Of a stretch of DNA of 64,000 nucleotides, positions 1 to 64,000 are shown in pieces; positions within the stretch are counted from its first letter, which is position 1; every line of letters begins with the position of its first letter. The DNA lies in the NCBI GenBank assembly GCA_905182175.1, contig CAJJAT010000008.1:62001-126000 (forward strand). The letters are read 5' to 3'. Source of the DNA: Flavobacteriales bacterium UBA1494 (lineage in GTDB: Bacteria; Bacteroidota; Bacteroidia; Flavobacteriales_E; Vicingaceae). The notes beneath the pieces were generated by a model that saw only the letters and a list, made by a program, of their open reading frames with translations, was not told the DNA's origin and searched no databases. The translations under genes and the position numbers were made by a program.

Positions 1-1
1 A

Positions 2-2296
2 AAGGCTCAAAAAGTAGGTGTTGTTTTGAGCGGCGGTGGCGCTGCAGGTTCAGCACATGTGGGAGTTTTAAAAGCCCTTGAAGAAAGCGAGATTCCAATT
101 GACTATATCGTTGGAACCTCCATTGGGGCTTTAATTGGAGGTCTTTATGCCGCTGGTTATTCTCCTGAACAAATCGAAGTAATGATTAGCTCACCTGAAT
201 TACGGAATTCCGGAAATGGTCTTATAGACGAGAAATTTCTATTTTACTTTACAAAAACCGATAAAAATAGCTCTGTTTTTTCATTGAATTTTAACGTAAA
301 TTCTGTCCCGGGGTCAAACTTTCCTACCAACTTAGTCTCTTCGATTTCTATAGACTATGGCCTAATGGAACTATTTAGCCCTGCAAACGTAGCGGCTGAC
401 CGAAATTTTGATCAATTAATGGTTCCTTTCAGGGCTACCGCTTCAAACGTTACTCAAAAAAAGCAGACTATATTTAAATCTGGAGACTTGTCAAAATCGA
501 TTAGAGCTTCAATGACTTACCCATTTTATATCTCACCGATAACTATCGATGGAGATCTAATGTTTGATGGAGGATTAGAAAATAATTTCCCGGTTGACAT
601 TATGTGCGACGAGTTCTTTCCAGATTACATTATAGCGAGTAACGTCGCAAGTCAGAATGTTGAACCAACAGAAGACAACTTTATTGCTCAGTTGAGAAGT
701 ATTTTAACGAACCAATCTGACTTTGAAATTAGCTGTGGAAAAGGCATTATCATTAATACTGACGTTAAGGACATTTCAACTTTTGACTTTTATGGCACCG
801 AACTAGCGCTAAAGCGAGGATACTTTACTGCTAAGAAACTAATTGACTCCATTCAGATGGATGTAAAAACAAAACGCACAAAATCTGAGGCAACCTTAAG
901 ACGGAATCAATTTAATTCAAAGAAACCAGCATTAAAGTTTGATTCTGTGAAAATATCAGGTGGTTATAGTAATCAAAGCCGCTATTTTAAAAGATCATTA
1001 AATTTAGATAAAAGCAACATTAACTCTACAGACTTAAGAGCATCATACTATAGATTAACATCAAACCCCAAAATCAGAAACGCTTACCCAACAGCAATTT
1101 ACAATAAACAGACAGGCAATTTCCAGCTGGATTTAGACATAAAAAAAGAGAAAATTTTCAAAGCTTCATTCGGGGGAGTAATTACAACAAAACCGTTCAG
1201 TACCGGATTCTTTCAACTTGACCATAATCTTATAAAGAAAACTGAATTAACAACTAGTGCAAACATTTACTTTGGAAGCTTCTATAATTCGGCACAAGCA
1301 AAAGTGAAATGGAATGCTACATTCGGAATACCATTTTACATAGAGAGTAAGTTTAGCGTAAATAGTTTCGATTATTTTAATGGAAGAGCAACGTTCATTG
1401 ATGACATTAATCCTCCGTATATTATAAATTCCGAACGATACTGGAGCACCCGGATTGCCATACCATTCTACACTAACGGCAAAATTATGGCCGGGTACAG
1501 CTACATGTGGCAGAATTATGAATACTACCAGTCCAACAGTTTTGTAAGAGGTGATACATCAGACAGAACTAGCTTCGAAGGAAATAAGTTTTTTATAACC
1601 TATGATCGTAATTCGTTGAACAGAAAACAATACGCAACAAAAGGCAGTAAGTTACTCATGAGGCTTTGCAGCGTAAATGGCAGAGAGAATACTACTCCGG
1701 GCTCTACAGCGCCAATTACATCTAGTGTTAATGAAAATCGAAGTTGGTTTGAAGCTCATGCGCTGTTGCACAAGTATTTTTTAAAGAAACGTAAGATTCA
1801 CCTTGGAGTTTCACTTGAAGCAAATGTATCAAGCCTTCCTATTTTTCAAAACTACACGGTCACAAGTTTAATTTCCCCGGCATTTGCTCCTTTGCCTGAG
1901 AATAGGACAATTTTCCAAGATAGATATAGAGCACGGTCTTACGCAGGTATTGGACTAAAAGCCATTTACTCTTTTAGAGATTTAATTGATTTTAGAGCAG
2001 AGATACACCTGTTCAAACCATTTGAAAAACTTAGTATAAATGCCGATGGATCAGTAGAGTATGACGAGGAGGTCTTTAGCGGAAACTTTTATGAAGATCT
2101 GAACTCTATCGTTTCTTTCAGTGGAAAAAACTCCATCTTTGAGGGCGATTACATCGGTACACTAACATCGGTATACCACAGTAAAGTTGGTCCCATTGCT
2201 GCTAGTCTAAATTATTACGATAATGAAGAAATTAAATTTAGCTTCTTAGTACATTTTGGATATATACTATTTAATAAAAAAGGGTTAGAAGAATGA
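2..2296 (+). CDS. Patatin-like phospholipase with C-terminal outer-membrane barrel (5' end cut by window)
   Basis: The reading frame is open from base 2, so the true start lies before the window. A TTG at 26 falls inside the first conserved block and is not the start. The glycine-rich oxyanion loop (SGGGAAGSAH), the nucleophile elbow GTSIG and the DGG motif carrying the catalytic aspartate (near 566-580) define a patatin Ser-Asp lipase. The remaining roughly 450 residues are rich in alternating aromatic and polar strands, as in the family that fuses patatin to a BamA/Omp85-like barrel, the same architecture as PlpD-type autotransporters. By family knowledge the lipase would be carried across or held at the outer membrane; that location is inferred. 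Its stop overlaps the murB start by 4 bases. Confidence 0.88.
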   Translation, partial: KAQKVGVVLSGGGAAGSAHVGVLKALEESEIPIDYIVGTSIGALIGGLYAAGYSPEQIEVMISSPELRNSGNGLIDEKFLFYFTKTDKNSSVFSLNFNVNSVPGSNFPTNLVSSISIDYGLMELFSPANVAADRNFDQLMVPFRATASNVTQKKQTIFKSGDLSKSIRASMTYPFYISPITIDGDLMFDGGLENNFPVDIMCDEFFPDYIIASNVASQNVEPTEDNFIAQLRSILTNQSDFEISCGKGIIINTDVKDISTFDFYGTELALKRGYFTAKKLIDSIQMDVKTKRTKSEATLRRNQFNSKKPALKFDSVKISGGYSNQSRYFKRSLNLDKSNINSTDLRASYYRLTSNPKIRNAYPTAIYNKQTGNFQLDLDIKKEKIFKASFGGVITTKPFSTGFFQLDHNLIKKTELTTSANIYFGSFYNSAQAKVKWNATFGIPFYIESKFSVNSFDYFNGRATFIDDINPPYIINSERYWSTRIAIPFYTNGKIMAGYSYMWQNYEYYQSNSFVRGDTSDRTSFEGNKFFITYDRNSLNRKQYATKGSKLLMRLCSVNGRENTTPGSTAPITSSVNENRSWFEAHALLHKYFLKKRKIHLGVSLEANVSSLPIFQNYTVTSLISPAFAPLPENRTIFQDRYRARSYAGIGLKAIYSFRDLIDFRAEIHLFKPFEKLSINADGSVEYDEEVFSGNFYEDLNSIVSFSGKNSIFEGDYIGTLTSVYHSKVGPIAASLNYYDNEEIKFSFLVHFGYILFNKKGLEE

Positions 2297-3309
2297 AAAA
2301 CAACATAAATTTAAAGGAATACAATACTTTTGGTATCGAAGTTTTTGCAAAAGAGTTTTATTCTATCAATTCTGCACTTGATGCAAAAACATTCTTTTTA
2401 CAAGAAAATTTTAATGATCGAGAACTTCTAATTATTGGAGGAGGAAGTAATTTATTATTCACTGAAGATTTTAATGGTGCTGTTGTTCACAATGAAATTA
2501 AAGGTACTTCTGTAGAATCTGAAAATGAAAACGAAGTTTTACTCAAAGTAGGGGCTGGTGAAAATTGGCATGAATTTGTATTACACTGCATAAATGAAGG
2601 ATATGCAGGACTTGAAAATTTATCCTTAATTCCTGGTAATGTTGGTGCAAGCCCAATGCAAAACATCGGAGCTTATGGAGTGGAGGTAAAAGACTTGATT
2701 ACAGAAGTTGAGGCAATTAGAATTAGAGATGCAGAAATAGTAACTTTTAGCAACCCTGAATGTGAATTTGACTATCGTAGCAGCATCTTCAAAACAACTT
2801 GCAAAAATGAATATTTCATCACTTCAGTAACTTTCAAGTTAACAAAGAGCCCTGTTTTTAACATCTCCTATGGGGCCATTAAAAGTCAGCTAGAGCACAA
2901 TAATATTGACATACAAACAGTAAATATTAAAGACATTTCAGATGCTGTTATAACCATTCGTCAGAGTAAATTGCCAGATCCAAAGGAAATTGGAAATTCT
3001 GGAAGTTTTTTCAAAAACCCAATAATTGATAATGATACATTCGAAAAGCTGAAAAAAACACACAAGGATATGCCAGCTTATAAACTGCCAAAAGGTGGAT
3101 ATAAGTTAGCTGCAGGCTGGCTTATAGAAAAAACTGGTTGGAAAGGATATACAGAAGGTAACTATGGGGTTCATGAAAAACAAGCCTTAGTTTTAGTCAA
3201 TTATGGAGGCGCGACCGGTTTGGAGATTTATGATCTTTCCGAACGTGTATTGTTATCCGTTGAGAACAAATTTGGAATTACCTTGGAAAGAGAAGTAAAT
3301 ATTATTTAA
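2293..3309 (+). CDS. murB: UDP-N-acetylenolpyruvoylglucosamine reductase
   Basis: MurB reduces UDP-GlcNAc-enolpyruvate to UDP-MurNAc with NADPH and FAD, the second committed step of peptidoglycan synthesis in the cytoplasm. FAD-binding motifs are visible at residues 49-53 (GGGSN) and in the GLENLSLIPGNVGA block. The catalytic serine sits in GSFFKNP at residue 238. At 338 residues, with a long C-terminal substrate domain, it matches the type I (E. coli-like, about 342 residue) form. The ATG overlaps the upstream stop (ATGA), which suggests translational coupling to the patatin gene, although the two functions are unrelated. It converges on the phosphatase gene with a 24-base gap, and no hairpin terminator is visible there. 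Confidence 0.97.
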   Translation: MKNNINLKEYNTFGIEVFAKEFYSINSALDAKTFFLQENFNDRELLIIGGGSNLLFTEDFNGAVVHNEIKGTSVESENENEVLLKVGAGENWHEFVLHCINEGYAGLENLSLIPGNVGASPMQNIGAYGVEVKDLITEVEAIRIRDAEIVTFSNPECEFDYRSSIFKTTCKNEYFITSVTFKLTKSPVFNISYGAIKSQLEHNNIDIQTVNIKDISDAVITIRQSKLPDPKEIGNSGSFFKNPIIDNDTFEKLKKTHKDMPAYKLPKGGYKLAAGWLIEKTGWKGYTEGNYGVHEKQALVLVNYGGATGLEIYDLSERVLLSVENKFGITLEREVNII

Positions 3310-3333
3310 CAAAAAGGATAGCTAGAGCAATTT

Positions 3334-4080
3334 CTATAATTCTGAATTCTTTAATTTTCCACTTCGAACTAATTTATGGAAGTATTTTTTAGTTCGAGCT
3401 ATTTCTATTCCTTTTTGGTGCATTTCGTTGTGGCAATCTGACCCTAAAAATGAAATTAACTCTTCATCTATCAATCGCTCAGCAATTTTTTGAGCTTCTG
3501 GACCGTAATGACCGACGAGAGAAAGCATATTTAACTGAAGATGAACGCCTTTTTCTTTTAACTCTCTATATTTTTCAAACTCTTTATAATAATATCCGTA
3601 GCGCTCTGGATGTGCCAATACAGGAATGTAACCATTGGTTTGCAGCTCAAAAATGAAAGAAGCCATATTGGGCGGCTCAGTCATAAAAGGCAGTTCAAAT
3701 AATAAATAATTTTTCCCAAAAGTCAACAACTTTCCTCCTTTCACTTGTGGCTCCAAAACTTCATCTAAGTAATACTCAGCCGCAGCTTCAAGTTGTATTT
3801 CTATATTTTGTCTTTTTAATTCCGCTCTTACATCTCTTAACCCTCCTAATATTGTTTCAGGAGTATTTTTGTAAAAATCACTCATTACGTGGGGAGTAGT
3901 AATAATTTTTTTATACCCCATTTCCTGAAAGGATCGAATCATATTAATTGAGTCCTCTAGACTCTTTGATCCATCGTCAATAGCAGGTATTAGGTGAGAA
4001 TGAAGATCTGTCCCTAATAGAGCTAAATCTACAGGGGCTAATATTTCTTCTTTTTTGAAAATCTTGGAAAACCAACTCAT
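3334..4080 (-). CDS. CpsB/CapC-type PHP-domain tyrosine-protein phosphatase
   Basis: This is a PHP-superfamily protein. The N-terminal metal-binding motif DLHSHL (residues 25-30) is followed by IPAIDDG (31-37), a TTPH motif, an AHPERY motif and a C-terminal GSDCH motif, the standard set of His/Asp metal ligands of CpsB/YwqE phosphatases. These enzymes dephosphorylate the bacterial tyrosine kinase (Wzc/CpsD type) that controls capsule or exopolysaccharide chain length. No kinase or Wza-like exporter lies in the window. It is the last gene of the minus-strand polysaccharide operon, 19 bases after the epimerase gene. Its length (248) is normal for the family. Confidence 0.9.
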   Translation of the reverse strand: MSWFSKIFKKEEILAPVDLALLGTDLHSHLIPAIDDGSKSLEDSINMIRSFQEMGYKKIITTPHVMSDFYKNTPETILGGLRDVRAELKRQNIEIQLEAAAEYYLDEVLEPQVKGGKLLTFGKNYLLFELPFMTEPPNMASFIFELQTNGYIPVLAHPERYGYYYKEFEKYRELKEKGVHLQLNMLSLVGHYGPEAQKIAERLIDEELISFLGSDCHNEMHQKGIEIARTKKYFHKLVRSGKLKNSEL

Positions 4081-4099
4081 ATCCTAGAAATTACGAATT

Positions 4100-5083
4100 C
4101 TACTTATTTTTAAACCAATCTATGGTTTCTTGCATTCCTTCTTTAAAGCGAACTTGAGGATTGTATCCTAACATTTTCTTTGCCTTGGATATATCTGCTA
4201 AGGAGTTTTTAACATCTCCTGCTCTCTCTTCTCTGTGCACAACAGAAACATCTGCACCTACCCCTTTCTTGACGGTCTCAAATAAATCTATCAAAGAATA
4301 GCTTTCTCCAACAGCAACATTAAACACTTCGCCTATCGCATTGTCATCTGTTGTAAATAGAGCTCGGATGTTAGCTTGAACAGCATTTTCTACGAAAGTA
4401 AAATCTCTACTTTGTTTCCCATCTCCGTTTATAAAAGGAGATTGATTTTTAAGCAGTGATTCAATAAATATCGGTATTACTGCAGCATAAGCTCCATCAG
4501 GACTCTGGTTCGGTCCAAAAATATTAAAATATCTTAGTCCGATTATTTCTTGCCCGTAGCTTAAATGGGACACTTTAGCATATAACTCATTTGTATATTT
4601 ACTAACGGCATACGGCGAAAGAGGACTTCCTATCTCAGCTTCAATTTTGGGAAGTTTTTGTGAATCCCCATATACAGAAGATGAGCTAGCGTAAACTATC
4701 CGTTTGACCTTATTTTTTCGTGCTGCAGTAATCATATTTAAAAACCCTACAACATTTGCATTGTTAGTCGCAAGGGGGTTTGCCAATGACCTTGGTACAG
4801 AGCCTAGAGCTGCTTGATTGCTAATAAAATCGATCCCTTCAGTCACTTTCAAACAATCATCATAATTGCTAATGTCTCCGTTCACAAACTCAAAATTTGC
4901 AAATTCCATAAAAGGTTTCAAGTTCTCTCCAGAACTATTTGATAAGTCGTCTATTACTCGAACCTTTTTTGCTCCAAAGGTCAATAGATAGTTAACAATA
5001 TTTGACCCAATGAATCCCGCTCCTCCAGTTATTAAAAAACTAGTTTTTGATATATCTGTCTGATGAAAATTCGAGGTATACAT
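4100..5083 (-). CDS. UDP-N-acetylglucosamine 4-epimerase-like SDR (WbpP/TviC type)
   Basis: This is an extended short-chain dehydrogenase with the NAD-binding GGAGFIG motif at residues 20-26, an SSSSVYG catalytic-serine block and the YAVSK catalytic YxxxK. The closest family I recognise is WbpP/TviC, which interconverts UDP-GlcNAc and UDP-GalNAc, or the uronic forms. The pairing with a WbpO/TviB-like dehydrogenase two genes upstream fits a UDP-GalNAcA route. UDP-glucose 4-epimerase activity is an alternative that sequence alone does not exclude. Length 327 residues; the N-terminal 15 residues before the Rossmann strand are typical of WbpP. It lies 6 bases from rfbB in the operon. Confidence 0.8.
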   Translation of the reverse strand: MYTSNFHQTDISKTSFLITGGAGFIGSNIVNYLLTFGAKKVRVIDDLSNSSGENLKPFMEFANFEFVNGDISNYDDCLKVTEGIDFISNQAALGSVPRSLANPLATNNANVVGFLNMITAARKNKVKRIVYASSSSVYGDSQKLPKIEAEIGSPLSPYAVSKYTNELYAKVSHLSYGQEIIGLRYFNIFGPNQSPDGAYAAVIPIFIESLLKNQSPFINGDGKQSRDFTFVENAVQANIRALFTTDDNAIGEVFNVAVGESYSLIDLFETVKKGVGADVSVVHREERAGDVKNSLADISKAKKMLGYNPQVRFKEGMQETIDWFKNK

Positions 5084-5089
5084 ATATTT

Positions 5090-6151
5090 TTATCTTGCGT
5101 TGTATTGTGATTGATAGTATTTCTGATAATTTCCCGATGTAACGTTATTTAGCCATTCGTCATTATTCAAATACCATTGTACAGTTTCTTCTAATCCTTG
5201 TTCAAACTTAATTGATGGTGACCAACCTAATTCATTCTTTAACTTAGAAGCGTCAATAGCATAACGCTGGTCATGTCCACTTCTATCTTTGACGTAGGAT
5301 ATTAACTTTTCAGATTCACCTTTATCACGTCCTAACTTCTCATCCATAATCTTACATAACGCCTTAATTAAATGGATATTCTGCCATTCATTATTTCCAC
5401 CAATATTATAGGTATCACCTTCTTTACCCTTGTTGAAAATAACATCAATCGCATCAGCATGATCATTCACCCATAGCCAATCTCTTACGTTATCTCCCTT
5501 CCCGTATACAGGAAGCGGCTTTTCTTGCTTTATGTTATTTATAAACAACGGTATAAGTTTCTCCGGAAATTGATTTGCTCCATAATTATTTGAGCAATTT
5601 GAAATTACCATAGGAAAACCATACGTATGATGATACGCTCTTACCAAGTGGTCTGAACTAGCTTTAGAGGATGAATATGGGCTTCTAGGATCATAAGGAG
5701 TGTCTTCTGTAAAATAACCAGTTTCACCCAGAGAACCATATACCTCATCCGTTGAAACATGATAAAATAGCTTATTTGAGAAATTGTTTCCCCAATATTT
5801 TCTAGCAACATTCATCAAATTAGCAGTCCCTATTACGTTTGTTTGAATAAATTCTAATGGATTTGTAATTGAACGATCTACATGAGATTCTGCCGCTAAA
5901 TGTATCACTGAATCTACCTTGTATTTCGTAAAAGTCTCCTCAACAAAAGCCTCATCCAAGATATCCCCTTTCACAAAAGTATAATTTGGCTTTTGATCAA
6001 CATCTCGCAGGTTTTCTAAATTACCTGCATACGTTAGCTTATCAAAATTAACTATCTGGCAATCCGGGTATTTATTTACAAACAACCTCACGACATGAGA
6101 ACCAATAAATCCTGCTCCTCCTGTTATTAAAATACTTTTCTTTTCCATCAT
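5090..6151 (-). CDS. rfbB: dTDP-glucose 4,6-dehydratase
   Basis: RfbB/RmlB converts dTDP-glucose to dTDP-4-keto-6-deoxyglucose, the branch point for 6-deoxy sugars in surface polysaccharides. The NAD-binding GGAGFIGSH is at residues 11-19. The STDEVYG block holds the catalytic Thr-Asp-Glu, and YSSSK supplies the YxxxK. The 353-residue length is normal. The start overlaps the stop of the upstream dehydrogenase gene by 4 bases. The partner genes rfbA, rfbC and rfbD, needed to make dTDP-rhamnose, are not in this window, so they are elsewhere or the keto sugar feeds a different product, for example an amino sugar made by the aminotransferase and acetyltransferase of this operon. Confidence 0.93.
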   Translation of the reverse strand: MMEKKSILITGGAGFIGSHVVRLFVNKYPDCQIVNFDKLTYAGNLENLRDVDQKPNYTFVKGDILDEAFVEETFTKYKVDSVIHLAAESHVDRSITNPLEFIQTNVIGTANLMNVARKYWGNNFSNKLFYHVSTDEVYGSLGETGYFTEDTPYDPRSPYSSSKASSDHLVRAYHHTYGFPMVISNCSNNYGANQFPEKLIPLFINNIKQEKPLPVYGKGDNVRDWLWVNDHADAIDVIFNKGKEGDTYNIGGNNEWQNIHLIKALCKIMDEKLGRDKGESEKLISYVKDRSGHDQRYAIDASKLKNELGWSPSIKFEQGLEETVQWYLNNDEWLNNVTSGNYQKYYQSQYNAR

Positions 6152-7443
6152 AAACTCAGATAATTTATATTCCCAACCTTATTTTTCAGACTTCCTTTCA
6201 CATCAAAAATGAACCCATTATCATCCAATAAAGCTCTAAAATAAGACTCTTCTTTTGCAATGTATTCTTCGTGATTTACCGCTACTAGTATGGCTTCATA
6301 ATGGTCAGCTTCCTTATCTGCCAAAGAAAATCCATAGTGCTTTTTTAAATCAGCTGAGGATGCGAAAGGATCAATTACGTCCACTTCAAGGCCGAAAGAC
6401 CTTAATTCATCAATAACGTCGACCACCTTAGAGTTTCTAATATCACTTACATTTTCTTTGAATGTAGCTCCCATGACAAGAACTTTTGCTCCATTTGAAG
6501 CCCCGTTTTTAGCAACAATTTCCTTTGTAATACGCCCTGCAATATGGCTTCCCATTCCGTCATTAACGGCTCTTCCTGAATTTATTATCTGAGCATGATA
6601 CCCAAATTCTTTCGCTTTATAAGTCAAATAATAGGGGTCAACACCTATACAGTGACCTCCAACAAGACCAGGCGAAAAATTCAAGAAATTCCACTTCGTT
6701 CCCGCTGCCTCTAAAACTTCGTAAGTATTAATTCCCATCTTATTGAAGATGATAGATAGCTCATTTATGAGTGCTATATTTACATCACGTTGCGTGTTTT
6801 CAATAATTTTCGCCGCTTCTGCAACTTTAATTGACGCTGCTCTATGAACGCCTGCATGCACGACTAACTCGTATGTCTTTGCAATTTCATCTAACGATGT
6901 CTCACAACAACCGGAAACAACTTTTACTACGTTCTGCAAGGTATGCTGAGTATCACCCGGGTTAATTCTTTCAGGGGAATAACCCACCATGAAATCTTTT
7001 CTGAACTCAAGCCCACTCAATTTCTCTATTACTGGAACGCAATCTTCCTCCGTACATCCCGGGTAAACTGTTGATTCGAAAACGACGTAATCTCCTTTCT
7101 TAATTACCTTACCAACAGTAGTTGATGCAGAAATCAAAGGTTTCAAATCAGGCAGGTTGTGCTGGTCAATAGGGGTTGGAACAGCTACAATATAAAATTT
7201 AGCTGCTTTTAAATCTTCAATATCGGCAGAAAAGCTAATATCCGAATTTTTAAATTCTGAAGCCAAAAGTTCCTCGCTAGGATCTTCATTGTTCTTCATC
7301 ATTTCAACCCTTTCTTCACTAATATCATACCCAATTACAGCAACTTTTTTAGCCAAAGCTAAGGCAATTGGCAATCCTACATATCCTAAACCTATTACTG
7401 CTATTTTTTCCTTCTTATCTAAAATATCTTGATAAATTCCCAT
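6148..7443 (-). CDS. UDP-N-acetylhexosamine 6-dehydrogenase (WbpO/TviB-like nucleotide sugar dehydrogenase)
   Basis: This UDP-sugar dehydrogenase has an N-terminal Rossmann motif GLGYVGLP beginning near residue 18, the SPERINPGD block and the catalytic-cysteine motif GGHCIGVDPYYL. The SPERINPGD and VDPYYL signatures are those of the WbpO/TviB/WecC branch, which oxidises UDP-N-acetylhexosamines to uronic acids using NAD, and not of the UDP-glucose branch. With the WbpP-like epimerase it could make UDP-GalNAcA; alternatively, as WbpA, it could make UDP-GlcNAcA for the acetyltransferase/aminotransferase pair. Sequence alone does not decide between these. The operon also contains a separate UDP-glucose dehydrogenase, so the two are not redundant copies. 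Confidence 0.86.
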   Translation of the reverse strand: MGIYQDILDKKEKIAVIGLGYVGLPIALALAKKVAVIGYDISEERVEMMKNNEDPSEELLASEFKNSDISFSADIEDLKAAKFYIVAVPTPIDQHNLPDLKPLISASTTVGKVIKKGDYVVFESTVYPGCTEEDCVPVIEKLSGLEFRKDFMVGYSPERINPGDTQHTLQNVVKVVSGCCETSLDEIAKTYELVVHAGVHRAASIKVAEAAKIIENTQRDVNIALINELSIIFNKMGINTYEVLEAAGTKWNFLNFSPGLVGGHCIGVDPYYLTYKAKEFGYHAQIINSGRAVNDGMGSHIAGRITKEIVAKNGASNGAKVLVMGATFKENVSDIRNSKVVDVIDELRSFGLEVDVIDPFASSADLKKHYGFSLADKEADHYEAILVAVNHEEYIAKEESYFRALLDDNGFIFDVKGSLKNKVGNINYLSL

Positions 7444-7455
7444 GCTACTTAATTT

Positions 7456-8031
7456 TTAATCAATTGTTTTACTAACCTGACTATTTTCTAGCTTATATTC
7501 TTGTTTCGACTCAATGCAGTGTGCAGAGCCATTTTTATCAAAATCTAATCGGTGGCCGTGCTCACTAATCCATCCAATTTGCTTTGCAGGATTACCTACC
7601 ATTAAAGCATAATCTTTTACTGCTTTTGTAATTACAGCTCCGGCTCCAATAAAACAATACATTCCTAAGTCGTTGCCACAAACAATAGTTGCATTCGCTC
7701 CAATACTCGCTCCTTTTCTAACAGTTGTCTTCGTATATTGATCTCTCCTTACAATTGCACTTCTGGGGTTCATAATATTTGTAAAAACCATCGAAGGACC
7801 TAGAAAAACATCATCTTCGCAGACTACACCAGAATAAATGGATACGTTATTCTGAATTTTCACATTATTTCCTAATATGACCTCTGGTGAAATCACACAA
7901 TTTTGTCCAACATTGCACCTTTCTCCCAGAGTTGAGTTAGACATTATATGGCAAAAGTGCCATATTTTAGTACCTTTTCCGATGGTACAACCCTCGTCAA
8001 TAACTGCCGTTTCATGTGCGAAGTAGTCCAT
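7456..8031 (-). CDS. Left-handed beta-helix N-acetyltransferase (WbpD/FdtC-like)
   Basis: Hexapeptide repeats run through most of the 191 residues (for example IGKGTKI, VILGNNV, IGANAT, IGAGAVI), forming a trimeric left-handed beta-helix that uses acetyl-CoA. The block ending VGNPAKQIGWISEHG is typical of the WbpD/WlbB and FdtC sugar acetyltransferases, which N-acetylate an amino group installed by a DegT-family aminotransferase. Such an aminotransferase is the first gene of this operon, three genes upstream. The natural substrate could be UDP-GlcNAc(3NH2)A or a dTDP-3-amino-6-deoxyhexose; the gene neighbourhood does not settle it. It abuts the UDP-xylose synthase gene directly (stop at 8032, start at 8031). 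Confidence 0.87.
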   Translation of the reverse strand: MDYFAHETAVIDEGCTIGKGTKIWHFCHIMSNSTLGERCNVGQNCVISPEVILGNNVKIQNNVSIYSGVVCEDDVFLGPSMVFTNIMNPRSAIVRRDQYTKTTVRKGASIGANATIVCGNDLGMYCFIGAGAVITKAVKDYALMVGNPAKQIGWISEHGHRLDFDKNGSAHCIESKQEYKLENSQVSKTID

Positions 8032-9021
8032 TTATTTCGTTATGAATTTAGAAAAATCATTGTGATCTTTTTTATGCAACTCCTCTTGAGTTAACGATTT
8101 AAAATAATCAAAAGTTATCTTTAATCCTTCTGCCCTATTCACCTTTGGAGCCCAACCTGACAACTCTCGCTGTGCAATATCGATATTGGGTCTACGTTGC
8201 ATCGGATCATCTGTTGGGAGTCCCTTGTAAATGATTTTCTGAGAAGTACCAGTTAATTTTATAATCTCTTTCGCGAAATCAAGAATTGTTATTTCATCTG
8301 GGTTTCCGACATTAACCGGCTGAACATAATTACTGTGCAACAATCTATAAATGCCTTCAACCAGGTCATCAACATAACAAAATGATCTGGTTTGATTCCC
8401 CTCTCCAAAGACAGTCAAATCTTCCCCTCTAAGAGCCTGTCCAATAAATGCAGGCAACACTCGGCCATCATTTAACCTCATTCGTGGACCGTACGTGTTA
8501 AAAATTCGAACAATGGCAATTTCTACCTTATGAAACGTATGATACGCCATCGTTATGGCTTCTTGGAATCGTTTTGCTTCGTCATAAACTCCTCGAGGAC
8601 CAATCGGATTCACATTCCCCCAATACTCTTCTGCTTGAGGATGAACCAAAGGATCTCCGTAGACCTCAGAGGTTGAAGCGACTAATATTTTAGCTCCTTT
8701 AGCTTTCGCCAACCCTAATAAATTATGTGTCCCTAAGGAACTAACCTTTAAGGTTTGAATTGGAATTTTTAGATAATCAATAGGGCTTGCGGGTGATGCA
8801 AAATGCAAGATAAAATCTAAATCCCCTGCAACATGCACATATTTGGATACATCTTGATTGTAAAACTCAAATTGTTCCAATGGGAACAAATGCTCCAAGT
8901 TTCTAATATTTCCTGTTATCAGGTTATCCATTCCAACAACGTGAAATCCTTCCTTGATAAAACGATCGCAGAGATGTGATCCTAGAAAACCTGCGGCACC
9001 GGTAATTAATACTCTTTTCAT
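8032..9021 (-). CDS. UDP-glucuronate decarboxylase (UDP-xylose synthase)
   Basis: This extended SDR carries the GAAGFLGSH motif at residues 8-16, followed by [20 protein letters not shown] and the catalytic YDEAK, all signatures of UDP-xylose synthase. It decarboxylates UDP-glucuronate to UDP-xylose. Its substrate is the product of the UDP-glucose dehydrogenase encoded immediately upstream (stop at 9022, start at 9021, no gap), so the two form a complete UDP-Glc to UDP-GlcA to UDP-Xyl route. This predicts xylose, or a sugar derived from it, in the surface polysaccharide. The 329-residue length matches bacterial UXS, without the membrane anchor of the eukaryotic enzymes. Confidence 0.92.
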
Positions 9022-10338
9022 CTATTTTGCAATTACTTTGTTCCTGCCAATACTGATGTACGTGAAGTTTTCCTTCTGCATCATAGGCAAATCATACAGA
9101 TTTCTGCCATCAAAAATTACGCTTTCATTTAATCCATCTTTCACCTTCTTAAAATCAGGGTTTCTAAAAACTGCCCATTCAGTAGCAATCAACAAGAAGT
9201 CCGCCCCTTTACATGCATCATATGCACTAAGCGCAAAGCTAATTTTATCACCCACCAACTCCTGTACATTTGACATAGCTTCAGGATCGTATGCCGAAAT
9301 ACTAGCTCCTGCCTTCAAAAGTTCGTCTATTAAATACAACGCTGGAGCCTCTCTAATATCATCCGTATCGGGCTTGAAAGCGAGACCCCAAAGGGCTACT
9401 TTTTTACCTTTTATACCTTCATTATAGTGCTCCAAAATCTTAGGCATCAAAGCCGTTTTTTGATCTTGATTTACACTCATTACTGAATCCAAAATTTTAA
9501 AATTATATCCTACCTCTGCTCCAGACTTTGCTAACGCTTGAACATCCTTTGGAAAACAGCTTCCACCGTATCCAATTCCGGGGAATAAAAAACGTTTACC
9601 AATTCTAGTATCAGATCCAATACCGGCTCTAACGGCATCAACATCTGCTCCAACTTTTTCGCAAAAGTTAGCAATTTCATTCATAAAAGTAATCTTGGTA
9701 GCCAAGAAAGCATTTGCTGCATATTTTGTTAGCTCAGCCGATTTTTCATCCATAAATATAATTGGATTTCCTTGACGCACATATGGCTTATACAATTCAG
9801 TCAACAGTTCTTTAGCTCTTGCTGATTCTGTGCCTATGACTACTCTATCTGGCTTTAAAAAATCGTCCACTGCAAATCCTTCTCTCAAAAACTCAGGATT
9901 TGAAACAATATCAAAATCTACAGTTGCATTAGCAGCTACAGCCGCATGTACCTTTTCTGCAGTGCCAACAGGCACTGTACTTTTGTCAATAATTACTTTA
10001 TAATCAGAAATCATTTTCCCCAATTGGTCGGCAACCCCTAATACATAAGACAAATCTGCGGAACCATCTTCTCCTGGAGGTGTAGGCAAAGCCAAAAAAA
10101 TTATAGTTGCATCTTTTATCGCTTCTGCTAAATCTGTAGTAAAACTTAGTCTGCCTTGCTTTATATTACGTTCAAAAATAACGTCTAAATGAGGTTCATA
10201 GATAGGAACAATCCCATTTTTCATTTTCTCCACTTTCGCTTTGTCAATATCTACACAAACAACCTCATTTCCTGTTTCTGCCAAGCAAGTTCCTGTTACC
10301 AATCCTACGTAACCCGTTCCAACTACCGCTATCTTCAT
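9022..10338 (-). CDS. ugd: UDP-glucose 6-dehydrogenase
   Basis: Ugd oxidises UDP-glucose twice to UDP-glucuronate with NAD. The Rossmann motif GTGYVG is at residues 7-12, the SNPEFLREG block follows the first domain, and the catalytic cysteine lies in GIGYGGSCFPKD. The C-terminal domain ends with GRNLYD, which is typical of the family. Length 438 residues is standard. It is the second gene of the minus-strand operon, 10 bases after the aminotransferase, and directly precedes UDP-glucuronate decarboxylase, its likely next step. Confidence 0.96.
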   Translation of the reverse strand: MKIAVVGTGYVGLVTGTCLAETGNEVVCVDIDKAKVEKMKNGIVPIYEPHLDVIFERNIKQGRLSFTTDLAEAIKDATIIFLALPTPPGEDGSADLSYVLGVADQLGKMISDYKVIIDKSTVPVGTAEKVHAAVAANATVDFDIVSNPEFLREGFAVDDFLKPDRVVIGTESARAKELLTELYKPYVRQGNPIIFMDEKSAELTKYAANAFLATKITFMNEIANFCEKVGADVDAVRAGIGSDTRIGKRFLFPGIGYGGSCFPKDVQALAKSGAEVGYNFKILDSVMSVNQDQKTALMPKILEHYNEGIKGKKVALWGLAFKPDTDDIREAPALYLIDELLKAGASISAYDPEAMSNVQELVGDKISFALSAYDACKGADFLLIATEWAVFRNPDFKKVKDGLNESVIFDGRNLYDLPMMQKENFTYISIGRNKVIAK

Positions 10339-10348
10339 ATTATAATTT

Positions 10349-11485
10349 TTATCTGTTTTCTAAAATAAAACTCTTTAAAGTTTCAGTTACTTTATTCAGT
10401 TGTTCTTTATCCAATTCAGTATGCATTGGCAGCGAAAGAACTTCTGCTGCTAATTGCTCCGCAATCGGAAAGTCTCCATCTTGATAGCGATTGTCTAAGT
10501 ATGCCTTTTGCTGATGAAGAGGGACTGGGTAATAGATCATCGCAGGAGTTCCGTTGTCCATCATATGCCTTTGCAATGCATTTCTATCTACCCCAACAAT
10601 TCGAAGTGTGTATTGGTGAAACACATGGCAAGAATTAAGAACCCTCGTTGGTGTAATCACCTGAGGTAAGTCTTTAAACGCTTCGTCATAATGCCAAGCA
10701 ACAGCTCTTCTGGCATTTCCATATTCATTCAGCCTCTTTAATTTTACACTTAAAACAGCTGCTTGAATACTATCTAGTCTCGAATTTACTCCGATTTCAT
10801 CGTGGTAATATCGAACCTTCATACCATGATTAACGATTACTCTCGCCTTATCAGCTAAAGCATCATCATTTGTGAATAGCGCTCCTCCGTCACCGTAACA
10901 ACCTAAGTTTTTTGATGGAAAAAATGATGTACATCCAAAATCACCAATGGTGCCTGACTGCTGCGAACGTCCTTCTTTAAAATGAAAACTTGACCCAATC
11001 GATTGAGCAGCATCTTCAATTACAAACAGATCATTTTCGTTTGCAATTTCCATAATCTCATCCATATCGCAACATTGCCCAAACAAATGAACAGGAATAA
11101 TTGCTTTTGTCTTTGGAGTAATTGCATTTCGCACTGCTTCTGTCGAAATCAAAAAAGTATCCTCATCGCAATCTACCAAAACGGGAATCAGACCCAAAAG
11201 AGCTATCACCTCTGCCGTTGCCACAAAAGTAAAAGTTGTCGTAATTACTTCATCTCCACGCTTTAAGCCCAGAGCCATCATAGCTACTTGTAACGCATCT
11301 GTTCCGTTTCCACATGGAATGACGTGCTTCACCTGCAAGTATTGCTCTAATTCAACTTGAAAACCTTTAACTTCGGGACCATTAATAAATGTCGAGGTAC
11401 TTAGCACCCCTTGAATTCTGCTGTCAACTTCTTCTTTTATTTTATCGTATTGACCTTTTAAGTCAACCATTTGAATTGCCTTCAT
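10349..11485 (-). CDS. DegT/DnrJ/EryC1/StrS-family sugar aminotransferase (WbpE/FdtB-like)
   Basis: This fold-type I PLP enzyme transfers an amino group from glutamate to a keto sugar nucleotide. The PLP-binding lysine is K192 in FFPSKNLGCYGDGGA, and the EDAAQSIG block contains the PLP-contacting Asp. It is closest by eye to WbpE/WlbC and FdtB 3-aminotransferases, and pairs naturally with the hexapeptide acetyltransferase in the same operon. It is the first gene of the operon. Its start codon is 74 bases from the divergent gene at 11560, so the operon promoter should lie in that gap; I see no perfect TAnnTTTG element there. The keto substrate must come from a 3-oxidase or isomerase that I do not find in the window. 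Confidence 0.9.
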   Translation of the reverse strand: MKAIQMVDLKGQYDKIKEEVDSRIQGVLSTSTFINGPEVKGFQVELEQYLQVKHVIPCGNGTDALQVAMMALGLKRGDEVITTTFTFVATAEVIALLGLIPVLVDCDEDTFLISTEAVRNAITPKTKAIIPVHLFGQCCDMDEIMEIANENDLFVIEDAAQSIGSSFHFKEGRSQQSGTIGDFGCTSFFPSKNLGCYGDGGALFTNDDALADKARVIVNHGMKVRYYHDEIGVNSRLDSIQAAVLSVKLKRLNEYGNARRAVAWHYDEAFKDLPQVITPTRVLNSCHVFHQYTLRIVGVDRNALQRHMMDNGTPAMIYYPVPLHQQKAYLDNRYQDGDFPIAEQLAAEVLSLPMHTELDKEQLNKVTETLKSFILENR

Positions 11486-11559
11486 ATCTGCATTTAATGG
11501 TTGCGAAGATAGGGTTTTTGACTAAATTTTGGCGACTAAAGTATTGGTAATTTAGCTTT

Positions 11560-12321
11560 ATGAAATTATTAAAAATACTTCTATTTACCTCCTTGAGTAT
11601 TCCATTTTTTTCAGGGTACAGCCAGAGCAAGAACCAGAGAGACTCCTCTGAATCCATTCCATTTATTAGATTTCAGTATAATTACCTTTTGGCATCGGGA
11701 GATTTTGAGGACACATTTGATAATGGAAATAGTGTTGGTGGGGCTTTTGGATTTAAGACACTTTCGAATTGGCAGTTTGAGATAGAAGGAAACTATATGT
11801 TTGGCTCCAGATTAAAAAGAATTGACCTTTTATCCGACATTTCTAATGAAGAAGGCGACATCACTGATTCAGAGGGCGAGTTAGTTAAACTTATTTTTGA
11901 TTTACGAGGTTTTACTGTCTTCGCAACAGTTGGCAAGTTATTTCCCTTAAAAGAATCCAATAATAATTCAGGTATTTTAACACAAATAGGTGTGGGTTTT
12001 CTTCAGCATAAAATATTTATAGACTATAGAGATGGTGACGTATTTCAACTTAGTAAATCAATGTTAAAGGGTTATGACAGATTGCACAATGGTTTTGCAA
12101 CTAAACAATTTATAGGGTACCAACATTTTGGTAGAAAAAATATGTTCAACTTTTACGTTGGTTTTGAATTTCAACAAGGCTTTACTAAGAATAGAAGACA
12201 ATACAATTACGACACTAAAAGTTTTGACTTGGATAGAAAAATTGATCTTTTATATGGTATCCGTCTTGGTTGGTCATTGCCTGTTCGAAAAAGAGCTTCT
12301 GAAGATTTTTATTACAGATAA
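11560..12321 (+). CDS. Predicted outer-membrane beta-barrel protein, function unknown
   Basis: I do not recognise a specific family. The 253-residue product begins with a probable signal peptide (KLLKILLFTSLSIPFFSGYSQ), and the rest shows alternating aromatic and polar strands with glycines (FQIEGNYMFG-like segments, a RLGWSLPVRK end), which fits a small porin-like barrel as found in many Bacteroidota OMPs. It is divergent from the polysaccharide operon and lies 3 bases upstream of waaA, so it is probably co-transcribed with it. An envelope role is inferred only from the signal peptide and context. Confidence 0.65.
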   Translation: MKLLKILLFTSLSIPFFSGYSQSKNQRDSSESIPFIRFQYNYLLASGDFEDTFDNGNSVGGAFGFKTLSNWQFEIEGNYMFGSRLKRIDLLSDISNEEGDITDSEGELVKLIFDLRGFTVFATVGKLFPLKESNNNSGILTQIGVGFLQHKIFIDYRDGDVFQLSKSMLKGYDRLHNGFATKQFIGYQHFGRKNMFNFYVGFEFQQGFTKNRRQYNYDTKSFDLDRKIDLLYGIRLGWSLPVRKRASEDFYYR

Positions 12322-12324
12322 ATA

Positions 12325-13563
12325 ATGAGAACGATTTACAGCACCTTGATCCTACTTTACGGTTCTGCGATTCGCTTGGCCGGCCTTTTGGGAAACTCTA
12401 AAGCACGCCTATGGCAGGCAGGAAGGCAAAATTGGAGAAAAGACTTAAAACGACTCAATTTAAATGAACAAAAAACAGCTTGGTTTCATGCTGCTTCACT
12501 AGGAGAGTTTGAACAAGCTAGGCCACTTATAGAAGAGTATAAAGTCCGTTTTCCCACACATTTTATTTTACTTTCGTTCTTTTCACCTTCAGGCTATGAA
12601 ATTCAGAAAAATTATGACCTAGCAAATCTAGTTGTATATCTTCCTTCCGACACCAAAAAAAATGCGAGAGACTTTTTAAACTTGGTAAATCCAACTAACA
12701 TCTTCTTCATAAAATATGAATTCTGGTTTAACTATTTAAACAGAATTAAAGAACTACAAATAAATTGTTATTTAATTTCAGGCATCTTCAGAAGAAAACA
12801 ACATTTCTTTAGCATATATGGCAATTGGTTTTCAAATCACTTGAATGCTTTTTCTCACTTTTTTGTTCAAAACAACTCTTCTAAAAATCTATTAAATTCT
12901 ATCCCATTCAATAATGTTACAGTATCCGGAGATACTAGAATTGATAGAGTAAAAAAAATTGCTACTGAAGATTTCAAAAATACCTTAATTGAAGAATTTT
13001 GTGACCACGAGAAAGTCATCATTTTTGGCAGTAGTTGGAAGCCGGAAAATGAATTAGCAATTAAATTACATAAAGCTAACTCCGGAATAAAAATAGTAGT
13101 CGCTCCTCATGAGATTGACGCTAATAAAATGACCCAATTGAAAAACCTTCTTGGAAAGAAGTCCCAACTTCTCTCAAACGCGAAAGATTTCGGTCTAAAA
13201 AAAGACTCAACTATATTAGTTATTGACGAAATCGGACTGCTTTCAAAAGTTTACCGCTATGCCACGTTCGCGGTTATTGGAGGAGGTTTTGGCAGTGGCA
13301 TACACAATACGCTTGAAGCAGTTGTTTATGGTTGCCCAGTAATTTTTGGTCCTAATTATCAAAAATTTCAAGAGGCAACTGACCTACTGGAAGCCCAAGT
13401 AGCATTTTCGATTAAAAATAAAGAAGCCTTTTTACAAATTTCAACCCGGCTTTTGCAAGACTCAAAATTTCTTAAAAATTCTCAAGATCGAGCAAGAGAA
13501 TATGTAAAGAAAAACACCGGAGCTACTCAATTAATTATGGAACACCTGCTTCATAAAAAATAA
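12325..13563 (+). CDS. waaA: 3-deoxy-D-manno-octulosonic-acid (Kdo) transferase
   Basis: WaaA (KdtA) attaches Kdo to lipid IVA at the inner face of the inner membrane, the first sugar of the lipopolysaccharide core. The N-terminal hydrophobic segment is a membrane anchor. HAASLGEFEQARP contains the presumed catalytic glutamate at residue 61. The second domain has FGSSWKPENE, and a sugar-nucleotide-binding block GGGFGSGIHNTLEAVVYGCPVIFGPNY. Length 412 is typical. Its presence says the organism makes a Kdo-containing LPS. It follows the barrel gene by 3 bases. Confidence 0.94.
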   Translation: MRTIYSTLILLYGSAIRLAGLLGNSKARLWQAGRQNWRKDLKRLNLNEQKTAWFHAASLGEFEQARPLIEEYKVRFPTHFILLSFFSPSGYEIQKNYDLANLVVYLPSDTKKNARDFLNLVNPTNIFFIKYEFWFNYLNRIKELQINCYLISGIFRRKQHFFSIYGNWFSNHLNAFSHFFVQNNSSKNLLNSIPFNNVTVSGDTRIDRVKKIATEDFKNTLIEEFCDHEKVIIFGSSWKPENELAIKLHKANSGIKIVVAPHEIDANKMTQLKNLLGKKSQLLSNAKDFGLKKDSTILVIDEIGLLSKVYRYATFAVIGGGFGSGIHNTLEAVVYGCPVIFGPNYQKFQEATDLLEAQVAFSIKNKEAFLQISTRLLQDSKFLKNSQDRAREYVKKNTGATQLIMEHLLHKK

Positions 13564-13681
13564 CTTGAAAGGTATGTTCCATTATAGAAACACAATATTT
13601 TGAAGAGCTTTACTGACGAACTATTTTCCTAATCATTCCCTTGAAAGCACCCCGGTATTACACTTAGGGGCGATTAAATTC

Positions 13682-14098
13682 ATGTACCTTTGGAAAAACA
13701 GTAAAGTGAAAAAAAGCAGTAAGCTATACAGTATTTTAAAATTTAAATGTCCTCATTGTCATGAAGGCAATTTTTTCAAATCCAACAATCCTTATAACTT
13801 TTCGAGCATGTCTGAACACAGAGAAAAATGTTCAGAATGTGGCGAAAAATTTAGCTTAGAACCAGGCTTTTATTTTGGTGCAATGTATGTTTCCTATGCA
13901 CTAGGAGTTGCTCACATGGTTAGCTTCGTTGTTGCGAAATGGGTTTTAGAGATTGAAATGGAATTCTGGAACTTCATTATACTAGTTGCTAGTAGTTTAA
14001 TTTTAATCACACCCCTTTACTATGCCTTGTCTAAAATTGTATGGGCTAATTTATTTATGAATTATAAAAAAAAGAAAGATGAAAAATTTATCAATTGA
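13682..14098 (+). CDS. DUF983 family membrane protein
   Basis: A CPHCHEG motif and a downstream CSECG motif form two CxxC pairs that probably bind zinc. They are followed by the characteristic LEPGFYFGAMYVSYA block and two hydrophobic membrane segments, the architecture of DUF983. The biochemical function of the family is not established. The gene is 138 residues long and its 3' end overlaps the next rhodanese gene by 20 bases, so the two are translated from one message. Upstream, 118 bases separate it from waaA; no clear promoter was seen. Confidence 0.82.
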   Translation: MYLWKNSKVKKSSKLYSILKFKCPHCHEGNFFKSNNPYNFSSMSEHREKCSECGEKFSLEPGFYFGAMYVSYALGVAHMVSFVVAKWVLEIEMEFWNFIILVASSLILITPLYYALSKIVWANLFMNYKKKKDEKFIN

Positions 14099-14387
14099 AG
14101 AATTTATTAATGGTTTTCAAAATGACCATAACGCAGTGATTATTGATGTTAGAACAATTGAAGAAGAAGCTGAAGGTTTAATCCCAAATTCACTAAACAT
14201 AAATCTTATGGAACCAAGCTTTCCCGAAAAGGTTATGGATTTAGATAAATCTAAGGATTACTACGTTTATTGTAGATCTGGAGGCAGAAGTGCCACAGCT
14301 TGCCAATTCATGGAAAAGCAAGGTCTTACTTCATTTAATTTAGTTGGAGGAATTGGTGCTTGGAACAGTTTTAATGCTAAAGGATGA
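14079..14387 (+). CDS. Rhodanese-like domain protein
   Basis: This is a single-domain rhodanese of 102 residues with the active-site loop CRSGGRS; the cysteine is the persulfide-carrying residue. The aspartate of the VIDVRT block and the GGIGAW end are also typical. It has no signal peptide, so it should be cytoplasmic. The start lies inside the DUF983 gene (20-base overlap) and its stop overlaps the start of the second rhodanese, forming a tightly packed three-gene unit. The role is probably sulfur transfer or cyanide/persulfide handling, as for other short rhodaneses, but the acceptor is unknown. Confidence 0.88.
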   Translation: MKNLSIEEFINGFQNDHNAVIIDVRTIEEEAEGLIPNSLNINLMEPSFPEKVMDLDKSKDYYVYCRSGGRSATACQFMEKQGLTSFNLVGGIGAWNSFNAKG

Positions 14388-14785
14388 TGAAACGATTATT
14401 CTACATTACTGTTCTCGCAGGTTTTTCATTGGGGGCTTGTCATTCAGTTGCACAAGAAGAAAATCAAACAACTCAAAAGCTAGTAATTTATAGCCAATTA
14501 AATGCTACTGAATTCAAAGATGCACTAGCTTTAGAAAAAACCCCTCAATTATTCGATGTGAGAACACCAAAAGAATTTCAAGCTGGAACCATAACAGGAG
14601 CTAAAAATTTGAACTTTTTAGATGGAACATTTAAAAATGCGATGGCCAACTTGGATAAAAATGCACCCGTTTATGTTTTTTGTGCTGCTGGTGGTCGAAG
14701 CGGAAAAGCTTCAGCAGCTTTAAGACAAGAGGGGTTCACCACTATTATTGATTTAAAAGGAGGTTACAGTAAGTGGCCTAAATAA
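14384..14785 (+). CDS. Rhodanese-domain lipoprotein
   Basis: This second rhodanese has the active-site loop CAAGGRSG but, unlike its neighbour, carries a signal sequence with a lipobox (LGAC near residue 19), so it is likely to be a periplasm-facing lipoprotein. ATG occurs twice in tandem (14384 and 14387); the first overlaps the upstream TGA. A cytoplasmic and an exported rhodanese encoded back to back suggests related work on both sides of the inner membrane, which is inference. An 8-bp hairpin followed by a T run ends the unit just after the stop. Confidence 0.86.
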   Translation: MMKRLFYITVLAGFSLGACHSVAQEENQTTQKLVIYSQLNATEFKDALALEKTPQLFDVRTPKEFQAGTITGAKNLNFLDGTFKNAMANLDKNAPVYVFCAAGGRSGKASAALRQEGFTTIIDLKGGYSKWPK

Positions 14786-14795
14786 TTTGTTTCTC

Positions 14796-14817
14796 AAAAG
14801 GAAGGATTTCCTTTTTT
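14796..14817 (+). terminator. Rho-independent terminator after the rhodanese unit
   Basis: The arms AAAAGGAA (14796-14803) and TTCCTTTT (14808-14815) are perfectly complementary around a 4-base loop, and T residues continue after the stem. It sits 11 bases past the stop of the second rhodanese gene. Confidence 0.7.
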
Positions 14818-15061
14818 ATTTTCTCGCATGCTGGATTTAGCTCCATTTAGTCCAGAACCGAATCCCTTTTAGAAATGCAAGATGGATTCTCGACAGAGCT
14901 TTAGGAATGATTAGAAAAGATTGGTTTAATACAGCCCTGCATTCCACTCCGCCTATTTACCTTGTATGTAAGCTATTAAAAATAGCTATGGTGCAGAATT
15001 GAACATAACTTTTTTTTTGCCGTTTGATTTGTAACTTTATCAACAATTTAAGTAGCAAAAC

Positions 15062-18000
15062 ATGAAAAAAATTATTTCTTTACCCATCCTTTTATTCTTT
15101 GTGTGTTTCTATTCTGTCAGTTTTGCCGGAAAAGATTATACATTAAAATTAAAAAGTGGAGATATTGTTTTAGATGAGGACAATCAGAGCTCATCAATAG
15201 CAGACATAAAGTCCAATTTTACGGATAAGTATTTTATTGTTCAATTCCATTCTGTTCCATCAAATCCTGAAAAAGAAGTTTTACGCCAAAGCGGAGTAGA
15301 ATTGTTGGAATATTTACCACTGCATGCTTTCATAGCAACAATTACAAACCCAAGTCAGTCTAGTCTTAAAAGGTTAAATATTAGATCAGTTGTCCCTTTC
15401 GGTATCAACCACAAACTGTCAAAATCAGTTTTAAATCTAGAAAATCCGAGTTGGGCCATTTCGGGTAATGAAATTGACTTAATGGTTGAAACGCAGTTAG
15501 ATGTTCCCATGAGTGTTTTTGTAAATTATCTCCAAAGCGAAGGATTTATAATTCTTACAGAAAATCCAACCGCTGAATACTTAGAAGTGAGAATTCCAAA
15601 AAATAAACTCAATAAATTAGCCTCTGCAGAGCTTATAAAATCCATAGCATACATTCCTGCTCCTCCAGAAAAAGAAGATGAAAGAGGACGAACATTGCAC
15701 AGATCAAATATGCTTGACTCTGAGCACCCAATGGGAAGGAAATATGACGGATCTGGAGTAAGTATCGCAATTGCCGACGATGCTGTAATAGGTCCACACA
15801 TCGATATTAAAGGAAGAGTCACTTCTTTCTCTACAAATCCAAATGGAACCCATGGCGATATGACAACTGGGATTGCGATGGGGGCAGGAAATTTAAACCC
15901 TGATTACCGCGGCATGGCGACTGGAGCTTACCTTTATTACTATGACATTAACGGTTACCCGCATATTTCAAATGCAGTTACTAACTTAAATACACGAGGA
16001 GTTGTTATTACTTCTACTTCGTTTAGCGAGGGTTGTAATGCAGGTTACACATCTACCACAAGAGCGGTGGATCAGCAAACTAGACAAAATCCTGCTTTAT
16101 TACACGTTTTTTCAGCAGGAAATAGCTCTGCTAGCACTTGCGCAGGAGACGCTTATGGCGCAGGAACGCCTTGGGGTACAATCACTGGAGGCAGAAAACA
16201 AGGAAAGTCTGCAATTGCAACTGGGAACTTGCTATACGACGCAGGCATTACTACAAGTAGTTCAAGAGGCCCAGCCTCTGACGGCAGAATCAAGCCTGAC
16301 ATTTGTGCGAATGGAACGAGTCAGATGTCCACTGACGCTAATAACACCTACCAGGTAGGAGGTGGAACTTCTGCTGCTGCTCCTGGAATTGCCGGCTTAG
16401 CAGCTCAAATTTATGAAGGATATAGAAGCTTAAATGGTGGCATCAACCCTGAGTCTGGGTTAATTAAGGCTACCCTGTTAAACACAGCCAGAGATTTAGG
16501 TAGAAAAGGCCCTGACTTTACCTTTGGTTGGGGAAGAGTTAACGCGCACAGAGCGATGACGTTATTAGAAGACAACCGATATTTAAACTCTACCGTTTCT
16601 CAAAACGGCAATAACACACATTCAATAACTGTAGGCAACAACCTAGAAGAATTGAAGATTATGCTTTACTGGACCGATTTTGAAGCAGCCGCGAATGCCT
16701 CGCAAGCACTTGTAAACAATTTAGATTTAACTGTAGTAACTCCAAATGGGGATACCCTTTTACCTTGGGTATTAAACTCTACTGCGACAGCTGCTTCAAT
16801 TATCAGTCCAGCAACTAAAGGAATTGATGACCTAAATAACATGGAACAGGTTCAAATTGATACTGTAGGAGCAGGTACCTATACCGTCCTAATAAAGGGT
16901 AAAACGATTCCACAAGGCCCACAGAAATACTACATTGTATGGGAAACACGTGATGATTCAATTTTGGTTACCTACCCTAGAGGTGGCGAAGGCTTAGTTC
17001 CGGGAAGTTCTGAAACTATTCGTTGGGATGCAATAGGGAATAGCGGCACCACTGATGTTGAGTACAGCTTTAACAATGGTGCCACCTGGAATCTTATAAG
17101 TAATACAGCAGGGAGTGTGCGATCATTAGACTGGTTAGTTCCGGGCGCTGCTACGGGTGACGCTTTGGTTCGAGTAACAAAAGGTGCAATGGTTGGTATT
17201 TCAGCTAATAATTTTACTGTCATTCGAAGACCGACAAATGTTAGAACTAACTTCATTTGCCCAGATTCAGTAGAGTTGGTTTGGAACCCTGCACCTGGAG
17301 CGACAGGATATAAAATATACCAACTTGGAGCAACTCACATGGATTCTATTGCAGTATCCTCTAGCGCCACTCTTAAACTTTACAATTTAAACTTAGCGGA
17401 TGATAACTGGTTTGCAGTTGCTCCAACAGGAAGTGGATTTGAAGGAAAGCGTTCTCTTGCTAATATTATTGGTAAAAATGCTGATAATTGCCCCTTTACA
17501 TACGACTTCTCAATCGACCAAGTAACTTCTCCATCAAGTTCCTTCTTGATTAGCTGCGGTAATGCAAAAACAGCAATTAGTGCTACAATGAGAAATCGAG
17601 GCGACAGTAATTTAACAAATATTCCATTACGGCTGCTATACAATGGCGTAACTTACAGAGACACCCTAGCTGGCCCGCTAGTGTCAAATGCCACGATGAA
17701 TTTTACATTTAGCGATTCTTTGCGATTTAATACGGCAGGGGTTAACACATTTGAAGTATTGAGTGATTTTATAGGTGATGAGAATTCAGATAATGACTCG
17801 ATCCGAATAGATTTAACCGTTTTAGGCACCACTTTTACCTTACCATATATTGAGGACTTTGAGGGCAATTTAAACTGCGCTACGACAAATGATTGCGGAG
17901 CAACTAATTGCAATCTCAGCGGTGGTTGGTATAATGGCACAAACGGGGTGGATGACGACTTTGATATGAGAGTAGACTTTGGAGGCACACCTTCAAATGG

Positions 18001-18640
18001 CACAGGACCATCTAATGATCACAACCCCGGTACAGGTACTGGAAGGTATATTTATTCAGAAGCTTCGGGAAGCTGTACTTTTTCAGATGCAATTACTATT
18101 ACTCCTTGTTTTGATTTGACAAATACAATTTATCCAGAATTTAGTTTTTGGTACCACATGAATGGAACAGCGATAGGCAGAATTAATGTTGATGTCTATT
18201 CAAACGGAGTATGGACAAATAACGTTTTAAATCCAATCATCGGTACTCAGGGTAATTTTTGGCAACAAGCTTCTATTGACGCTAGACCTTATATTGGCCA
18301 AAATGTTAACTTTAGAATTACTGTTACCACAGGTAATAGTTGGTCGGGAGATATTGCTATTGACGATATCAGTTTTGTAGATAAATCATTAGGATTGAAC
18401 GAACGAGTACAGAACGCTTCTTTTTTAGTATTTCCGAATCCTTCTGAGGGAATTTTTACACTTAAGTTTAATGAACTTCCAACCAATAACATTCAAATTA
18501 CAGATATCAGTGGTAGAATTATAGAAGAAGTAAGGATTAGATCAGAGGTTAGTAAAATTGACCTTTCCCGATATTCTAAAGGAATTTATTTTTTAACCGA
18601 AATAAATTCAGGAATTATAGAAAAACTAATTGTTTACTAA
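15062..18640 (+). CDS. Secreted S8 (subtilisin-family) serine peptidase with T9SS sorting domain
   Basis: After a signal peptide (KKIISLPILLFFVCFYSVS) comes a propeptide-like region of about 190 residues, then the subtilase domain. The catalytic Asp lies in IADDAV (residue 239 or 240), His264 in HGDMTTG and Ser437 in GGGTSAAAPG, with the oxyanion Asn in SAGNSSAS. Beta-rich accessory domains follow, including a fibronectin-like stretch near residues 720-790 and a jelly-roll-like stretch near 940-1100. The last 75 residues form a type A T9SS sorting domain (FPNPSEG, ISG, GIYFL). The protein should therefore be exported through Sec, then T9SS, and attached to or released from the cell surface. 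It is monocistronic, with 276 bases upstream and a terminator downstream. Confidence 0.93.
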   Translation: MKKIISLPILLFFVCFYSVSFAGKDYTLKLKSGDIVLDEDNQSSSIADIKSNFTDKYFIVQFHSVPSNPEKEVLRQSGVELLEYLPLHAFIATITNPSQSSLKRLNIRSVVPFGINHKLSKSVLNLENPSWAISGNEIDLMVETQLDVPMSVFVNYLQSEGFIILTENPTAEYLEVRIPKNKLNKLASAELIKSIAYIPAPPEKEDERGRTLHRSNMLDSEHPMGRKYDGSGVSIAIADDAVIGPHIDIKGRVTSFSTNPNGTHGDMTTGIAMGAGNLNPDYRGMATGAYLYYYDINGYPHISNAVTNLNTRGVVITSTSFSEGCNAGYTSTTRAVDQQTRQNPALLHVFSAGNSSASTCAGDAYGAGTPWGTITGGRKQGKSAIATGNLLYDAGITTSSSRGPASDGRIKPDICANGTSQMSTDANNTYQVGGGTSAAAPGIAGLAAQIYEGYRSLNGGINPESGLIKATLLNTARDLGRKGPDFTFGWGRVNAHRAMTLLEDNRYLNSTVSQNGNNTHSITVGNNLEELKIMLYWTDFEAAANASQALVNNLDLTVVTPNGDTLLPWVLNSTATAASIISPATKGIDDLNNMEQVQIDTVGAGTYTVLIKGKTIPQGPQKYYIVWETRDDSILVTYPRGGEGLVPGSSETIRWDAIGNSGTTDVEYSFNNGATWNLISNTAGSVRSLDWLVPGAATGDALVRVTKGAMVGISANNFTVIRRPTNVRTNFICPDSVELVWNPAPGATGYKIYQLGATHMDSIAVSSSATLKLYNLNLADDNWFAVAPTGSGFEGKRSLANIIGKNADNCPFTYDFSIDQVTSPSSSFLISCGNAKTAISATMRNRGDSNLTNIPLRLLYNGVTYRDTLAGPLVSNATMNFTFSDSLRFNTAGVNTFEVLSDFIGDENSDNDSIRIDLTVLGTTFTLPYIEDFEGNLNCATTNDCGATNCNLSGGWYNGTNGVDDDFDMRVDFGGTPSNGTGPSNDHNPGTGTGRYIYSEASGSCTFSDAITITPCFDLTNTIYPEFSFWYHMNGTAIGRINVDVYSNGVWTNNVLNPIIGTQGNFWQQASIDARPYIGQNVNFRITVTTGNSWSGDIAIDDISFVDKSLGLNERVQNASFLVFPNPSEGIFTLKFNELPTNNIQITDISGRIIEEVRIRSEVSKIDLSRYSKGIYFLTEINSGIIEKLIVY

Positions 18641-18655
18641 TAGAACATATCAATA

Positions 18656-18694
18656 GAAAATCCTGTTCTGAAAATTCAGAATGGGATTTTTTTT
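18656..18694 (+). terminator. Rho-independent terminator after the S8 peptidase gene
   Basis: An inverted repeat pairs AAAATCCTGTTCTGA with TCAGAATGGGATTTT (two G-T wobbles) around a 4-base loop and runs into eight T residues. It lies 15 bases after the stop and ends before queE. Confidence 0.75.
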
Positions 18695-18735
18695 GTCCTT
18701 AAAGAAAAGCTTAATTTAGCCATCGAATTTTACAT

Positions 18736-19350
18736 ATGTCAACAACATCTGAAACAGCCTATCCTCTAATGGAGGCTTTTTACACTTTACAAGGCGAAGG
18801 CTATCATTCAGGAAAACCAGCCTACTTTATTCGTTTAGCAGGTTGCGATGTAGGTTGCCACTGGTGCGATGTAAAGGAAAGCTGGGATGCAGGATTGCAC
18901 AAGATAACGTCTATTGAAGATATTGTTTCCGGAGCAATGGCACATCCTTCTAAATTTGTGGTAATTACAGGAGGGGAACCGTTGATGCATGACTTAACTG
19001 AATTAACGAACAACCTCATTGAAAAAAAATATGAGTTAGCTATAGAAACCTCAGGGGCTTACTCTTTAAGTGGAACGTGGCATTGGATTTGTTTATCTCC
19101 AAAAAAGTTTAAAGCTCCTAGAGAAGAATTCTATGCCGTTGTCAATGAACTTAAAGTAATTATTTTCAATAAGTCAGATTTTAAATGGGCGGAAGAGCAT
19201 GCTGCCAAAGTGAATAAAAATTGCAAACTTTACTTGCAAGTAGAATGGAGTAAACGAGATGAATTAACTCCACTCTTGATTGAATATGTAAAACAGAACC
19301 CACAATGGAGAATCAGCGTTCAAACCCACAAATACTTAGACATTCCTTAA
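18736..19350 (+). CDS. queE: 7-carboxy-7-deazaguanine synthase
   Basis: QueE is a radical SAM enzyme that contracts 6-carboxytetrahydropterin to CDG in the queuosine/7-deazaguanine pathway. The cluster-binding cysteines are C37, C41 and C44 (CX3CX2C), followed by a GGEPLMH SAM-binding motif. At 204 residues it is a normal short QueE. Other queuosine genes (queC, queD, queF) are not in the window. The 3' end overlaps the start of the following TPR/OmpA gene by 46 bases. Confidence 0.94.
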   Translation: MSTTSETAYPLMEAFYTLQGEGYHSGKPAYFIRLAGCDVGCHWCDVKESWDAGLHKITSIEDIVSGAMAHPSKFVVITGGEPLMHDLTELTNNLIEKKYELAIETSGAYSLSGTWHWICLSPKKFKAPREEFYAVVNELKVIIFNKSDFKWAEEHAAKVNKNCKLYLQVEWSKRDELTPLLIEYVKQNPQWRISVQTHKYLDIP

Positions 19351-21299
19351 AAAGACTAGAGATTTTATTAGCTCTGCTCATTTTATTTTCATGCAATCCT
19401 TCCAAGTCTGTCGCACAGTCTCCTACCGGTAACAAAAAAGCTCAAAAGCTTTATGCTACAGCGCAAGCTTTCTATCAAAAAATGGAATTAAGCTTAGCTG
19501 AAGAAACCCTATTAAGAGCACTGGAGAGAGATTCTAATTTTGTTGAAGCAAGAACGCTACTCGCCTATGTTTATATTGATAGCAGACAAGAAGTAAAGGC
19601 AAAGGCTTCGTTTAAAAAAGCAATAACCACGAATCCAACTGCAATACCCAATAACTTCTTTTTTTTAGGCGAACTTGAACTTAAAGATGGAAATTATGCC
19701 CCAGCTAAAAAGTATCTTACCCAATTTACAAGGGCGCAAGGAGTTAATCCTAAACTAATAACCCGAGCCATTAAGCAACTTGACAACATTGATTTTGCAA
19801 TACGTGCGAAAGAAAACCCCTACCCTTTTTCTCCAATTAATTTAGGGCCCGCAATAAATAGTGAGCACTCCGAATACTTCCCCTCGATTACTGTAGATGA
19901 AAAGACGCTTTTATTTACAAGAAGATTACCAGCGCCAAGATCTCCTGTAAAGTACAATGAAGACTTTTATATCGCATACAAAGAGAACGGGGAATGGAAG
20001 AAAGCTCAAAATATGGGGCCACCAATTAATAGCGAAATTAATGAGGGAGCGCCATCCTTAGCAGCTAACGGAGAATTGATGATTTATGCTGCTTGCGAAA
20101 TTTTTGGTAATTATGGTGGTGGTAAACTAGGCAAAGGCAGTTGTGACCTTTTCTATAGTGTGAAGAATGATCAAGTTTGGACAACACCAATAAACTTAGG
20201 CTCTCTTATCAATACTAACAATTGGGAAACACAGCCTTCTTTTTCAGCAGATGGAAAATCGCTCTATTTTGTGAAAGGTCGAAAAGGCTTGCAACAAATG
20301 CAAGATGGAAATATCTTTGTTACAAAATTGCAAGAAGATGGCAGCTGGTCGAAACCAACACCGTTGAATGGAAATGTTAATACAAAAGGCAATGAAGAGT
20401 CTGTTTTAATTCACCCCGACGGCAAAACTTTGTACTTTTCGTCTGACGGGCACATCGGCATGGGGGGCTTAGATATATTTATTAGTAAGCTAGATGACAA
20501 AGGAGAATGGGGAGCAGCTGTTAATTTAGGTTATCCGATAAACACTCATAAAAATGAAAATAGCTTACTTGTCTCACCAAATGGAAAAATTGCAATTTTC
20601 GCATCTGACAGAGCAGGAGGATTTGGAGAATTAGATTTATATCAGTTTGACTTACCACAAAATTTTGCTCCAAATAAAGTAACTTACTTTTCCGGAAAGA
20701 TTTACGATAGTAAGTCTAAGAAACCACTTGGTACTAGGTTTGAATTGGTAGACTTAGAAACCGGAGAAGTGGTAGTAGAGGCTTTCTCTGATAACACTAC
20801 TGGCAAATTTTTAGTTACACTACCTACAGGCAAGAATTATGCGCTTAATTCATCTAAAAATGGATACATGCTCTATTCGGAAAACTTTTCGCTAATTGAC
20901 TACAATGAGGACAAGCCATTTATTCAAAATGTTCCTCTAAATAAAATTTTGTCAGGAGAAAAAATTATTTTAAAAAATATTTTCTTTGAAACTGCTAAAT
21001 ATGATCTTAAACAACAATCTAAAGTAGAACTTGATAAGTTAGTAGCTTTTCTAACTAAGAATAAAAACCTGACCATCGAAATAGGTGGCCATACTGACAG
21101 TGATGGTAATCCCCAACTGAATTTGACTCTTTCAAAAAACAGAGCCAATTCAGTAAAAAAACATCTTGTAGAAAATGGTATCACTTCAGAAAGACTTCAA
21201 TCAAAAGGCTATGGCTCCAAAGAACCAATTGCGGACAATGAAAGTGCAACAGGAAAGGCTAAGAACAGAAGGACAGAATTTAAAATTATTAGCTTGTAG
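19305..21299 (+). CDS. TPR/PD40-repeat lipoprotein with C-terminal OmpA peptidoglycan-binding domain
   Basis: The predicted lipobox LLILFSC near residue 30 marks an outer-membrane lipoprotein. TPR-like helices fill residues 40-150, followed by PD40/WD40-like beta-propeller repeats (SAAN/SPNGK/SPDGK-type turns and DLF/DIF motifs). A short carboxypeptidase-regulatory-like segment precedes a C-terminal OmpA domain with the GGHTDSDGN and KNRRTEFKI signatures that bind peptidoglycan. This domain order matches the PorE/SprF-associated family linked to T9SS and gliding in Bacteroidota, but I cannot assign it to a named member. The only ATG upstream of the lipobox is inside queE; a shorter start would be a non-ATG codon. 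Confidence 0.86.
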   Translation: MENQRSNPQILRHSLKRLEILLALLILFSCNPSKSVAQSPTGNKKAQKLYATAQAFYQKMELSLAEETLLRALERDSNFVEARTLLAYVYIDSRQEVKAKASFKKAITTNPTAIPNNFFFLGELELKDGNYAPAKKYLTQFTRAQGVNPKLITRAIKQLDNIDFAIRAKENPYPFSPINLGPAINSEHSEYFPSITVDEKTLLFTRRLPAPRSPVKYNEDFYIAYKENGEWKKAQNMGPPINSEINEGAPSLAANGELMIYAACEIFGNYGGGKLGKGSCDLFYSVKNDQVWTTPINLGSLINTNNWETQPSFSADGKSLYFVKGRKGLQQMQDGNIFVTKLQEDGSWSKPTPLNGNVNTKGNEESVLIHPDGKTLYFSSDGHIGMGGLDIFISKLDDKGEWGAAVNLGYPINTHKNENSLLVSPNGKIAIFASDRAGGFGELDLYQFDLPQNFAPNKVTYFSGKIYDSKSKKPLGTRFELVDLETGEVVVEAFSDNTTGKFLVTLPTGKNYALNSSKNGYMLYSENFSLIDYNEDKPFIQNVPLNKILSGEKIILKNIFFETAKYDLKQQSKVELDKLVAFLTKNKNLTIEIGGHTDSDGNPQLNLTLSKNRANSVKKHLVENGITSERLQSKGYGSKEPIADNESATGKAKNRRTEFKIISL

Positions 21300-21425
21300 C
21301 AGTTACGCTACTTCGTTAAATATATACCTTGTAAAAAGCACACTAGTTCTAAACTAACCTTCAATTGGAAAAGATCTTTATTTAGAAAGAGAAGTGACAA
21401 ATAGAGTTTAATTCACCTGTTACAT

Positions 21426-21472
21426 AAAACTAAAACGCCGCTTCAATTTACTTGAAGCGGCATTTTAGTTTT
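21426..21472. terminator. Bidirectional terminator between convergent genes
   Basis: A 10-bp perfect GC-rich stem (GCCGCTTCAA at 21437-21446 and TTGAAGCGGC at 21452-21461) is flanked by AAAACTAAAA on the left and TTTTAGTTTT on the right, which extend the stem after one mismatch. It therefore works as a terminator on either strand and lies between the OmpA-like gene (+) and the PKD giant (-). Confidence 0.85.
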
Positions 21473-21488
21473 ATACTAAATTGAAATT

Positions 21489-24400
21489 TTATCGGCTCAA
21501 GTAAACTGAACCTTTAATTACCTCGTCGGCAATAATAATTACATAAAAGTATGTCCCAACTTTTGCAGGTTGTCCTCTTAATGTAACCCCATTCCAGCCA
21601 TATTGTCCTATGTTAGAATCAAACACCTTTTCTCCCCAACGGTCAAATATTTGAAACTCGACGCAACCAATAAACTCTCCTTCAAATCCCGGATCAAAAA
21701 GATCGTTCATCCCATCACCATTAGGGGTAAAAACATTCGCATTCTTCAGTTGCAACAAGCTTTTTAAACCCGCTGCATTAATATTCTCAGATGTTGAATC
21801 AGTACAAGTTAAATTACTTCCAATTAAAGTCAATGAGTTTTCAGTCAAATTATTGATTTCAAATAGCGGGTTCCGCTCTCTACTGACTACTTTCCCGTTT
21901 AATTTCCATATATAATCATCAGTAAATATCGAAGTATTAATGATTTCAAGCACAGAGTTGGCGCACCGTGGAGAGTTTAAATAATCGAAATCTACTTCGG
22001 CAGCCTGCTTCATATTAACGTAAATACTGTCAGTATCGACGCAACCTAGGTCATTCTGTATTTGCACAGTAAAGTATCGCCTAGAAGTAGCTGTTACGGT
22101 GACTGAACTATCTGTAATACTCGTTAATATATCATCCATATTGCTGGAAGACCATACATACGATATACCATTTGTATCTCCTTGAATTACCGGAGCCAAA
22201 ACAACGCTATCTCCTGAGCAAATAGATACATCAAAAGGAATAAAATCTAAATTAAACACATCAATCGTTACGGTATCTCTTGCAACACAACCATTAGTAT
22301 CTGTTCCTGCTACAACAAAATTTGTGCTTTTTAACGCCCTAACGATAGGGTTGGATATTGTAGCATCATCTAAATAATTAGTTGGTGACCAAGAATAAAT
22401 TTGTGCCCCATCTGCCGAAAGTTGAACCGGCTGATCGACGCATAATGAAGAATCTTTTAGAGCAGTAACAATTGGTAAAGCATTCACACCAACATTAACC
22501 GTGTCATAACTAAAACAGCCATTTGCTCCTGTAACCGTTAAGTAATAAATCGTGGCACTTGTCGGAAAAGCACCGGGGTTTGAATCAGAAACAGAAGTTA
22601 AGTCGGAAGCCGGAGACCAAGCGTAAGTTGAGCCTAAGGATCCAGTTGGACTTCCTCCTAGAATAACAATATCACCAAAGCAAATATCAGTATCATTCCC
22701 TGCATCTGCGACAGGAAGAGGAAGAATAGTCACATCTTTTCGAATAGAGTCGATACAGCCTAAAGCAGTTTGAACCTCTAGGAATACGGAATATGTTCCT
22801 GGTACTGCGTATTGATAGCCCGGATTTTGTAATGTAGAAGTTCCAACACCATCACCAAAATTCCAAGACCAAGAAACAATGCTACCTGCAGCAACAGTGC
22901 TAATATCTGTAAAGGCAGCGAAGTCTCCCTCGCAACTTGGTTCTTCTATTCTAAAATCTACATTTGCCAATGGATTCACGTTGACAATCATCGTATCAGT
23001 AGAAGAACAGCCTGTAATAGGATCAGTAACAGTTACAATAAAGGCGGTCGTGTCATTTGGAAATGCTCGAGGATTTGGTAACGTCGGATCATCTAAACTA
23101 GAAGCATTGTTCCATAAATAGGTCGCCCCAGGTTCGGTTGATGTTGGTAAGCCACCTATTGAAACGGTATCTCTTCTACAAATTGTTGCATCACCTCCTG
23201 CCTGTACGTTCGGAGACAAAGTAACAGTTATCTCAACACTGTCAATACTCGTGCATCCATTTGTATTAGTCACAGTCACAAAATATTTCGTGAGCACTGT
23301 TGGAAAAGCTCCAGGTTGCGCTGCTGTGGCGTCAGTCAAGGATATTGCATTGTCCCACAAATAGGTTTCACCGATCACAGCCGGCTTTCCAAGTATCGTG
23401 GTATCCAATTCACAAATAGTTCGACTTAATCCAGCATCAGCAAGTGGTAAGGTATCAACAATTACATTTCTCACAATCGAATCTAGGCAACCTGAATTTG
23501 TTGTAACAATTAACTTCACCGAATAAGTTCCGGGAGCCTGGTATTCGTAGGTAGGGTTCTGAAGAGCCGAACTACCTGCCCCATCACCAAAATCCCATGC
23601 CCAACCTTGAATCGTCGCAGGCGAAATAATATTTGACAAATCTACAAATTGAGTTACCTCGTTAATACATACCTCAGTTGATCTAAAGTTAGCCGTTGGC
23701 AACGGATTTACTGTAATTAACACAGAAGAAGTATCAAAACATCCAGTATTTAAATCTGTTACAGTTACCTTATACCTAGTTGAAATCGATGGCTTGGCAA
23801 CTGGATTTGAACTACTATTGTCATCTAACGTCGCAGCATTATCCCAAACAAAGGAAACATTCAGACCCGTAGAAGTTGGAGCTCCTCCAATTGTAACTGA
23901 ATCATTTAAACAAACACCTTGATCAGCACCAGCATCGATACTAGGCAATGGAACAATCGTAATTATTTTTGAAATTGAATCGTTACACCCTACTGCTGAA
24001 GCTACAATTAACTTTACTGAGTATGTTCCTGCGGCAGAATAAGTGTATGTAGGGTTTTGAATGGTTGAAGTTCCTATACCATCTCCAAAATCCCATGTCC
24101 AGTTAGTATTAGTTCCGATGGATATACTTGATACATCTGTAAAAAGCGTTGTATTCCCAATACATGTATCCGCAATGGTAAAGTCCACTACAGGAATAGG
24201 ATTAACCGTTACTACAACAGATGAGGTATCAAAACAACCAGTTGTATTCTCAGTAACCGTTAAACTAAACCTAGTTGTAACAATTGGTGAGGCATCGGGG
24301 TTCGGTAGCGTTGCACTATTCAAACTTGTTGCATTGTCCCATAAATAGCTCACATTTGGTGTAACTGAGGTTGGCAAACCTCCTATTTGAACCGTTCCTG

Positions 24401-27400
24401 TATTACAAATAACCTGATCTAAACCTGCATCTGCTGCAGGTAAGGGATTAATTGTTATCGGAATCGTTATTGAATCCGTGCAACCGAAATCACTCACCAC
24501 AACCAACTTAACATTGTAAGTATTGGGAGCTCCATAAGTGTATGTTGGACTTTGCAAGGTTGAGAATCCAACTCCGTCATCAAAATCCCAAGACCAAGAA
24601 ATGATAGTACCGGATACAATTGAACTAGCGTCAGTAAATTGAGTTACGTCATTCTCACATAAGTTTACAAAGGTGAAGCTTGGCGTTGGTTTTGGACTTA
24701 TAACGATCGTATTTGTTATCGAATCCTTGCAACCTAAACTACTCTGAACTACAAGTTTTACTTGATACGTTCCGGGGCCAAAATATTGATAAGAAGGACT
24801 CTGCTGAGTCGAAGTTCCAACCATGTCTCCAAAGTTCCACGTCCAAGAAACAATCGTTCCAGCAGGAATCGAGCTACCGTCGGTAAATTGTGTCAGCTCA
24901 TTTTCACATACTGCCGAAGCAGTAAAAGCAGATACTGGAACTGGGTTCACTTGAATAAGTACGGAAGCAGTATCAGTGCAACCTGTAGCCGATTCAGTAA
25001 CAGTTAATCTATATCGTGTGGTTACGCTTGGAAATGCTCTTGGGTTTGCTTCAGTTGCATTTGATAATAATGGAGCATTGTCCCAGAGGTAAGTCACTCC
25101 CGCACTTGAGGAAGTCGGAAAACCGCCAATCAGAATCGTATCTCTATCACAAATCACCTGATCTAAACCTGCGTCAATATTTGGTAAAGGAACAATCGTA
25201 ATTGTTTTTGTAATAGAGTCCTTACATCCAATGGCTGTTTCAACAATAAGCTTCACATTGTAAGTGCCTGTTGAAGTATAAGTATAATTAGGATTTTGAA
25301 GAACTGACGTTGACCCCATATCGTCGAAATCCCAGGTCCAACTTGTAATTGTTCCTAATGCCAATGTCGTTATATCTGTAAAAAGCGTGGTATTGTTAAT
25401 GCAAGTATCCGAAATTGTAAAATCTACACCAGGTATTGGATTCACTCTAATCAGAGTAGAAGAAGTATCAATACATCCCGTCGTATTCTCAGTAACAGTT
25501 AGGCTATATCTCGTCGTAACCGTCGGAGAAGCGGTAGGGTTTGAAAATGTGTTATCATCCAACGTTCCAAAGTTGTCCCAAAAGTAACTCACATTTGGTG
25601 TGGTCGATGTAGGTGACCCACCAATCTGAACAGAGAATGAACTGCAGATATCTTGATCTACTCCGGCCTCTGCTGTTGGGTTTGGATTAATTGTTACCTG
25701 CTTCGTAATTGAATCCAAACAACCTACTCCACTTCCTGAAACTAACTTCACGTCATACGTTCCGGCCGACGGAAAAGTAAAAGTCGGATTTTGTGCACTT
25801 GAAGCTCCCAAGCCATCAAAATCCCATCTCCAAGTATTTACAGCTCCTGAACCTATCGAACTTCCATCTGTAAATTGAGTTACATCGTTTTCACACAGAT
25901 TAGCAAACGCAAAGTCTACCGTTGGTTTTGGATCAATGGTGATTGGAATAGTAACAGAATCTTTACATCCGAAGTTACTCGTTACAACTAGTTTTACTTG
26001 GTATGTTCCTGGTGTAGAAAATTGATGTGTCGAATTTTGCAGCGTTGAACTAGCTGCCGCATCGTCAAAATCCCAAGACCAAGCAGTTATTGTACCCGTT
26101 ACAATTGTACTTGCATCAGTAAATTCTGTTATTTGATTGATACATGTTTTGTCTACTGTAAATAAAGGGGTTGGAACTGAATTGAAGGTTACATTCATTA
26201 CAGCATCGTCGCTACAACCAGTTGCTGTTTCTGTAATTACAACAGTATATGCTGTTGGAGTTGTTGGTGTAGCAATTGGATTTGCAACAGTTGAACTACT
26301 TAATCCTGCTGTTGGAGTCCAACTGTAAGTAAATCCGGCAACAGGGGTTACTCCGATTTGAACACTTGTTCCAGGACAAATATCTTGATCTACTCCAGCG
26401 TCGGCTGTTGGGAGAGTATTAACAATTACCAAAATATCATCTGTATCCGTGCAAGTTGTTCCTGAACCAATGGTAACCGTGACGGTGTATGTTGTATTTA
26501 CAGTTGGAGATACGGTTGGATTAGGTGCCGTTGAAGCAAACCCTGTAGGAATAGAACTCCAAGCGTAAGAAGCTCCTGCCGGACCTGTTGGTACCCCTCC
26601 TATTTGAATTCCTGACCCCAAACAAACTGAAGCAGGAGTATTTCCTGCATCTGCCATTGGAAAGGGAATTACAGTCACTGTCACCTGTGCAGAATTCGCA
26701 CATCCGTTACCATCTGTTACTGTAAGAGTGTAAATTGTTGTATTTGCAGGAGTAGCGGTTGGATTAGCATCATTTGCATTACTTAACCCTGCTGTTGGTA
26801 GCCAGTTATATGTTAATCCAACAACAGGAGCTGCTCCAAGTTGAGCTGTTCCTCCGGGACAAACAGATTCATTAGAACCTGCTATTACTGTAGGCGAAGT
26901 AATTGATATTGGGAGAGTTAATGTAGAATCACACCCTTGCCCTGAAGTTGCAGTTAAAACTACATTATAATTTCCTGCAGCTGTATACGTGTGCGTTGGA
27001 CTTGTTTGAGTTGAGACCGATGAACCATCTCCAAAATTCCAAGAATAAGTTACCAGACCACCTGTGATGGTAGTTAAGTTTGTAAAACTAATCGGGATAT
27101 TTGGACATTGGTTGTTAGGGAATGAGAAATTCGTTTGAGGGTCGGGAAAGGTAAAAGTGTAGTTCAAAGTATTCGAACTTGAAGTGCAACTTTTTGAAGC
27201 GTTTACCAATTCTACTCTATAATTAACGTCATCTGAACATGGAATAAAAGTTTCAGTAAAGTTTATTGCTGCCGTACTTTGATATAAATTAAACCCAGAA
27301 CCTAGAGGATACTCCCTAAATACTCGGTATTGACCAGCAGAACCTAAAGGATTTGGATTTGAAATTGAATTCCAATCTACCACAACATTTGTAGGATTCG

Positions 27401-29036
27401 TTGTTGCCCCAACAAAGATTGTAGAAACCGTATCTTTTGCAATATTTTGCACTATACCTTTACAGCCGGATCTGCTCCTTACCACATAATGCTGTTGCTG
27501 AGCATTTGCATTAGCTCCAGAATGGGTGTACGTATTGGTTGTATATGTTTTGACACTATCCAACAAGACAAACGGCCCGTTTCTATCAAGTGCGGAATAG
27601 ATCATCCAAGCGGTAAACGAATTATTAATATTTGGCGTTAAATCCCAATCCAATGCCACATCTCCATTTGCCAATACATTCACACAATTCACATCGGGTG
27701 ATTCGATGACCGTATCACCAACCACCGTAACTGAAATTGTTGCAATGTTAATGGCCGGAATTGGGCATTCATCATCGGATGCAGTAATTACAAAAACATA
27801 AGTATTTTGACCGCTAATACATCGATCGGTAAAAGAAACATGATTACAATCTGTTTGCCACGAAAAGGTGTTTGTGACACCTAACAAACCGGTTTGTGGT
27901 AATGGACTTGAGAGAGTTGCACAAGGAGGATTATTACATCCGGTTGTACTGCTAAAGTTTGTGCCAAACTGCAAACCTGTTGCCGTCAATGTTATACTGT
28001 CTCCTAAATAAGGAGGCGCCAAACTAGCAAAATCACTTGCCTGAATATTGAAGGTAACCAAATCCCCGGCCATTACAGTGTCGTTAAATATGGTGAAGTT
28101 TCCTGATGCATCCTGAAAGGGGGCATTTAACGTTGGGATTGTTTGGTTAGCAGAACAGTTACTCGAAATGTTTGATTGTAATTCCCTAAATACTTCTGCT
28201 ACTTTTTCACCACATTTATACGCGGAAACTTTAACAACTGAAACATATTTTCCTGCTGTGGGCGGGTTCAACGTAATCTCTCCTGTTGATGAGTTTAGCA
28301 CTTCTGGCCCAGGAAAAGGGTTGTTAAAACTAAAACCGGTGTTAAAAGCTAAAATACTTGGTCGAACTCCTTCAAGATAAGGAGCACTCACATTATTGTT
28401 CAACGGTCTACCCCATTCATACACCAAAGAATCTAATTCATCATCAGTGGCGTTGTGATTGTAAGTAAAACTTGAACCAACACATAAAAGGCTAGTTGCT
28501 TTTTCTCTAAACTGTGGGGAGTTATCATTGCATTGACCTGCCACTGAACCCGAATGTGCAAATATTTTTGCACGTATCGTTATTCCGCGATTACCAATAT
28601 TATCATTCGCGTTTCTAGCAAAATCATTATATGTAACTACCCATCCATCTGCAGGTGGTATCCCATTTAATGTAATTGGCTGTGTTACTCGAATGTATTC
28701 AAAAACCACCTCTGGATCTCCACTTGCACAAGAATACGTTACACCCGTTCCCTGTCTGCACCTTGGAGCAATCTCTTGGTCAACATTCCGGGTTGCGTCA
28801 AGCGTTAGTGAGGTCACATTCCCTAAATTAGGGTAATTGTATAGCTCAAAGTTACCTGTGTTAGGCACGATAGCCGTGCCACTGCAGTCTCTGTAAACGG
28901 TGAATGAAAATACATATTGATTACTCCCATTACACTCCCAAGTAACTTCTCCACCCATAATATGAGTGGCATTAGCCTCATTTGTAAGCGATAAAAACGA
29001 AACAACAAATCCTATATACAGTAAAATCTTTTTCAT
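21489..29036 (-). CDS. Giant PKD-array surface protein with gliding-motility (CHU_C, type B) C-terminal domain
   Basis: The open frame extends to 29147, but the start is taken at 29036, where a good signal peptide (KKILLYIGFVVSFLSL) begins and the family-typical THIMGGEV sequence follows. The product is then 2,515 residues. The N-terminal 650 residues are a conserved cysteine-containing region. After that comes a long array of nine PKD domains (WxWDFGDG-type cores) interleaved with about ten Ig-like modules beginning xAGxDQxIC. The last 85 residues (FTPNGDGMNDLF, WNGVTLRG, GTYFYVI) form the gliding-motility-associated C-terminal domain, a type B T9SS signal. It is probably a long fibrous surface adhesin. 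A minus-strand promoter lies upstream. Confidence 0.93.
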   Translation of the reverse strand: MKKILLYIGFVVSFLSLTNEANATHIMGGEVTWECNGSNQYVFSFTVYRDCSGTAIVPNTGNFELYNYPNLGNVTSLTLDATRNVDQEIAPRCRQGTGVTYSCASGDPEVVFEYIRVTQPITLNGIPPADGWVVTYNDFARNANDNIGNRGITIRAKIFAHSGSVAGQCNDNSPQFREKATSLLCVGSSFTYNHNATDDELDSLVYEWGRPLNNNVSAPYLEGVRPSILAFNTGFSFNNPFPGPEVLNSSTGEITLNPPTAGKYVSVVKVSAYKCGEKVAEVFRELQSNISSNCSANQTIPTLNAPFQDASGNFTIFNDTVMAGDLVTFNIQASDFASLAPPYLGDSITLTATGLQFGTNFSSTTGCNNPPCATLSSPLPQTGLLGVTNTFSWQTDCNHVSFTDRCISGQNTYVFVITASDDECPIPAINIATISVTVVGDTVIESPDVNCVNVLANGDVALDWDLTPNINNSFTAWMIYSALDRNGPFVLLDSVKTYTTNTYTHSGANANAQQQHYVVRSRSGCKGIVQNIAKDTVSTIFVGATTNPTNVVVDWNSISNPNPLGSAGQYRVFREYPLGSGFNLYQSTAAINFTETFIPCSDDVNYRVELVNASKSCTSSSNTLNYTFTFPDPQTNFSFPNNQCPNIPISFTNLTTITGGLVTYSWNFGDGSSVSTQTSPTHTYTAAGNYNVVLTATSGQGCDSTLTLPISITSPTVIAGSNESVCPGGTAQLGAAPVVGLTYNWLPTAGLSNANDANPTATPANTTIYTLTVTDGNGCANSAQVTVTVIPFPMADAGNTPASVCLGSGIQIGGVPTGPAGASYAWSSIPTGFASTAPNPTVSPTVNTTYTVTVTIGSGTTCTDTDDILVIVNTLPTADAGVDQDICPGTSVQIGVTPVAGFTYSWTPTAGLSSSTVANPIATPTTPTAYTVVITETATGCSDDAVMNVTFNSVPTPLFTVDKTCINQITEFTDASTIVTGTITAWSWDFDDAAASSTLQNSTHQFSTPGTYQVKLVVTSNFGCKDSVTIPITIDPKPTVDFAFANLCENDVTQFTDGSSIGSGAVNTWRWDFDGLGASSAQNPTFTFPSAGTYDVKLVSGSGVGCLDSITKQVTINPNPTAEAGVDQDICSSFSVQIGGSPTSTTPNVSYFWDNFGTLDDNTFSNPTASPTVTTRYSLTVTENTTGCIDTSSTLIRVNPIPGVDFTISDTCINNTTLFTDITTLALGTITSWTWDFDDMGSTSVLQNPNYTYTSTGTYNVKLIVETAIGCKDSITKTITIVPLPNIDAGLDQVICDRDTILIGGFPTSSSAGVTYLWDNAPLLSNATEANPRAFPSVTTRYRLTVTESATGCTDTASVLIQVNPVPVSAFTASAVCENELTQFTDGSSIPAGTIVSWTWNFGDMVGTSTQQSPSYQYFGPGTYQVKLVVQSSLGCKDSITNTIVISPKPTPSFTFVNLCENDVTQFTDASSIVSGTIISWSWDFDDGVGFSTLQSPTYTYGAPNTYNVKLVVVSDFGCTDSITIPITINPLPAADAGLDQVICNTGTVQIGGLPTSVTPNVSYLWDNATSLNSATLPNPDASPIVTTRFSLTVTENTTGCFDTSSVVVTVNPIPVVDFTIADTCIGNTTLFTDVSSISIGTNTNWTWDFGDGIGTSTIQNPTYTYSAAGTYSVKLIVASAVGCNDSISKIITIVPLPSIDAGADQGVCLNDSVTIGGAPTSTGLNVSFVWDNAATLDDNSSSNPVAKPSISTRYKVTVTDLNTGCFDTSSVLITVNPLPTANFRSTEVCINEVTQFVDLSNIISPATIQGWAWDFGDGAGSSALQNPTYEYQAPGTYSVKLIVTTNSGCLDSIVRNVIVDTLPLADAGLSRTICELDTTILGKPAVIGETYLWDNAISLTDATAAQPGAFPTVLTKYFVTVTNTNGCTSIDSVEITVTLSPNVQAGGDATICRRDTVSIGGLPTSTEPGATYLWNNASSLDDPTLPNPRAFPNDTTAFIVTVTDPITGCSSTDTMIVNVNPLANVDFRIEEPSCEGDFAAFTDISTVAAGSIVSWSWNFGDGVGTSTLQNPGYQYAVPGTYSVFLEVQTALGCIDSIRKDVTILPLPVADAGNDTDICFGDIVILGGSPTGSLGSTYAWSPASDLTSVSDSNPGAFPTSATIYYLTVTGANGCFSYDTVNVGVNALPIVTALKDSSLCVDQPVQLSADGAQIYSWSPTNYLDDATISNPIVRALKSTNFVVAGTDTNGCVARDTVTIDVFNLDFIPFDVSICSGDSVVLAPVIQGDTNGISYVWSSSNMDDILTSITDSSVTVTATSRRYFTVQIQNDLGCVDTDSIYVNMKQAAEVDFDYLNSPRCANSVLEIINTSIFTDDYIWKLNGKVVSRERNPLFEINNLTENSLTLIGSNLTCTDSTSENINAAGLKSLLQLKNANVFTPNGDGMNDLFDPGFEGEFIGCVEFQIFDRWGEKVFDSNIGQYGWNGVTLRGQPAKVGTYFYVIIIADEVIKGSVYLSR
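23688..26162 (-). repeat. Tandem duplication of a five-module block in the PKD array
   Basis: Read on the minus strand, 26162-24927 (412 codons) and 24926-23688 (413 codons) encode the same module order: PKD, PKD, xAGxDQ, PKD, xAGxDQ. Matching positions keep block-specific words: LCENDVTQFTD in the second module of both, NVSYFWDN against NVSYLWDN in the third, and CINNTTLFTD against CIGNTTLFTD in the fourth. The equal lengths and positional matches indicate one duplication of five domains at once, not single-domain copying. Confidence 0.8.
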
Positions 29037-29062
29037 AAAAAGTCTTAAAAAAATCCAATGGT

Positions 29063-29091
29063 CTAAAATACACATTCTATTAATTAAACAA
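29063..29091 (-). promoter_or_regulatory. Candidate promoter of the PKD giant
   Basis: On the minus strand, TTG (29091-29089) is followed after 18 bases by TATTTTAG (29070-29063), a one-mismatch form of the Bacteroidota -7 element TAnnTTTG. It lies 26 bases before the chosen start codon at 29036, which supports that start. Confidence 0.45.
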
Positions 29092-29152
29092 GACGAAAAA
29101 AGAAGTGAAAACGTTGTTTGAAATTGAATTAAACAAAGCGTCAACATTTCTG

Positions 29153-29160
29153 TATTTTTG
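29153..29160 (+). promoter_or_regulatory. Candidate -7 element of the DUF5606-pepF-purB unit
   Basis: TATTTTTG matches TAnnTTTG exactly and lies 25 bases before the ATG at 29186. A TTG at 29124-29126 is a possible -33 element, though the spacing is a little long. Confidence 0.5.
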
Positions 29161-29185
29161 GCATCTTTCAGAAAGAACTTAATTT

Positions 29186-29722
29186 ATGAACTTAACAGGA
29201 ATTATTTCAATCTCAGGTAAGCCGGGATTATCAAAAATTGTATCTCAAACCAGAACAGGTTTAATTGTTGAATCTTTAATCGACGGAAAAAGGACTCCGG
29301 TGCACGGTGCTGAAAGGGTTAGCTCTTTGGAAGACATTAGTATTTACACCTACGAAGAGGATGTTTTACTGAAAGATATTTTCCAGAAAATGTTTGACGA
29401 TTCAAAAGGAACTGCCGTTTTATCGCACAAATCGTCTACAAGTGAGTTGAGTACCTATTTAAAAACAATTCTGCCGAACTATGACTCAGAAAGAGTTTAT
29501 GCAAGTGACATTAAAAAACTAGTTCAATGGTACAACTTACTTCAGTCAAAAGACTTACTTACTGCGGAGGAAGATACTACGACAAGTTCAGCAACCGATA
29601 AAAAGCCAGAAAAAACAACAAAAGCCAAACCTCAACCAAAAGCAGCGATGGCTCCAAAAGGAGCAAGTTCTGCAGCAAAAGGAAAAAAAGCTGCACCTAA
29701 AGGAGCAGCGAAAGGAAGATAA
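29186..29722 (+). CDS. DUF5606 protein with basic Lys/Ala/Pro-rich tail
   Basis: The first 130 residues (starting MNLTGIISISGKPGLSKIV) match the conserved Bacteroidota family DUF5606, whose function is not established. From about residue 135 the chain becomes low-complexity, built of Lys, Ala, Pro and Gly, and ends KGAAKGR. Such tails resemble histone H1-like tails and could bind nucleic acid or another acidic surface. The gene is followed after 12 bases by pepF and looks like the first gene of a DUF5606-pepF-purB unit. Confidence 0.8.
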   Translation: MNLTGIISISGKPGLSKIVSQTRTGLIVESLIDGKRTPVHGAERVSSLEDISIYTYEEDVLLKDIFQKMFDDSKGTAVLSHKSSTSELSTYLKTILPNYDSERVYASDIKKLVQWYNLLQSKDLLTAEEDTTTSSATDKKPEKTTKAKPQPKAAMAPKGASSAAKGKKAAPKGAAKGR

Positions 29723-29734
29723 AATTTCAATTAT

Positions 29735-31450
29735 ATGAGCGTTACAGAAAAACCAAACCGAACTTTTGTAAATGCCGAATTGAGCTTTACTTGGGACAAC
29801 TTATCCCTCTACTTCGATCAATTGCTACACAAAAACATTACTTCCAAGCAGGATTTAATGCAATGGTTAAAACAACGGAGTGAGTTAAATGCAGTTCTTG
29901 AAGAAGAATTTGCCTGGCGGTATATTCGAATGAATATTGATACAACAGATTCCCAATTACAGGAAGAGTTTCAATATTTTGTAGAGCAAATAAACCCCAA
30001 AGTTGCACCATTTGAGAATAAACTGAACCAAAAGCTGCACGACTCAAAGCATAAGGAAGAGTTATCTGGAGACGGTTTTCCTCTTCTATTGCGGAGTGTT
30101 GCAAACCAAATTGAATTATTCAGAGAAGAAAATATTCCACTTTTTACAAAATTGGAGTCTGAATCTCAAAAATATGGTGCGATTTCAGCAGGAATGAGCA
30201 TCACATATAATGGGGAAGAATTCACACTACAGGCGGCATCAAAGTTTTTAAAACACACCAATAGATCTATTAGAGAAGAGGTTTACCACTTAATACAGAC
30301 CAGACGTTTTAAGGAGGTTGAACAACTAGACTCTCTTTTTGATGGCTTAATAGAATTAAGACAAAAAGTTGCAACCAATGCAGATTTCGAGAACTACCGA
30401 GATTATATGTTCAAATCAATGGAGCGATTTGACTATACCGCCTTAGACTGCGAGGATTTTCACCAATCTATTAAAACACATTTGGTTCCCCTACTGAATG
30501 AAGTAACCGACAAGCGCAAAGAAATGCTTGGCTTAGAGCAATTAAGACCTTGGGACTTAGGCGTTGATATTGGCTTACAAGAACCACTCAAACCATTTGA
30601 AAACGGAAAACAACTATTAGAAAAAACGATTGAATGTTTCGATACTATTGATCCTTTTTTTGGGGAATGTCTTCGTGAAATGAATCGTAGAAAACACCTT
30701 GACTTAGAATCGAAAAAAGGAAAAGCACCTGGCGGATTCAACTACCCGTTGTACGAGTCGGGTTACCCCTTCATTTACATGAATGCAGTTGGCTCATTTA
30801 GGGATGTTGTAACCATGATTCACGAAGGAGGTCACGCTGTACATTCGGTACTAAGCCACGAATTAGAACTAACTGATTTTAAAAGTCTAACTTCTGAAAT
30901 AGCAGAATTAGCTTCCATGAGTATGGAGCTAATTAGCATGGATAGTTGGCACGTGTTTTTTGATAATGAAGCAGATTTAAAACGGGCCAAACGAGACCAA
31001 CTAATGGACATTTTAGGCACTCTTCCTTGGGTGGCAACAATTGATAAATTCCAGCATTGGATTTACACCAATAAGAATCACTCCGTAAAAGATCGAAATG
31101 AATACTGGCTAGAATTATCCTCAGAGTTTAGTTCGGAACAGGTTGATTGGACAGGTTTAGAAAAGTTTAAAGCGAGTCAATGGCAACGCCAACTGCACTT
31201 ATACGAAGTGCCGTTTTACTACATTGAATATGGCATGGCACAATTAGGAGCCATTGCAATGTGGAGGAATTACAAAAAAGATCCGAAAAAGACTATACAA
31301 CAGTACAAAAACGCTCTTTCACTAGGCTATACCAAATCCATTGGTGAAATTTATGAAGCAGCGGGAGTAAAATTCGACTTCTCAAATGAATACGTTCAGG
31401 AATTGAGCCAATTTATTTACGAAGAACTACAACAAACATTTAACGATTAA
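29735..31450 (+). CDS. pepF: M3-family oligoendopeptidase
   Basis: This is a zinc metallopeptidase that cleaves short peptides in the cytoplasm. The zinc motif HEGGH is at residues 363-367, preceded by the long all-helical N-terminal domain of M3 oligoendopeptidases. A downstream SEIAELASMSMEL block supplies the third, glutamate ligand. At 571 residues and without a signal peptide, it matches PepF/M3 proteins of Bacteroidota. It sits 6 bases before purB and is probably co-transcribed with it and with the DUF5606 gene. Confidence 0.92.
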   Translation: MSVTEKPNRTFVNAELSFTWDNLSLYFDQLLHKNITSKQDLMQWLKQRSELNAVLEEEFAWRYIRMNIDTTDSQLQEEFQYFVEQINPKVAPFENKLNQKLHDSKHKEELSGDGFPLLLRSVANQIELFREENIPLFTKLESESQKYGAISAGMSITYNGEEFTLQAASKFLKHTNRSIREEVYHLIQTRRFKEVEQLDSLFDGLIELRQKVATNADFENYRDYMFKSMERFDYTALDCEDFHQSIKTHLVPLLNEVTDKRKEMLGLEQLRPWDLGVDIGLQEPLKPFENGKQLLEKTIECFDTIDPFFGECLREMNRRKHLDLESKKGKAPGGFNYPLYESGYPFIYMNAVGSFRDVVTMIHEGGHAVHSVLSHELELTDFKSLTSEIAELASMSMELISMDSWHVFFDNEADLKRAKRDQLMDILGTLPWVATIDKFQHWIYTNKNHSVKDRNEYWLELSSEFSSEQVDWTGLEKFKASQWQRQLHLYEVPFYYIEYGMAQLGAIAMWRNYKKDPKKTIQQYKNALSLGYTKSIGEIYEAAGVKFDFSNEYVQELSQFIYEELQQTFND

Positions 31451-31456
31451 TTACAG

Positions 31457-32806
31457 ATGAGTAATTCAGCATTGCACGCCATTTCACCGATTGACGGACG
31501 GTATGCTTCTAAAGTAAATTCACTTTCTCAGTATTTTTCTGAAGCAGCTCTAATTAAATATAGAGTTAGAGTTGAAGTAGAATATTATATTTCACTTAGC
31601 AAAGTTCTTCCACAGCTTGCTAATGTAACAGATGAGCACTATAAAGAATTGAGAAACATTTACATTCAATTTAATGATGCTGATGCTGAACGCGTAAAAG
31701 AAATAGAAAAAACTACAAATCATGACGTTAAGGCTGTTGAGTATTTCATAAAAGAAAAACTAGCAAGCACCGACTTAGAGGAGCGATTAGAATTCATACA
31801 CTTTGGACTAACTTCTCAAGACATTAACAATACAGCCATTCCCCTTTCGCTGCGAGATGCTATAGAAGATGTATTGTTAGTGGAGTTAAATGAAATAATT
31901 TCTGAATTAAATGCATTTGCTATGGAATGGAAAGATATTCCAATGCTAGCAAGAACACATGGCCAACCTGCATCCCCTACTAGATTAGGGAAGGAATTAA
32001 TGGTATTTGCCGATCGATTGAAAGAACAATACAATAGCCTAATTCGCGTTCCATTTTCTGCAAAATTTGGAGGTGCTACAGGTAATTTCAATGCTCACTT
32101 TGTAGCATACCCTGAGGTAAATTGGATTGAATTTGCCAACGAATTCGTTGATGACACACTTGGATTAACAAGGAGTCAAATTACAACTCAAGTTGAACAT
32201 TACGACAACTTAGCACAATTATTTGATGCTCTCAAAAGAATTAATACGATTCTGATAGATCTAAATAGGGACATTTGGACTTACATTTCGATGGAATACT
32301 TTAAACAGAAAATTAAAGAGGGCGAAATAGGTTCTTCTGCAATGCCACATAAAGTAAACCCAATAGATTTTGAAAATTCTGAAGGTAACTTGGGAATTGC
32401 TAATGCATTATTTGAGCACTTGTCCGGAAAATTGCCCATTAGTAGATTGCAAAGAGATTTAACTGATTCAACGGTAATGAGGAATGTCGGCGTGCCGATT
32501 GCCCATAGCCTCCTCGCCATAAAGTCTCTTCAAAAAGGAATGAACAAGCTGATTATTAATGAGGCTAAGATTAAAGCAGATTTAGATGATAATTGGGCAG
32601 TAGTTGCAGAAGCGATTCAGACAGTATTAAGACGAGAAAACTTTCCAAAACCATACGAAGCACTAAAAGAATTAACTCGTAAGAACGAGAAGGTAACAGA
32701 AAGTTCCATTTCAAATTTTATTGATGGACTGAATATTTCAGATAAAATTAAGGCAGAACTAAAATTAATTACCCCTTTCAATTATACCGGGATAGAATTA
32801 TTTTAA
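31457..32806 (+). CDS. purB: Adenylosuccinate lyase
   Basis: PurB performs two fumarate-releasing steps of purine synthesis: on SAICAR, and on adenylosuccinate to give AMP. The superfamily signature SSAMPHKVNPIDFEN contains the catalytic-loop serines. ISPIDGRYASK at the N-terminus and TSQDINNTA in the second conserved block are the E. coli-type PurB motifs. Length 449 is typical. It is the last gene of the unit; the 880 bases after it hold no intact gene. Confidence 0.97.
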   Translation: MSNSALHAISPIDGRYASKVNSLSQYFSEAALIKYRVRVEVEYYISLSKVLPQLANVTDEHYKELRNIYIQFNDADAERVKEIEKTTNHDVKAVEYFIKEKLASTDLEERLEFIHFGLTSQDINNTAIPLSLRDAIEDVLLVELNEIISELNAFAMEWKDIPMLARTHGQPASPTRLGKELMVFADRLKEQYNSLIRVPFSAKFGGATGNFNAHFVAYPEVNWIEFANEFVDDTLGLTRSQITTQVEHYDNLAQLFDALKRINTILIDLNRDIWTYISMEYFKQKIKEGEIGSSAMPHKVNPIDFENSEGNLGIANALFEHLSGKLPISRLQRDLTDSTVMRNVGVPIAHSLLAIKSLQKGMNKLIINEAKIKADLDDNWAVVAEAIQTVLRRENFPKPYEALKELTRKNEKVTESSISNFIDGLNISDKIKAELKLITPFNYTGIELF

Positions 32807-33283
32807 TCAAATAAGCAATCGGTCTTGTTCTATAAATTATCAGACTAGACTTTTATTCTTATTTTTTAACCCCGACACAGCCTCACTAAATATAGCAAAA
32901 CCATAGTTGGAGAAATACTGCTCATAAAAAATAGGCCTTTTATTGTCTAAAAAAGGCACACAGAATTCAACACCTAGTTAAATTTTGGTAATGCATTTTT
33001 AAATCGAAATTTTATAAAACCCACCCACAAAGACATAAATAGTTATATTCCTCTTGAGATTTGAATTTTTAGAAAACTGCAGGAAGGGCTGGATTTATTT
33101 TAGCTCTACTAGGAGAATCTAATTTCGGTAGAAAATTCACTAATACAGCTCTTGAGCCAACAACGGACAAAAATAATAATGTTATCCATTTTGAACTTGA
33201 CGTTAAACGAGGTAAAAGGAGCTTTTAATTGCCGTCACTTTGAAAGTTACTTGTTTTTTTTGAGGATGACACGAATGGCTAAA
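32807..33283. other. Non-coding or decayed stretch after purB
   Basis: No intact gene was found. A short hairpin (GCCTTTT with AAAAGGC near 32944-32965) lacks a T run on the plus strand. From about 33079 to 33228 one frame reads through 49 codons to a TAA, ending VKRGKRSF, and could be an eroded piece of the barrel-protein gene seen just downstream, but I cannot tie it to a family. Confidence 0.4.
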
Positions 33284-33526
33284 ACAAACACTATTTCTTC
33301 AATATAAAAAATTCATTTCCAATCCAAACCTGACCTGCCAAGTCGAGTATCAATACATTAGCAACCGCTATCATTTGTATTACACTATTTCAAAATAATT
33401 AATTTTATTTTTGAGTTTTCTCGTTCAGATTACCTTGGTGATCGAACATTCAGAAACAGCTCTATCAAAAATGTAAACATGGGTATTGCTTGTGATGTAA
33501 ACAACAATTTCCAACTTGGATTTTGA
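33284..33526 (+). pseudogene. Fragment of a decayed outer-membrane barrel protein gene
   Basis: Two adjacent reading frames give barrel-like strands. The first (33284 to about 33394) encodes NLTCQVEYQYISNRYHLYY. After a frame change near 33390 the second runs FEFSRSDYLGDRTFRN and ends DVNNNFQLGF before the TGA at 33524. A C-terminal phenylalanine after alternating residues is the usual outer-membrane assembly signal. There is no start codon in a sensible place, so this is read as a remnant. The ancestral function is unknown. Confidence 0.5.
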
Positions 33527-33579
33527 GCCAAGTTGGAGGTGAAATACACCATCCTTTCAGGATAATTCACCTCTCCAAC
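33511..33579 (+). repeat. Two overlapping hairpins sharing one arm
   Basis: CCAACTTGG (33511-33519) is perfectly complementary to CCAAGTTGG (33528-33536). The GTTGG of that second arm begins GTTGGAGGTGAA (33532-33543), which pairs with TTCACCT-CT-CCAAC (33566-33579) around an inner ATCCT/AGGAT hairpin. The two structures cannot form together. No T run follows, so it is not a standard terminator. Confidence 0.55.
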
Positions 33580-33689
33580 CCTCTCTTACTGCATTCGTAA
33601 AAGACTTTAATTAGCTCAAAGCGGGTTATCTCAAGTTTTATTTATGTTTTTAATTTCGTTAAATTCACGCAACAAAATTGCCCTATCGC

Positions 33690-36600
33690 ATGAAGAATAT
33701 TCCATTCATTGAGGACGCATTCGCTCAGGAGAAACTTTTGCAAGCGCTGCTTCAACCTTTAGTTAATGAGGTAGCAGAACAACAGCTGTACTTAAAGAAA
33801 ACAGATGAACTATTTACCTCCTATTTGGAAAGAATCAACAGAATTCAAAGCGTCAATAGTACTAGTAAGTACATAAACGAAACCAATTGGTTAAAAAAAG
33901 AACTCAATCAGCAATTAGAAACAGAGTTTCCTAAGAAAGAAGAAATTTCCATTTTCGACTTTTACACTGAATTTTTCGAAGTATTTGAAAATTTGACTAA
34001 CAATGTTGCTAAAAAGGTAACGGCAATACAAAAAGCTCAAAGATTTTCAATTCAGCCTCAGAATACTATTTCAATTCAGGTGCAGAAAGTTTTTAAACAA
34101 TTTTTCTTTTTTATTGGAACGTTCTCCATTCGCACTAAAAATTTATTTCAAAAAAAGAAATCGCCAATTGTTCGTTGGAAACAAACCATTCCTTTAAAGG
34201 CGATGCTTGAGCATCATCTCAAATATGATTTATCTCAAAAGAGTTTGCGTTTTTTCAATGAAATTCAAAAATTAAAATGTGATGCTCGAAATATAAAATG
34301 GAGGATAAACAAAGATATAAACCGTGAAGTTGCAGCACTTCTAGATAAAGAAGATATTGATTTTGAAGAATTAAAAGACCACTTGCGGACAATGGCTGAA
34401 CGCAAGCAAATCCAAGAGGTAATAGCCGATTTTGACAGAAAACTAAGCACATGGAAAGTAGACAATCAACAAAACATAACAGAGTCACTGATCCAATTTA
34501 ATGAAAGCATCGACCTAGTTGATACTCTTGAACTTCATGCTGATTTTTATTCAAACACTGCTCTTCAAACAAAAAGCAACACCGCTCAAGCTACATTTAA
34601 GCAAATACTGAATGGATGGCGAAATACTCAATATGCCCAAATAGACGATTTCCAAATAGACTTAGAGCTTTACCAATTAAAGTACAGTGGACTTACGCAG
34701 TATTTCCTTTTGGAAAACGGCTGTAAAAAAAGAGTTGCAAAGACAGTCACCGAATTTATTGACACTATCAAAATTCAATTAGAAGAGGTTATAAAAAAAG
34801 TAGAATCTGCTAAAAGTCCTTCAGAAATAAAAGAACTACTTATCTCTGAACGAATAAAACTGCACCACGAACTTAAAAACAAAAGTGTTCCTTTAGCAAT
34901 TACAGCCCTATACGAAAATAATTTCCCGAACCTAATTGAACGCATGGAAACTAAGATTCGTGCTCAATTATCCGTCATGAAGGATAAGCGTATCATTTAC
35001 AGCAAAGAAACCTATGACGCTCCTATTCCTAAATCAAACCTGAGCCACTTTAATCCAAAAGAGCTAGTTGAAGTTGACTTAATTGGTCCATTTTCAAATA
35101 AACTATTCCAGTTAAAAACAGCATTAAATGAAAAACTGAGTAGCACAGAAATAGGGCTAAATGATTTAGTGGGTATAGTAGACTACAATCTAGATGCAGC
35201 GACCAATTCAGTTGATGGAGAGCTTGCTTTAGATGAAATTAAGGCCATTGCAAAAGAGGGATTGGAAAGAGCATGCGCCAGAACAGGGGCATTAGCAGAC
35301 GATTTAGGTGGTATTTCAGTAATCATTGGTGTACATCTAAAAAAAGAGATCGATAAATTAAACGTAGGCCTTCTCGGGTTAACAAATAACGAGAACATTA
35401 CCAACCTTAGAATAAAACTTGCTAAGGCAAAGGCCATAGAGAAAACAGAACAATATAGGAGAGAGCTTTTCTCTAAAGTGCGAAATTTCGTACCCATTGC
35501 CTTGCGTTTTGGCCAACAAAAATGGAGTAAATTATTACTTTACAGTCGTGCCATTCAAGAGCGCATTGGAATAATAGAGCCCAACACCGAATTAACAACA
35601 GCACTTTCTGACTTTCTTTCGCATTCTGAAAAAGCCATTCAAAAATTACCTTATGTGTACAGAAGACTCTACGAAATAAAGCCACTCGAGGAGGACGGGT
35701 TTTTTGAAGGAAGGATCAAAGAGTCGGCCAAACTGGAGGAAGCATTTAGTCATTGGAATGAGTCCAATGTTTCATCGGCGGTTATTGTAGGTGAGAAAGG
35801 TAGTGGGGCAAGTAGTTTACTAAACAAGTTTGTAAAAAGCCACAACGATTCAAATATTACTCGTCATAAAATGACCACTTCGGCTTGCACTGCAGATGAG
35901 TTCTTCCTGTTTTTTGATACTTTATTTGAAGATGATGAATTAGGAGACTTCGACGGCACTGTTAACTTTTTAAACAAGGGCAGAAAACGAATCATAATTT
36001 TAGAAGATATCCAACATTTTTATCTTAAAAAGTCAAACGGATTTGAGGCGATTAATCTACTTCTTGAATTGATTTCTCAAACTGCAAAAAACGTTTTTTG
36101 GTTAGTCGGAATTAGTACCTTCTCGTGGAATTATTTTGAAAAAACAATCGCCATTGAAAGATTCATTCGCCACAAAATTATACTTAGTCGGCTAAACGAG
36201 GAACAAATTGTAAAGCTAATTATGAAAAGACATAGAGTGAGTGGGTATAACTTGAAATTCGATGAAAATCAATTACGAAGAAAAGATTTATTTACCTTAC
36301 TCAGAAAAACAACAGACAACAGTCAAGAGGGCCTAAAAAGAACATTTTTTACTGAACTTAATAGCTTTGCACAAAGTAATATTAGTTTAGCCTTGTTGTA
36401 TTGGTTGCACTCTGTAATTTCATTTGAAAACAACACAGTAGTTATTGGAAAAATTAAAAATATCAAATTTGATTTTTTAACCTCACTTGATGCGACTAGT
36501 ATTTTTACATTACATAGTTTACTTCTGCACGACACCCTGAGCTTAAAAGAACATGCAGAGGTTTTTTCCCAGGCTGAAAAACAGAGTAGAATGACTTTAA

Positions 36601-36713
36601 TGGTATTAGAGGATAGCGGAATTCTAATCTTCCGAAATGGAGAGTACACAATAAACCAACTAATATATCGCCAAGTAGTTACTGTTCTAAGAAATAAAAA
36701 CCTCATACACTAA
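33690..36713 (+). CDS. Large coiled-coil/P-loop NTPase-like protein coupled to an MscS channel
   Basis: I do not recognise a named family. The open frame extends to a TTG at 33678, but the ATG at 33690 (protein starting MKNIPFIEDAF) is the better start, giving 1,007 residues. Residues 1-680 are highly charged and helical, probably with coiled coils, and contain one short hydrophobic patch. An AAA/ORC-like domain follows: Walker A-like GEKGSGASS at 701-709 with alanine where the lysine should be (707), Walker B-like RIIILEDI with acidic residues at 772-773, and a sensor-like FWLVGISTFSW. The last 70 residues look like a winged helix. The stop overlaps the MscS start (TAATG), so the two are probably made together. 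Confidence 0.7.
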   Translation: MKNIPFIEDAFAQEKLLQALLQPLVNEVAEQQLYLKKTDELFTSYLERINRIQSVNSTSKYINETNWLKKELNQQLETEFPKKEEISIFDFYTEFFEVFENLTNNVAKKVTAIQKAQRFSIQPQNTISIQVQKVFKQFFFFIGTFSIRTKNLFQKKKSPIVRWKQTIPLKAMLEHHLKYDLSQKSLRFFNEIQKLKCDARNIKWRINKDINREVAALLDKEDIDFEELKDHLRTMAERKQIQEVIADFDRKLSTWKVDNQQNITESLIQFNESIDLVDTLELHADFYSNTALQTKSNTAQATFKQILNGWRNTQYAQIDDFQIDLELYQLKYSGLTQYFLLENGCKKRVAKTVTEFIDTIKIQLEEVIKKVESAKSPSEIKELLISERIKLHHELKNKSVPLAITALYENNFPNLIERMETKIRAQLSVMKDKRIIYSKETYDAPIPKSNLSHFNPKELVEVDLIGPFSNKLFQLKTALNEKLSSTEIGLNDLVGIVDYNLDAATNSVDGELALDEIKAIAKEGLERACARTGALADDLGGISVIIGVHLKKEIDKLNVGLLGLTNNENITNLRIKLAKAKAIEKTEQYRRELFSKVRNFVPIALRFGQQKWSKLLLYSRAIQERIGIIEPNTELTTALSDFLSHSEKAIQKLPYVYRRLYEIKPLEEDGFFEGRIKESAKLEEAFSHWNESNVSSAVIVGEKGSGASSLLNKFVKSHNDSNITRHKMTTSACTADEFFLFFDTLFEDDELGDFDGTVNFLNKGRKRIIILEDIQHFYLKKSNGFEAINLLLELISQTAKNVFWLVGISTFSWNYFEKTIAIERFIRHKIILSRLNEEQIVKLIMKRHRVSGYNLKFDENQLRRKDLFTLLRKTTDNSQEGLKRTFFTELNSFAQSNISLALLYWLHSVISFENNTVVIGKIKNIKFDFLTSLDATSIFTLHSLLLHDTLSLKEHAEVFSQAEKQSRMTLMVLEDSGILIFRNGEYTINQLIYRQVVTVLRNKNLIH

Positions 36714-37819
36714 TGAAAAAAATAGCACTATTACTTGTATTTATAAGTTTTGGCTTTAGCATGCAATGCCAAGATTCATTAACTGCGGTTGAAGACTTAC
36801 CAGATCCACTCTACATTGGATATGTAATTGTGAAAGAGGAGATTAAAAACGATACAACTCAAATTGATTCTACAAAAGAAGTCCCAAAAGAAACAAAAAA
36901 AGTTGCTGTTTTAAACACTCAACGGATGATTACCTTCGATACCGCTAAAGTGCTTATTGAAGGAGAAACTAGAATAACGAATGGATTAATTCCCCCTCTT
37001 CTTCCTAAAACGGAAACAAAAAAGAGAGAAACCGTTGTACCTTTAGGTGATGTTATCGCCTTTAGTAGCATTTTCTGGTCTTTAATAATACTGATTGGAA
37101 CTTATTTTTTTATCAAGATATTAGTTACAATCATCGAACGTTTTGCAGAAAAAAGCACCAACTATAGAATTACACTTAAAAGTTTATCTCCGTTTGTGAG
37201 AATTATAGGTTGGATGGTAGCTATTATTTGGATTATTGAGGGAGTTTTTGAATTGTCAAATGATAAACTTTTTGCCTTTTTAGCCTCTGCAGGTTTGGCT
37301 GTTGGTTTTGCGTCGCAAGATATTTTGAAAAATATTTTTGGAGGAATTATGATCCTATTTGACAAACCTTTTCAAGTAGGCGACAAAATTGAAGTTGGCG
37401 CTATTTATGGCGAGGTAAAAGAAATAGGATTGCGGTCTACCAGAATTCTTACCAAAGATGACTCCCTCGTTTCATTGCCAAATGCCGAAGTGGTAAACAG
37501 TGCAGTTTCCAACTCAAATAATGGTGAAGCAAATTGCCAAGTTGTTGCAGAAATTTATTTACCTATAGATACAGATACAAATGCAGCGCGGCTAATCGCA
37601 ACTGAAGCAGCTCAAGTTTCTCGATTTACTTATCTAAACAAACCAATAACTGTCTTATTTTTTAATGAGGTAAAAGAAGACCGCAGTTATTATAAAATGA
37701 GAGTAAAAGCATATGTTTCTGACATAAGAAATGAATTTGCTTTTAAAAGCGACATGACGGAGATTATTATGAAGGAGTTTTTAAAACAAAGTATTTTCAA
37801 GAAACAAGACGTTCAATAA
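36713..37819 (+). CDS. MscS-family mechanosensitive ion channel
   Basis: The pore-lining helix and beta-domain signature (ASAGLAVGFASQDILKN, then FDKPFQVGDKIEVG and LPNAEVVNS) identify a small-conductance mechanosensitive channel. A signal-like N-terminus (residues 1-19) is followed by an extended polar region with many Lys, Thr and Glu residues to about residue 115, then roughly three membrane segments. The polar N-terminal domain is longer than in E. coli MscS and may be periplasmic. Translation is coupled to the preceding P-loop protein by a TAATG overlap, which suggests that protein controls or senses the channel. That functional link is inference. Confidence 0.9.
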   Translation: MKKIALLLVFISFGFSMQCQDSLTAVEDLPDPLYIGYVIVKEEIKNDTTQIDSTKEVPKETKKVAVLNTQRMITFDTAKVLIEGETRITNGLIPPLLPKTETKKRETVVPLGDVIAFSSIFWSLIILIGTYFFIKILVTIIERFAEKSTNYRITLKSLSPFVRIIGWMVAIIWIIEGVFELSNDKLFAFLASAGLAVGFASQDILKNIFGGIMILFDKPFQVGDKIEVGAIYGEVKEIGLRSTRILTKDDSLVSLPNAEVVNSAVSNSNNGEANCQVVAEIYLPIDTDTNAARLIATEAAQVSRFTYLNKPITVLFFNEVKEDRSYYKMRVKAYVSDIRNEFAFKSDMTEIIMKEFLKQSIFKKQDVQ

Positions 37820-38056
37820 ATAACCTGACATGTGCATTAATCTTAACAAATCCTTAGTTGCAGAAGTAAATTTTAGCAATTTCTCTGAATTCACTCAATT
37901 TATAGAAACTACAAAACAAGTTCCGAGGACACTTCTAAAAACAAAAACGTTATGCAGTTAGAAATTTACAGTTAAAGCGAAGAAAGTATTAGGCAAAAAA
38001 GGGAACAAAAGTATTGCCAAGTTATTAGAACTAAGGAAAGGGCTAATTAGTTAAAC
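37820..38056. other. Intergenic sequence before the corA remnant
   Basis: Only short open segments are present. One of 41 codons starts at ATG 37850, and the following frame contains a lysine-rich stretch (KKVLGKKGNKSIAK). They may be the eroded 5' end of the corA gene or another lost gene; nothing recognisable was found. Confidence 0.4.
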
Positions 38057-38906
38057 ATTGACGGCCTGCACAACATTGATCTCATCAATTAGATTGGGAG
38101 AGCATATAAGCTGAGTTCATTTTTACTGGAGGATGTATTGCATGCAGAACAACGACCAAAACTGAAGGTTTTTAGAGATTATATTTCTTCATGATTAAAA
38201 TGTTTCACGTCAATCCAGATGGTGAATTAGAATATGAGCACATTAGTTTTGTTTTAGCAAACGAAAGCGTTATTTCTTTCAAAAAAGACCAAAAGACGTA
38301 TTTGATTTAATTTGTGATCGTTTAATTAAATCTCATTGAAAAATTCGCAAAAAAGGGGCAGAATATTTATTCTATCGTTTTATCGACACCATTGTAGAAC
38401 GCTGTTTTATTGTCCTGGATAGAATTTCCTACAAGATAGAGCAGTTAGAGGGTGAGGTAATGGAGGATCTGAGTACTAAAACCTTACATAAATTACAAAG
38501 TATTCGGAAAAAGCTCAGCTATTTGAGACGATCCATTTACCCGTTGCGTTAATCCATCAATATCATTTTTAAAAGTGAACGCCCTTTGTTTAAAACCGAA
38601 ACAGAGCGCTACCTTATGGACGTTTATGATCGTACGGTTAAAGTAATAGAGTCTATATAGACCTGCCATGACTTGCAAAGTGGTATTATGGATTTACATA
38701 AGAATACTGCTAGCAATAGAATGAAAGGGATAACCATTATGAGTACGATCTTTATATCACTAGCATTTATTGCCTGAATTTATGAAATGGATTTTCAAAA
38801 TATGCCTGAATTAGAAACCAAATGGCCTTACCCGTCGGTTTATGTTTTCATTGTTATTCTAGCTATTTTGATGTTAATTTTGTTCGGTAAGAATAAGTGG
38901 CTCTAA
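38057..38906 (+). pseudogene. corA: Decayed CorA-type magnesium transporter gene
   Basis: Conceptual translation across frames recovers the CorA order: DGLHNIDLIN, then LEDVLHAEQRPKLKVF, a HVNPDGELEYEHISFVLAN block, KKGAEYLFYRFIDTIVE, a coiled helix with QLEGEVMEDL, and the C-terminal membrane region MSTIFISLAFIA followed by IYEMDFQNMPELETKW. The usual GMN pore motif is altered to EMD. At least five in-frame stops occur (after LIN, before KIRKKG, after YPLR, after VIESI, and TGA inside the FIA-IYEM junction), plus two frame changes near 38190 and 38290. It cannot make a working transporter. The 5' end is not recognisable. Confidence 0.85.
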
Positions 38907-38997
38907 GGCTAGGAGGTTATTAACAATTTCTTAAAATGGTTAACAACTTTGTTGATAAGGATATCACGACACTCTAAGCACAACTGAAAAATGACTC

Positions 38998-39005
38998 TAA
39001 TTTTG
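38998..39005 (+). promoter_or_regulatory. Candidate -7 element upstream of the 39037 gene
   Basis: TAATTTTG matches TAnnTTTG exactly and lies 31 bases before the ATG at 39037. I see no clear TTG -33 element. Confidence 0.4.
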
Positions 39006-39036
39006 ATATTATTAGTTATCAAATCATTAAAACCAT

Positions 39037-39582
39037 ATGTTCACAAAGATCTTCGGAAAGAAAAAACTCAAAGAAGACAAACTTGCAAATATTTTTGTAA
39101 ATTTTATTTTACAAACTGTTGATGAGTGTTTTTCTGACATAGTTGGAATAATTAAAGAGTCTCCAGAGTTCATACAAACGCCAGATGTTGAAGAAAGCAA
39201 CGATAGTAAATTTTTGCTTATTGTTATTGCAGCCAATTTAAAGGAAATACCAAAACACCTTGAGGCCCATCAAGATAACAGGATAATAAACCTTGTTATT
39301 ACAAAGCTTTGCGGTGTTTTTGATGTTGATTTTGACAAGCTAGAAGGAACGCTACGAGAGTATCAGAGTTACTTAAGCCGAGTAAATCACCCATCTAATA
39401 ATAATTTATACGCCATGTCGAAAGCGGTTTTTTTCAAATATGATTTGGGAAAATACCAAGAAGACTACTTCAAGAACATGAATTCTCCAAATCCACTTTT
39501 TCTAAAAAGACTGGATGAGGCAATGAAATTGTTTTTATTTAATTGGTCTGATACCAAAGAGAACCATCAAATTGTGCAATAG
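39037..39582 (+). CDS. Hypothetical protein, 181 residues
   Basis: I do not recognise a family. The product is soluble-looking and mostly helical, with a lysine-rich start (FTKIFGKKKLKEDK), no signal peptide and no membrane segment. It has a candidate promoter and its own frame, and codon use resembles the neighbours, so it is likely to be a real gene. It converges tail to tail with the SDR gene, with 4 bases between the stops. The function is unknown. Confidence 0.65.
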   Translation: MFTKIFGKKKLKEDKLANIFVNFILQTVDECFSDIVGIIKESPEFIQTPDVEESNDSKFLLIVIAANLKEIPKHLEAHQDNRIINLVITKLCGVFDVDFDKLEGTLREYQSYLSRVNHPSNNNLYAMSKAVFFKYDLGKYQEDYFKNMNSPNPLFLKRLDEAMKLFLFNWSDTKENHQIVQ

Positions 39583-39586
39583 ATTT

Positions 39587-40345
39587 CTATTCTCTCAGTA
39601 AATTAGAAGTATTTGCCTGTGCAGTTGGCATAATCAGCAAGTCATTGATATTTACATGAAACGGTCTTGAAGTAACAAAGAAAATTGCCTCTGCAATATC
39701 ATTCGCTAAAAGAGGTTGATAACCATCGTAAACGCTACCAGCTTTTTCCTTGTCGCCATCAAACCGCACGGTAGAAAATTCAGTGTCTACAGCACCTGGA
39801 CAAACAGCGGAAACCTTTATTTTATGTGGTAACAAATCCATTCGGAGAGCTTTTGTAATTCCCTCAACAGCATGCTTAGTAGAGCAATAAACATTTCCTT
39901 TAGCATACACCTCTTTCCCAGCGATAGAGCCTATATTAACAATGTGCCCAGCTTTTCGTTCTATCATTAAGGGCATTATGGCTTTTGACACATATAACAA
40001 TCCTTTAATATTTGTATCAATCATGGTTTCCCAATCTTCGATGCTCCCGTCTTGAATGTCAGAAAACCCTTTCGCCAAACCTGCATTATTTAGTAAAACA
40101 TCTATTTTTTTCCAAGCAGACGGCAAAGAGTTAACCGCTCCGTCAACCGCCTCTTTATCTCTAACATCAAAATTCAGCGTTATCACTTCAGCAGAAAACT
40201 CACTAATTAGTTCCTTTTTTAATGCCAATAATCGCTCAGACCTCCTACCAGTAAGAATGATTTTCCAATTGTTTTTTGCGTAAAGTTCTGCCGTTGCTTT
40301 TCCTATTCCGGCGGTTGCACCCGTAATTAGAATAATCTTTTTCAT
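39587..40345 (-). CDS. Classical SDR-family NAD(P)-dependent oxidoreductase (YdfG-like)
   Basis: This is a 252-residue classical short-chain dehydrogenase. The cofactor motif TGATAGIG is at residues 8-15, followed by an NNAG motif, the catalytic serine in NIGSIAG, and YCSTK as YxxxK. The pattern and length match the YdfG/serine-3-dehydrogenase-like group, which reduces small hydroxy acids or aldehydes with NADP. The exact substrate cannot be read from sequence. Its start overlaps the pirin stop by 4 bases, so the two form a coupled pair. Confidence 0.9.
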   Translation of the reverse strand: MKKIILITGATAGIGKATAELYAKNNWKIILTGRRSERLLALKKELISEFSAEVITLNFDVRDKEAVDGAVNSLPSAWKKIDVLLNNAGLAKGFSDIQDGSIEDWETMIDTNIKGLLYVSKAIMPLMIERKAGHIVNIGSIAGKEVYAKGNVYCSTKHAVEGITKALRMDLLPHKIKVSAVCPGAVDTEFSTVRFDGDKEKAGSVYDGYQPLLANDIAEAIFFVTSRPFHVNINDLLIMPTAQANTSNLLRE

Positions 40346-41094
40346 CTTCCGTATGATTCTGCGTATGTTTTATACGTTAGTTTTTCCTGACTTGAAATTA
40401 TAAAAAGCTGCATACTTTCAGTCACTTTTAGCTTCAATTTTGACTGTTCTTTAACAATTGCAAAATCATTTTGAATTAATCCCTGCCCTTCAAATTCTGC
40501 AGCGCCATTTACCACATAAATGGAATGCATTTTAGCAGCATTTAATAAAATAGTAAACTCCCCTACTTCCATAAATTTTTCTACAATTTCTACTCCTTTG
40601 CTTTGCATTTGCAACGGAGAACCATCGCCTCTGTAAACTTTAGTTCGAATTCCATTTTTTTCCGTTACTGGAAAAACTTCATCTGAATAGTCATCATAGC
40701 TTGCAGGTTGTTGGATACTTTGATTCAAATTAGGATCGAACCATATTTGAAACATATTCCCACCAGCATTTATTTTCTCAGAATGAGAAATCCCACTTCC
40801 TGAACGAATAATTTGGGCCGCTCCTTTTTCTAATCTTCTCCACTCTTTGTGTGCAGTATCGTAATGCTCAATTGATCCCTCGGTTACGAATGACATGATT
40901 TCAAAACCTTGGTGTGGATGTAAACCGATGGTGCTTCCATTATCAGACCAGGCATGTGCCCAATAAAATAAATTAGAATATGGTTTTAACTCTCCTCCTT
41001 CTCGTGGAAAACCTATGGGTTTATTTTCTTGAATTTCTCCACCGTTAAATTCTCCAACTGCTTGATGTTCTTTTTTAACTATATGTATCGACAT
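40342..41094 (-). CDS. Pirin family protein
   Basis: This bicupin protein has the pirin metal-site block HPHQGFEIMSFVTEGSIEHYD and the paired IRSGSGISHSE segment. Bacterial pirins such as YhhW can act as quercetin 2,3-dioxygenases, and others interact with metabolic enzymes; the role here is not determined. The 250-residue length is within the usual range of about 230-290. It is the upstream gene of a two-gene unit with the SDR oxidoreductase and lies 17 bases from the terminator of the next lipoprotein gene. Confidence 0.88.
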   Translation of the reverse strand: MSIHIVKKEHQAVGEFNGGEIQENKPIGFPREGGELKPYSNLFYWAHAWSDNGSTIGLHPHQGFEIMSFVTEGSIEHYDTAHKEWRRLEKGAAQIIRSGSGISHSEKINAGGNMFQIWFDPNLNQSIQQPASYDDYSDEVFPVTEKNGIRTKVYRGDGSPLQMQSKGVEIVEKFMEVGEFTILLNAAKMHSIYVVNGAAEFEGQGLIQNDFAIVKEQSKLKLKVTESMQLFIISSQEKLTYKTYAESYGR

Positions 41095-41110
41095 ACATTT
41101 TATATTTTAT

Positions 41111-41143
41111 GCTAAAAAAAGGGACTAGGTCCCTTTTTTTAGC
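41111..41143 (-). terminator. Terminator of the collagen-like lipoprotein gene
   Basis: GCTAAAAAAAGGGAC and GTCCCTTTTTTTAGC are perfect 15-base inverted arms around the loop TAG. Read on the minus strand the right arm ends in a T run. It lies 18 bases past the stop of the gene ending at 41161. Confidence 0.85.
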
Positions 41144-41160
41144 CTGTTACTTATTTTTAT

Positions 41161-41706
41161 TTAATTTTCTAACCCGTAAATCATTTTCGCGTTATCATAA
41201 AGTGTTATATCAACACCCGTTATCTTAACTGCAGGCGGAATAACAATTACTCTAAAAACAGAAGTAAAACTTGCTCCGGAGAAACCAGGTGTCATAAAAA
41301 CAATAGAATCTTGTTTAAAACCAAAACCGAAAGGCTCTACTGGTAACCCTGTCCATATAGTATCTGAAAAAATAGTGCTAACTGTTTGACGGTATACTTG
41401 AACAACCCCACCTTCGACTACTCTACTTGTAATGTCTACAAGTTCTCTTACAGACCTTCCCTGATTCCAATCAGTGCCTAATATTGTATAATCCCAAGAA
41501 GTAACAGCAGTTGTTCCATTAACGCCATCATTTCCATTTGTCCCGTCGTTTCCATCACTTCCATTAGTCCCATCTTGCCCTGCAGGACCAAAAGCCCCTT
41601 GTGCTCCAACCGGTCCTGCTGGACCTGTTTCTCCGTCTTCTGGTACGCAAGAGGTTAAAAGTAGCGCTGAAATTGATACTACAGAGAATACTTTTTTTAA
41701 GCTCAT
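41161..41706 (-). CDS. Collagen-like Gly-X-Y lipoprotein
   Basis: The open frame reaches 41838, but that extension runs through the neighbouring gene's terminator and a promoter, so the start is set at ATG 41706 (ATG also at 41709), just after an AAAGAAAG ribosome-site-like sequence. The product has a lipobox (LLLTSC), then about 16 Gly-X-Y triplets (GETGPAGPVGAQG, GNDGTNGNDG) and a C-terminal globular domain ending MIYGLEN. The C-terminal half is clearly related to the lipoprotein encoded just upstream (TPGFSGASF against TPGFAGANF). It is probably displayed on the outer membrane, with the triplets forming a stalk, as in other bacterial collagen-like proteins. Confidence 0.83.
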   Translation of the reverse strand: MSLKKVFSVVSISALLLTSCVPEDGETGPAGPVGAQGAFGPAGQDGTNGSDGNDGTNGNDGVNGTTAVTSWDYTILGTDWNQGRSVRELVDITSRVVEGGVVQVYRQTVSTIFSDTIWTGLPVEPFGFGFKQDSIVFMTPGFSGASFTSVFRVIVIPPAVKITGVDITLYDNAKMIYGLEN

Positions 41707-41732
41707 CATAACTTTCTTTTTTAAATCGTATT

Positions 41733-41740
41733 CAAATATA
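41733..41740 (-). promoter_or_regulatory. Candidate -7 element of the collagen-like lipoprotein gene
   Basis: On the minus strand TATATTTG is an exact TAnnTTTG match, 27 bases from the start. The upstream paralogue has the same 8-mer at the same offset. Confidence 0.55.
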
Positions 41741-41802
41741 AACTTTCTTACTGCCATTTCATTTGGCCACAGCAATAAAATCGTGTTAAGCATAATGACT
41801 GC

Positions 41803-41834
41803 ATAAAAAAAGGCGCATTTTGCGCCTTTTTTAT
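41803..41834 (-). terminator. Terminator of the upstream lipoprotein paralogue
   Basis: GGCGCA and TGCGCC pair around a TTT loop, with seven A on one side and six T on the other. It lies 21 bases beyond the stop at 41855. Confidence 0.85.
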
Positions 41835-41854
41835 ACACCCTTAATTAGAACAGG

Positions 41855-42307
41855 TTAATCTTCAAATCCGTAAACCATTTGCAATTCCTCATAACTACTT
41901 TCATCAAGTCCTTCAATCTTCGCCCCTGATGCTATAGCTACAACTTTATAGTAAGTTGTAAAATTAGCTCCTGCAAATCCAGGTGTTAAGAAAATTACAG
42001 AGTCAGTTTTGTAAGTGTAACTAAAGTTACCACTTGGAAGAGGAATCCATTCAGTCTCAGAAGTAATTGAATCTCCAGTAAAGAAAGTTTGTACTGTACC
42101 TGAATTAACTACGCTTTGTGATATACCTGCATGGTAAAAAGTAGCTCTACCTCCACTCCAAGCGGTATCGAGCACTGTATACGTATCAGAACTTACATTT
42201 GCATTTCCTGCAGGACCATCCTCTCCATCTTCACCTGTACAACCTGTAAATACCATTCCCACCAACGCAATAGCTGCCGCTGCAACTTTAAAACTTTTTA
42301 AATTCAT
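41855..42307 (-). CDS. Lipoprotein paralogue with a short Gly-X-Y remnant
   Basis: A signal peptide ends in the lipobox FTGC (about residue 23) and is followed by GEDGEDGPAGNA, only three or four triplets. The remaining 120 residues align by eye with the C-terminal domain of the next gene (DSVIFLTPGFAGANF, MVYGFED end). The pair is best explained by tandem duplication followed by growth or loss of the triplet stalk. The function is unknown; an outer-membrane location is inferred from the lipobox. Confidence 0.83.
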   Translation of the reverse strand: MNLKSFKVAAAAIALVGMVFTGCTGEDGEDGPAGNANVSSDTYTVLDTAWSGGRATFYHAGISQSVVNSGTVQTFFTGDSITSETEWIPLPSGNFSYTYKTDSVIFLTPGFAGANFTTYYKVVAIASGAKIEGLDESSYEELQMVYGFED

Positions 42308-42332
42308 CTTGTATTTTTTATGATTAAGGCTT

Positions 42333-42340
42333 CAAATATA
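42333..42340 (-). promoter_or_regulatory. Candidate -7 element of the lipoprotein paralogue
   Basis: TATATTTG on the minus strand is an exact TAnnTTTG match, 26 bases from the start. A TTTTG lies 15 bases further upstream. Confidence 0.55.
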
Positions 42341-42524
42341 AGAATATAGAATAATCAAAACTAACTCTTCAGCTAAACATTTCTTCACAACTCCCTCATT
42401 CCTTACTACCACCTTCCTTTCATCTTATTATCATCTCTAATTAGTCTTTCGAAAACAAATTAACCCTACTATTGAAAAATCAACAATTTCAACATTACTT
42501 TGCAATTCGTTTAATTCGATAGTT

Positions 42525-42764
42525 ATGAACAGAAAAATTAAATTAATTTGGGATTTTATTGGCGAGGATGCTAAAAAAACGGCTGAACACCATGCTGTTC
42601 ATTTAGAAGAGTTTGCAAAGATGAAATCGATTGAGGGATTTGAATCGGGAACAGAAGAGACGAATGATCAACAATTTTTAGCGTATATCACTGTTCCTGA
42701 AGAAAATATGATTTTAGTGCGAGATGCTCTTCGCCCAAAGCGAGGACAATGGGTAGAAGATTAA
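42525..42764 (+). CDS. Small hypothetical protein, 79 residues
   Basis: A compact charged protein that I cannot place in a named family; its start (MNRKIKLIWDFIGEDAKKTAE) and its end (RPKRGQWVED) look like a conserved single-domain protein. No signal peptide is present. It lies one base upstream of the Pif1-like helicase gene, so the two are almost certainly co-transcribed, and a shared role is possible. A near-consensus TACTTTG lies 23 bases before the ATG. Confidence 0.65.
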   Translation: MNRKIKLIWDFIGEDAKKTAEHHAVHLEEFAKMKSIEGFESGTEETNDQQFLAYITVPEENMILVRDALRPKRGQWVED

Positions 42765-42765
42765 T

Positions 42766-44445
42766 ATGATACAAGAACAAGCCTTGTCGCTTTTAAAGTC
42801 TGGAAAAAATATCTTTCTCACCGGTTCCGCAGGCACAGGAAAGACGTACGTACTAAACCAATACATCGCCTATTTAAAAGAGCGAAAAGTTCCGGTAGCA
42901 GTAACTGCTTCAACCGGTATTGCAGCAACCCACATTAATGGAATGACTATTCACTCTTGGGCAGGAATAGGAATTAAGGATAGCATTTCACAAGCACAGC
43001 TACGAACATTAAAAACTAAAAAGTATCTCGAAAAAAAATTAGAAAAGGTTGAAGTACTCATTATTGATGAGATTTCTATGCTTCATCAAAGACAACTTAC
43101 GTTGGTTGACCAAGTATTGAAATATTTCAAAATGAATCAGCTTCCATTTGGAGGAATACAAGTCATTTTTTGTGGTGATTTTTTTCAGCTACCTCCCGTT
43201 GGAGGAAATCAAGAAAGTAGCAAAGAAAAATTTTGCTTCATGGCTCCAGTTTGGGTAAATGCAGAACCTACCATCTGCTACTTAACCAAACAATACCGTC
43301 AAACAAATGATGAATTAAATAGCATTTTAAATGAAATTCGATCAGGTAAAATATCTGAGATGCGTTTTCAACAGTTGAAGAATGTTATTGGACAAAGCAT
43401 CAAATCAAAGATTAAGCCAACCAAGCTATTTACGCACAATTACGATGTAGATAAAATCAACGAAGCGGAACTAAAAAAAATAAAGAAAAAGTCACGCTTT
43501 TTTACCGCCAGCACCAAAGGAAACGAAAAGCTACTAGAAGGTCTTAAAAAGTCAGTTTTAGCTATGGAGAGCATGGAACTGAAGGTTGGAGCGAAGGTGA
43601 TGTTTGTCAGAAATATTCCTGAAAAGGGTGTAGTAAATGGCAGTTTAGGCGAGGTTGTTGACTTTGATGACGAGGAAGAGAAACACCCTTTAGTGCGATT
43701 AATAGATGAGCGTTTGGTCATAGCAAGTCCTGAGGATTGGAAAATACAAGACGAAACTGGAAAGGTGCTAGCTGAGTTTAAACAAGTCCCTTTGCGATTA
43801 GCTTGGGCAATTACCATTCATAAAAGCCAGGGAATGACATTGGATGCTGCAGAAATTGACCTCAGCAATACATTTGAAAAAGGACAAGGATATGTCGCTC
43901 TCTCAAGACTTAAGAAATTAGAAAACCTAAAGCTATTAGGCCTAAATGAAATGGCACTGCAAGTCGATGGTTTAGCTTTTAAGGCAGACCGGAGATTTCA
44001 AGAACTCTCTAATTTAGCGGAACAAAACAACAACACTTCTACAGTAGAGGATGCGGCAAAGAAATTCATTAAAAAGTGCGGTGGCACAACTGATGAGAAA
44101 GAAATATTAAAACAAAAAGGCAAAATTAAAACCAAGACAAAGAAGGAAAGCACCTATGACCAAACGCTTTCTCTCATAAAATTAGGTAGAAACTTAGCTG
44201 AAATTTCCGAAGAAAGGGGGATGGTGGAAGGTACAATTGCAAGCCACATTATTAAACTCAAAAAAGATTTTCCCAAGGTTAATTTCAGCCAATACAAACC
44301 AAAAACATCACTGATGAACAAAGTAGATATTGCCTACAAAAGTTTACCAAAAAACGAACCAATCAGTACTAAAACCATTTTTGAAAAACTAGAGGGTCAA
44401 GTAACTTATATCGATATTAAACTAGCCTTGGCATTTATTATTTAA
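42766..44445 (+). CDS. Pif1-like superfamily 1 DNA helicase with C-terminal HTH domain
   Basis: The Walker A motif GSAGTGKT is at residues 20-27, Walker B is LIIDEISML, and the late helicase motif is AITIHKSQGMTLDAAEID followed by GYVALSR. These place it in the Pif1/RecD-like group, which unwinds DNA 5' to 3'. After the helicase core a lysine-rich linker leads to a helix-turn-helix-like domain (TLSLIKLGRNLAEISEERG, then VEGTIASHI) near residues 465-510, of the HTH_40 kind found at the end of RecQ-type proteins. It starts one base after the small upstream gene. Confidence 0.88.
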   Translation: MIQEQALSLLKSGKNIFLTGSAGTGKTYVLNQYIAYLKERKVPVAVTASTGIAATHINGMTIHSWAGIGIKDSISQAQLRTLKTKKYLEKKLEKVEVLIIDEISMLHQRQLTLVDQVLKYFKMNQLPFGGIQVIFCGDFFQLPPVGGNQESSKEKFCFMAPVWVNAEPTICYLTKQYRQTNDELNSILNEIRSGKISEMRFQQLKNVIGQSIKSKIKPTKLFTHNYDVDKINEAELKKIKKKSRFFTASTKGNEKLLEGLKKSVLAMESMELKVGAKVMFVRNIPEKGVVNGSLGEVVDFDDEEEKHPLVRLIDERLVIASPEDWKIQDETGKVLAEFKQVPLRLAWAITIHKSQGMTLDAAEIDLSNTFEKGQGYVALSRLKKLENLKLLGLNEMALQVDGLAFKADRRFQELSNLAEQNNNTSTVEDAAKKFIKKCGGTTDEKEILKQKGKIKTKTKKESTYDQTLSLIKLGRNLAEISEERGMVEGTIASHIIKLKKDFPKVNFSQYKPKTSLMNKVDIAYKSLPKNEPISTKTIFEKLEGQVTYIDIKLALAFII

Positions 44446-44523
44446 GCAACATCAATTCTTCACAGGCAGAAGGTTTACTTGCTTTTGTCTTAATTTACAA
44501 AACTCATTATCAAAACATCTTCT

Positions 44524-46746
44524 TTGGGAGCACTCATTAACAAAAATAGTAGCAAACAAAAAATCAATGGATTGGGAACCTTTGGAGGAGTTTTCACACC
44601 TTCCATTTTAACAATTCTAGGTGTTATCATGTACCTTCGATTTGGTTGGGTAGTAGGTAACGTTGGCTTAGTGGGGACCTTATTAATTGTTACCATGGCA
44701 ACTGCCATTACATTTTTAACCAGTCTTTCCATCGCTTCAATAGCAACAGACCAAAAAGTAAAAACTGGCGGAGCGTATTATATGATCAGCCGCTCCCTAG
44801 GAATTGAATCTGGTGGAGCCATTGGCATTTCGTTATACTTCGCTCAGGCTTTATCTGTAGCACTTTATACTGTTGGGTTTGCTGAAAGTATTGTTCAAGT
44901 ATTTCCAGACTTAAATGAGAAACTTTTGGGAATTGTAACAACTATCGCTGTTGCAGGAATTGCACTAGGTTCTGCCAAAGCTGCTATCAAAGCGCAATAT
45001 GTTATTATGGTAGGCATTGCCATTTCGTTAGTTTGCCTTGTTTTGGGAGGACCGGCAGAAACTACTGAGATTGAAGTTACGGTAAAAGAACCCTTCAAGT
45101 CTGTTGGCTTTTGGACAGTTTTTGCAGTGTTCTTTCCGGCTGTAACCGGGATTATGGCCGGCGTAAATATGTCTGGAGATTTAAAAGACCCCAAGACTTC
45201 CATCCCAAAGGGAACTTTTTTAGCCATTGGTGTTGGTTTTATTATTTACATGGGTTTACCTATAATTTTAGCTAACCGAGCGTCTACAGAAGCGCTAATC
45301 AATGACCCATTAATTATGAGAAAAATGTCACTTTGGGGAGATAGTATCTTAGTTGGCGTTTGGGGGGCTACCTTGTCAAGCGCTATTGGCAGTATGTTAG
45401 GAGCGCCTAGAGTTCTCCAAGCATTAGCAAAAGATAATATTTTACCTAACTTTTTAAAGTGGACCGGTAAAGGTGCAGGAGAAGATGAGACTCCGAGGTT
45501 AGGAACAATTTTCACATTGGCAGTCGTACTAATTACGGTATGGGTTGCTGATTTGAATTTGATTGCACCCATTTTAACTATGTTTTTTTTAACAACGTAT
45601 GGCGTATTAAATGTTGCTGCAGGAACCGAACGATTTTTAGGTAGCCCATCGTTTCGACCAACCTTTAAAGTTCATTGGATCTTTTCGTTAATCGGTGCGG
45701 TGGCTTGCTTGGCAGTAATGCTATTAATTAATACACCTGCAACTATTACAGCGTTATTATTTGTAGCAGGCATATTTGTTTGGTTAAAAAAGCGAGAATT
45801 AAACTCAAGCTGGGGCGGAATTGGAAGAGGCGTTAGAATGGCAATACTGAGAGCCAACATTATGCGCTTAACAGAAGATTTAGATACCAAGAATTGGCGC
45901 CCAAACCCAATTGTGCTTGCCGGTTCGCCAACGAAAAGATGGCACCTCATAGAATTTGCAAATACATTCACCAACAAGCAAGGAATATTATCAGTAGCGA
46001 GTGTACTTTCTGAAGGAAGTATGAATACCGAACAAATTCAGAGCATGAAGCTGCACATACAAGAATTTATGCTAAAAAAAGGGGTGAATGGCTTGGTAAA
46101 GGTAATGCAAGCCAAAGATCGCTTTGAAGGAGCTGTAAATTTGGTTAATGCTTATGGGCTAGGAACACTTGTACCAAACACGGTTATTTTAGGAGAAAGC
46201 CTAAGCGATGAATCTAGATCAAACTTCTGCAATATGATTCATCGATTTTACGACTTGCAACGCAATGTGTTAATTGTACACAAAGCGAAGGAAGGTCCTA
46301 CTTTTGGAAACCGCAAACGAATTGATGTGTGGTGGGGCGGATTAAAAGGCAACGGGGGACTTATGATGATTTTGTCGTATTTAATGTCCAACAACATAGA
46401 TTGGAGACAAGCCAAGGTTCATATTAAAATGGTGGTGGGCTCAGACAATGCTGTTCCAAAAGCACAAGACAACTTAAAAGGCATTTTGGAGGAAATAAGA
46501 ATACAAGCTAAATGCGACATTATAGCTGCAAACGGCAGAAGCTTTGATGAAATACTGCAAGAATCTTCTAAAAATGCTGATTTAATTTTTATGGGCTTGG
46601 CAACACCAAACGAAAACTTTGGAGAATACTATGCCTCTGTTCAAAACAGAATTAAAGATTTACCAACTACTGTGTTAGCACTGGCTGCTCAAGAAGTTGC
46701 TTTTGGCAAGGTATTGGTTAAAAATAGCGACGAAGCGGAAAGTTAA
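44524..46746 (+). CDS. SLC12-type cation-chloride cotransporter homologue (APC superfamily)
   Basis: GTFGGVFTPSILTILGVIMY at the start of the first membrane segment, the FAVFFPAVTGIMAGVNMSGDL block and a total of about 11-12 hydrophobic segments match bacterial homologues of animal NKCC/KCC carriers. A roughly 280-residue soluble C-terminal region follows, also typical. The substrate is not determined by sequence; some bacterial members carry amino acids and others K, Na or Cl ions. No ATG lies before the first membrane segment. The frame is closed upstream by a TAA at 44491, so the start is probably the TTG at 44524. Confidence 0.85.
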   Translation: MGALINKNSSKQKINGLGTFGGVFTPSILTILGVIMYLRFGWVVGNVGLVGTLLIVTMATAITFLTSLSIASIATDQKVKTGGAYYMISRSLGIESGGAIGISLYFAQALSVALYTVGFAESIVQVFPDLNEKLLGIVTTIAVAGIALGSAKAAIKAQYVIMVGIAISLVCLVLGGPAETTEIEVTVKEPFKSVGFWTVFAVFFPAVTGIMAGVNMSGDLKDPKTSIPKGTFLAIGVGFIIYMGLPIILANRASTEALINDPLIMRKMSLWGDSILVGVWGATLSSAIGSMLGAPRVLQALAKDNILPNFLKWTGKGAGEDETPRLGTIFTLAVVLITVWVADLNLIAPILTMFFLTTYGVLNVAAGTERFLGSPSFRPTFKVHWIFSLIGAVACLAVMLLINTPATITALLFVAGIFVWLKKRELNSSWGGIGRGVRMAILRANIMRLTEDLDTKNWRPNPIVLAGSPTKRWHLIEFANTFTNKQGILSVASVLSEGSMNTEQIQSMKLHIQEFMLKKGVNGLVKVMQAKDRFEGAVNLVNAYGLGTLVPNTVILGESLSDESRSNFCNMIHRFYDLQRNVLIVHKAKEGPTFGNRKRIDVWWGGLKGNGGLMMILSYLMSNNIDWRQAKVHIKMVVGSDNAVPKAQDNLKGILEEIRIQAKCDIIAANGRSFDEILQESSKNADLIFMGLATPNENFGEYYASVQNRIKDLPTTVLALAAQEVAFGKVLVKNSDEAES

Positions 46747-46753
46747 TTCTTCA

Positions 46754-48051
46754 TCAACTTTTTGAAACAACCTCTCCATTTTCCAGCCGTGCTCGCAGCA
46801 AATAAATACCCCTTGGATGTTCACTTAAATCAAGCAGATTGTTGGTAAGTTCAACATTTACTTTTTGACCGTTTATATTGTATACGGCTATAGTTTGAAT
46901 TGAAGCACGTTTCTCAACAGTATACTTACCGTTAGAAGGATTGGGGTAGATTTGAAAATCAACGAACTTTTCAAATTCTTCTTCAATTCCTACAGTTATA
47001 CAAGGCCGAATATACGCAGTGCCTAGAGCGTTTCCAAAATTTAACCCAATCATTGGTAAGTCATATATACCATACCGGTTGGTATTGTGTCCAAAATAAA
47101 CAAAACTTGAGCCCATAGGCTGTAAGTTTTCACCAATGGTATCTCTGCCTAAAATCAAAGATTTTCCATTTGGATTTGGCAAAGTAGATTCAAAACCAAC
47201 AATATATTTACCCTCAGTTAATCCACTAAAAACAGCTGTCCCATTATCAAATATTAAAGTTAACTCACTCCCTAACATAAAGCTATCAATAGTGGTTGGT
47301 ATAAAGGCGGTAGCGTCTACATTTCCTACTATTAAACTTATTTGTGATGAATCTAAGGTAGCTTGCCATATTTTGGGGTCAAACTCCTTACCCATATTAG
47401 ATGTATCAGAATCAATGTATAAAGACCTCGAAGTTGGCACATTTCTTTGCCTCCACGAAGATACTCTGTTTTTCTCGTATAACATTCCAAACCAATCGCC
47501 TGTTGCAAAACCTCTTGCTTGGTTCAAATTACTGTCTTGAAAAAAACGAGGTCCAGTTATTGAAGTTGGTAGACTATTATGGCTCTTTGACAAAGTAATA
47601 TCTGATATTTCGAAATAAAAAGAACTGCTATCTAATAAGTGATTAGGTGCATTTCTAATTTTAAAATCCATTCAAAAAGAACCGAGAACATATGGAACAA
47701 CGGTGCAATTCTGAATTTTAACTTTTCTAAACTCTCCTACAAATAAAGTATCTCCGGCAACTGATGAGGAATAAACAAGACCTAAACTTGGTCCTCCACT
47801 TAGGTCATTTACATCTGTTACCTCGAACTCTTCATTGATCTTAAATAAATCTCAACTTCCCATATTTCTATAATGCACTAAGTGAACAGTTTCGCCGGTT
47901 TCGAAATATGGAATCAAATTTACTACCGGCGCAATTTCCATCAAGTCATAAAAACAACAGAACGGCCTTCTCAATTTTAACAGAATCCTGTTGAGCAATT
48001 AATATGATAGAAAATAAAACAAAAGAGAATAAAAAATGTGTTTTTATCCAT
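46754..48051 (-). pseudogene. Disrupted T9SS-secreted protein gene
   Basis: Reading from an ATG at 48051 gives a signal-peptide start (DKNTFFILFCFIF), and after one frame change IILIAQQDSVKIEKA. A second frame change leads to a segment from MEIAPVVNLIPYF to VPYVLGSF containing one TGA, and another TGA precedes the long frame beginning at 47671. That frame (305 codons) ends in a type A sorting domain with IYPNPSNGKYT and GIYLLRARLENG. The surviving frame has no export signal, so the gene is probably dead. Function unknown. The 3' end faces the SLC12 gene with 7 bases between. Confidence 0.8.
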
Positions 48052-48158
48052 ATCAGTAATCTTTAAATCAATACTTTAAAAGATAATCATTTTAATTCTT
48101 TCGAAATCATTGAGAAATCTATCCTGATAAAACCTTCATATTGACGATAATTTTGTCT

Positions 48159-48166
48159 TATATTTG
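48159..48166 (+). promoter_or_regulatory. Candidate -7 element of the XRE/S24 regulator gene
   Basis: TATATTTG is an exact TAnnTTTG match, 17 bases before the ATG. TTG at 48141-48143 could be the -33 element with a short 15-base spacer. Confidence 0.55.
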
Positions 48167-48183
48167 GTAAAAATTACGTCACT

Positions 48184-48993
48184 ATGTATTTCGGAAGCAA
48201 TCTATCCTTTTTAAGAAAAAGAAAACAACTCTCACAGGCGGATTTAGCGAATGAATTGGAGATCAAGAGAAGCTCATTGAGCGGGTATGAATTAGGAAAT
48301 TCCGAACCCAATTTTGAAACTCTTTTGCGCTTTTCAAACTTTTTTAAAATGTCTATTGACAAGTTGTTGAAAGTTAATTTACAAAAAATTTCAGCTTTGT
48401 ACTTAAGCCAGTTAGAGCAAGGAATCGACATTGATCTAACTGGGGGTAAATTAAGAGTTTTGGCCACTACAGTTGACAACAACAACGAAGAAAACATTGA
48501 ACTCGTCCCAGTGAAAGCAAAAGCAGGTTACGCTACAGGTTTTGGCGACCCAGATTTCATCAAAGTACTCCCCACTTTTCAATTGCCCTTTTTAGACCGC
48601 AACAAAAAATTTAGAACCTTTCAAATCAGCGGAGACTCCATGCCGCCCGTTTCAGACAAATCTTGGGTTACAGGCGAATTTATACAAAACTGGAATACGA
48701 TAAAAGACGGCTATCCATACATTGTAGTAACGTCAAACGACGGCGTTGTTTTTAAAAATTTATACAAGCAATACGATAAAAACCAAACACTCTTGCTCTG
48801 TTCCACTAACCCAATTTACGAACCATATGAAGTTAATGTGAATGAGGTACTTGAAATTTGGAAATTCGTAAATTACATTAGCGACGAAATTCCTGAACCA
48901 AACCTTTCGAGAGATCAGTTAAGTAGCTCAATGTTAAATATGCAGAAGGAAATTAGAGAAATTAAAAACACACTGAGAGCAACCAACGACTAA
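48184..48993 (+). CDS. XRE-family HTH regulator with S24 LexA-like domain
   Basis: Residues 1-60 form a Cro/CI-type helix-turn-helix (LSQADLANELEIKRSSLSGYE). The C-terminal half is an S24 peptidase-like domain: the Ser of SGDSM is S152, the Lys of VVFKNLY is K191, and an Ala-Gly pair at residues 114-115 sits where LexA-type repressors cleave themselves. The dyad spacing (39) is close to that of LexA (37), so stress-induced self-cleavage is possible but untested. Targets are unknown; the genes on either side are a dead T9SS gene and the M6 protease. No phage genes were found nearby. Length 269. Confidence 0.88.
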   Translation: MYFGSNLSFLRKRKQLSQADLANELEIKRSSLSGYELGNSEPNFETLLRFSNFFKMSIDKLLKVNLQKISALYLSQLEQGIDIDLTGGKLRVLATTVDNNNEENIELVPVKAKAGYATGFGDPDFIKVLPTFQLPFLDRNKKFRTFQISGDSMPPVSDKSWVTGEFIQNWNTIKDGYPYIVVTSNDGVVFKNLYKQYDKNQTLLLCSTNPIYEPYEVNVNEVLEIWKFVNYISDEIPEPNLSRDQLSSSMLNMQKEIREIKNTLRATND

Positions 48994-49021
48994 GGCGCAG
49001 TAATTTCTGCCCTTGGAACTG

Positions 49022-49071
49022 GGCAAATTGCCAACCATTTGGTATATTTATGCGTCTTTGAATATTAGACG
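49022..49071 (+). promoter_or_regulatory. Leader of the M6 protease gene: palindrome, near-consensus -7 element and hairpin
   Basis: GGCAAATTGCC (49022-49032) is an odd-centred palindrome. Ten bases on is TATATTTA (49043-49050), a one-mismatch -7 element, and CGTCT/AGACG (49053-49071) makes a 5' leader hairpin. The palindrome could be an operator; nothing links it to a particular regulator. Confidence 0.4.
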
Positions 49072-49086
49072 TAAAATGCTATCGAT

Positions 49087-52000
49087 ATGAAAATTATTAC
49101 ATCCCTAACTAAGGTTTTAATTCTAGCAACTGGACTTTATTTTTCTGCAGGTAAAGCCACTGCACAAGTTCATCCGGTCTCTTCGCCGACAAGCTGCGTT
49201 GCTTCAACAGAGCAACTAACTTTATTACAACCAAACGGAACGAGCATTACCATTGTTGGTAAAGGAAATTTACATAACCATTGGACAGAAACGGTGGACG
49301 GGTATTCGGTTGTCAGAAACAAGACGGGAAATTATGAATACGCCACCAAAATAAACGGTAACCTTTCGCCGAGTGGAATATTAGTAACTAATCCAGCAAA
49401 CAGAAGTTTTGTTGAAGCAACTTATGCTTCAAGCTTGACAAAATCAACAAAACCAGATTCAAGTCCTTTGAAGGGATCTATTTTAAGTCAGGTTGCCCGC
49501 CAGATTCAAAACAAAACATTTCCAACAACGGGTAACATAAGAGTTTTAGCATTGCTAATAGATTACCCAGATTTAATTAATGTTATACCAGCTTCTGATT
49601 TCGACAGCTTACTCTACGGTGCAAATTACCTCTCAGGAGATGGTAGCTTTAAAACGTTTTACGAAACTTCTTCAGGAGGACAATTAACTGTTGATGTAGA
49701 TGTTAGGGGATGGTATAGAGCATCAAATAACTTTCAATACTACGCAGCAGATAGCGGATACGACAGAGCTGCAGATTTGGTAAGGGAAGCTGTAAACGCC
49801 GCTGAAATTGCAGGAACAGATTTCAGCTTGTATGACAACGACTCTAATGGAAGTGTAGATGGAATATTAGCGGTTCATTCAGGCCCAGGAGCAGAAATAG
49901 GATCTCAAAGCGGATTATATATTTGGTCGCACCGCTGGGTAATGAGAGCAGGTAATTTAGGGTCTGCTTTTTATGATGGAGTTTCGATTGATGATTATAT
50001 GATAAATCCTGAAACAAGAAGTGCAACAAACAATGGCATTTCCGGTATAGGAGTGTTTTGCCATGAATTTGGACATAATTTAGGACTCCCTGATTTGTAT
50101 GATACTGACAACACAAACGGAGATTCAGAAGGAATTGGAAATTGGTGTTTGATGGCAGGTGGAGCTTATTCAGGCTCTAGCAATAGACCTTCTAATTTTT
50201 CTGCTTGGTGTAAGGAAGAGTTAGGCTGGGATGTTCCTCAAATAATACCCCTAAGCCAAACAGGAACCTATACGCTCCCGCCTGCAAGTACTTCTAGAAA
50301 TGAAATTTACAAGGTATCTGTTCCTTTTCCTATAACTGACGAATATTTTTTAATAGAAAATCGACAATTAGTTGGGAAAGATTCTGACCTACCAGGTCAC
50401 GGATTAGCCATTTGGCATATCAATACCACCAAAACAAATTCATTTGGAAATAGCGTAAATGCAGATGAAACGTTAAAAGGAGTTGACTTGGAAGAGGCTG
50501 ATGGCAATGACGATTTGGACAATGAAGTAAACCGAGGAGATGGAGGAGATTTATTTCCGGGAACCTCAACCCGAACCACATTTGATGACACCACCACCCC
50601 AAGTGCACAGGACTATTTACTAGGAAACACGGGATTACAAATCAGAAATATTGTAGAAACTGTTGGAGGTTCTGTAAGTTTTGACTTTGGACGAGTACCT
50701 GGCCCTCCTTGCGCTGCAACAACATCTTTTACTACAAATACTGGCTCTTTTGATGATGGCAGCGGAACAGGTTTAGATTATGTAAACAACCAAACTTGTA
50801 CTTGGCTAATTACTCCTGCAACAGGAACAGTTACGTTAAGCTTCTCAGCTTTTGACATTGAACCGACCAATGATACAGTTACCGTTTACGATGGGGGAAG
50901 TGCTACCGCTGTATCACTAGGAACGTATAGTGGTAATGCAATTCCTGCTAGTTTAACTTCTACATCAAATGCGATGTTTATTCAATTTAAATCCAATGCA
51001 ACCATTAGCGGTCCTGGGTTTGATGCCTCATTTATAACTAACATTCCTCCTGCGGCCTGCTCAGGTTTAACCAACTTAACAGCAGCAAACGGGAATTTTA
51101 CAGATGGAAGCGGAACTGCTAATTATACCAACAATCAAAATTGCTCTTGGTTAATACAACCAGCAGGTGCTGCGAGTATTACGTTTGGATTAAACAGCTT
51201 AGCTACAGAAATTGGAAACGATAGAATTACTGTTTACGATGGAACTAGTGCGGCTTCTCCGATCTTAGGTAGTTTTTCTGGAACGAATAACTTAAACACA
51301 TTCACCTCTAGCACGGGGAGCATCTTTGTTACTTTCATAACAAATGCAACAATTACAGACCAAGGGTTTGATGCATTTTACACCAGTACAATGTCAACTG
51401 CAGGGTGTTCAGGAGCCACTACTTTAACTGCTACATCAGGCTCTTTTTCAGATGGGAGCATGACCAATAACTACAACAACAATCAATTTTGCTCCTGGTT
51501 AATTCAACCACCAAGTGGAACGGTTACTTTATCTTTTAGCGCTTTTTCGACAGAAACTAATTTCGATAGAGTACTCGTTTTTGACGGTTTAGATAATACT
51601 GCTATGCAAATTGGAAATTTTAGTGGTACTTCCATCCCAGCCAACTTAACTTCCACTTCAAATGCATTGTATTTAGAATTTAGAACAAACGGAACAGTAA
51701 CTGACTTAGGTTGGGATGCTTCGTACACATCAAGCGTAACTTGCAGCGGTATTACTAATTTAACAGCAGTAAGTGGAAATATTGATGATGGAAGTGGAAC
51801 CGCTAATTATCAAGATAACTTGTCTTGCTCTTGGCTAATTGAACCTGCTAGAGCTGGATCAGTCACTGCAACATTCAATACATTAGGTATTAATAGTTCT
51901 GGAGATACCCTCTATTTTTATGATGGAATGAACAATTCAGCACCGCTGATTACTAAAATTACAGGGAACACTATTCCGCCAAGTGTTACGGCTAGCACCG

Positions 52001-55000
52001 GTAAAATGTTCGTAGAATTCATTACAAATGGATCCGTTAATGATATTGGCTGGGATTTTAACTATACATCAGTAATCCTTCCAACTTGCTCAGGGTTAAC
52101 AACGCTTACAGCAGCAACAGGAACAATTTCGGATGGCAGTGGTGCCAGTAACTATGACAATAACCTAAATTGCACATGGTTAATTCAACCAACTGGAAAT
52201 CCTGTAGTTATAAATTTCAACATGACATCTTTAGACATAGTAGGCTCGTTTTTCGGAACGGGTGATAGATTACTTGTTTATGATGGCACAGACAATACAG
52301 GAACTTTCTTAGGATTTTACTTTGGCACTAACTTGGGAAATACAATAAGTGCCTTTAGTGGTTCTATGTTTTTTGAATTTACATCAGACGCCGGTAATAC
52401 AGGCCAAGGATGGGAAGGAACTTATAACGGCTCGTCAACATATTGTCAGCCGAATACGACGTTCACTGCAAACAATGGGAATTTTTCTGATGGCTCGCCA
52501 GACAGTCAAAACTATTTAGACAACACCGACTGTGAATGGTTAATTCAACCGGCAACTCCAAATTTAGCGGTACTCCTCCAACTATCCCGATTTAACACTG
52601 AAGCATTGAATGATACACTTACTGTTTATGATGGTGCAACGACAAGTGATCCTATCCTTGCGACTATCTCAGGAAACAACCCAACAATTCCAATACTGTT
52701 ATCTTCAGGAGGAAGTATGTTGGTTACTTTCAGAACAAACGGTTCTTCCACAACAACTGGTTGGAGAGCCATTTATAACACCCAAGCAATACCTGCCTGT
52801 AATGGAACTACATCATTAACCGCAACGTCTGGAATTTTTGATGACGGGTCTAATGTAAGTGGAAATTATGCTCCTAATTTAAATTGTTCTTGGTTGGTTC
52901 AGCCTGCAGGAGCAAGTTTAGTTACCTTAAATTTCAATCGATTTAACACCCAGAATAATGCTGATTTTGTATTAGTTTATGATGGACCTAACAGCAGCTC
53001 ACCTTTGATTGGAAGGTATAGTGGAAATACTATTCCTACTGCAATTAATTCTTCAGGTAATAGCTTATTTGTAGAATTTACTTCTAACGGGGTTTTTGAA
53101 GGAACCGGTTGGGAGGCTAATTATAGTTCTACAAATGTGCAGTGCTTCAGCAACCGATCTGTTACCGGATTTAATGGGAATATAGAAGATGGAAGCGGAA
53201 CTGGAAACTATCAAGATAATTTAAGTTGTTCTTGGGTTATTGAACCTCCGTTAGCTACTTCAGTAACTGCAACATTTAATACATTCAATGTACTTTCTCC
53301 AGGAGATACGCTTTTCATATATGATGGTAACAGCTCGGCAGCGAATCAACTTGCTGCATATACAGGTACTACTTTACCCCCTGTCGTTACATCAACTGCA
53401 GGAGAAATGTTTGTTGAATTCATAACTGATGGCGCCGTAAACGGATCTGGTTGGGACTTTGATTATACTACAACTCTAAGTGTGAGTTGCGCAGGGACAA
53501 CAACTTTAACTGCGGCCTCGGCTACATTTGACGACGGTAGTGCAGTAACTGCCGATTATGATAATAATTTATCATGCGAATGGTTAATTCAACCAACTGG
53601 AAATCCATTAGCAATAAACTTCAGCCTAAACAGAATAAACTTGAGAGGTACTGGAGATAGAATTCGAGTATATGATAACGCCGGTGGAACTGGATTTCCA
53701 ATCGGCAATTACTCAAGAACTAATTTAGGAGGGATAACAACATCTAATACGGGATTAATGCTAGTGAGGTTTACGACTAATGCATCCAATACTTGGACGG
53801 GATGGGAAGGAACTTATAACAGCTCGTCAACGTATTGTCTACCGAATTCGACGTTCACTGCAAACAATGGAAATTTTACTGACGGTTCACCATTCGGTCA
53901 AAATTATTTAGACAACACCAATTGTGCATGGTTAATTCAACCAACTGCACCAAATGTGGCAGTTCGATTAAACTTTGTTGCTTTCGATACTGAAGCAACG
54001 AACGACACTGTTACAGTATACGACGGAGCGACAACAGCAGCTCCTATACTTGGAACATTTTCTGGGAATACAACACCACCTGCAATTACCTCAAGCGGAG
54101 GTGATATGCTTGTCACCTTTAAATCTAATGGCTCAACCACAGCTTCCGGATGGCTCGCGGGTTATAATACTCAACAAATACCAGCTTGCTCAGGTATAAC
54201 AACATTAAACCAGGCTACTGCAACATTTGATGATGGAAGTGCCACTTTTGCTAATTATGTAGACAATAGTAACTGCTCTTGGTTAATTGCACCACTAGGT
54301 GCATTAAATATCGACTTAACATTTAACCGATTTAATACACAGACAACAAATGATGTAGTAAATGTATACGACGGAAATAATAACTCCGCACTACTTATTG
54401 GATCTTACTCAGGTGCAACTATTCCTGCTGTAATAAATTCAACAGGAGGTTCTTTATTTTTAGAATTTATTACTGATGGATTTGGAACTTCTTCAGGATG
54501 GGAAGCTAGTTATACTTCATTCAATACAGTAACCTTGATTATTCAGCAAGACACAGCATACCTTAATGCAGGTGCAGGTAGCACTAACAGTTTGACATTA
54601 ACATCTAATGTTGCTTGGAAAAATGCTGACAATGCTGCTTGGTTAATCGCTAATCCCGTTAATGGTAGCGGAATTAGTACTATTAATTTATTAGCGGTTC
54701 AACCTAATATTGGCCCGGAGAGAAGTGCTCAACTTATAACCACTGCCACGCTGACAAATGATGCTGACACTGTGGTTGTTATTCAGCGATCCTCGGGCAG
54801 ATATATTGACGTCACGCCTGACACACTTTATTTTATAGGTACATCTGCACCTAATCAATCAGCCAACATTAACTCTAATGTTTCTTGGACTTTAACCCCG
54901 GACCAACCTTGGATTATGGCAACACCATCAACAGGAATTGGAAGTGGAATTTCCTCTGTCATGGTTCAGAACAACACACTAGGTTCAACTAGAACTAGCT

Positions 55001-57000
55001 TTGTGCTAGTTACGGGAACTCTAAATGCAGCAAATGATACAATCTGGATAATTCAAGATACTGCTGTGACGAGCAGTAATCCAACATTGTCACTTAATAA
55101 AATGAATATAACCCTCGCACAGACTGTGGCAAGTTCAGATGTTTTTACAGTTAATTCCAATACTACATGGCAAACTACCTCAGGCGCAACTTGGTTAACA
55201 GTTACTAACCCTGCAATTTTATCCGACACACAAACGGTTATTGTTGCTGCTAATAGTATGAACATTGCCCCTCTTCCGAGAGCAAGTTTTGTAGCCGTTC
55301 AGGATGCAGCGGGAACCATTTTTGATACTTTGTTCGTATTCCAAGCAGGAACTACTCCAATTCTTATTGGTGCACCGGATACAGTGTTGTTAGGAGCTAT
55401 TTCAGGTAGTTCAGGAATACTAAACATTGGCTCAACAGGAAGCTGGACAGGAATAGAGGGAAACCCCTGGTTCTCAATGTCTCAAAATTCCGGTTCTGGC
55501 ATTACAACCATCAACTTAACTACAAATTCTGCTAACACAAGTACTACCAGATTAGTATCGTACGTTGCGCTAGCAGATGTAGCTAATAATTTAACAGATT
55601 CAATAATAGTTATTCAAGATACTTTGACGGTAGGCCTAGCGGCTAGCCCAGATACAGTACGAGTTGGTGCTGCAGTTGGCAGCTCTTCAACATTTACCGT
55701 AAGTGCAAGTCAAAGTTGGATTGCAACTGCACCCGCTACTTGGATTACTGTTACACCAGCTGCCGGAAATGGAAGTGGATCAGTTTCTGTTTCAGCAGAT
55801 GCGAATCCAGGAACCACAGAGAGGTTATCTTTTATAGAAGTATCAACTACCGGGGGAGCGATCAATACGGATACAGTCTGGGTAATTCAAGAAGGTTTTG
55901 TTGCTAGCCTAGTTGTCAACCCTTCCACTATTAATCTTGGATTCTTAGCGAATAGTACCGAAACAGCAAGTATCGTAAGCAATACATCTTGGGTGATCAC
56001 TAACCCTGCAAGCTGGTTAAGTGTTTCTTCAACTTCAGGAATTAACGATCAAGTATTAACTATCTCAACCACTTCAGACAATTTAACAGGTACAACAAGA
56101 ACAGCTATATTATTGGTAGATGGAACTGGAGCGATAACGCAGACTATAACAGTAAACCAAGTTGATGGATCATCTCCTATATTTATCTCTTCCACGGACA
56201 CGGTCCTCGTTGATAATTTGCAAGGCAGTACAGGTAGTTTTTCTGTATTGTCAAATGCAAATAGCTGGACAGTCACAGAGAATACTTCATGGATGCTAAT
56301 AAACCCAACTTCGGGTTCGCAGACGCAAACAGTAACAGCCTTAGCAGCAACGCGAAATATCTACGGAACTACACGATATGCAAACATTACGGCAAACTCC
56401 AGTGGGTTCTCCAACTTTACTGTAGTCGTTGCACAAAAAGAATCTAATCCAACTTTTCAAGTTGCACCTGACTCAATTCTTATAGGGGCGGATTCATCAG
56501 ACTTCAAAGAATTCAACATTAGTTCAAATATGCCAGTGTGGAATATTTCTGAAAATGCAACATGGTTAAGAATTTCGCCTGAAAATGGCGCCTTTACTCA
56601 AAGAGTTAGAGCGACAGCCAGTTCTCAAAATAACACTGGAGTTCAACGAAGTACTATTGCAACTGTAACTGCCCCTCCGCTGGTTCCAAAAACTATAAGG
56701 ATCGTTCAAGATACCATCCGAACCATTGGAATTGAAAACAATTCATTAGAGATTGGATTAAATGTTTACCCTAATCCCACTGCCGGTTTAGTAACGATTG
56801 AGTTTGGCGTCCAAGCGAATGTTGAACTAGCAGCAGTTAGATTATTTAACCTCCTTGGTGAGCAAATTCCGATTTCAATAACCTTCAGTGCAAAAAACAA
56901 GGTGTATTTGAATTTAGCGGATCTAAATTCAGGAATCTATTTCTTCTCTGTTCAATTAAACGGGGAAACAATTAATAAAAAATTAATTCTAACAGAGTAA
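49087..57000 (+). CDS. Secreted M6-family metalloprotease with 11 CUB and 8 BACON-like domains and T9SS sorting domain
   Basis: The signal peptide (ending GKATAQ) is followed by an M6 (immune inhibitor A-like) catalytic domain. Zinc ligands H326, E327 and H330 lie in CHEFGHNLGLPDLYD, with a downstream WCLMAGG turn. From about residue 540 to 1,815 there are 11 CUB-like domains, each beginning near a cysteine followed by a DGS motif and containing a CxWLIQP block and a VYDG motif. From 1,815 to 2,545 there are eight BACON-like domains (SWxxxxxxSW). The last 90 residues form a type A T9SS sorting domain (YPNPTAG, GIYFFSVQL). It is predicted to be secreted and surface-bound, possibly binding carbohydrate or protein through the CUB/BACON arrays. 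Confidence 0.92.
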   Translation: MKIITSLTKVLILATGLYFSAGKATAQVHPVSSPTSCVASTEQLTLLQPNGTSITIVGKGNLHNHWTETVDGYSVVRNKTGNYEYATKINGNLSPSGILVTNPANRSFVEATYASSLTKSTKPDSSPLKGSILSQVARQIQNKTFPTTGNIRVLALLIDYPDLINVIPASDFDSLLYGANYLSGDGSFKTFYETSSGGQLTVDVDVRGWYRASNNFQYYAADSGYDRAADLVREAVNAAEIAGTDFSLYDNDSNGSVDGILAVHSGPGAEIGSQSGLYIWSHRWVMRAGNLGSAFYDGVSIDDYMINPETRSATNNGISGIGVFCHEFGHNLGLPDLYDTDNTNGDSEGIGNWCLMAGGAYSGSSNRPSNFSAWCKEELGWDVPQIIPLSQTGTYTLPPASTSRNEIYKVSVPFPITDEYFLIENRQLVGKDSDLPGHGLAIWHINTTKTNSFGNSVNADETLKGVDLEEADGNDDLDNEVNRGDGGDLFPGTSTRTTFDDTTTPSAQDYLLGNTGLQIRNIVETVGGSVSFDFGRVPGPPCAATTSFTTNTGSFDDGSGTGLDYVNNQTCTWLITPATGTVTLSFSAFDIEPTNDTVTVYDGGSATAVSLGTYSGNAIPASLTSTSNAMFIQFKSNATISGPGFDASFITNIPPAACSGLTNLTAANGNFTDGSGTANYTNNQNCSWLIQPAGAASITFGLNSLATEIGNDRITVYDGTSAASPILGSFSGTNNLNTFTSSTGSIFVTFITNATITDQGFDAFYTSTMSTAGCSGATTLTATSGSFSDGSMTNNYNNNQFCSWLIQPPSGTVTLSFSAFSTETNFDRVLVFDGLDNTAMQIGNFSGTSIPANLTSTSNALYLEFRTNGTVTDLGWDASYTSSVTCSGITNLTAVSGNIDDGSGTANYQDNLSCSWLIEPARAGSVTATFNTLGINSSGDTLYFYDGMNNSAPLITKITGNTIPPSVTASTGKMFVEFITNGSVNDIGWDFNYTSVILPTCSGLTTLTAATGTISDGSGASNYDNNLNCTWLIQPTGNPVVINFNMTSLDIVGSFFGTGDRLLVYDGTDNTGTFLGFYFGTNLGNTISAFSGSMFFEFTSDAGNTGQGWEGTYNGSSTYCQPNTTFTANNGNFSDGSPDSQNYLDNTDCEWLIQPATPNLAVLLQLSRFNTEALNDTLTVYDGATTSDPILATISGNNPTIPILLSSGGSMLVTFRTNGSSTTTGWRAIYNTQAIPACNGTTSLTATSGIFDDGSNVSGNYAPNLNCSWLVQPAGASLVTLNFNRFNTQNNADFVLVYDGPNSSSPLIGRYSGNTIPTAINSSGNSLFVEFTSNGVFEGTGWEANYSSTNVQCFSNRSVTGFNGNIEDGSGTGNYQDNLSCSWVIEPPLATSVTATFNTFNVLSPGDTLFIYDGNSSAANQLAAYTGTTLPPVVTSTAGEMFVEFITDGAVNGSGWDFDYTTTLSVSCAGTTTLTAASATFDDGSAVTADYDNNLSCEWLIQPTGNPLAINFSLNRINLRGTGDRIRVYDNAGGTGFPIGNYSRTNLGGITTSNTGLMLVRFTTNASNTWTGWEGTYNSSSTYCLPNSTFTANNGNFTDGSPFGQNYLDNTNCAWLIQPTAPNVAVRLNFVAFDTEATNDTVTVYDGATTAAPILGTFSGNTTPPAITSSGGDMLVTFKSNGSTTASGWLAGYNTQQIPACSGITTLNQATATFDDGSATFANYVDNSNCSWLIAPLGALNIDLTFNRFNTQTTNDVVNVYDGNNNSALLIGSYSGATIPAVINSTGGSLFLEFITDGFGTSSGWEASYTSFNTVTLIIQQDTAYLNAGAGSTNSLTLTSNVAWKNADNAAWLIANPVNGSGISTINLLAVQPNIGPERSAQLITTATLTNDADTVVVIQRSSGRYIDVTPDTLYFIGTSAPNQSANINSNVSWTLTPDQPWIMATPSTGIGSGISSVMVQNNTLGSTRTSFVLVTGTLNAANDTIWIIQDTAVTSSNPTLSLNKMNITLAQTVASSDVFTVNSNTTWQTTSGATWLTVTNPAILSDTQTVIVAANSMNIAPLPRASFVAVQDAAGTIFDTLFVFQAGTTPILIGAPDTVLLGAISGSSGILNIGSTGSWTGIEGNPWFSMSQNSGSGITTINLTTNSANTSTTRLVSYVALADVANNLTDSIIVIQDTLTVGLAASPDTVRVGAAVGSSSTFTVSASQSWIATAPATWITVTPAAGNGSGSVSVSADANPGTTERLSFIEVSTTGGAINTDTVWVIQEGFVASLVVNPSTINLGFLANSTETASIVSNTSWVITNPASWLSVSSTSGINDQVLTISTTSDNLTGTTRTAILLVDGTGAITQTITVNQVDGSSPIFISSTDTVLVDNLQGSTGSFSVLSNANSWTVTENTSWMLINPTSGSQTQTVTALAATRNIYGTTRYANITANSSGFSNFTVVVAQKESNPTFQVAPDSILIGADSSDFKEFNISSNMPVWNISENATWLRISPENGAFTQRVRATASSQNNTGVQRSTIATVTAPPLVPKTIRIVQDTIRTIGIENNSLEIGLNVYPNPTAGLVTIEFGVQANVELAAVRLFNLLGEQIPISITFSAKNKVYLNLADLNSGIYFFSVQLNGETINKKLILTE
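51742..54531 (+). repeat. Tandem duplication of a four-CUB-domain block
   Basis: CUB domains 4-7 (51742-53142, 467 codons) and 8-11 (53143-54531, 463 codons) match in order. Domains 4 and 8 share NYQDNLSCSW and GDTL, 5 and 9 share the TGNP turn, 6 and 10 share NGNF and the DGSP/QNYLDNT words, and 7 and 11 share NRFNTQ. Near 52425-52500 and 53807-53890 the DNA itself is close to identical over some 80 bases. Confidence 0.85.
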
Positions 57001-57113
57001 AATTGCCACTCAAAACTTAAAACCATTAATTTCAAGATCTAAACTTTTTTTGACCTTATTTATATTAATAATCACTGATCATCTTTATTCTCTATTGATT
57101 AACATCTACCCCT

Positions 57114-60100
57114 ATGAAGATTAAAAATTTCCTCAAAACAGGAATGATGCTATTTTTAACAGCATATTCAATTCAAACAATTAAAGCACAATTATGCAAT
57201 GGCTTAACAACCTTAACAGCAGTAGCGGACACCATTACAGATGGAAGCGGAGGTGCAAATTATGCCAACAATACAGCTTGCTCGTGGTTAATACAGCCCA
57301 GTGGAAATCCTATTAACATCACACTTACAATGGACAGCCTCAACCTGACCTTTTTCAACGACGCTGTTAGAGTGTATGATGGAACCAGTAATTCAGACCC
57401 TCTTATTGCTAATTATCGAAACAACAATCTAGGATTTCCTGCCGTTGCTAATAGTGGAAGCATGTTTGTTGAATTCGCTACAGATGGTTTTGGCAATGCG
57501 CAAGGTTGGAGAGCTAGCTACACGAGTGACTCAACAAATTGTCAGCCAAATACCGTTTTAACAACAAATAATGGATCATTTACAGACGGAACTAGAAACG
57601 GGTTAAACTACGCTAATAACGCAAATTGCGAGTGGCTAATTCAGCCTGTAGCTGCCGGCTTATTCATAGAATTAACCTTTACCCGCTTTTCTTTAGCAAC
57701 AGGAGATTCTCTAATTTTATATGATGGTATTGACGCTACTGCAGCAATCTTAGCAACCCTCGTTGGAAATGCCACAACCGGAACTTACCTCTCTACTGCA
57801 GGAAATCTATTTGTCCGTTTTATATCGTCTAACAACGGACCAACATCAAACGGATGGAGAATTACTTACAATACCATAACGATCCCTACCTGCTTAGGAC
57901 TAACCACTCTAACTTCACCAAATGGATTATTTAGCGATGGTAGCTTCCCCCAACTTAATTATGCAGATAACGGCAATTGCCAGTGGTTAATCCAGCCTCA
58001 AGGAGCTGCTTTTGTAGACTTACAATTTAACTATTTTTCAACCGAAGCTAACTATGACTTCGTTAATGTCTATCAAGGAGCAAATAACAATGGAATTTTA
58101 CTAGGCTCTTTCTCCGGCAATAACATCCCTCCATCACTAACGAGTGCCACAGGCTCTATGTTTATTGAATTTGACACAGACGGTTCAGTAAATTCAACAG
58201 GTTGGGAAGGGTCTTATACCTCTAGTAATTTTGCAAACATTAACGCTGCAGTGGACACTATTTATCTAAATGCAGGAGCAGGAAGCACAAACTCATTTCA
58301 GTTGAATGCCAACTCAAGTTGGGCAACAACAGATAACCAATCTTGGTTGATTTCAACTCCAGTCAATGGAACTGGAAATCAAACTATCAACTTGTTAGCT
58401 CTTCAGGGAAACATTGGACCTGAAAGAACAGGTGAGCTATATATCGACCCCATTAATGGGAGTGGAGGTGATACAGTTACAGTGATACAGAGATCTTCCG
58501 GAAGGTTTTTAAATATCACAATTGATACTCTGTTTTTCTTAGCTACAGGTTCTCCATCCCAAACTTTCAACTTGCAAAGCAATGTTTCATGGAGCTTATC
58601 AAATTCACAATCTTGGATTTCTTTTAATCCAATGAACGGGAACAATGATAGCAACCCTCAGGTAAATGTTACAAAAAATCTAACAAATCAAATTCGATCA
58701 GGTTTTATAGTTGCAACTGGATCACAAAATGCGGGAAATGATACCATTTATATTATTCAAGACTCATTAATCCAACGCTTTTCTGTTTCCCCAAACAATA
58801 TACTACTTGATTACACAGCAGGTAGTGTTGATTCCGTCCAAGTGAATGCTAATTTAAGCTGGGTTTTAACAAATTCAGCCACATGGATAACGACAAGTAC
58901 CACATTTGGAAGCGATAGCAGCTCTATTACAATAACAGCGAACGCTTCGAATCTGACGAATACGGACCGTACAGCATATGTCTATTTCGACGCCGGAAAT
59001 GGAAAATTTATAGATTCTGTTTTAATTACGCAAGAATTTTTACCGCGAAACTTTTCTGTTAATCCTACTAGTTTAACGCTTGCATCACCATCAGGTAGCT
59101 TTGACAGTATTACTGTAAATGCAAATTTACCATGGACTTTAATTAACGGTGCTTCATGGCTAAGCACAAATGAAACTTCAGGGAACGATTCAACAACAGT
59201 TATAGTGAGTGCAAACTCCTCGTCACCAACCGTAAACAGCAGATCTACTACCATATATCTCGATGCAGGAAATGGAAAGTTCACTGATTCTGTAGAAGTA
59301 ACACAGCAGGGTTTAGCAGCTTTCCTAACAGGTTCTCCCGATACGGTTTTTATAGGAATGGCGAGTGGCGAAGTCGCTACTTTCAATATTGCAGCTTCTG
59401 GAAATTGGACGGTAAACACACCTAGCAATTGGCTTGTATTAAATACTTTAATAGGAAATGTAAATGGAATACTCACAGCCACTACAACAAGTATCAATTC
59501 ATCAAATAACCCTAGATTAGCAACATTAACTATTTCAGATACAGCTAATAGTTTAATCGACACTTTGGTTATTGTTCAAGCAGGAACTACTGGAAATATT
59601 GTAATTAATCCTTCTAACATTACACTTGCTTCAAGTGCAAACAGTATCGGTGGTTTTAGTGTAACCTCAGATATTAATTGGTCTATTTCTGGAAAACCTT
59701 CCTGGATTGACTTATCTGCATCAAGCGGCATAAACAATGAAATCGTAAGCGTTAATTCTAATTCAATAAACCAAACGGGCTCAAACAGAGTTGCCACAAT
59801 AATAATAAGTGGTTTAGGAGCAGTAAGTAAAGCCATTAACATTACTCAAGTGGATGCTAATTCTACCACATTTTTACTTTCGGTCGACACCTTATTTGTC
59901 GGAAGCACTTCAGGAAGCACTGCTGATTTCACTGTCATTGCATACAATAGTTGGACATTAACAGAATCTAGCCCTTGGCTAGCATTAAATAAATCCACCG
60001 GCAATAATACTGATATAATAACAGTTCTTGCAGTGTCAGAAAACTTATTCGGTACTCCAAGGTTTACGGACGTTATTGCTACTTCACCTGGGAATGCTAA

Positions 60101-60686
60101 TAAAATTCTAGTTGTAGCTCAATTAGGCGCACCACTAGACTTCAACTTTACTCCAGACTCACTAGTTATTGGTGCAGACTCTGCATCGTTTGGCACCTTC
60201 AATATAAGTTCAAATTTAATTTCTTGGAACGCCACAACACCCGCTAATTGGTTGAACGTTTCTCCTGCCACAGGAAGTTTGACAGGTGATTTAACAGTAA
60301 CCGCCACCAAGCCTAATACTACCGGCCAACAGCGCAGCTCATTCATTACTATCAGCTCTGCTCCATTTATCCCACTTCAAGCCAAAGTAACCCAAGATAC
60401 AGTTAGATCGATTGGTATTAATGAGACACTATTTTCCAATCAAGCTAAAGTATACCCTAATCCATCAATTGGTGAAGTAAACATCAAATTCGATAAAGAA
60501 ATTGACACTGATAATTCCTCAATCGAAGTAAGAGACTTGGTTGGAAAACTAGTTTCATATGAAATGAGAAAGGTTTCCGGTGAACGCCTTGTCTTTGATT
60601 TAACTGGATTAGAGAATGGGGTTTACTTTATCAGGATTAATATGGGGACTGAAAGTTTAACTAAAAAAGTGTTGTTAATCAAATAA
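57114..60686 (+). CDS. CUB/BACON T9SS protein, protease-less paralogue of the M6 protein
   Basis: After a signal peptide (KIKNFLKTGMMLFLTAYS) come three CUB-like domains, eight BACON-like domains and a type A T9SS sorting domain (YPNPSIGEV, GVYFIRI). There is no HExxH motif, so it has no visible protease. The three CUBs correspond in order to domains 9-11 (or 5-7) of the preceding gene, and the BACON array is the same length, starting with the same DTxYLNAGAGSTNS words. It therefore looks like a copy of the tail of the upstream gene after loss of the protease region. It lies 113 bases after it, in the same direction, and ends in a strong terminator. Confidence 0.9.
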   Translation: MKIKNFLKTGMMLFLTAYSIQTIKAQLCNGLTTLTAVADTITDGSGGANYANNTACSWLIQPSGNPINITLTMDSLNLTFFNDAVRVYDGTSNSDPLIANYRNNNLGFPAVANSGSMFVEFATDGFGNAQGWRASYTSDSTNCQPNTVLTTNNGSFTDGTRNGLNYANNANCEWLIQPVAAGLFIELTFTRFSLATGDSLILYDGIDATAAILATLVGNATTGTYLSTAGNLFVRFISSNNGPTSNGWRITYNTITIPTCLGLTTLTSPNGLFSDGSFPQLNYADNGNCQWLIQPQGAAFVDLQFNYFSTEANYDFVNVYQGANNNGILLGSFSGNNIPPSLTSATGSMFIEFDTDGSVNSTGWEGSYTSSNFANINAAVDTIYLNAGAGSTNSFQLNANSSWATTDNQSWLISTPVNGTGNQTINLLALQGNIGPERTGELYIDPINGSGGDTVTVIQRSSGRFLNITIDTLFFLATGSPSQTFNLQSNVSWSLSNSQSWISFNPMNGNNDSNPQVNVTKNLTNQIRSGFIVATGSQNAGNDTIYIIQDSLIQRFSVSPNNILLDYTAGSVDSVQVNANLSWVLTNSATWITTSTTFGSDSSSITITANASNLTNTDRTAYVYFDAGNGKFIDSVLITQEFLPRNFSVNPTSLTLASPSGSFDSITVNANLPWTLINGASWLSTNETSGNDSTTVIVSANSSSPTVNSRSTTIYLDAGNGKFTDSVEVTQQGLAAFLTGSPDTVFIGMASGEVATFNIAASGNWTVNTPSNWLVLNTLIGNVNGILTATTTSINSSNNPRLATLTISDTANSLIDTLVIVQAGTTGNIVINPSNITLASSANSIGGFSVTSDINWSISGKPSWIDLSASSGINNEIVSVNSNSINQTGSNRVATIIISGLGAVSKAINITQVDANSTTFLLSVDTLFVGSTSGSTADFTVIAYNSWTLTESSPWLALNKSTGNNTDIITVLAVSENLFGTPRFTDVIATSPGNANKILVVAQLGAPLDFNFTPDSLVIGADSASFGTFNISSNLISWNATTPANWLNVSPATGSLTGDLTVTATKPNTTGQQRSSFITISSAPFIPLQAKVTQDTVRSIGINETLFSNQAKVYPNPSIGEVNIKFDKEIDTDNSSIEVRDLVGKLVSYEMRKVSGERLVFDLTGLENGVYFIRINMGTESLTKKVLLIK

Positions 60687-60701
60687 ATCAACCACATGTA
60701 C

Positions 60702-60747
60702 AAATAAAAAAGGGAAGTAAAATAAATTTTACTTCCCTTTTTTATTT
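60702..60747. terminator. Bidirectional terminator with perfect 22-base arms
   Basis: The bases at 60702-60723 and 60726-60747 are exact reverse complements around a two-base AA loop. The left arm starts AAATAAAAAAGGGAAG and the right ends CTTCCCTTTTTTATTT, so both strands end in T-rich tails. It sits between the CUB/BACON gene (+) and frr (-). Confidence 0.9.
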
Positions 60748-60760
60748 GCAGAAGAAATTA

Positions 60761-61324
60761 CTACACCTTCATAATATCAGCTTCTTTTGCAACCAATATC
60801 TTATCAACTTCAAGACTGTGTCGATTGGTCAACTCCTGAATCGATTCTTCTACTCCTTTAGCAAGATCTTCCGATAGTCCATCTTTCTCTAGCCTTTTAA
60901 TTTCGTCGTTTCCCTCTTTTCTAGAATTCCTAATTCCAACTTTTGCGTGCTCCGCCTCTGCTCTAGCCTGCTTGGCTAAATCCTTTCTACGCTCCTCTGT
61001 CAATTGAGGAATATTAATCAGAATCATATCCCCGTTATTCTGTGGATTTAATCCCAAGTTGGAATTAATGATTGCTCTTTCAATTGGTTCTAAAGATGAC
61101 TTTTCCCATGGTTGAATCGTTAGCGTACGAGCATCCATTGTACCGATATTTGCAATCTGAGGTAAGGGTGTCATTGACCCATAATAGTCGACCATTACAC
61201 TTCCTACCATACTGGGGTTTGCCTTCCCTGCTCTAATTTTTACTAGCTCCTTATCTAAGTGCTCAATTGATTTCTCCATTGACTCTTTTAGCGAATCAAG
61301 TATAAAGTCTATTTCTTCTTCCAT
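60761..61324 (-). CDS. frr: Ribosome recycling factor
   Basis: RRF splits the post-termination ribosome together with EF-G. The conserved KIRAGKANPSM, YYGSMTPLPQIANI and TEERRKDLAKQARAEAE blocks are present in 187 residues, the standard length. It is the last gene of the rpsB-tsf-pyrH-frr cluster, 39 bases after pyrH. Confidence 0.97.
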   Translation of the reverse strand: MEEEIDFILDSLKESMEKSIEHLDKELVKIRAGKANPSMVGSVMVDYYGSMTPLPQIANIGTMDARTLTIQPWEKSSLEPIERAIINSNLGLNPQNNGDMILINIPQLTEERRKDLAKQARAEAEHAKVGIRNSRKEGNDEIKRLEKDGLSEDLAKGVEESIQELTNRHSLEVDKILVAKEADIMKV

Positions 61325-61363
61325 TTGACTAATTTTATAAAATGAAATTACGGATTTGTCCTT

Positions 61364-62074
61364 TTAAAATTTAACTAGTGTTCCAACATTTTTTTCTCCC
61401 ATAACAACCTTATTTAGGTTACCAGGTAAATTCATATCAAAAACTATAATTGGCAATTTATTCTCGTTACATAACGTAAAAGCTGTCATGTCCATTACAT
61501 TTAACCCTTTCTCGTATACTTCCGTAAATGAAATTGTCTCAAACTTTACAGCATCTGCATTCTTTTCAGGATCAGAATCGTAAATGCCGTCTACTCTCGT
61601 ACCCTTCAAAATTACATCTGCTTCAACTTCAACAGCTCGCAAACTTGCTGCGGTATCGGTTGTAAAATAGGGGTTCCCTGTTCCTGCACCAAAAATAACC
61701 ACTCTTCCTTTTTCTAAGTGTCGAACTGCTCTTCTTCTAATATAAGGCTCGGCAATTTCCTCCATTTTTATCGCCGTTTGTAGACGGGTAAAAACATCAT
61801 GTTTCTCCAACGCAGACTGTAACGCCATACTATTAATTACTGTTGCAAGCATGCCCATGTAATCACCTTGAGCTCTGTCAATGCCACCATCAACAGCCTG
61901 AATACCCCTAAAAATATTGCCACCACCGATAACGATTGCTACCTCCACTCCGGCTCTAACAATTTCTTTTATTTCTTTGGCATACTGGTCTAATCTGTTA
62001 TGATCAATTCCAAATTGCTTGTCACCCATCAGGGCTTCTCCACTTAATTTTAAGAGTATTCTCTTGTAAGCCAT
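61364..62074 (-). CDS. pyrH: UMP kinase
   Basis: PyrH phosphorylates UMP to UDP with ATP and is a hexamer of the amino-acid-kinase fold. The [11 protein letters not shown] start, a GGGNIFRG block and [13 protein letters not shown] are its signatures. Its 236 residues are normal. The rpsB-tsf-pyrH-frr order is widely conserved. A terminator-like hairpin lies between tsf and pyrH, so pyrH-frr may have its own promoter. Confidence 0.97.
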
Positions 62075-62153
62075 AAAAATTTATTTTGTGCTAATTTAAA
62101 AATAAGTTTGCCATATTTTAAGTTTGCCCTTTCCTCATTTCACAATCAGGCAT

Positions 62154-62185
62154 AAAAAAGCCCCGAAGTAAATTTCGAGGCTTTT
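62154..62185 (-). terminator. Terminator between tsf and pyrH
   Basis: On the minus strand GCCTCGAA (62181-62174) pairs with TTCGGGGC (62167-62160), with one T-G wobble, around a 6-base loop, followed by six T residues. It is 17 bases past the tsf stop. Confidence 0.75.
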
Positions 62186-62197
62186 AAATTTATTCGA

Positions 62198-63031
62198 TTA
62201 TACTAACGAACTTCTCTTAAAGTCTGTTACTGTTAGATCTTTATTTACTGACTGTAAATAAGCTTTAACACTTATTTTATTGTCAACAAAGTACTGCTGA
62301 TTTAACAATGTGTTATCCTTGTAGTATTTTTGAAGTTTTCCTTGAGCAATTTTGTCTAAAATAGCTTCTGGCTTACCTTCTTTCAATGCTAGCTCTCTTC
62401 CGATTTCTAACTCTCTAGCCTTAATTTCATCGCTAACATTCGCTTCATCTAAAGCTATTGGGTTCATTGCAGCAATTTGCATGGCAACATTCCTTCCCGC
62501 AGCAGCAGCATCATCATTGTTTTGGTTTAAAGCTACAATAGTTGCAGTTTGATAACCAGGATGATTGTAAGCAACAGTTTTGGCAGAAGATACTACATCA
62601 AAATAAGATAATTGAATTTTTTCACCAATCTTACCGACTTCTTCAATTAACTTTTCAGTAACTGTCATAGAATCATCGAACTTAGCAGCTCTTAGATCTT
62701 CTATAGAATCTGGCTTTTCGTTCAAAGCAATAGTTAAGATACTCTTTGCAACAGCAACGAAATCGTCATTTTTTGCAACAAAATCAGTTTCACAATTTAA
62801 TGTAATGATGGCAGCGTAGGAAGAGTCCTCTGTTGCTCCTGCAACAACTACTCCTTCGTTGGTGTCTCTATCACTTCTTTTTTCTGCAACTTTCTGTCCT
62901 TTTTTTCTAAGGATCGCAATCGCTTTATCGAAATCACCTTCAGCCTCTACAAGAGCCTTCTTACAGTCCATCATTCCTGTACCAGTGTGCTTTCGCAATT
63001 TATTTACCTCAGCAGCAGTTATCTTAGCCAT
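62198..63031 (-). CDS. tsf: Elongation factor Ts
   Basis: EF-Ts recharges EF-Tu by GDP release. The N-terminal ubiquitin-associated-like motif TGTGMMDCKKALVEA and the CETDFVAKND block are diagnostic. Length 277 fits the Bacteroidota form. It lies 31 bases after rpsB in the same direction. Confidence 0.97.
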   Translation of the reverse strand: MAKITAAEVNKLRKHTGTGMMDCKKALVEAEGDFDKAIAILRKKGQKVAEKRSDRDTNEGVVVAGATEDSSYAAIITLNCETDFVAKNDDFVAVAKSILTIALNEKPDSIEDLRAAKFDDSMTVTEKLIEEVGKIGEKIQLSYFDVVSSAKTVAYNHPGYQTATIVALNQNNDDAAAAGRNVAMQIAAMNPIALDEANVSDEIKARELEIGRELALKEGKPEAILDKIAQGKLQKYYKDNTLLNQQYFVDNKISVKAYLQSVNKDLTVTDFKRSSLV

Positions 63032-63062
63032 TTTAGTATGTATTTATTTAATTAGTATAAAA

Positions 63063-63887
63063 TTACTTAGCTTCTTGCGACTTCGCTTCAGAAGGCTTCG
63101 CTTCCTTCACCTCTGTTGGCTTCACGTCCTTCTTTTCAGCGTCACTTTTGGCAGTTGCAGCTTTTTTATCAGCAACAGCTTTATTCTTATCCTTTTCCCC
63201 TTGTCTTTCGCTCAATCCTTCAGCAACAGCTCCGGTCATAATCTCCAAAATCTTATCAATAGATTTTGCAGCATCATCATTTGCAGGAATTGGAAAATCA
63301 ACTAAACTTGGATTAGAGTTGGTATCAACAATTGCAAATGTTGGAATATTTAATTTTTTCGCTTCAGCAACCGCAATGTGCTCCTTCTTAATGTCAACAA
63401 TAAAAAGTGCAGATGGTAATCTATTTAGGTCAGCAATAGAACCTAAATCTCGTTCTAGCTTCGCTCTTTGACGCGTAATCTGTAGTCTTTCTCTTTTCGA
63501 TAACACTTTGAAAGTACCATCTTTCAACATATTATCTATGGTTGACATTTTACGAACTGCTTTTCGAATCGTAGCAAAATTTGTTAACATTCCACCAGGC
63601 CATCTTTCGGTTACATAAGGCATGTTTACGGCAGAAACTCTACTTTCAATAGAATCTTTTGCCTGCTTCTTCGTAGCAACAAAAAGTATTTTCTTTCCTG
63701 ATTTTGCAATTTGCTTGATCGCTTCAGCAGCGTCGTCAAGCTTTACGGCTGTTTTATGAAGATCTAAAATATGGATTCCATTTTTCTCCATAAAAATATA
63801 CGGTCCCATTTTTGGGTGCCATTTTCTTTTCAAGTGTCCAAAATGAACTCCCGCTTCTAATAATTCTTTGTAATCTGTTTTTGACAT
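63063..63887 (-). CDS. rpsB: 30S ribosomal protein S2 with charged C-terminal extension
   Basis: The S2 core is complete, from LLEAGVHFGHLKRKWHP to PANDDAAKSIDKILEIM. A tail of about 50 residues rich in Lys, Ala and Glu follows (ending EAKPSEAKSQEAK); S2 often ends soon after the core. Translation of the tail continues in frame to the stop at 63063 with no frameshift visible, so it looks genuine. The S2 function is assembly of the 30S head and binding of S1. Upstream, the adjacent gene (normally rpsI) lies outside the window. Confidence 0.96.
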   Translation of the reverse strand: MSKTDYKELLEAGVHFGHLKRKWHPKMGPYIFMEKNGIHILDLHKTAVKLDDAAEAIKQIAKSGKKILFVATKKQAKDSIESRVSAVNMPYVTERWPGGMLTNFATIRKAVRKMSTIDNMLKDGTFKVLSKRERLQITRQRAKLERDLGSIADLNRLPSALFIVDIKKEHIAVAEAKKLNIPTFAIVDTNSNPSLVDFPIPANDDAAKSIDKILEIMTGAVAEGLSERQGEKDKNKAVADKKAATAKSDAEKKDVKPTEVKEAKPSEAKSQEAK

Positions 63888-63909
63888 TTTTCTTTGTGTT
63901 TACATTCGA

Positions 63910-63955
63910 TTAAAAAACAATTGCAGAGTAGTGAAATAAATCAGTCTCTGCAATT
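63910..63955 (-). terminator. Terminator upstream of rpsB (end of an off-window operon)
   Basis: On the minus strand AATTGCAGAG (63955-63946) pairs perfectly with CTCTGCAATT (63928-63919) around a 17-base loop, followed by G and six T. It probably ends an upstream minus-strand transcript such as rplM-rpsI. A leader role for rpsB is possible. Confidence 0.55.
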
Positions 63956-64000
63956 TTGATACTAAACACTCCTTTCGGCGATGCTTAAATTCTTGAATAT

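Follow-up and report, generated by a model that had tools for sequence, protein, structure and literature searches.

Members of the Bacteroidota encode a large AAA+ protein directly beside an MscS-type channel, and with modest confidence we read the two as one functional unit, a phylum-wide module of ion and osmotic homeostasis in which a cytosolic AAA+ protein would serve as a regulatory subunit of the channel and not as a motor. A functional link of the AAA+ protein to MscS and to cation transport is strongly supported by comparison of the sequences. The pair lies in a window of 64,000 nucleotides from Flavobacteriales bacterium UBA1494 (the whole stretch of DNA analysed, to which all positions refer). 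The features of the locus are the following.

33690..36713, forward strand: large AAA+ (P-loop) protein of 1,007 aa, start ATG 33690, without transmembrane segment
33690..35600, forward strand: N-terminal long-helix bundle, residues 1-637 (AF2, hhalign)
35640..36470, forward strand: ORC/Cdc6-type AAA+ domain, residues 651-927 (Pfam, AF2, Foldseek)
35790..35816, forward strand: degenerate Walker A GEKGSGASS, residues 701-709, with G706 and S708 retained
36003..36008, forward strand: degenerate Walker B, E772-D773
36228..36233, forward strand: R847-H848 of the lid helix, a signature of the family (R in 85/85 members)
36471..36710, forward strand: C-terminal winged-helix-like domain, residues 928-1007 (AF2 secondary structure)
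36711..36715, forward strand: TAATG stop/start overlap, in which TAA (36711-36713) overlaps the mscS ATG; coupling possible
36713..37819, forward strand: MscS-family channel of 368 aa
37866..38906, forward strand: remnant of corA (Mg2+/cation channel), broken by frameshifts and in-frame stops

The Gene Pair and Its Proteins

The open reading frame of the AAA+ protein extends from a TTG at 33678 to 36713. The ATG at 33690, 12 nt downstream of this TTG, was taken as the start, as homologues align to it, which gives 1,007 residues. The protein is soluble, with a hydropathy maximum of 1.25 and no transmembrane segment found. The stop/start overlap reported in the original prediction was confirmed, the frames 33690-36713 and 36713-37819 sharing the TAATG, and a gap of -4 to +2 nt between the two genes is kept across the protein's own family, whose 1,007-aa type is present in 12 of the 46 genomes searched. 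The channel partner has an N-terminal signal-like segment, an extracytoplasmic stretch, TM-like segments at residues 123-141 and 161-179, and a canonical Gly/Ala pore helix followed by the MscS beta-domain (PF00924, 2.8e-21, residues 203-269). An E. coli MscS sequence served as a guide in aligning the pore helix (TM3) of the MscS orthologues, and no conclusion depends on it.

The AAA/ORC-like domain that had been predicted, with a helical region before it and a winged-helix-like end behind it, was recovered in all its parts. Pfam gave weak AAA_22 (6e-5) and AAA_16 matches, and no NCBIfam model matches the large protein or its 1,007-aa relative in genome family f90. The structure prediction proposed earlier as a check yielded an ORC/Cdc6-type AAA+ model: residues 651-927 match Cdc6/ORC with a Foldseek E value of 2.6e-6, and 241 residues superpose at 3.3 A with a Z score of 16.4. 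Residues conserved as a signature of the wider family are P654, Y657, G706, R847, H848, N897, and W905. A separate prediction of residues 1-637, made with 35 relatives, gave a confident long-helix bundle (pLDDT 89.9, pTM 0.77). A Foldseek search of this bundle against the PDB gave no significant fold match (best E 0.1), and a known fold was rejected, the hits being generic or designed helical bundles; pairing with bacterial dynamin (Z 12.4, 6.6 A) lies within the helical background and was likewise discarded.

Winged-helix topology is seen in the AF2 model at residues 928-1002, and the profile of the C-terminal region matches HTH regulators (2d1h, E 1.7e-5). An ORC/Cdc6-type AAA+ domain with such an end could belong to an ORC/STAND-like DNA-binding regulator, controlling expression of the channel or transporter upon an ion or nucleotide signal, and regulators typically adjoin their target genes. 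We consider this quite unlikely, however: the module is fused to polytopic membrane transporters in 13 loci, the gene overlap with the channel is tight, and the winged helices of ORC/STAND proteins often make protein contacts. A defence system was also rejected, as the PADLOC protein models matched neither of the window proteins nor two relatives, and so was a mobile or plasmid-borne element, no plasmid match being found.

Comparison of the AAA+ gene with two orthologues of the same genus gave pS of ~0.86 and pN of ~0.20 (0.19-0.20); pN and pS are given in place of dN/dS, for which no figure is offered as synonymous sites are saturated. Because of the difference between these values, the gene is judged to be under strong purifying selection and not in decay.

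Conservation of the Pairing with MscS

A profile of the C-terminal domain (A2) gave strong matches in ~75 genomes among 395 sampled across the phylum. These phylum matches and further class-level matches made up the 84 loci whose surroundings were examined. Three class matches (L059, L060, L063) were rejected as unrelated AAA_16 proteins by sequence, and matches at E ~1e-5 (profile positions 32-131, frames of ~850 aa) were left uncounted, being most likely ClpB-type AAA. By a strict criterion in six frames, an MscS-like gene abuts the AAA+ gene on the same strand in 77/84 loci. At two more (L146, L147), mscS lies directly upstream, masked by an over-long open frame and read from the coordinates, and one locus (L150), which ends on the relevant side, was left out. 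This brings to 79 of 83 the testable members that have an MscS-like gene immediately next to the AAA+ gene on the same strand; within the own family, 12/12 homologues have one. The conserved MscS neighbour that had been expected is therefore present; homologues lacking it, which had been named as counter-evidence, do exist, and they are confined to four members, all in genome family f24.

Since the window genome has only 8 MscS-domain genes, chance adjacency would be expected in less than 1% of cases per genome. Conservation by descent alone, without any functional link, could be invoked where the purB-AAA+-mscS-corA region is syntenic, as it is within the own family. However, mscS follows the AAA+ gene in most lineages but precedes it in one deep clade, and the remaining neighbours, including all upstream ones, differ between families, which argues that the pairing is more than inherited synteny. 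Partner types also vary while the MscS-like gene persists, and fusions to transporters exist, so that descent alone is very improbable.

The corA gene itself has been lost at the window locus. The remnant retains 70% nucleotide identity with several stops and frameshifts at a place where relatives have an intact corA; no other CorA match was found in the window genome. Because the AAA+/MscS pair has been maintained here despite the decayed corA, the locus suggests that the pair, rather than corA, is the core of the module.

Transporter Fusions and Linked Transporters

In 8 loci, proteins of ~1,690 aa carry the helical-AAA+ module at their C-terminus, behind a K-Cl cotransporter that makes up the first 670 residues (PF00324, 1.8e-50 in one fusion; TIGR00930, 3.2e-113 in another), and an MscS-like gene follows each of these fusions. 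In 5 other loci the module is fused to a cation:proton antiporter (PF00999 Na_H_Exchanger, 7e-19; CPA2 model, 4e-9), followed by MscS-like, TrkH (3e-59), and TrkA (7e-25) genes. A separate CPA antiporter stands beside the AAA+/MscS pair in 6 loci, and CorA is found at 10/11 own-family loci and at 2 loci in family f83. The N-terminal bundle of the window protein aligns in hhalign with the f90 proteins (99.9%, E 2e-37) and with the fusions (E 4e-8 for SLC12, 3e-7 for CPA), where it is co-linear with the stretch between the transporter and the AAA+ domain; coiled-coil bias may inflate these E values, but ~400-540 columns align in the same order.

Judged by these gene arrangements, the module extends beyond an ATPase and an MscS channel, because K-Cl cotransporters, CPA2 antiporters, TrkH/TrkA, or CorA are joined to it or encoded beside it in other lineages. 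In the transporter-fused and antiporter-linked types, the pore helix of the MscS-like partner has diverged, so not every such partner need be a functional channel.

The Degenerate Walker Motifs

The Walker A motif of the window protein departs from the GxxGxGK[ST] of active ATPases in carrying alanine at residue 707 (codon GCA, 35808-35810), and Walker B departs from hhhhDE in reading E772-D773. The lysine substitution described in the original prediction is not peculiar to this copy. Among the 12 own-family orthologues, whose full-length identity reaches down to 33%, the residue is A (6), T (4), or S (2), so that an assembly error or a mutation private to this copy was rejected for codon 707, and E702, K703, G704, S705, G706, and S708 are invariant in all 12.

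The normal GK[ST] motif, whose occurrence in homologues had been raised as an objection, is absent from the own family and common outside it. In the aligned wider family, K707 is present in 54/83 sequences, the others having A, R, T, S, I, N, M, or V, and G706 is found in 83/83 and S/T708 in 80/83. The site of the Walker-B glutamate, position 773, is occupied by D, N, G, S, H, Q, or K in 85 family sequences and never by Glu. The lysine-less P-loop cannot therefore be the defining feature of this layout, since 54/83 relatives retain the lysine and the Walker-B Glu is missing in all. On a tree built without the P-loop columns, residue 707 must have switched between K and not-K four times or more. 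In it the own-family clade has support of 100/99; its grouping with four K-less f83 proteins (89 SH-aLRT in a quick tree, 79/39 in a careful one) as one clade is plausible but weakly supported. Because the Walker-B Glu is absent family-wide and K707 has changed at least four times, loss of the lysine came late, in a family that was by then ill-suited to hydrolysis.

A displaced-lysine P-loop, in which K703 replaces K707 and ATP is still bound and hydrolysed, would agree with the invariance of K703, G704, S705, G706, and S708 in 12/12 own-family members and with the retention of K703 in 4/4 K-less f83 relatives. But f90 relatives with the normal lysine (GEKGSGKS) also have K703, which was therefore present before the loss; the other K-less clade lacks a Lys at this position, and the Walker-B Glu is missing. 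As K703 occurs equally in relatives that keep K707, it is poor evidence for a relocated lysine, and its role as a compensating residue is disfavoured; we regard this explanation as decidedly unlikely.

The same residues bear on whether the AAA+ protein could be an assembly or quality-control factor that acts on MscS and its associated transporters as a chaperone or remodeller. The AAA+ fold, a profile that also matches ClpB/ClpC, and a possible translational coupling that could aid co-assembly are in keeping with such a role. Remodellers need ATP hydrolysis, however, and here the family is without the Walker-B Glu and the lineage without the Walker-A Lys; moreover, a permanent fusion to a transporter is more to be expected of a stoichiometric subunit than of a catalytic chaperone. 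An assembly factor is thus unlikely, and both it and the DNA-binding regulator are less likely than a non-motor switch or scaffold.

Proposed Function

The sequences themselves show the AAA+ fold, the pairing with MscS, the transporter fusions, the lost residues, and purifying selection; complex formation, channel gating, and an absence of hydrolysis are what we infer. The window AAA+ protein, with its key lysine lost, probably regulates the channel without working as a motor. Its helical stalk and AAA+/winged-helix module would probably dock on the cytosolic side of the channel and the module, which in other lineages is the C-terminal part of K-Cl cotransporter or CPA2 antiporter fusions, may bias channel and transporter activity according to the state of the cell. 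The AAA+ protein would then be a conformational switch or scaffold without an ATP-driven motor, because the Walker-B Glu is absent family-wide and in this lineage the Walker-A Lys is also gone; the window protein may bind nucleotide without hydrolysing it, or bind none. AAA+ proteins and MscS are both able to form rings, of six or seven subunits, which makes a ring-on-ring docking of the two conceivable.

Operon-mates may share regulation without contact, a point that was counted against reading the two proteins as one functional unit.

Tentatively, and short of thinking it probable, we propose that the family represents an undescribed, phylum-wide form of osmotic and ion control, in which a non-motor AAA+ protein would physically gate MscS-type channels and couple them to K-Cl, CPA2, Trk, or CorA transport, with a lysine-less P-loop in at least two lineages. 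No description of the AAA+/MscS pair or its fusions was found in open-access full text, and a search there for pseudo-AAA+ proteins returned nothing relevant, in line with the earlier statement that no described system of this layout was known to its author. If the proposal is true, pressure release would be tied to ion uptake and efflux within one protein family. Osmoregulation in Bacteroidota would also become open to direct tests, as would the question why the P-loop lysine is lost time and again from AAA+ proteins that remain under selection.

Comparison with Known Systems

The window partner shares with the MscS family the PF00924 beta-domain and the canonical Gly/Ala pore helix. To our knowledge, bacterial MscS channels have been described as autonomous tension valves, and we know of none among them that gates on membrane tension with a dedicated AAA+ partner gene. 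A dedicated cytosolic MscS regulator was not found in the open-access papers searched. The transporter fused to the module in 8 relatives matches TIGR00930 and belongs with the SLC12/KCC cation-chloride cotransporters, from which these proteins differ in the C-terminal helical-AAA+ extension and the MscS-like gene beside them. A paper on the evolution of this superfamily (CCC) mentions neither such an extension nor an MscS-like neighbour (PMC4301019).

ORC/Cdc6-type AAA+ proteins resemble the window protein in the fold of the AAA+ core (Z 16.4 to Cdc6) and in having a lid and a winged helix. The lid helix of ORC/Cdc6 has a conserved Arg that the window protein has in common with it, and Orc2 and Orc3 are pseudo-subunits that provide a precedent for subunits without a working P-loop. 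In contrast to ORC/Cdc6, which act in DNA replication, the window family occurs in a context of membrane (ion) transport, has its own signature (P..Y..L, RH, N.......W), and, in the window protein, has a helical N-terminus of ~630 residues and no catalytic Glu.

The KTN/RCK (TrkA-type) regulators of KefB/KefC, TrkH, and KtrB are likewise cytosolic nucleotide-fold domains that are fused to CPA2 antiporters or encoded beside K+ channels and transporters. Some CPA2 antiporters carry a nucleotide-sensing KTN/RCK domain, and the C-terminal position held by these domains in Kef-type antiporters is that of the AAA+ module in the CPA2 fusions. Ligand-controlled gating, as exerted by KTN/RCK domains, may serve as an analogy for the AAA+ family. 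No match to the Rossmann TrkA_N domain was found in the window AAA+ protein; KTN/RCK domains have a Rossmann NAD-binding fold, whereas the fold here is AAA+ and the main partner is an MscS-type channel.

Fusions of the helical-AAA+ module to transporters

The helical-AAA+ module forms the C-terminal part of bacterial K-Cl cotransporters (SLC12) at several loci of other genomes, and an MscS-like gene of 217-253 aa immediately follows each fusion.

SLC12-AAA+ fusions (locus-internal coordinates)
L027, 7216-12132
L050, 4729-9789
L051, 2993-8047
L052, 4623-9830
L053, 2005-7089
L094, L095 and L096

A second fusion, of about 1,500 aa, joins the module to a CPA2 antiporter (L130, L134, L137, L138, L141). 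These loci are tight gene clusters with MscS-like, TrkH and TrkA genes downstream; the 414-422 aa protein encoded upstream had no Pfam match.

The Gly/Ala pore-helix pattern has disappeared from MscS-like partners of SLC12-fused or CPA-linked forms, being replaced by aromatic and charged residues. These partners may therefore not be channels.

MscS-like genes with altered pore helix
L027, 6566-7219
L050, 3975-4736
L058, 7060-7794
L061, 3954-4706

Variation of the AAA+ protein

In genome family f24 (L028, L054, L055, L056), the AAA+ protein is retained with neither transporter fusion nor MscS neighbour. It reaches 1,120 aa, has a GEQ[NS]GKT P-loop, and resembles the SLC12 fusions in its middle part. 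In one lineage (family f90, g229: L118, L120, L122, L123, L132) it is cut to about 300-430 aa, keeping the AAA+ domain, winged helix and immediately adjoining MscS but not the long N-terminal bundle; at L118 and L122 the called ORF also lacks the P-loop.

Arg replaces the Walker A Lys (GSGR[ST]) in part of f90 (L109, L113, L133) and in a high-GC clade with MscS upstream of the AAA+ gene (L142, L145-L147, L151, L152). The two changes are separate replacements.

Other genes in the window

37866-38906, + strand, decayed corA, interrupted by in-frame stops and frameshifts
21489-29147, - strand, 2,552-aa repetitive PKD-like protein; C-terminal end of gliding/T9SS type, judged by eye

Apart from the decayed corA, which lies downstream of the AAA+/MscS pair, this genome assembly has no CorA match; same-genus relatives carry an intact corA.
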